From: a virus
Virus record (IMG/VR): IMGVR_UViG_3300046820_000590
Span: 1 to 21,131 of that record
Length of the DNA stretch: 21,131 nucleotides
Strand: one strand, 5' to 3'
The notes under the pieces: model-generated
The model's input: only the letters and a program-made list of their open reading frames with translations
What the model was told of the DNA's origin: nothing
The model's database searches: none
Position numbers and translations under genes: made by a program
In this document: one piece after another, positions 1 through 21,131 of the stretch
Position numbering within the stretch: position 1 is the first letter of the stretch
Layout of the letters: every line of letters begins with the position of its first letter

Positions 1-861
1 GGTAAACATGCAGACTTTAAACTTCCAGAATGGCTTTATATTTTTATATTGCATCGTGTTTGTGGCTCCGCTATTAATTACTCTACTAAACCTAGTGGAT
101 ACCACAACACTCTCCTCTTCAATCTTCACAAAGCTAAAACGATTGAAGGAATGGTTGAGATTGTAAACAAACATCCTAAACCATTCTACACATCTGTTGG
201 TTATCAATTCCCATCATTTCCTAAACCACCAGTAGGATCAAGTTACAAACGAGGTGGTGACTATTATCTAAGCGAATATGCACCACGTTTGGCTAGAGAT
301 CTTGCAGAGTTCTTAGAAAAAGGTGGTAAGCGTGATCTTCGAGAGATCGGAGATTTCATGTTAAAGTGGAACGTAGAGAATGGTCTTCGTCAATACCATT
401 TCCAATATGCAGCAGTAGTTGCTGATATTGCAGATTGGTATCCACAATACACAAACAAAGAATCTCCATTCTATTATGGAACTAATGCAGTTGAATGCAT
501 CTCTTATTTGGCAAAACCAACTACTAAGATGAAACCAATTGAGTTCTTAGATAAAGTTATGGAGAAGATTTATGAAGACGTTAAGTCATATCCATATAAT
601 GCTGAAGACGTATGCTGTGACTTCATCCGTTGGGTAGAAAACTATGTTCGACCTGGTGCAGATTACAATCATTTAAATTATGATACACTGTGGTCATCAT
701 GCAAAATTAAAGATCATCCATTCGGTAGACAAGAAAATATGTTGAAACTTGGATTGGTGAAAACATTTAATGGTATGAAAGCACATCCATCAGATGATGC
801 AGTTATTAAGGCAGCAGGTTTAACAGTAGAACAATATAAAGAACTATGCAAAACGATTTAA
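1..861 (+). CDS. Amino acid:DNA transferase-like (aGPT-PPlase superfamily) protein, 5' partial
   Basis: The reading frame is open to the first base of the window, so the gene starts upstream; the TTG at 49 is only an internal codon. The C-terminal part holds a Tyr-rich segment with YYGTNAVECISYL, then DVCCDFIRWVENYVRPG. The second stretch resembles the 'DVE-x-x-LCEF-x-KY-x-R' element I associate with the alpha-glutamyl/putrescinyl-thymidine pyrophosphorylase (amino acid:DNA transferase) families of hypermodifying phages. In that family the enzyme replaces the pyrophosphate on an activated hydroxymethyluracil in DNA with an amino acid or polyamine. The neighbour at 846 carries a related element, so the two may be diverged paralogues. 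The gene overlaps the next by 16 bases, which suggests a translationally coupled operon. The assignment is from remembered family patterns, not a search, and the exact clade is uncertain. Confidence 0.5.
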   Translation, partial: GKHADFKLPEWLYIFILHRVCGSAINYSTKPSGYHNTLLFNLHKAKTIEGMVEIVNKHPKPFYTSVGYQFPSFPKPPVGSSYKRGGDYYLSEYAPRLARDLAEFLEKGGKRDLREIGDFMLKWNVENGLRQYHFQYAAVVADIADWYPQYTNKESPFYYGTNAVECISYLAKPTTKMKPIEFLDKVMEKIYEDVKSYPYNAEDVCCDFIRWVENYVRPGADYNHLNYDTLWSSCKIKDHPFGRQENMLKLGLVKTFNGMKAHPSDDAVIKAAGLTVEQYKELCKTI

Positions 862-1829
862 CACAATTTATCGATGAGCCATATGTTAATATCACATATG
901 AGAATACATCTCCAGTTGAATTAAAGAACGGTAAACCAACAGAAAGTTGGATGAAAGACTGGACACAAGAACAACGATTCGAAAAGTTCTTTGAGTGGTG
1001 CCAAGCATTTGATAAGCGCGAAGATAAATTGTTGAAAGAAGACTATCAAATCTTCTCTCATCGTTTACATTGGCATGAGCATCCATTTGTGGATGCAATG
1101 CAACCTATCACAGATAATAAGTTACGTTTATTCTATACACTTGTATTCTCATTTAGTAATGAACATTGGGGAACACTCATGTCATTAATGAATGATGGTA
1201 TCATACTAACGCGTGAATGTTTTAAAACACAACGTCATGCGCGCAACGATCTATTCCAAATCTATTACCCTAAAGGCACGAACGTAAAAGATTGGTTAAT
1301 AGATGGTCCAATGAAAGCTGCAGAAGATATTCATACTATCTTAGATGAACCTGCAAAGATGGGACGACCATTCACAATGATGGAGTTTGCTAAACGTTTA
1401 GAAGCATACTTCAAAGAACATCAAGGTTTTAGAAGTCCACTATATCCATGTAAGAACACCGCACGTTACATGGCATTTGCATATCCACATTTAGTAGACC
1501 CAGAATCTGTGTTGTTTGGTGGTACAGGTCACTTCGATGGCATGCAACAAATCTTCGGTGGTCCAAATTTAAACGGCAAAGTTAAGTACGAGATTGGACC
1601 AAATGGAGAGTTTACAGCGACGAATAAGTATGGTATAATGTGGCTAGAACAAATGAACACATTAGCCAACGATCCTCGCAACCCAATGACTGTGCAAAAG
1701 ATGTTGAACGTAGAAGATAAGACTTGCTTCTTCTACAAGCATATAGCTATTAGTCATGGTGTGAAGTCGCCAACTAAACGAATCCCATATACATGGATTT
1801 TCCCACAAGAATTCAGTCTTAAAAAATGA
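846..1829 (+). CDS. Second amino acid:DNA transferase-like (aGPT-PPlase superfamily) protein
   Basis: A 327-residue protein. Its middle has NTARYMAFAYPHLVDPESVLFG followed by GGTGHFDGMQQIFGG, recalling the 'TDL...WANPGPGA-x-RGL' helical region of aGPT-PPlase/amino acid:DNA transferase proteins. Further on, NVEDKTCFFYKHIAISHGVKSP matches the conserved 'DVE...CEF-x-KY' element near the C-terminus of that family. It starts inside the end of the preceding gene, and its own last four bases hold the next start codon, so it sits in one operon with the SGNH and PLP genes. The known reaction of the family is transfer of an amino acid onto a pyrophosphorylated hydroxymethyl-pyrimidine in DNA. Two such proteins side by side could have different acceptors or form a heteromer; that is inference. 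An unrelated helical protein cannot be excluded without a profile search. Confidence 0.5.
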   Translation: MQNDLTQFIDEPYVNITYENTSPVELKNGKPTESWMKDWTQEQRFEKFFEWCQAFDKREDKLLKEDYQIFSHRLHWHEHPFVDAMQPITDNKLRLFYTLVFSFSNEHWGTLMSLMNDGIILTRECFKTQRHARNDLFQIYYPKGTNVKDWLIDGPMKAAEDIHTILDEPAKMGRPFTMMEFAKRLEAYFKEHQGFRSPLYPCKNTARYMAFAYPHLVDPESVLFGGTGHFDGMQQIFGGPNLNGKVKYEIGPNGEFTATNKYGIMWLEQMNTLANDPRNPMTVQKMLNVEDKTCFFYKHIAISHGVKSPTKRIPYTWIFPQEFSLKK

Positions 1830-2809
1830 AAATACTAACTAATCCAATTAGTAACATTCCTCAATTAAAAAATTCACACGTACTAGGTTGGTCGTTAGTA
1901 TGGGCAGATCAATTAGATGCAGCTATCGATCATAAGTGTTCTCCTAATATTGCTAATGCATCAGTTGTTTATATCGAGCATGGTGTAAACTTTGGTGGTA
2001 CACTAAATTTATTTGGAGGTGCAACTAAAGAGATTTTCGATAGAATTAATAGAGTTGCTGCACATCCAAATGTAGTGTCATTAGATTTTGATATGCCTGC
2101 ATGGGGAGAACAACTTAAGAAACGTATCGGTGCACCTACAACTTATGTAGGAATTACTGAACAATGGTGTGATGCACTAACTAAACGTCTAAGCACTATT
2201 CAATCTGTAAAACAAGAAGACTTATTAGGTGTGTCAAGCAAGTTCGATGGTATCTCTGTTGGTGATTCTCATACACCAGCATTCTCATGCTCAAGCGATA
2301 TCGTTCTACGCGAAAACGGTAAAACATTATATGGTACATTAAAGCGTGGATTAATTACTGAATTCAGAGGATTAAAACCTTTTGGCAATATTACATTTTG
2401 TTATGGTTCTATTGATGTACGTCATCATATTCTCCGCCATCAGAATTTTAATTTAGATGACATGTTAGATGAGTATGTAAGACAAGCAGTCATGATTCAG
2501 AAAGAACATAAGTGCGACATCTCATTTACAACTCCAGTACCAGTTGAATACGAAGAACGTAGATTACCAAAGACTGGTTATTTTAAAGGTACTCCATTTT
2601 TTGGATCAAGACAAGAACGTTTAGACCTTACATACCGAATTGTTGAAGGACTAAATAAAAGAAAGGTGAATGTAATCCAACCGCCTGAAGAATGGTACAA
2701 AATGGATGGTGAGAAGTACGCTAAGACTTATATGGAAAACGGATCGAGCGTTCATATCTCTCCACAATATTATAGAAGAAAAGACTGGGGAAATACGTGT
2801 TTAGCATAA
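1826..2809 (+). CDS. SGNH/GDSL-hydrolase-like protein in the hypermodification cassette
   Basis: A 327-residue protein. Residues 146-149 read GDSH, the block I motif of SGNH hydrolases with Ser148 as candidate nucleophile. Residues 193-201 read YGSIDVRHH, resembling the Gly/Asn-bearing oxyanion-hole blocks, and the C-terminus has a candidate catalytic His310 in SSVHISPQYY. The usual Asp three residues before that His is not evident (Ser307 is there), so catalysis may differ or be lost. The first 130 or so residues are not part of the SGNH core and I do not recognise them. No signal peptide is seen, which suits a cytoplasmic role. Start and stop codons overlap both neighbours, placing it between the transferase-like and PLP genes. 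It may trim or transfer an acyl, amino-acyl or sugar group on a modified base; that role is inferred from context only. Confidence 0.6.
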   Translation: MKILTNPISNIPQLKNSHVLGWSLVWADQLDAAIDHKCSPNIANASVVYIEHGVNFGGTLNLFGGATKEIFDRINRVAAHPNVVSLDFDMPAWGEQLKKRIGAPTTYVGITEQWCDALTKRLSTIQSVKQEDLLGVSSKFDGISVGDSHTPAFSCSSDIVLRENGKTLYGTLKRGLITEFRGLKPFGNITFCYGSIDVRHHILRHQNFNLDDMLDEYVRQAVMIQKEHKCDISFTTPVPVEYEERRLPKTGYFKGTPFFGSRQERLDLTYRIVEGLNKRKVNVIQPPEEWYKMDGEKYAKTYMENGSSVHISPQYYRRKDWGNTCLA

Positions 2810-3747
2810 CAGAAGATACAGGCAACAAAGACATTCCTATGGGAATGGATCGACAAGAAGCAAATGATTATTACATGGAAATGTGGGGAACATTTAATTC
2901 TAAAGTTGCAGACCCAGTAGTAGAACAATACGGTGATAAATACATCCTCCGTGCAGATCTTGCACCAGGTGGACTAAAATCTTTTGGTGGTGAAAGAGTT
3001 ATTGCTGAATGTAAATACGACACATTAACATATTGTGCACCTCGGCAAGGTCATGCTATGGATGCAATCTCTATGCTCGCTGAAATGTACAATAAGAAAG
3101 TCGTATTCTTTTGTCCATCTTCTAAACGAGTATCTGACCATCAAGGAGCATTGTTCTCGTATCCTCACGTTGACATGCGCTTCGTTAGGATTGCAGCAAT
3201 GCCAGTTTTAAATCAGTACGCTAAGAATTGGGCTAAAGAAAACAATGCACAATATCTTCCGCTTGGTTTAAAGAATATGCCAATGGTTACAGCAGGACTT
3301 GTGAACATGGCGAATAAGATAACTAAACAGTTAGGCAAAGAACCTACACAAATTTGGTGTGCAGTGTCAACAGGAACTATGACACGTGCATTACAAATCG
3401 GTTGGCCATCAGCAGAAGCACATGGTGTTGCAGTAGCACGTAACATCCATAAAGGCGAAATCGGAGATGCAAAAGTTGTTTCAGCAATTATGCCATTTCT
3501 TAAAGCATATAAAACAAAACATGCATTACCATTCCCTACTACAGCAGCTTATGATGCTAAAGCTTGGGATTTATTCGTAGAGCATGGAAAACCTGGTTCG
3601 ATCTTCATCAACGTTGGATCAGACGAACACATTAACCGTAACTTGCAATCAGTAGACATTGACAACATTAATAGCTACAGAGAATGGCATGATATGGAAG
3701 ATTTAAAACGTAACAGAGCATTTAAAAACAGTGTACATACAGTGTAA
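2797..3747 (+). CDS. Fold-type II PLP-dependent enzyme (tryptophan-synthase-beta/cysteine-synthase-like)
   Basis: A 316-residue protein with candidate Schiff-base Lys61 in GGLKSFGGERV. A Rossmann-like strand (KKVVFFCPSS) follows, then STGTMTRAL, which fits the Gly/Ser/Thr-rich phosphate-binding loop of the tryptophan-synthase-beta superfamily. The C-terminus ends in FINVGSDEH. The start is a GTG at 2797 with a GGGGA element just upstream, inside the end of the preceding gene; an ATG at codon 15 is the alternative. In phages that hypermodify thymidine, a PLP enzyme works after the amino acid:DNA transferase, for example by decarboxylating an amino acid already attached to the base. The position directly after transferase-like genes supports that role here. 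The substrate cannot be told from sequence, and a free amino acid is also possible. Confidence 0.7.
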   Translation: MFSITEDTGNKDIPMGMDRQEANDYYMEMWGTFNSKVADPVVEQYGDKYILRADLAPGGLKSFGGERVIAECKYDTLTYCAPRQGHAMDAISMLAEMYNKKVVFFCPSSKRVSDHQGALFSYPHVDMRFVRIAAMPVLNQYAKNWAKENNAQYLPLGLKNMPMVTAGLVNMANKITKQLGKEPTQIWCAVSTGTMTRALQIGWPSAEAHGVAVARNIHKGEIGDAKVVSAIMPFLKAYKTKHALPFPTTAAYDAKAWDLFVEHGKPGSIFINVGSDEHINRNLQSVDIDNINSYREWHDMEDLKRNRAFKNSVHTV

Positions 3748-3760
3748 AATGTGGTATAAT
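3732..3760 (+). promoter_or_regulatory. Sigma70-like early/middle promoter before uvsX
   Basis: TGTACA at 3732-3737, 17 bases, then TATAAT at 3755-3760 preceded by TGTGG (an extended -10). It overlaps the stop codon of the PLP gene and lies 24 bases before the uvsX start. The same architecture occurs at 8270 and 9263, which makes chance unlikely. Confidence 0.75.
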
Positions 3761-3783
3761 AATACTTTAGCTAGGAGCAAAAC

Positions 3784-4848
3784 ATGGGATTAATGGATAA
3801 ACTTAAGAAGAACTCGAAGATCGAATTCACTTCGCCTCTCGAGGAATCAAAGTTCTTCGGCAATAAGGATGTCATCTCGACACCTGTGCCAATGATTAAC
3901 GTAGCACTTGGTGGTCGTCTCGATGGTGGTCTCACACCAGGTTTGACAGTACTTGCTGGTCCAAGTAAACACTTCAAGACAGCATTCTCTTTGCTGATGG
4001 CAAAAGCATACATGGATAAGTACGAAGATGCAGTCATGTTATTCTATGATTCAGAATTTGGTACACCACAAGCATATTTCGATTCGTTTGGTATTGACAA
4101 GTCTCGTGTACTTCATACTCCTATCACTGACGTTGAGCAACTAAAGTTTGATGTAGTATCACAACTAAACAACCTAACACGTGGCGAAAAAGTTATTATC
4201 GTCATCGATTCTGTGGGTAACTTAGCATCTAAGAAAGAACTCGAAGATGCATTGAATGAAAAATCTGTGGCAGATATGTCACGTGCTAAAGCACTTAAAG
4301 GTTTGTTCCGTATGATTACTCCTTACTTGACTATGAAAGATGTACCAATGGTCGTAGTGAATCATACGTATATGGAAATTGGTATGTTCCCTAAAGCTGT
4401 TGTCTCTGGTGGTACAGGCATTTATTACTCAGCTGATACAATTTGGATCTTAGGCCGTCAACAAGATAAAGACGGTACAGAGATCAAAGGTTACCACTTC
4501 ATCATCAACGTTGAGAAGAGTCGTTATGTTAAAGAAAAATCTAAAATCCCTGTATCTGTTTCTTTCGAGGGTGGAATTCAGCGTTATAGCGGGTTGCTTG
4601 ATATTGCTTTGGCTGGTAATTTCGTTGGTAAACCTAATAACGGGTGGTATCAAAAAATCGATCGAGAAACAGGTGAGTTCCTCGGCACAAAAGTACGAGA
4701 GAAGGACACGCTCAATCAAGAATTCTGGGCAGACTTACTAGATTCTGAAGAATTCCAACAGTACATCATCGACTCATTCCAAGTTGGTAGCGGTAAAATG
4801 TATCAACAACCTGAACAAGAAGAAGAATTAGAAGATGATCACGCATGA
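3784..4848 (+). CDS. uvsX: UvsX-type RecA-like recombinase
   Basis: A RecA-superfamily strand-exchange protein of 354 residues, close to the usual UvsX length. Walker A is GPSKHFKT at 59-66, the UvsX form of the P-loop in which Ser-Lys precedes the terminal Lys-Thr. Walker B lies at KVIIVIDSVGN, and a Gly-rich segment (SGGTGIYYSADTIW) corresponds to the DNA-binding loop region. The C-terminus is strongly acidic. In T4 it forms the presynaptic filament with UvsY and gp32 and drives recombination-dependent replication; the replicative helicase follows here after one small gene. An AGGAGC element sits just before the ATG and the gene has its own promoter. The last 14 bases overlap the next gene. 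Confidence 0.95.
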   Translation: MGLMDKLKKNSKIEFTSPLEESKFFGNKDVISTPVPMINVALGGRLDGGLTPGLTVLAGPSKHFKTAFSLLMAKAYMDKYEDAVMLFYDSEFGTPQAYFDSFGIDKSRVLHTPITDVEQLKFDVVSQLNNLTRGEKVIIVIDSVGNLASKKELEDALNEKSVADMSRAKALKGLFRMITPYLTMKDVPMVVVNHTYMEIGMFPKAVVSGGTGIYYSADTIWILGRQQDKDGTEIKGYHFIINVEKSRYVKEKSKIPVSVSFEGGIQRYSGLLDIALAGNFVGKPNNGWYQKIDRETGEFLGTKVREKDTLNQEFWADLLDSEEFQQYIIDSFQVGSGKMYQQPEQEEELEDDHA

Positions 4849-5179
4849 TAGTTACACCTTCGTCGAACATAAAGGCGAAGAAGATTGGTACGTTAAGCTA
4901 AAACAAGGCGACTACAAAGACGTCATCTACAAATACGGTAGAATTGAAGTAGAAGAAGATGACGTCGAAGAATCTGCTAAACTAAAATTCCAATTCAAAG
5001 TGGCAAAAATCCCGCAAGAATTGGAAATGACAGAGGAAGAGTTGCAAGAAGACTTAACATTCTTAAATCTATTAGGTGACGTTCTTACGCATATCATCGA
5101 AGATGCTATGGAAACAGGCAAATATAAATTAGGACAAAATGATAAGCCAACTGATTCTGAATCAACTGTGCACGAATGA
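4835..5179 (+). CDS. Small acidic hypothetical protein between uvsX and the helicase gene
   Basis: A 114-residue protein that I cannot assign. It is very acidic, has alternating charged segments (a Glu/Asp run around residue 40) and a predicted helical C-terminal half. It overlaps uvsX by 14 bases at its 5' end and the helicase gene by 41 bases at its 3' end, so it is translated as part of the replication-recombination operon. The position suggests an accessory role with UvsX or the helicase, but nothing in the sequence shows this. The ribosome binding site is only a weak AGAAG-like run inside uvsX. Confidence 0.75.
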   Translation: MITHDSYTFVEHKGEEDWYVKLKQGDYKDVIYKYGRIEVEEDDVEESAKLKFQFKVAKIPQELEMTEEELQEDLTFLNLLGDVLTHIIEDAMETGKYKLGQNDKPTDSESTVHE

Positions 5180-6527
5180 AGAGTTTGTTAGACGTGCTCT
5201 TCCTTTCTTAAAGCCAGAGTACTTCGAAAGAAGTGAGAAACTACTGTTCGCAGTGGTGTCTCACTTTGTGGACAAATATAATACAGTACCAACTGAAGCA
5301 GCATTAAAACTTGAACTACAAAAGATCCCTAATCTTTCTAACGAGATCATGGATCAAGTATCTGCTGCGTACAAAGCAGAACCCGTTGATATCCAATGGA
5401 TGCTAGATGAAACTGAAAAGTTTTGCCAAGATCGTTCGATCTACTTGGCAATTATGGAATCCATTCAAATTATTGATGGTAAACATAAGGAGCTTTCTAA
5501 CAATGCAATTCCAGATATCCTATCTAAAGCTTTGGGCGTTAGCTTTGATACTAACATTGGTCATGACTATATTGACTCTTCCGACTCGCGTTATGACTTC
5601 TATCATAAAGTTGAGGGGCGTTTGCCTTTTGACTTGGACTTCTTTAACAAGATCACTAAAGGCGGTTTGCCAAATAAGACTCTCAACATTATTCTTGCTG
5701 GTACTGGTGTTGGTAAGTCATTATTCATGTGTCATATGGCTGGCTCGTCACTAGTACAAGGTAAAAATGTACTATACATAACCATGGAAATGGCAGAAGA
5801 ACGTATCGCTGAACGTATCGATGCAAACTTGATGAACATTCCAATTGACCAACTTGAGCAGTTACCTAAAGCTGTGTACGATCAAAAGATTCAAAAGATT
5901 GGACAAAAGAATATTGGTAAGTTAATCATTAAAGAATATCCAACTGGAGCTGCCCACGTTGGGCACTTTAGAGCATTAATTAATGAACTTAAACTTAAGA
6001 AGAACTTTAAACCAGATATCATCTTTATTGATTACCTTAATATCTGTGCCTCATCGCGTGTTAAAGGATTGGGTGGATCAATTAATACTTACTCATACGT
6101 TAAGGCGATCGCAGAAGAAATGCGTGGCTTTGCGGTCGAAAACAACTGTCCAATCGTATCCGCGACTCAGACGACTCGTTCTGGTTATTCAAATACGGAT
6201 GTTGGTTTGGAAGACACGTCGGAAAGTTTCGGCTTGCCTGCGACAGCGGACTTCATGTTCGCAGTCATCTCAACAGAAGAATTAGAGAAACTTGGCCAAC
6301 TTATGGTTAAGCAATTGAAGAATCGATATAATGATCCTACATTCCATAAGAGATTCATCATTGGTGTTGATCGTGCTAGAATGAAACTATATGATGTTGA
6401 AGCAAGCGCACAAACTTTGATTGATGATGCTGCACATGTAGCAACTAAACAAGAAGATAAACCATTAAACACATTCGGTGATAGAGAAAAACCATCGAAA
6501 GATTTTGGAAGTTTTACATATGATTGA
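5139..6527 (+). CDS. 41: DnaB-like replicative helicase, T4 gp41 type
   Basis: A 462-residue hexameric-helicase homologue. The N-terminal domain (about 1-130) begins MISQLILNQL, which lines up with the N-terminus I recall for T4 gp41 and supports this start despite the 41-base overlap with the gene before. The RecA-like C-terminal domain has Walker A GTGVGKS at 188-194, a Walker B segment IIFIDYLNIC near 300, and a downstream SATQTTR segment typical of DnaB helicases (motif H3). The protein should unwind the fork 5' to 3' and work with a primase that is not in this window. It ends with the start codon of the next gene embedded in its last codons. Confidence 0.93.
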   Translation: MISQLILNQLCTNEEFVRRALPFLKPEYFERSEKLLFAVVSHFVDKYNTVPTEAALKLELQKIPNLSNEIMDQVSAAYKAEPVDIQWMLDETEKFCQDRSIYLAIMESIQIIDGKHKELSNNAIPDILSKALGVSFDTNIGHDYIDSSDSRYDFYHKVEGRLPFDLDFFNKITKGGLPNKTLNIILAGTGVGKSLFMCHMAGSSLVQGKNVLYITMEMAEERIAERIDANLMNIPIDQLEQLPKAVYDQKIQKIGQKNIGKLIIKEYPTGAAHVGHFRALINELKLKKNFKPDIIFIDYLNICASSRVKGLGGSINTYSYVKAIAEEMRGFAVENNCPIVSATQTTRSGYSNTDVGLEDTSESFGLPATADFMFAVISTEELEKLGQLMVKQLKNRYNDPTFHKRFIIGVDRARMKLYDVEASAQTLIDDAAHVATKQEDKPLNTFGDREKPSKDFGSFTYD

Positions 6528-6756
6528 TAATGATATTCCAGGCATCGATATCGATGTCTTAGAAAATGAAGAGATGTGGGCTCAAAGAGCAATTGACTAC
6601 CGTGGTAAAGGTAAATACAAAGTAAGTTATTACAACAGTGGGCAAATGGTAGTTTTTAAATGGTTTGACACATTCGCAGAAGCAACAGACTTCTGTGTCT
6701 ATCATGTCAAAACAAATGATGTAATCGAAGTGAAATGGTATCCAAATGAAAGTTAA
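6520..6756 (+). CDS. Small hypothetical protein
   Basis: A 78-residue acidic protein of unknown function. I chose the ATG at 6520, which overlaps the helicase stop codon and has GGAAG nine bases upstream; an in-frame upstream ATG at 6478 lies deep in the helicase gene and has no better ribosome site. The sequence alternates short strands and a helix (KYKVSYYNSGQMVVFKWFDT, then an EATDFCVYH helix), suggesting a compact alpha/beta fold. Its 3' end overlaps the thyX start. Confidence 0.7.
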   Translation: MIDNDIPGIDIDVLENEEMWAQRAIDYRGKGKYKVSYYNSGQMVVFKWFDTFAEATDFCVYHVKTNDVIEVKWYPNES

Positions 6757-7435
6757 ATTAGTATCGTATAGCAAACCAAGTCGCGAGTTTTATGACGAAG
6801 GTTTGATGGATGTGCAAGATCTTATTGCGTTTTGTGCTCGTGTAAGTAACCCAACAAACCAATTTAATAGCGGTACATCTGAGAAGTTGATTAAATATCT
6901 TATCAACAACCAGCATTGGTCTCCGCTTGAAATGGTAAGTGCTTGTATGGAGATTACTACTACACGTGATATCGCTCGTCAGATCTTACGTCATCGTTCA
7001 TTCTCATTCCAAGAATTTAGTCAACGATATTCAGATCCAACTGCACAGTTAGACGAAGCATTCGTGTTACGAGAAGCTAGGTTTCAAGACACTAAGAATC
7101 GTCAGAATAGTGTAGAACTCGATATGAACGACGAGGCTCAACGACTATTGGCTATCGAATGGGAACGTGCTCAGAAGCGTGTTCTATTCTCTGTTAAACA
7201 AGAATATGAATGGGCTATTAAGAATGGTATCGCCAAAGAACAAGCACGTGCTGTTCTACCAGAAGGTTTGACTGTAAGTCGTATGTACATGAACGGCACT
7301 TTACGTTCATGGATCCACTTTATTGAACTTCGTTCGGGTAACGGTACACAAAAAGAACATAGAGAAGTCGCAGTAGCAATCGCTAAATGTATTGCAGAGA
7401 TTTTCCCTATGGCTAGCGACTTAACAGGAAAATAA
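6746..7435 (+). CDS. thyX: Flavin-dependent thymidylate synthase ThyX
   Basis: Makes dTMP from dUMP using methylenetetrahydrofolate, FAD and NAD(P)H. The 229-residue length is typical. The diagnostic motif RHRSFSFQEFS (residues 82-92, RHR-x7-S) is intact, followed by QRYS; the C-terminal segment with LRSGNGTQKEHRE carries the usual substrate-binding Arg and Gln/His residues. It overlaps the gene before by 11 bases and is followed one base later by the aldolase gene. It should supply thymidylate during phage replication. In a phage that may carry modified thymine, a ThyX with altered output (hydroxymethyl-dUMP) can be imagined, but the visible motif is that of an ordinary ThyX. Confidence 0.95.
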   Translation: MKVKLVSYSKPSREFYDEGLMDVQDLIAFCARVSNPTNQFNSGTSEKLIKYLINNQHWSPLEMVSACMEITTTRDIARQILRHRSFSFQEFSQRYSDPTAQLDEAFVLREARFQDTKNRQNSVELDMNDEAQRLLAIEWERAQKRVLFSVKQEYEWAIKNGIAKEQARAVLPEGLTVSRMYMNGTLRSWIHFIELRSGNGTQKEHREVAVAIAKCIAEIFPMASDLTGK

Positions 7436-7436
7436 T

Positions 7437-8090
7437 ATGTTAGAAACTATATGCGATATTATGGTTGACGCTTATAAGCGTAATTGGATTACAAGTCGAG
7501 ATGGTAACGTAAGTATTCGCCACCACGATAGAGACCATTTTTATATTACACCAAGTGGTATCCGTAAACAAACATTGCAACCAGACCAATTTAAAAAGAT
7601 TGCAATCCATAAAAGCATCAACAGTGGATGTGGAACTGCATCATTTAATTATAGTTGGGAGGAAGTAGAATACACTGACATTAGTGCAAAGCTAAAACCA
7701 AGTGGAGAAATGCCTCTACACTTTGGTTTACAAAAAGAAATGGGTCAGCACAAAGACGATGTTAGAGTTGTAGTTCATGTGCATCCAACATACTGTATTG
7801 CTGCTATGCATGCAGGTATCGATCTAAGTACAATTAGCGATGCATTTCCGGAACTTAATCGATATACACGTGTAGCACCTAACGTAGGTGATGTACCACC
7901 AATTAGTCAAGAACTTGCAGACCAGTGTCATACAAATTTAAAGTTAGATAGAGATGGTAATGTAGCTTATGACATCGTAGGCATCAAAGGACATGGTGTG
8001 GTTGCTATTGATACCAGTCCATGGAGAGCATATGAGCACATTGAGCGCTTAGAACACATCTGTAAGATAGTACTAGCTTCAGGAAAATAA
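7437..8090 (+). CDS. Class II aldolase/adducin-family enzyme
   Basis: A 217-residue protein with the full zinc-aldolase active-site set: GNVS at 23-26 and PSG at 39-41 (phosphate binding), PSGEMPLH with Glu91 as the catalytic acid/base, HVHP at 114-117 giving two zinc His residues, and KGHG at 184-187 giving the third. The family includes fuculose-phosphate and rhamnulose-phosphate aldolases, ribulose-phosphate 4-epimerase and methylthioribulose-phosphate dehydratase; I cannot choose between them. AGGA lies seven bases before the ATG, right behind the thyX stop, so both genes share a transcript that ends at the terminator near 8150. An intact class II aldolase in a phage is unusual and suggests a role in nucleotide, sugar or base-modifier metabolism. 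Confidence 0.9.
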   Translation: MLETICDIMVDAYKRNWITSRDGNVSIRHHDRDHFYITPSGIRKQTLQPDQFKKIAIHKSINSGCGTASFNYSWEEVEYTDISAKLKPSGEMPLHFGLQKEMGQHKDDVRVVVHVHPTYCIAAMHAGIDLSTISDAFPELNRYTRVAPNVGDVPPISQELADQCHTNLKLDRDGNVAYDIVGIKGHGVVAIDTSPWRAYEHIERLEHICKIVLASGK

Positions 8091-8095
8091 ACTCA

Positions 8096-8111
8096 ACCAG
8101 GAACTCCTGGT
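8096..8111 (+). other. Small perfect hairpin after the aldolase gene
   Basis: ACCAGG, loop AACT, CCTGGT: a six-base-pair perfect stem five bases after the aldolase stop. No T run follows, so it is not a terminator by itself. It may be a 3'-end stabiliser or a processing signal. Confidence 0.4.
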
Positions 8112-8146
8112 CAGTAGTAAAAAAGTATTCAAAATCAATGACTTAC

Positions 8147-8177
8147 ATAAGGGCCCTCCATAGGGCCCTTATTTTTT
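8147..8177 (+). terminator. Strong intrinsic terminator
   Basis: Perfect 11-base-pair stem (ATAAGGGCCCT / AGGGCCCTTAT) with a CCAT loop, running straight into TTTTTT at 8172-8177. It ends the uvsX-to-aldolase transcription unit. The rest of the gene-free stretch 8091-8326 shows only the hairpin at 8096 and the promoter at 8270. Confidence 0.92.
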
Positions 8178-8269
8178 ACAGGGTGAAATGCTCCCAGATG
8201 ACGAGCTGTCCGTGCAAGTATATGATTCTATTAGCTTTTTTCTCGGCGAATTATTTTTAGGGGGCCCTA

Positions 8270-8297
8270 TGTACATTCTCTGCAGACGTGGTATAAT
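8270..8297 (+). promoter_or_regulatory. Sigma70-like early/middle promoter
   Basis: TGTACA at 8270-8275, a 16-base spacer, then TATAAT at 8292-8297 preceded by CGTGG. It shares its layout with the promoters at 3732 and 9263. It follows the terminator and starts the cluster of small genes at 8327-9276. Confidence 0.8.
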
Positions 8298-8326
8298 GGT
8301 TACATAAATTGAAAAAAGGAACTATT

Positions 8327-8614
8327 ATGAAAAAGCTTAAATTCGAAGGTGCAGCAAACGTAGGTGAAGTTATTCGTGGCTATGATTTCAAACCAATGCA
8401 AGGTCGCAATGACTGCTACGTTGAAGGTGTTGTAGAAGCAGTGACTAACGAAGTTGGTTACAAAGCTTTCAAAGTGACTTGTACTAAAGACGTTTTCGAT
8501 GGCAAAGAAAACAAACGTGGCGAAAAAGGTTCACGCGTTGGTAAGATTGTTTTCGTACCAATGGAAACAAGTTTCATGGAATTCGATGCACGTATCATCA
8601 ACTTGTCTAAGTAA
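8327..8614 (+). CDS. Small conserved phage hypothetical protein
   Basis: A 95-residue protein. The start is the ATG at 8327 with AAAAAAGGA seven to eight bases upstream, about 30 bases after the promoter; an in-frame TTG at 8309 lies where the transcript begins and is rejected. The sequence has a NVGEVIRGYDF opening, a central DCYVEGVV segment and VFVPMETSFMEFDARI near the end, which predict a small beta-barrel-like fold. It resembles short hypothetical proteins I recall from T4-like marine phages. The function is unknown. Confidence 0.85.
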   Translation: MKKLKFEGAANVGEVIRGYDFKPMQGRNDCYVEGVVEAVTNEVGYKAFKVTCTKDVFDGKENKRGEKGSRVGKIVFVPMETSFMEFDARIINLSK

Positions 8615-8624
8615 GGAGAAACTC

Positions 8625-8951
8625 ATGACTAAAATCGTTCGCTCAACTTCTTATGTGTTTACTGCAGATCCACAATCTGCGGCAGATATGCAACAAATCG
8701 CTATGATCAAAAAGACAGTAAAGTCAATGAACGATCAAGCAAAGCAGTCTCATTATTGGGCAGTTAAACGTGCAGAGTATCAAGGTTTGCCTATTCCAAA
8801 GGCACCTAATCGTTATCGTGTTCGTTTGATGGGTCGTGGTCCACGTGTTCAAGCTGCATTGCAAGACTATGGTCGCAAGCGTGCATACGATGCATATTTG
8901 CCACAAGAGTATGCAGTTAAGTTTGACGTTTATGTTTCACAGGTACGTTAA
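8625..8951 (+). CDS. Small basic hypothetical protein
   Basis: A 108-residue protein of unknown function with a strong ribosome site (AAGGAG) just before the ATG at 8625. The middle is basic (KAPNRYRVRLMGRGPRVQAA) and the C-terminal region predicts a strand (AVKFDVYVSQVR). The basic patch would suit nucleic-acid contact, but no motif proves it. It lies third in a chain of tightly spaced small genes: the next start codon follows two bases after its stop. Confidence 0.8.
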   Translation: MTKIVRSTSYVFTADPQSAADMQQIAMIKKTVKSMNDQAKQSHYWAVKRAEYQGLPIPKAPNRYRVRLMGRGPRVQAALQDYGRKRAYDAYLPQEYAVKFDVYVSQVR

Positions 8952-8953
8952 TC

Positions 8954-9130
8954 ATGGCTAAATATCAAGACACAGTGACTGTAGTAGATGGTGTTAAGTT
9001 TACACTTTGCCAACCGCGTAAGATCAAAGCAAGTGAACGTACATTCATCAATCGTACAGGCACACTTTGGAAGATTGGTGCACGCAATGCCAACTTGATT
9101 GCAAAGAACTTGAAGAAAGGAACTGCATGA
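8954..9130 (+). CDS. Very small hypothetical protein (58 aa)
   Basis: ATG at 8954, two bases after the previous stop, with AGGT upstream, running 58 codons to TGA at 9128-9130. It is basic (many Lys/Arg), with a start like MAKYQDTVTVVDGVKF and the segment GTLWKIGARNANLIAKNLKKG. The next gene's ATG overlaps its stop (ATGA), which supports translation. I do not recognise the family. Confidence 0.7.
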   Translation: MAKYQDTVTVVDGVKFTLCQPRKIKASERTFINRTGTLWKIGARNANLIAKNLKKGTA

Positions 9131-9276
9131 TGCAAGATTGGGGAAAGTCGTATCGTTACATTTTCTTAGAACAAATTCGCAGAGAAAAAAGAGAGCGAGC
9201 ATTAATCAGAATCTTTGCAACACTTGCAGTATTATATTTTGGTGGCCACATAGCTTACGCTATGTACATTCGATGA
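9127..9276 (+). CDS. Small protein with one predicted membrane segment (49 aa)
   Basis: Begins at the ATG of the ATGATG at 9127-9132 (either ATG is possible), with GAAAGG six bases before the first. The N-terminal half is charged (IRREKRERA) and the C-terminal half is hydrophobic (LIRIFATLAVLYFGG onward), so an inner-membrane protein with a cytoplasmic basic N-terminus is likely by the positive-inside rule. Its role is unknown. The promoter at 9263 lies inside its 3' end. Confidence 0.65.
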   Translation: MMQDWGKSYRYIFLEQIRREKRERALIRIFATLAVLYFGGHIAYAMYIR

Positions 9277-9291
9277 AAAATGTGGTATAAT
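9263..9291 (+). promoter_or_regulatory. Sigma70-like early/middle promoter
   Basis: TGTACA at 9263-9268, 17 bases, TATAAT at 9286-9291 preceded by TGTGG. From GTGTAAAAT/GATGAAAAA on, it closely matches the uvsX promoter. The predicted transcription start (about 9297-9298) falls on the ATG of the next gene, so that message may be leaderless. Confidence 0.75.
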
Positions 9292-9296
9292 ATACT

Positions 9297-9467
9297 ATGA
9301 GTAAAATGGCAGAAATCGCATACGAAATTGAAGAATTGCTTCGGCAAGGATTTAAACCTATCACGGTGGCAGGCATGTTACATGTTCCATTGGAGTGGGT
9401 AATTAATGTTGAGGAAGATCTAATGCACTTGGCAGATCCTCGTTCTTTTGGTCCTGATTACGAGTAA
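9297..9467 (+). CDS. Small helix-turn-helix-like protein (56 aa)
   Basis: ATG at 9297, or the in-frame ATG at 9306. The protein has a helix (AEIAYEIEELLRQGF), then KPITVAGMLHVPLEWVINVE, which has the spacing of a short helix-turn-helix like those that end sigma region 4 or small phage regulators. It is acidic overall, so protein contact rather than DNA binding is also possible. No Shine-Dalgarno element is seen; with the promoter -10 box ending at 9291 the mRNA would have almost no leader. Three bases separate its stop from the next start. Confidence 0.7.
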   Translation: MSKMAEIAYEIEELLRQGFKPITVAGMLHVPLEWVINVEEDLMHLADPRSFGPDYE

Positions 9468-9470
9468 GAC

Positions 9471-9887
9471 ATGTTGGTATACGTTAAACCATCAAGATAT
9501 ATGACTGCTGCAAAGCGGGAAGAAGTGTACAAAGCTGCATCATTGTTTCTGAATGAGCTTTTGGATCGCTCTGACAGAAAGGTTGAGGTTATCATCTCAG
9601 TCAAGGGTGCAGGTTTGGGTAAGAATGTGGATGGCTACTGCCTATGCACAGAAGAATATGACAATGGAAAGCCAAAGGAGATCCATGTGGATGTCCGAGG
9701 AGACAGAGGTTTAGACTTCCTTATCAAGTGCTTAGCACATGAATTGGTGCACGTTTGGCAGATGATGACAGGTAGAATTAATGAACGTGAATACCATGAG
9801 ACCAAAGATCATTGGAATTCACCATGGGAGATTGAGGCAAGAGAACTTGAGATGCCATTATATGAGATGTATGTAAAGAATAGTTGA
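9471..9887 (+). CDS. SprT-like zinc metallopeptidase domain protein
   Basis: A 138-residue protein with HELVH at 90-94 (HExxH zinc site), followed by WQMMTGRI and then PWEIEARELE at 118-127, where Glu120 or Glu122 can be the third metal ligand. A beta strand (KEIHVDVRG) precedes the site. This is the layout of SprT-like and related small zincins, known for cleaving DNA-bound proteins in the cellular homologues. It has no signal peptide. It is the last gene before a terminator, so it belongs to the early unit. The target in a phage is unknown. The metal site looks complete, so activity is likely. Confidence 0.8.
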   Translation: MLVYVKPSRYMTAAKREEVYKAASLFLNELLDRSDRKVEVIISVKGAGLGKNVDGYCLCTEEYDNGKPKEIHVDVRGDRGLDFLIKCLAHELVHVWQMMTGRINEREYHETKDHWNSPWEIEARELEMPLYEMYVKNS

Positions 9888-9921
9888 TGTATTTTAGTTT
9901 TTTTCATAGTAGTAACTTTAA

Positions 9922-9946
9922 AGGGGGCCGAGTGCCCCCTCTTTTT
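9922..9946 (+). terminator. Intrinsic terminator ending the early section
   Basis: AGGGGGC, loop CGAGT, GCCCCCT (7 perfect pairs) followed by CTTTTTC. It lies 34 bases after the peptidase stop and directly before a late-type promoter box. Confidence 0.88.
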
Positions 9947-9948
9947 CT

Positions 9949-9956
9949 TATAAATA
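9949..9956 (+). promoter_or_regulatory. T4-type late promoter box TATAAATA
   Basis: An exact TATAAATA, the sequence recognised by the T4 gp55 late sigma factor, three bases after the terminator T run. In T4 the box spans about -13 to -6, so transcription would start near 9962, exactly at the next ATG. Confidence 0.65.
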
Positions 9957-9961
9957 GAAGA

Positions 9962-11056
9962 ATGGCATATACATTCTTCCCTAAAACCGCATCTGAGATT
10001 CAAACTACACTAAAAGGTGGGCAGCAAAAGAAGATCGATGAGATCATGAACTTGTTTGCATGGCTTAATGCAAAGTTTCCAGCAATTGAAACTCCAATTA
10101 ATATTGATCCAAGTAAACTTGGTAAAGTTAACGTCACTCGAATGTTAGAAGGTGAAGTTAACTTAGCAGAACTTAAACGTTATGCAAAGCTTTCTTCAGT
10201 CAGCGTTAAATTTGGTGCAGGTTCTTCTGGTAATAAAGGTGTAAATAATAGAGGTAATTTATTTGAGCCACAATTTGCAAAATCTTTAGAAGATTGGTGG
10301 TCAGGAATCAAGATCACTGACACTAAAATGATTGCAGCATTAGAAGATCTAAAACAAGAATATGATCTTACACAATACAGTAAAATTAGAGTAGTCCAAG
10401 AAGGTGCACTAAATAAGAAGCGTCCACTTGTTTATTCACCAGATGTTATCATCTCTGCACCGGGTGGTGGAGCAGATGGAGATATCGGTGCTATCGTTAC
10501 TGACTTGACTTTGATGGGTACAAAAGACGGTAAAGAAAAAGTAGTAGCATATCTAAGTTTGAAACTAGGTAATACAGCAACATTCTTTAACGTTGGTTTA
10601 AAAACAGTTTTAACTACTGAAGAAATTAAAGCTGGTTTAATTGAAGACCAAAATGGTAAAAAACTATTGAGCTTATTCAATATCAAAGCTCCAGTATTTT
10701 GTGATGTGTTTAACGGTAAGCTAGACAAAGGTTACAACGAAGATGTGTGGCCTCAAATGGACGGTGCACAAAAAGTAGCATTGAAAAAATTACTTGAATC
10801 TGGTATCGGTCATGGATACCATGTTATTCACAAGCTTTCATCAGGCATTAAATCTATTAAGATAGATAAAAAATATAAAGAAGCAGCGGCGACACCTACA
10901 TCATGTGTCGTTTACTATGGCGGTAAAACCGGTACTGGTAAACGCGTGGATATCGAGATCGAAACAAAGAAGTATAGACTCAAATTAAATATTAGAGACA
11001 CACAAGGACAAGGCGGGTATCCAACCCGTTTAATGGGAGATTTTAGTTACCTATGA
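9962..11056 (+). CDS. Hypothetical phage protein with a possible PD-(D/E)xK nuclease-like core
   Basis: A 364-residue protein. I chose ATG 9962 (MAYTFFPKT...) because the only longer form begins at 9884 and would read through the terminator hairpin. Residues 96-102 (NRGNLFE) open a helix as in many PD-(D/E)xK nucleases; Asp174 and Asp181 (DIGAIVTDLTL) and Ser199-x-Lys201 (AYLSLKLG) follow in the order expected for the metal-binding core, although the usual Glu before Lys is Ser. This is pattern reading, not proof. It is the first gene of the late section, may be translated without a leader, and overlaps the next gene by ATGA. It lacks the capsid-targeting N-terminus of its neighbours. Confidence 0.75.
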   Translation: MAYTFFPKTASEIQTTLKGGQQKKIDEIMNLFAWLNAKFPAIETPINIDPSKLGKVNVTRMLEGEVNLAELKRYAKLSSVSVKFGAGSSGNKGVNNRGNLFEPQFAKSLEDWWSGIKITDTKMIAALEDLKQEYDLTQYSKIRVVQEGALNKKRPLVYSPDVIISAPGGGADGDIGAIVTDLTLMGTKDGKEKVVAYLSLKLGNTATFFNVGLKTVLTTEEIKAGLIEDQNGKKLLSLFNIKAPVFCDVFNGKLDKGYNEDVWPQMDGAQKVALKKLLESGIGHGYHVIHKLSSGIKSIKIDKKYKEAAATPTSCVVYYGGKTGTGKRVDIEIETKKYRLKLNIRDTQGQGGYPTRLMGDFSYL

Positions 11057-11445
11057 TTACATTCAAACAATACTTAGAAGAAGAACACGGCGCAGGAGAA
11101 TGGGGAACTAAAAAGTTAACCAAGAAATATAAGAAAGATACACCTGAACAGTGTGACTGCAAAGAAGAAACAGATCTAGAAGAAGCAGCTATCGATGCTA
11201 AAGGTCATAAGTCTTCTACTGGTGGATTGACACAAAAAGGTGTTGATGCATATCGTAGAGAAAATCCTGGTAGCAAATTGCAAACTGCTGTAACTACTAA
11301 ACCTTCTAAATTAAAACCTGGAAGTAAAGCTGCTAAACGTCGTAAATCTTTTTGTGCTCGCATGAGCGGAGTAGATGGTCCGATGAAAGATGAAAAAGGT
11401 CGACCAACACGTAAAGCTTTGGCATTAAGGAAATGGAATTGCTAA
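11053..11445 (+). CDS. Small basic protein with a capsid-targeting-like N-terminus and a DUF6321-like C-terminus
   Basis: A 130-residue protein. Residues 1-10 (MITFKQYLEE) match the T4 internal-protein targeting peptide position by position: aromatic at 4 and 7, aliphatic at 8, Glu at 10, where prohead protease would cut. The C-terminal half is highly basic (KPGSKAAKRRKSFCARMSG, then a final LRKWNC) and resembles the domain I recall as DUF6321, common in T4-like phages; its conserved Cys residues could bind metal. A short Cys pair (CDC) lies at about 35. The ATG overlaps the stop of the gene before. Likely a virion-packaged, DNA-binding small protein (inference). Confidence 0.8.
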   Translation: MITFKQYLEEEHGAGEWGTKKLTKKYKKDTPEQCDCKEETDLEEAAIDAKGHKSSTGGLTQKGVDAYRRENPGSKLQTAVTTKPSKLKPGSKAAKRRKSFCARMSGVDGPMKDEKGRPTRKALALRKWNC

Positions 11446-11453
11446 ACATGACA

Positions 11454-12629
11454 ATGAAATCGTTTACGAACTTTCTATTAGAGGAAGATGAAGGTGCAAA
11501 ACTAAAGCACATTCATCATGCTGAAGATAGACCATTGTTTCATGGTTCAGAAGGTTTCGATCATGCTCATAGTGCTTTACAACAAGCACATGACTCTATC
11601 AAGGCTGGTGAACACAGTACTGCACTAACAATGAAGTATGACGGTTCTCCTGCTGTTGTTTTTGGCCACCACCCAAAAACTGGTAAGTTCTTTGTTGCAT
11701 CTAAATCTGCATTCAACAAAAATCCAAAGATCAATTACACCGAAAAAGATGTTGATGATAATCATGGTCATGCACCAGGTTTGGCAACAAAATTAAAAGC
11801 TGCGCTTAAGCATCTTCCTAAAGTTGCTCCTAAAAATGGTGTATATCAAGGTGATATCATGCATACACCTGACGATCACAAGAAAAATAAAGATGGTAGT
11901 GTATCGTTCACACCAAACACAATCACCTACACGGCTAAGGGCGAAGAGGCTGACAAAGTTAAGAAGTCTAAAGTTGGTATTGTAGTGCATACTAAATACG
12001 AAGGCAAAGATCTTCACACAATGCATGCTACACCCAATGCAAGTCAAGAAGATTTTGAATCACACCCAGATGTACATTTAAAATCTGCTGAACACGATAC
12101 TACACAAGTACATTATACGAAAGATCAAGAAGCAGAATTCAAAAAACACATGGATGCTGCAAAAGAGATTCATAAGAAACAAGGCAAAAAGATGTATGCA
12201 GGTACTTTGAAACATCAAGGCGAAGCTGGTCACTTATCGACATACATCAATCATACTGTACGTACAGATGAAACTCCATCTGCAGAAGGTTTTATGCAAC
12301 ATCTTAAAAACGTCCATCAAAAACTAGCAGATAAAGTTAAGACAGAAAAAAGTAAGGCAGAAAAACTATCAGCTGGAAAAGAACACGTATCTCATGTTCA
12401 GAAGAACAAAGAACATTATGATAATTTGTTTAAGATGCATCAGCACTTGCAAAAAGCAAAGAACATCTTAACGAGTGCATTAGAGACACACGAAGGTGGT
12501 TTAGAACACCATATCGATGGTAAGAAGTCGAAACCAGAAGGTTTCGTTGTTAATCATAAAGGCGAACCAACTAAATTAGTTAATCGTGCAGAGTTTGCTA
12601 AAGCTAATCTATTAAAGGTAAGAAAATAA
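11454..12629 (+). CDS. Ligase-like covalent nucleotidyltransferase with a capsid-targeting-like N-terminus
   Basis: A 391-residue protein. The motifs of ATP-dependent ligases occur in order: KYDGSP at 61-66 (motif I, Lys61 as candidate adenylated residue), ASKS (Ia-like), GVYQGDIM at 129-136 (motif III), EGFVV at 362-366 (motif IV) and KLV at 374-376 (motif V). A His/Lys-rich, probably helical insert separates III from IV. I recall related phage proteins filed as DUF6267. Three ATGs are possible (11433, 11448, 11454). The last gives MKSFTNFLLE, which fits the targeting pattern exactly, whereas 11448 has better ribosome-site spacing. The stop overlaps the next ATG (TAATG). It could seal nicks in nucleic acid after entry into the host; that is inference. 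Confidence 0.75.
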   Translation: MKSFTNFLLEEDEGAKLKHIHHAEDRPLFHGSEGFDHAHSALQQAHDSIKAGEHSTALTMKYDGSPAVVFGHHPKTGKFFVASKSAFNKNPKINYTEKDVDDNHGHAPGLATKLKAALKHLPKVAPKNGVYQGDIMHTPDDHKKNKDGSVSFTPNTITYTAKGEEADKVKKSKVGIVVHTKYEGKDLHTMHATPNASQEDFESHPDVHLKSAEHDTTQVHYTKDQEAEFKKHMDAAKEIHKKQGKKMYAGTLKHQGEAGHLSTYINHTVRTDETPSAEGFMQHLKNVHQKLADKVKTEKSKAEKLSAGKEHVSHVQKNKEHYDNLFKMHQHLQKAKNILTSALETHEGGLEHHIDGKKSKPEGFVVNHKGEPTKLVNRAEFAKANLLKVRK

Positions 12630-13249
12630 TGTTGACATTCTTAACATTCCTAAAAGAAGAAGCTGAAGCCAAGCACGCAGTATTGGCTTATGGTCGCATG
12701 AATCCTCCAACTACTGGTCACCTTAAAGTTATCAACAAAGTACAAGACGTGGCTAAAGAAGTAGGTGGAGAACATCACATGGTTGTTTCTCACTCTAACG
12801 ACTCTAAAAAGAATCCATTATCTTCAGAACAAAAAGTAAAACACTTAAGACGTTATGCACCAGGTGCAAATATTAAAGCTGCATCTAAAGACAATCCAAC
12901 AATCTTCTCTCATGCTGCAGAACTACATAAACAAGGTGTAACACACTTACACATTGTTGCTGGTTCAGATCGCGTTGATGAATACAAAAAGAAATTCAAA
13001 GAACTAAATGGTAAACCTAATAAAGATGGTAAAGTACCATTCAAGTTTAAGAAGATAACAGTACATTCTTCAGGTGAAAGAGATCCTGATGCTGAAGGCG
13101 ACGAAGGTATGTCAGGTACAAAGATGCGCGAACATGCTAAGAACAATGACTTTAAGTCATTCCGCAAAGGTGTTCCTAGCCATGTATCAGATAACGATGC
13201 AAAAGAATTAATGAATGATGTACGCAAAGGTATGGGACATACTGATTAA
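12629..13249 (+). CDS. Cytidylyltransferase/NMNAT-like nucleotidyltransferase with a capsid-targeting-like N-terminus
   Basis: A 206-residue HxGH-superfamily enzyme. Residues 1-10 (MLTFLTFLKE) fit the targeting pattern. The core begins at about 17: AYGRMNPPTTGH puts TTGH (the (H/T)xGH nucleotide-binding motif) at 28-31, IVAGSDRVDEY at 109-119 resembles the NMNAT substrate loop, and MSGTKMR at 161-167 is the ISSTxxR-type motif that holds the triphosphate. All catalytic signatures are present. The family joins NTP to a phosphorylated substrate such as NMN, FMN or pantetheine phosphate, releasing pyrophosphate; NMN is possible but unproven. It overlaps the preceding ligase-like gene by one base. 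A paralogue with lost motifs lies at 14131. Confidence 0.85.
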   Translation: MLTFLTFLKEEAEAKHAVLAYGRMNPPTTGHLKVINKVQDVAKEVGGEHHMVVSHSNDSKKNPLSSEQKVKHLRRYAPGANIKAASKDNPTIFSHAAELHKQGVTHLHIVAGSDRVDEYKKKFKELNGKPNKDGKVPFKFKKITVHSSGERDPDAEGDEGMSGTKMREHAKNNDFKSFRKGVPSHVSDNDAKELMNDVRKGMGHTD

Positions 13250-13275
13250 TTAGTACAGAAATAATCTGATAATCT

Positions 13276-13551
13276 ATGAAGTCAAAAGTGAAAACCCATA
13301 AGAAGCAACAAAGACTCAAGACGTTTGAGTTAGAACCTGATGAGTGGGTTGAAGTTAAGACTGAAGCTCCAAAGAAGAGAGCTTCTATTCGAAAGTACTA
13401 TCCAATGAAAGTAGTACATAATAGCTTAGAAGATGAAGATTACCTTGAATTAGCACCTCAATTGCAAGGTTTGGAACCAAGTAAATTTAGGATGACTATC
13501 CTAACATCTGAAGGATCAGATGATTGGGACTTAGATGATGATGAGATATAA
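13276..13551 (+). CDS. Small hypothetical protein
   Basis: A 91-residue protein with a basic N-terminal third (KSKVKTHKKQQRLK) and an acidic C-terminus (DDWDLDDDEI). I do not recognise it. It starts 27 bases after the nucleotidyltransferase stop without a clear ribosome site and lacks the targeting peptide of its neighbours. The bipolar charge suggests binding to a basic or nucleic-acid partner, but no function can be given. Codon use looks like that of nearby genes. Confidence 0.65.
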   Translation: MKSKVKTHKKQQRLKTFELEPDEWVEVKTEAPKKRASIRKYYPMKVVHNSLEDEDYLELAPQLQGLEPSKFRMTILTSEGSDDWDLDDDEI

Positions 13552-13562
13552 ACTAAAACTTA

Positions 13563-13570
13563 TATAAATA
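13563..13570 (+). promoter_or_regulatory. T4-type late promoter box TATAAATA
   Basis: An exact TATAAATA in the 140-base gap between genes. Transcription would start near 13576 and give a leader of about 115 bases before the gene at 13692. Confidence 0.7.
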
Positions 13571-13624
13571 AGATTACACCAGTTGTATTGAAGAACTTGT
13601 AGGGCTGTGGACTGGTAACCGCCC

Positions 13625-13705
13625 ATGAAAAGCATGTTCAATATTATTATCAACGGTTGGAATGTCTCCAACACGAGGTTAATGGGAAAATATGATTACG
13701 TTTAA
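13625..13705 (+). CDS. Possible leader peptide (26 aa)
   Basis: ATG at 13625 runs 26 codons to TAA at 13703-13705, overlapping the start of the next gene in another frame. It lies in the leader of the late transcript from 13563. There is no good ribosome site and no family match that I know. Inside it, GTTGGA-ATGTC-TCCAAC (13656-13672) forms a perfect six-pair hairpin. It may be chance. Confidence 0.25.
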   Translation: MKSMFNIIINGWNVSNTRLMGKYDYV

Positions 13706-14129
13706 AGAGTATTCGCACGAATTCGATGATGTCGCTGAGTCTGTTGGGCTAACAGAGGAAGAGCAGTCTATACTAAATGAGGTATTAGATACTGCAGCGC
13801 GCATTAAAAAGAAACAACAATTCATGCGCCGTTCAGCACGCATCCAAATGGCTAAGAAGATCCAATCAAGACGCTTAGCTAGCAAAGACCGTCTCACAGC
13901 AAGAGCCAAACAAAGAGCACGCAATCTGCTAATTAAACGCCTTTATCAAGGTCGTTCTCGCTCAGAAATTCCAATCGCACAAAGAAAACAAGTTGATTTG
14001 AAACTCTCAAAGATGAAGGGTTCTATCAAACGTATTTCAGGTAAACTATTACGTCGTGTGAAACAAGAAGACATTGCTCGGAAGAGTGGCAAGAAGTTGG
14101 CTAAATTTAACGCTGGAAGCGGTTTATAA
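13692..14129 (+). CDS. Highly basic small protein, internal-protein-like
   Basis: A 145-residue protein. Residues 1-10 (MITFKEYSHE) match the targeting pattern at Phe4, Tyr7 and Glu10 but have Ser at position 8 where Leu/Ile is expected, so cleavage is less certain. After an acidic stretch (to about 45) the protein is very rich in Lys and Arg with predicted long helices (KKKQQFMRRSARIQMAKKI). Size, charge and N-terminus resemble the packaged internal proteins of T4, which bind DNA in the head. GGGAAA lies before the ATG, and the late box at 13563 is the nearest promoter. One base separates its stop from the next gene. Confidence 0.8.
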   Translation: MITFKEYSHEFDDVAESVGLTEEEQSILNEVLDTAARIKKKQQFMRRSARIQMAKKIQSRRLASKDRLTARAKQRARNLLIKRLYQGRSRSEIPIAQRKQVDLKLSKMKGSIKRISGKLLRRVKQEDIARKSGKKLAKFNAGSGL

Positions 14130-14130
14130 T

Positions 14131-15081
14131 ATGAAACAGTTTAAGGAATATTTGAAGGAATCTAGTGGCAAGGTTACGATAACTTTTGGTCATTTTAATC
14201 CTCCAAATATTGAGCATGAGAAAATCATTAATAAAGTGCATGAAACTGCACAAGGTGGACCGTATAGGATCTATACTTCACAAGAATGTAATGAGAGTTC
14301 TCCGCTAGATTACAATACAAAGATTAAATTTATGCGCAAGATGTTTCCACGTCAAGCGCGTTCTATCATTAGTGATTCAAAGATCGTAGATTTATATGAT
14401 GCACTAGATTCTTTGTACGAACAAGGTTATACACACGTTAATCTTGTTATGCCTAATGTGCGAACACAACTAATTGAATCTGTAAATAAAGACAATAGAT
14501 CTCGTTACAATTTCAAGACAATTGATTTTATTTCCGTTGATACACATGACATCGAAGCAAAAGTTGTCGAGTCAGTTAAAGACAACAACTACGAGTTGTT
14601 TAATAAGTTTTTGCCATCAACAATAAAAGAAAATCAAAAGCTTTTTAATGCTATCCGTGTAGGATTAGGATTAAAAGAAACATTTAATTTTAGACAACAT
14701 ATCCAGTTACCAACATTGTCTAAAGAACGTGAAGCATATGTAAGCGGTGAATTATTTAAAGTTGGTGATGTAGTTGAAGTAAAAGAATCTAAAGACATTG
14801 GTCAAATCCAACGATTAGGCTCTAACTATGTAATTATTGAAACTTACGAAGGTGTTAAGCAACGTAAATGGTTGCGCGATGTTATTAAAGTAGAAGAAGC
14901 TGTCATCAATCAAATGCTTGAAAAGATGGGAAATCCTTGTTGGACTGGTTACAGTATGGTTGGTACAAAAGAAAAAGATGGTAAAACAGTACCAAACTGT
15001 GTACCTATAAATAAGAAAAATAAAACAAAGCTTAAGTCATTTAAAGAAGACTTATCAACATTCGATGGGAATAACAAATGA
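14131..15081 (+). CDS. Degenerate nucleotidyltransferase-like protein with KOW-like and CWxGY modules
   Basis: A 316-residue protein. I chose ATG 14131 because MKQFKEYLKE at 1-10 is the clearest copy of the targeting pattern; GGAAG lies upstream. Residues 15-182 follow the fold of the enzyme encoded at 12629, but TGH has become IEH (NPPNIEHE at 23-30), the AGSDR loop is MPNVR (107-111), and SGTKMR is replaced by THDIEAK. It is probably inactive as a nucleotidyltransferase. Residues 209-253 (FKVGDVVEV ... GSNYVIIETYEG ... KWLRDVIKV) look like a small KOW/SH3-type barrel. Residues 270-292 hold CWTGYSMVG ... VPNCVP, a module also present in the protein encoded at 15336. Likely a virion-associated structural protein. 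Confidence 0.82.
   Translation: MKQFKEYLKESSGKVTITFGHFNPPNIEHEKIINKVHETAQGGPYRIYTSQECNESSPLDYNTKIKFMRKMFPRQARSIISDSKIVDLYDALDSLYEQGYTHVNLVMPNVRTQLIESVNKDNRSRYNFKTIDFISVDTHDIEAKVVESVKDNNYELFNKFLPSTIKENQKLFNAIRVGLGLKETFNFRQHIQLPTLSKEREAYVSGELFKVGDVVEVKESKDIGQIQRLGSNYVIIETYEGVKQRKWLRDVIKVEEAVINQMLEKMGNPCWTGYSMVGTKEKDGKTVPNCVPINKKNKTKLKSFKEDLSTFDGNNK
15006..15013 (+). promoter_or_regulatory. T4-type late promoter box TATAAATA within the preceding gene
   Basis: An exact TATAAATA 65 bases before the small structural gene at 15078. It lies inside a Lys/Asn-rich coding stretch, so chance is possible, but its position before a likely abundant virion protein fits. Confidence 0.5.
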
Positions 15082-15332
15082 GCGAAAGAATCCTCAAACT
15101 TTTAGGTACTGAAGTATCATTATCAACTGCTACTACTTTAAGCGGAGCACAATTAGTGCGTGTATATAATGATACGGCTGGAGCAGTATTATTGACCGTT
15201 GCTTTAGAAGACAATACAACAGGTACAGTTACAGTTAAAGCTGGTGACGTAGCATTTGTACGTAAAACTGCAGCAGAAACTATTGCAGCAGGTGCAGCAG
15301 TTAAAGCTGTAGCAGTTGCTTTCGGAGATTAA
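15078..15332 (+). CDS. Small virion structural protein (84 aa)
   Basis: An 84-residue Ala/Thr/Val-rich protein that predicts mostly beta strands (LVRVYNDTAGAVLLTVAL, then TGTVTVKAGDVAFVRK), similar to small virion proteins I recall from marine T4-like phages. The opening MSERILKLLGTEVS is part of that pattern. The ATGA overlap with the previous stop couples translation, and a late box lies upstream. A decoration or neck/tail accessory role is plausible but not shown. No capsid-targeting peptide is present. Confidence 0.72.
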   Translation: MSERILKLLGTEVSLSTATTLSGAQLVRVYNDTAGAVLLTVALEDNTTGTVTVKAGDVAFVRKTAAETIAAGAAVKAVAVAFGD

Positions 15333-15335
15333 TAA

Positions 15336-17009
15336 ATGGCTAAGACATTAAGACAACTACTAGAAGCAAAATACGTTTCATCTGCTGATTTTGTTTTATC
15401 TGCAGGCGGTCGTAAAGTTCACAAGCGCAAGAAGATTGCCGATGATGACTATAGTAAAGAAGATGATCTAGATAATGACGGTGATAATGATGCTGATGAT
15501 AAAAAATTAGCAAACGAAAGTGCAGTTCCTGTTCATATGCAAGGTAAACAAAAACCTTATGTGTCTTCTGATGGTAAAGGTAACTATGAAGTACTAGGTA
15601 ACAGAGGCCAAACTAAAGCTGAGTTCTCTCGTAAAGAACACGGTAAATATGCGCAGTCTAAAGCACAAGCGCATTTGAAATCCAAATACGATGAGTACAT
15701 GAAAGAAGAAACTGAGATCGACGAAGGTGTTAATAAGTCAGATGTTCCAGCATACTTACGTAAGAAGATTGGTGATAAGTTAACTACTCAAGACTTAGAT
15801 AAAGAACGTACACAAAATCGTTCACATCCAGAAACTATTAAGAAGATTAATGGTACTGAGATGAAAGAACAAGCACCAGTTGCACCATCAATCGGCGTAC
15901 ATAGAATTGGTGTTACTGTTTCAGACTCTGACCATCCAGCTGTTACTAAGCGTAAAGAACTTATTCAAAAGTTTGTACGTGTAACAGCACATGATAAAGA
16001 TCGTGCTATTGAAATTGGTAAGAAACATTTTGCCAAAAAAGGTTGGAAAGTGCATGACGCAAACCATTCAGGTATGGTTCATGAAGAAGCAATCAATGAA
16101 TACTCTATGGACGATGTCCGTAAAGATGCAGCAGATCATTTAAAAAAATCGATTGATAAGCAATCAGACGATCGCATTGCAGCTCTTAAGAATCCTCCAA
16201 AGAAAAAAGGTTTCTTTGCTAGAGTTGGTGAGAAACAAATCAATATGGTTAAAGGTGCATATCACGGTTTAACTAAAGAAGAAGTTGAATTAGAAGAAGC
16301 TAAAGACAAAACTGATAAACGTTTTGACTTATTAGCTCGTCTTGGTTTAGTTGAGAAAGATGAACTTGCAAACCTTCGTTTGGCAATGAAGACTCTTTCA
16401 GAAGATAAACAACTATCAATCAAACAACGTGATCTATTATTAAACGTATATGAGTCATTAATTAGTTTAGTAACTGGTGATGATACGATGTTCTCTCGCA
16501 TGAAAATTAAAGTGCAAGAACAAATGTTAGATGAGAAAAAAGATAGTGATAAGGGCGAGTATGACTATGAAGGTCAAATGGCTCGTACTCAATTACAAAC
16601 TATCTTGCGTAACTCAGAAGATTTAGTCGACATGATTGAAGATGATGAGAACATGCCTGAATGGGTTCAATCTAAAATTACACTAGCACAAGATTATATT
16701 ACAACTGTAAGAGATTATTTGCAATCAAAAGAAGAACTTGGCGAAGAAACGAATCTTGAAGAAGAAGGTTTGAAAGACGCATGTTGGAAAGGTTATACTG
16801 CTATTGGAATGAAAATGAAAAATGGCAAGAAAGTTCCTAATTGTGTGCCAAAAGAAGGCGTTGAGAATGTACCATTCGATGGTCCATATACAAAAACTCC
16901 AGATAGCATTAAAGATAAATCAGGTGCAGAACATACACCACAATCAAGGGCGCGCCATTTAGCACGCTTAGCGATGAAACAAATGGCTAAGAAATCTAAA
17001 AAGGCGTAA
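15336..17009 (+). CDS. Large modular virion-associated protein
   Basis: A 557-residue protein assembled from modules. Residues 1-10 (MAKTLRQLLE) keep Leu8 and Glu10 of the targeting pattern but not Phe4/Tyr7. Residues 43-58 hold an Asp-rich loop (DLDNDGDNDADDKKL) like a dockerin/EF-hand calcium loop. A middle basic region (FVRVTAHDKDRAIEIGKKHF) is followed by helical segments around 330-395 (LSEDKQLSIKQRDLLLNVYE) and about 410-470 (DYEGQMARTQLQTIL, MPEWVQSKITLAQDYI). It ends with CWKGYTAIGMK ... VPNCVP and a basic tail. I recall these modules, in different orders, from T4-like cyanophage virion proteins. GGAG precedes the ATG. Many internal Leu-x-Glu sites could be cut by prohead protease. 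Confidence 0.8.
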   Translation: MAKTLRQLLEAKYVSSADFVLSAGGRKVHKRKKIADDDYSKEDDLDNDGDNDADDKKLANESAVPVHMQGKQKPYVSSDGKGNYEVLGNRGQTKAEFSRKEHGKYAQSKAQAHLKSKYDEYMKEETEIDEGVNKSDVPAYLRKKIGDKLTTQDLDKERTQNRSHPETIKKINGTEMKEQAPVAPSIGVHRIGVTVSDSDHPAVTKRKELIQKFVRVTAHDKDRAIEIGKKHFAKKGWKVHDANHSGMVHEEAINEYSMDDVRKDAADHLKKSIDKQSDDRIAALKNPPKKKGFFARVGEKQINMVKGAYHGLTKEEVELEEAKDKTDKRFDLLARLGLVEKDELANLRLAMKTLSEDKQLSIKQRDLLLNVYESLISLVTGDDTMFSRMKIKVQEQMLDEKKDSDKGEYDYEGQMARTQLQTILRNSEDLVDMIEDDENMPEWVQSKITLAQDYITTVRDYLQSKEELGEETNLEEEGLKDACWKGYTAIGMKMKNGKKVPNCVPKEGVENVPFDGPYTKTPDSIKDKSGAEHTPQSRARHLARLAMKQMAKKSKKA

Positions 17010-17011
17010 TC

Positions 17012-17374
17012 ATGGCTTTAGATAACGAAAGAATTGCGAAATTGGAAACGCAAGTTGAAGGCATTAAGGAAGATGTAGCAGCAGTGAAAGAAGATATCAA
17101 AGAACTTCATTCACGTATTACTACTGGTAATCGTGAGATTGTCGATAAAATCGAATCGATGGACAAACGTTTAGAAGAAAAACTAAATAAGTCTGCTGAA
17201 TCTGCTCGCGAACAACATCAAGAAATCCAAAAAGAAATTCAACAAGATGTAGAAAAAATTTCAAATCGTGTTGATGTATTAGAACGTTGGAGATGGATGA
17301 TTGTTGGTGGTGCAATTGTAGTTGGATATTTAATCGGTCATGTTGATTGGTTAACACTATTGGTAAACAAATAA
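17012..17374 (+). CDS. Coiled-coil protein with a C-terminal membrane anchor
   Basis: A 120-residue protein. Residues 5-92 show a heptad-like pattern of Leu/Ile/Val in a charged background (LETQVEGIKEDVAAVKEDI), so a long coiled coil is likely. Residues 96-117 (MIVGGAIVVGYLIG, then LTLL) form one membrane span with a short tail. This layout resembles small XhlA-like phage proteins placed near lysis or tail genes. It follows the large virion protein by two bases. Membrane attachment during DNA entry or lysis is possible; nothing decides between them. Confidence 0.78.
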   Translation: MALDNERIAKLETQVEGIKEDVAAVKEDIKELHSRITTGNREIVDKIESMDKRLEEKLNKSAESAREQHQEIQKEIQQDVEKISNRVDVLERWRWMIVGGAIVVGYLIGHVDWLTLLVNK

Positions 17375-17375
17375 T

Positions 17376-18674
17376 ATGGCACAGTTTAGAGCTGACAAAC
17401 ACCATTACTTAAATAATAATGATACAATTTATGAAGTAGTAATGTTAGCGGATCAATACGGAAATCGTGTTGGTCCTGCAAATCCTTCTGGTGTGGCAGT
17501 TGATGCATTTGGTAGAGCACGAATGTCTCAACCAATGACATTGTTTGATTCATCACATCGTTTTAAAGATAATGGTTTATGGTCAACTAAATTAACTGGA
17601 ACAGCGTCATCGACATTTAATGCTAATCACGCCACAGTTGATTTAACAATTGGAACTGCTTTAAACGACGAAGTAATACGTGAAACTACAAAAGTATTTT
17701 CATATCAACCAGGCAAATCTTTGTTTGTTTTAAACACCGTTGTATTTGCATCTCCACAAACTAACCTTCGCCAAAGAGTTGGTTATTATGGTGCAAGTAA
17801 CGGTATGTACTTAGAACAAGATGGAACTACTATTAGTTTTGTAGAACGCAGTAGTGTTTCAGGTTCTTTGCAAGAAACTAGAGTAGCGCAATCTGCATGG
17901 TCACAAGATAAACTAGATGGAACTGGTCCATCACAATTAACGCTTGACTTAACTAAAGCTCAAATTTGTTGGATGGATATTGAGTGGTTAGGTTTAGGTA
18001 GCGTTAGAATGGGATTTGTAATCAATGGTCAATTAATCCATTGTCATACATTCCATCACGCAAATGTTATTACAACACCGTATATTACTACTGCATCTTT
18101 ACCACTTAGATACGAAATTAAAAATACTGGTACTACAACAGGTGCAACATTAAAACAAATTTGCTCTAGCGTTATTTCTGAAGGTGGTTATGAATTACGC
18201 GGTCTTCAACAATCTATTGCTTTACCAATCGCATCTCCTAGAGATTTAACAAATGCATCTGAATTATATCCAGTTGTATCATTAAGATTAAAAAATACTA
18301 GACTTGATGCTATCGTTATCTTGTCAGCCGTGTCACTTCTTGGTATAACTAATAATGCAAACTATCGTTGGGAACTAAGAACAGAAGGCATAACAACTGG
18401 TGGATCTTGGACAAATACGGATTTAGATTCAGCGATTGAATATAATATAGGTGGTACTAGTTATAGCGGTGGTAGAATATTAGCATCAGGTTTTATGCAA
18501 GGTTCTAATCAAGGTTCAACATCAATAGATATTTTAAAAGAAGCTTTATTTAAGTTTCAATTTCAAAGAAACAGTTTTACTGGTGTAGCTACTGAATTAA
18601 CGTTAGTAGTTTCTTCTAGTACAGCGGGTGCAGATGTATTAGGTTCCCTAGATTGGGAAGAAATTACACGATAA
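17376..18674 (+). CDS. Virion structural protein
   Basis: A 432-residue beta-rich protein. It opens with a short strand segment and AFGRARMSQPMTLFDSSHRF, then long Ser/Thr/Gly-rich strands, and ends in LGSLDWEEITR. I recall closely similar proteins from T4-like cyanophages and marine phage metagenomes, where they are listed as structural proteins. A tail-fibre-associated or baseplate-decorating role fits the composition, but the exact place in the virion is unknown. It starts one base after the previous stop and lacks a clear ribosome site, so translation may depend on coupling. No enzyme motif is visible. Confidence 0.82.
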   Translation: MAQFRADKHHYLNNNDTIYEVVMLADQYGNRVGPANPSGVAVDAFGRARMSQPMTLFDSSHRFKDNGLWSTKLTGTASSTFNANHATVDLTIGTALNDEVIRETTKVFSYQPGKSLFVLNTVVFASPQTNLRQRVGYYGASNGMYLEQDGTTISFVERSSVSGSLQETRVAQSAWSQDKLDGTGPSQLTLDLTKAQICWMDIEWLGLGSVRMGFVINGQLIHCHTFHHANVITTPYITTASLPLRYEIKNTGTTTGATLKQICSSVISEGGYELRGLQQSIALPIASPRDLTNASELYPVVSLRLKNTRLDAIVILSAVSLLGITNNANYRWELRTEGITTGGSWTNTDLDSAIEYNIGGTSYSGGRILASGFMQGSNQGSTSIDILKEALFKFQFQRNSFTGVATELTLVVSSSTAGADVLGSLDWEEITR

Positions 18675-18699
18675 TAAATAAACAAAAAAGGAAATCAAA

Positions 18700-20070
18700 A
18701 TGACTTGGGGAATTTTTAAAACAGATTCAGTTTCAGAAGCTTACGCTAAAATGAAAGCTGAAGAACTAAAAGGTAAGCAACATAAACTAGACGTTAATAA
18801 AAACGGTAAAGTTGATGGTGATGATCTTGCTAAACTTCGTGCACAAAAAGAAGAAGCAGAAGTTTCTGCTGAAGAACTTGTAGAATATGAAGCTAAAGAT
18901 GGTGTGTATAAACATCAAGCTAAAGCTGGTCGCTATGGCGGTACAGAGAAAGAAAGCGACTATGTAAAAGGTCCATCTAATGCTGCGCTAAAGAAGATTG
19001 AATCTGAAAAGAAAAAAAAGAAAAATGAATCATTTGATGAATCTAATTTAGAGTTGATCGAAGATGATGTTTGGTATGATGGTTCAGATATGTTAGGCGA
19101 AGCACAAGCTCGTTATAGCCAATCATATAAATTTACACATAAACCAGGTGATGAAGATTCAGAGAAAAAATTAGCTGATCTTAAAGCATCTGTAAAGGGT
19201 ACTGGTAAGCGAGTTGTTTTACAAGGTCGTTTAGGTAAAAATAATCCTAACGCACACAAGTATTCTAAGAATGCACCAAAGGGTACATACGCTAATGGTA
19301 AGCGTACTAATAGCGATGTTTCTGGTTCATCTGGTGCACATACACACCAGCGTATTCAGAAAGCTGATGCTGCACATCACGACGTTTATGTTTATGACAA
19401 GTCAGATGTACAACATGATGTTGATACAATGATTAGCGAATTAGATATTTTTTCTATTAAAGAAATCGACATGCTTATTAATGAAGTATTGTCAAAAGAT
19501 GCATCTGCTGGCGAATGGATCTCTGACTTTGTTAAATCAGATAATCCTAAATTTGCCGGTAAATCAATAGAGCAACGTAAGAAGCAAGCATTAGGTGCTT
19601 ATTATGCAGCACAACGTAATGAATCGACTGACTATGAATCATTCTTAGTTTTAGATGAAGCGACACAGGACGACATCGTTAAGATGGGAGCCAAAGAAAT
19701 TAAACATGCAAACATGAAGGATAAACAAAATGATCAAGAAGTTATGGAACCTCATTCTGGGACAGAAGCCAAGTTCATCGACAGCCACAGCATCAGAGTC
19801 CAAGACGACCCAACCCAAGGAAAGTTTGACTCAGGAACCGGAAAAGTTGGAGCAGCCACAGCTCCAAAAGGAAAAGGTCCAGGAAGTTACAACGCCAAAG
19901 AAAAGCTCGGCGACCAAAAAACCGGCGTTAAAGAAGAAGTCTACAAAACCGGCGCCGGCGAAGAAATCGACACCGAGCCAACAGAAAAAAAAGCCGGCGA
20001 CAAAAAAAAGTTCGGCAGTTTCAAAGCAAGCATGAACAAAGAAGCTAGTGACTGTAAATCAAAGCAGTAA
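18700..20070 (+). CDS. Modular Lys/Asp-rich phage protein with a calcium-loop-like motif
   Basis: A 456-residue protein behind a strong ribosome site (AAAAGGAAA). Residues 31-46 (DVNKNGKVDGDDLAKL) match a dockerin/EF-hand calcium-binding loop. A Gly/Tyr/His-rich middle follows (residues about 130-230). Then SAGEWISDFVKSDNPKFAG and KKQALGAYYAAQRNE (about 270-308) form a module I recall from T4-like phage proteins. From 19740 on, the codon choice changes sharply to C-ending codons (GGC, GCC, GAC, ACC), unlike the rest of the gene, exactly where a second frame (19730-20035) is open. The last third of this protein is therefore either dual-coding or itself under unusual constraint. Likely virion-associated; the function is unknown. 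Confidence 0.78.
   Translation: MTWGIFKTDSVSEAYAKMKAEELKGKQHKLDVNKNGKVDGDDLAKLRAQKEEAEVSAEELVEYEAKDGVYKHQAKAGRYGGTEKESDYVKGPSNAALKKIESEKKKKKNESFDESNLELIEDDVWYDGSDMLGEAQARYSQSYKFTHKPGDEDSEKKLADLKASVKGTGKRVVLQGRLGKNNPNAHKYSKNAPKGTYANGKRTNSDVSGSSGAHTHQRIQKADAAHHDVYVYDKSDVQHDVDTMISELDIFSIKEIDMLINEVLSKDASAGEWISDFVKSDNPKFAGKSIEQRKKQALGAYYAAQRNESTDYESFLVLDEATQDDIVKMGAKEIKHANMKDKQNDQEVMEPHSGTEAKFIDSHSIRVQDDPTQGKFDSGTGKVGAATAPKGKGPGSYNAKEKLGDQKTGVKEEVYKTGAGEEIDTEPTEKKAGDKKKFGSFKASMNKEASDCKSKQ
19730..20035 (+). CDS. Possible overprinted gene: Lys/Pro/Ser-rich 101-aa protein
   Basis: An ATG at 19730 with AAGGA nine bases upstream opens a 101-codon frame inside the preceding gene but in a different phase. 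It begins MIKKLWNLILGQ, a plausible amphipathic or membrane-touching helix. It continues with Ser/Thr/Gln/Pro-rich sequence and ends in a repetitive basic tail (KKPALKKKSTKPAPAKKST and similar) like histone-H1-type or AlgP-like tails. The overlapped stretch is poor in T, so an open frame by chance is easier here than elsewhere, which tempers the call. The ribosome site, a credible N-terminus and the local codon shift argue for a real overlapping gene. Confidence 0.5.
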   Translation: MIKKLWNLILGQKPSSSTATASESKTTQPKESLTQEPEKLEQPQLQKEKVQEVTTPKKSSATKKPALKKKSTKPAPAKKSTPSQQKKKPATKKSSAVSKQA

Positions 20071-20083
20071 TTAGTAGTAATAT

Positions 20084-20111
20084 ATAATAGGGAGAACCAT
20101 CTCCCTATTAT
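20084..20111 (+). terminator. Terminator-like perfect hairpin
   Basis: ATAATAGGGAGA, loop ACCA, TCTCCCTATTAT: 12 perfect pairs, 14 bases after the stop of the long gene. Only CACTTTG follows rather than a clean T run, so termination may be partial, or the hairpin may stabilise or process the 3' end. Confidence 0.7.
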
Positions 20112-20130
20112 CACTTTGTCATAGGATATT

Positions 20131-20499
20131 ATGAATAGCTTTGAGAAGTTAACGAACAAGAATTTTACATTGTTCGCCGCCAAGAATTATAATAATCCTC
20201 AGTGCATGACTACTGAGGAATTTGAAGAGGACTTGCAAAAGTTCAAGTATATAAAACGATTATTCAATCGTTATGAAACAACGGGTGAGTTAAGCGAACG
20301 CTTGATTTTAAACCACTTGATTGTAATTTATAATGTGTTTGGTATTAAAGCAGCAAACCATATGATGTTTCATAAAATTGATAAACAGAACTGGCCTTTA
20401 TTAAAGACATTCTTAGTCTACTTGAATTATTTGCCAGAAGATCAATATGTTGAAATACCTTTAGACTTAAAAGTCATTCAGGTATTGAGGAAGATTTAA
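20131..20499 (+). CDS. Conserved T4-like hypothetical protein
   Basis: A 122-residue helical protein. The opening MNSFEKLTNKNFTLFAAKNY and the segments FKYIKRLFNRY and LSERLILNHLIVIYNVFG match a small protein I recall as highly conserved in T4-like cyanophages and other marine myoviruses, function unknown. Its start follows the hairpin at 20084, with ATAGGAT just before the ATG. It runs directly into the next gene: the stop TAA is followed at once by ATG, so the two are co-translated. The pairing of these two genes is also conserved in the phages I recall, hinting at a shared role. Confidence 0.82.
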   Translation: MNSFEKLTNKNFTLFAAKNYNNPQCMTTEEFEEDLQKFKYIKRLFNRYETTGELSERLILNHLIVIYNVFGIKAANHMMFHKIDKQNWPLLKTFLVYLNYLPEDQYVEIPLDLKVIQVLRKI

Positions 20500-21093
20500 A
20501 TGGCATTAGTACAACGCGCAGTTGACATTTACTATACATTTAGGTTTCTTCGACAGTTAGTAACTCCATGGAATGAGACAAAAGCCTATAAGTTAGGTTT
20601 AGTGGATGAGAACGGAAAGAAACTTAGAAGTCCTGTAACATCACAAGAAAAAGATGCTTATACATTATTCTTTAGATTAGTGTATAACATGAAAAGATTA
20701 TTAAACAAAGCTCCATTTGGTAAGACTAAGTTGGCATCATATGCTGCTGCACTTTGGTTAATCAAAGAGAATACAAACATGAGTAGCGATGCGATCTATG
20801 AAGGCTTTAAACAGTATGTCAAAGATCAGAACATCGAACTAGATAATACACTATCTGAGTCAAAAACTTGGATGGTTAAGGAAGGTAATTTACTTCCAGG
20901 AAAGTATAAGTTGGCAGAGCATTGTGTCTCTTCCATAACAGGTGAACCAGTTGCTTTTAAAGGTTCATTGATTATGGTAAACGAGATGAGCTGTATGCCA
21001 TGTGGTAAAATTGGAGATGTAAGTGTATACTCAGTGTATCATCCATCTACAAAGCAACACATATACATAACGTTAGAAGACATCTACAGATAA
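20500..21093 (+). CDS. Conserved T4-like hypothetical protein
   Basis: A 197-residue protein. The N-terminal half is helical (VDIYYTFRFLRQLVTPW ... LFFRLVYNMKRLLNKAP, then ASYAAALWLIKE) and the C-terminal part is beta-rich with a Cys pair (MSCMPCGKIGDVSVY). Similar proteins follow the gene before in T4-like marine phages as I remember them, all without known function. No catalytic motif is visible; the CxxC could be structural. The start is immediately after the previous stop and has AGGAAG upstream. Confidence 0.82.
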   Translation: MALVQRAVDIYYTFRFLRQLVTPWNETKAYKLGLVDENGKKLRSPVTSQEKDAYTLFFRLVYNMKRLLNKAPFGKTKLASYAAALWLIKENTNMSSDAIYEGFKQYVKDQNIELDNTLSESKTWMVKEGNLLPGKYKLAEHCVSSITGEPVAFKGSLIMVNEMSCMPCGKIGDVSVYSVYHPSTKQHIYITLEDIYR

Positions 21094-21102
21094 GAATAAG
21101 AA

Positions 21103-21131
21103 ATGCCAATCAATCCATCTCTACAGCGCAA
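21103..21131 (+). CDS. Start of a further gene, 3' partial
   Basis: ATG at 21103, nine bases after the previous stop, opens a frame (MPINPSLQR) that runs off the window. A weak purine-rich run (AGAATAAG) precedes it. Spacing and strand fit the operon. Too little is present to identify it. Confidence 0.5.

Follow-up and report, generated by a model that had tools for sequence, protein, structure and literature searches.

The four overlapping genes that open this piece of a T4-like phage genome raise the question of which base of the phage DNA they act on and what they put there. The window was the whole 21,131-base IMG/VR record, and the open reading frames A, B, C, and D overlap within its first 3,747 bases. 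The first-pass annotation read them as a DNA-hypermodification cassette of two amino acid:DNA-transferase-like proteins, an SGNH protein, and a fold-type II PLP enzyme, and proposed a modified thymine made through hydroxymethyluracil (hmU). In phages ViI and M6, an amino acid:DNA transferase and then a PLP enzyme act on hmU in DNA, and we know of amino-acid-type hypermodification by this transferase/PLP class only on thymine via hmU. The data presented here point to another base. We propose that the cassette carries out a post-replicative, non-glucose, probably amino-acid-derived hypermodification of 5-hydroxymethylcytosine (hmC), a reading to which we assign a probability of about 0.6.

Gene A (positions 1..861, plus strand) is truncated at its 5' end by the end of the contig; the full-length family is about 385 aa long, and the window copy starts near family residue 104. 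Genes B (846..1829), C (1826..2809), and D (2797..3747, with a GTG start) follow on the same strand. Relatives are encoded by hundreds of viral contigs. Scans for close relatives confirmed 284 stretches for A, 146 for B, and 30 for C, and a profile scan recovered 533 stretches for A; a scan of bacteria and archaea covering 84,980 species genomes found only 4 A relatives, each on a contig from a metagenome-assembled genome. Compared with close relatives, the four genes differed mostly by synonymous third-position changes (for example, 70 synonymous and 20 amino-acid-changing codons in A). They occur together across relatives, but their arrangements vary widely, with some cassettes lacking B and other loci lacking both C and D. 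Because of the many viral relatives, the synonymous bias of the changes, and the company that the genes keep, A to D are real, conserved genes and not chance frames.

Neither A nor B matched a Pfam or NCBIfam family, and the PF18724 (ADDT) profile found no match at E ≤ 10 among 16 A members or 20 B members. AlphaFold models were examined for a full-length homologue of A (L012, pLDDT 85.9) and for B (pLDDT 88.4), both with a pTM of 0.87. For the PDB fold comparison, PDB chains were aligned by VIA, and Foldseek searches were run against BFVD. The first PDB match of both models was PaMx11 gp46 (8z2n), a solved 5-phosphomethyl-dU glycinyltransferase and thus an amino acid:DNA transferase, with Z 10.1 for A (209 residues aligned, rmsd 4.0) and Z 9.7 for B (225 aligned, rmsd 4.2); B also matched 8z2m at Z 9.1. 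Behind gp46 in the fold lists of A and B came HhH 8-oxoguanine glycosylases (AGOG at about Z 8 and below) and DUF2419. The A model further matched the helical domains of the 5-hmdU DNA kinases of SP10 and phiRSL1 in Foldseek (probability 0.96–0.97). B cross-matched an A homologue (E 1e-3, probability 1.0) and A likewise found B homologues, and B is probably a distant paralogue of A. In BFVD, each protein matched a close phage homologue named 'Amino acid:DNA transferase domain-containing protein', a name that is a UniProt label only.

An invariant helix lies near each C-terminus, E305-x3-C309-x3-R313 in A and E290-x3-C294-x3-K298 in B, and its ADDT counterpart is an E-x3-C helix, represented in gp46 by the invariant E243 and C247. 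Residue 320 of A aligns near residue 258 of gp46, an offset that fits 305 to 243 as a correspondence of ranges rather than a residue-by-residue map. When A and B were compared with ADDT and HMUDK_hel in hhalign, using single sequences and small profiles, no usable sequence link was obtained. The comparisons of A with ADDT and with HMUDK_hel fell within the null; B aligned to HMUDK_hel in the register anticipated and scored 23.3, more than any of 40 shuffles, yet with an E of 0.029. Even the accepted relatives ADDT and HMUDK_hel reach only 36.5 against each other in the same setting, so the missing sequence match of A and B is weak evidence. Sequence searches of the PDB with profiles of A, B, and C returned nothing credible. 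The predicted models give good reason to regard A and B as sharing the amino acid:DNA transferase fold, and the two transferase-like proteins of the earlier reading are recovered by fold, with sequence profiles finding no link. As the ADDT profile test failed though the fold matches, we term A and B ADDT-fold proteins. They could represent another branch of the fold, since among helical proteins a Z of about 10 counts as moderate, and HhH 8-oxoguanine glycosylases come next.

Gene D falls in phrog_7093 (E 9.1e-67), the family that also holds M6 gp52, which we take to be the PLP enzyme of thymidine hypermodification. The D profile scored 60.3 against gp52 in hhalign (shuffle maximum 22), and the alignment ends in a common PFP..YD.KAW..FWN(V/I)G signature. 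The PLP lysine K61 and the phosphate-loop motifs STG and NVG are invariant in the D family. The sequence evidence confirms the fold-type II PLP call made from the window and places D in the M6 gp52 family. The presence of an M6-type PLP enzyme together with two transferase-fold proteins supports the view of A to D as a DNA-hypermodification cassette.

Gene C belongs to phrog_13881 (E 1.8e-123). The GDSH and G[NS][IV]D[IVL]R motifs were each found in 116/116 distinct full-length members, and the late-His motif [VFL]H[LIV][SAG] in 112 of the 116. The SGNH call of the first-pass annotation was drawn from these three motifs, and to that extent it is supported. Other features fit it less well: the Pfam GDSL profile reached E 0.14 in one member only, the window protein has Ser at the canonical block III Asn of SGNH proteins, and its DxxH block is without the Asp. 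The N-terminus points elsewhere, with residues ~36–106 resembling residues 27–100 in the N-domain of T4 beta-glucosyltransferase (beta-GT). The C profile scored 38–39 against this segment in hhalign, a value reached by 0/60 shuffles (maximum 23), and the N-terminal part of C alone scored 39.1. PF09198 (T4 beta-GT) matched 6 of 26 C members, its best hit (E 5e-4, 20.3 bits) lying below the curated cut-off of 27, and phrog_7922, the PHROG beta-GT family, matched one member at E 0.0036. C appears to be a composite of a beta-GT-like N-terminal segment and an SGNH-like half, and its chemistry is uncertain. In Aeromonas phage 31, where a C domain is fused to a further ~460 aa, a test for domains resembling A, B, or D in the fusion protein and in neighbouring proteins gave no support for their presence.

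The N-terminal segment of C would also suit a modification of the sugar type, with C as a divergent glycosyltransferase on hmC and with A, B, and D adding further decorations, or with A and B being DNA glycosylase-like, as the HhH glycosylases among their fold matches might suggest. Cultured Aeromonas T4-like phages carry C homologues, and the homologue in phage 25 adjoins an ORF clustering with UDP-galactopyranose mutase-like proteins. We consider such a sugar unlikely, because just ~70 residues of C match beta-GT, the second half scoring 16.2, within the null; because several members have Pro in the column aligned to beta-GT Asp100; and because an M6-type PLP enzyme has no known place in glucosylation.

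The window contig ends ahead of the genes upstream of A and itself holds no hydroxymethylase gene; the upstream genes were therefore taken from relatives. In L013, whose A, B, and C are 92%, 94%, and 91% identical to those of the window, the gene order runs DNA polymerase, PRA-PH pyrophosphohydrolase, primase, DUF1599, a thymidylate-synthase-family gene, dCMP deaminase, and a UDG-superfamily gene, and these are followed by A, B, C, D, uvsX, a small ORF, the gene-41 helicase, and ThyX. On the plus strand of the window, D is followed by uvsX (3784..4848; phrog_97 UvsX-like recombinase, E 9.5e-92), the right-hand synteny anchor outside the cassette, and by a 114-aa ORF (4835..5179; phrog_3998) that is gp40-sized and in the T4 gene 40 position. 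A gene 41-type replicative helicase (5139..6527; phrog_19 DnaB-like helicase, E 1e-129) forms a further anchor, and a ThyX thymidylate synthase (6746..7435; phrog_85, E 2.5e-67) would provide the ordinary dTMP supply. The T4 gene order is 42, beta-gt, segA, uvsX, 40, 41, and that of the relatives is 42, dCMP deaminase, UDG-like, A-B-C-D, uvsX, gp40-sized ORF, 41. The cassette occupies the T4 beta-gt slot, between 42 and uvsX. Searches of 12 large relatives for the T4 alpha- and beta-GT families gave no match, and no positive control matched either.

The synthase-family gene beside the cassette in relatives shares 56–64% identity with proteins annotated as dCMP hydroxymethylases in T4-group phages, and by sequence comparison it is a dCMP hydroxymethylase of the T4 gp42 type, the gp42 orthologue. 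The cytosine-specifying Asp was present in 55/55 hydroxymethylase copies examined, which are not all independent. The motif reads G[YF][KR]NDYAWQ in the relatives and GFRNDYAWQ in RB32 gp42; the M6 and nACB2 enzymes are without that Asp and have an Asn one column off. Asp177 in the hydroxymethylase is reported to mark modified-cytosine contigs (PMC8670742). The first-pass annotation had suggested looking upstream for a dUMP hydroxymethylase; a hydroxymethylase is indeed present in relatives, but it is of the dCMP type. Among A loci that extend 3 kb or more upstream, 83 of them distinct, 50 had this gene within 6 kb of A on the same strand, and uvsX was also found downstream in 18 of the 51 loci with room on both sides. 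The upstream Pfam set in relatives comprised PF00303, PF01503, PF00383, and PF14437, the set that PMC8670742 reports as occurring together on phage contigs with modified cytosine. Two relatives, G006 (165 kb) and G007 (150 kb), carry A to D, and the local profile detected no hydroxymethylase in these records, which may be incomplete; the gp42-type gene is therefore not universal beside the cassette. In a further relative, G005, a different synthase-like gene also has Asp at this base-specifying site (GLTFDAPFF).

Thymine is probably the wrong base. With hmU as the handle, A and B would be amino acid:DNA transferases and D the PLP enzyme, and the product, as in ViI and M6, would be a thymine substituted at position 5. 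Such a pathway would agree with the folds of A and B, nearest to the PaMx11 5-PmdU glycinyltransferase, and with the family that D shares with M6 gp52, and to our knowledge every known enzyme of the amino acid:DNA transferase kind acts on hmU. It is nevertheless improbable for a cassette that sits in the slot of the hmC glucosyltransferase, adjoins a hydroxymethylase with the dCMP-specifying Asp, and includes a protein with a beta-GT-like N-terminus. The 5-hmdU DNA kinase (PF18748, PF18723) that had been expected was found in 0/12 large relatives, whose records may be incomplete, and the HMUDK_hel and ADDT profiles found no match in the same 12; phage M6, the positive control, was matched in these searches. 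Thymine is presumably ordinary in these phages, as no 5-hmdU kinase was found, and the ThyX gene of the window is consistent with this. Given the beta-gt position and the beta-GT-like segment of C, the cassette most likely acts on hmC within DNA.

That the cassette acts on free nucleotides, RNA, or proteins instead of DNA is very doubtful: its variable membership (B, or C and D, absent from some loci), the deduced nature of DNA as its substrate, and the queuine-salvage DUF2419, a small-molecule enzyme, among the lower fold matches would agree with it, but the best fold matches of A and B are DNA-acting enzymes, and the cassette is tightly linked to the dCMP hydroxymethylase and the beta-gt position.

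Hypermodification of hmC could proceed as follows. The upstream gp42-type dCMP hydroxymethylase would make hmdCMP for phage DNA, and the dCMP deaminase, the PRA-PH/MazG-type pyrophosphohydrolase, and DUF1599 ('nucleotide modification associated domain 1') would adjust the nucleotide pools. A and B would flip the base and act on hmC in DNA instead of the T4 beta-glucosyltransferase, and A, B, or both would probably join the 5-methylene carbon to an amino acid or to some comparable small nucleophile. D, as an M6 gp52-type PLP enzyme, would then rearrange or trim the adduct. The beta-GT-like N-terminal segment of C may recognise hmC-DNA, and C, with its GDSH/His active-site-like half, may activate the hydroxymethyl group or finish the adduct. 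The hmC reading is weakened in that hmC would need some form of activation and the 12 large relatives showed no 5-hmdU kinase. Our confidence is held down by this activation step, by G006 and G007, in which no hydroxymethylase was detected, and by the loci without B or without C and D. We put forward only tentatively, at somewhat less than even odds, the fuller statement that widespread T4-like phages make an amino-acid-derived cytosine on hmC by means of a kinase-free pair of ADDT-fold proteins, an M6-type PLP enzyme, and a beta-GT/SGNH-like protein, all encoded in the beta-gt slot.

If this reading holds, transferase and PLP chemistry would have moved from thymine to cytosine, acting through hmC and relying on an activation step of another kind. 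T4-like phages would be shielded from restriction and CRISPR by a group other than a sugar, and new enzymes would become available for adding or remodelling substituents on hmC, which is widely mapped in epigenetic work. The content of the beta-gt locus in many environmental T4-like phages with the cassette would also be accounted for.

The cassette resembles the thymidine hypermodification systems of M6, PaMx11, and ViI in that A and B have the fold of PaMx11 gp46 and D is in the M6 gp52 family. Unlike those systems, its relatives have a gp42-type dCMP hydroxymethylase in place of a dUMP-type enzyme, no match to the HMUDK kinase, helical-domain, or ADDT profiles was found in the 12 large relatives, and the cassette itself has two transferase-fold proteins, the extra protein C, and a T4-like context. 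With the 42/beta-gt system of T4 it shares the orthologous hydroxymethylase in relatives, the slot between 42 and uvsX, and the beta-GT-like segment of C, whereas T4 hmC glucosylation has no counterpart to a set of four genes that includes PLP and transferase-fold enzymes.

In the open literature searched, we found no description of a dCMP-hydroxymethylase locus that combines ADDT-fold and M6-type PLP enzymes. Cytosine bearing an amino acid is already known by the CmoX/CmoY route (PMC12783734), as is hmC bearing a carbamoyl group (PMC8670742). In the 5-carbamoyloxymethyl-dC phages identified with MetaGPA, a carbamoyltransferase puts the carbamoyl group on hmC (PMC8670742). The cassette phages are like them in the Asp-type hydroxymethylase accompanied by dCMP deaminase and PRA-PH domains and in the non-sugar group proposed here for hmC, and differ in having ADDT-fold and PLP enzymes in place of the carbamoyltransferase. 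Synechococcus phage S-B43 makes 5-carboxymethylcytosine-glycine via CmoA/CmoX/CmoY (PMC12783734), a phage DNA base in which C5 of cytosine likewise bears an amino acid, as we propose for the cassette; S-B43 uses a carboxy-SAM methyltransferase and an ATP-dependent amide ligase without a hydroxymethylase, and these enzymes are unrelated to those of the cassette. RB69 and Thanatos, with arabinosyl-hmC and deoxypentosyl-cytosine (PMC6024577, PMC12838424), are T4-like phages that also swap the glucose of T4 for another group on modified cytosine, but they do so by sugar transfer with different enzymes.

A gene for a class II aldolase/adducin-family protein was found in the window at 7437-8090 (PF00596, E 7e-27). 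In loci L160 and L161 and their relatives, a homologue of this gene lies within the cassette, with the PLP enzyme gene D on one side and the transferase-fold gene A on the other; the second transferase-fold gene, B, is absent from cassettes of this type. Because of this placement inside the cassette, the aldolase-family protein may be an additional tailoring enzyme.

A UDG-superfamily gene is located immediately 5' of A in many relatives, as represented by L013:9298-9711 (PF03167, E 1.8e-6). The lineage without C and D carries a gene 5' of A-B (L142:3967-4743), whose product showed no match in a PHROGs search and, on inspection by eye, reads like an HhH-GPD (EndoIII/MBD4-like) DNA glycosylase. 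The relative G005, in which the cassette order differs, has a second synthase-family gene of a different type (G005:C1:164369-165010, L284), with Asp at the base-specifying position (motif GLTFDAPFF).

Homologues of the beta-GT/SGNH-like protein C were present in cultured Aeromonas phages, which provide a route to testing C. In phages 31, 44RR2.8t and others, C is fused to approximately 460 further residues of unassigned function (L001:6959-9382 and L002:6959-9382, Aeromonas Biquartavirus), and in phage 25 a stand-alone C adjoins an ORF clustering with UDP-galactopyranose-mutase-like proteins.

Inspection by eye also indicated a protein with a LOG-family-like PGGxGTxxE motif, flanked by B and D in one lineage (L109:5032-5700), and a 492-aa product resembling a flavin-dependent (tryptophan-halogenase-type) enzyme, encoded between the DNA polymerase and PRA-PH genes (L016:4829-6307). 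Two cytidyltransferase/nucleotidyltransferase-like proteins of the window (12629-13249 and 14074-15081) fall in one cluster, and their genes adjoin structural-type genes.
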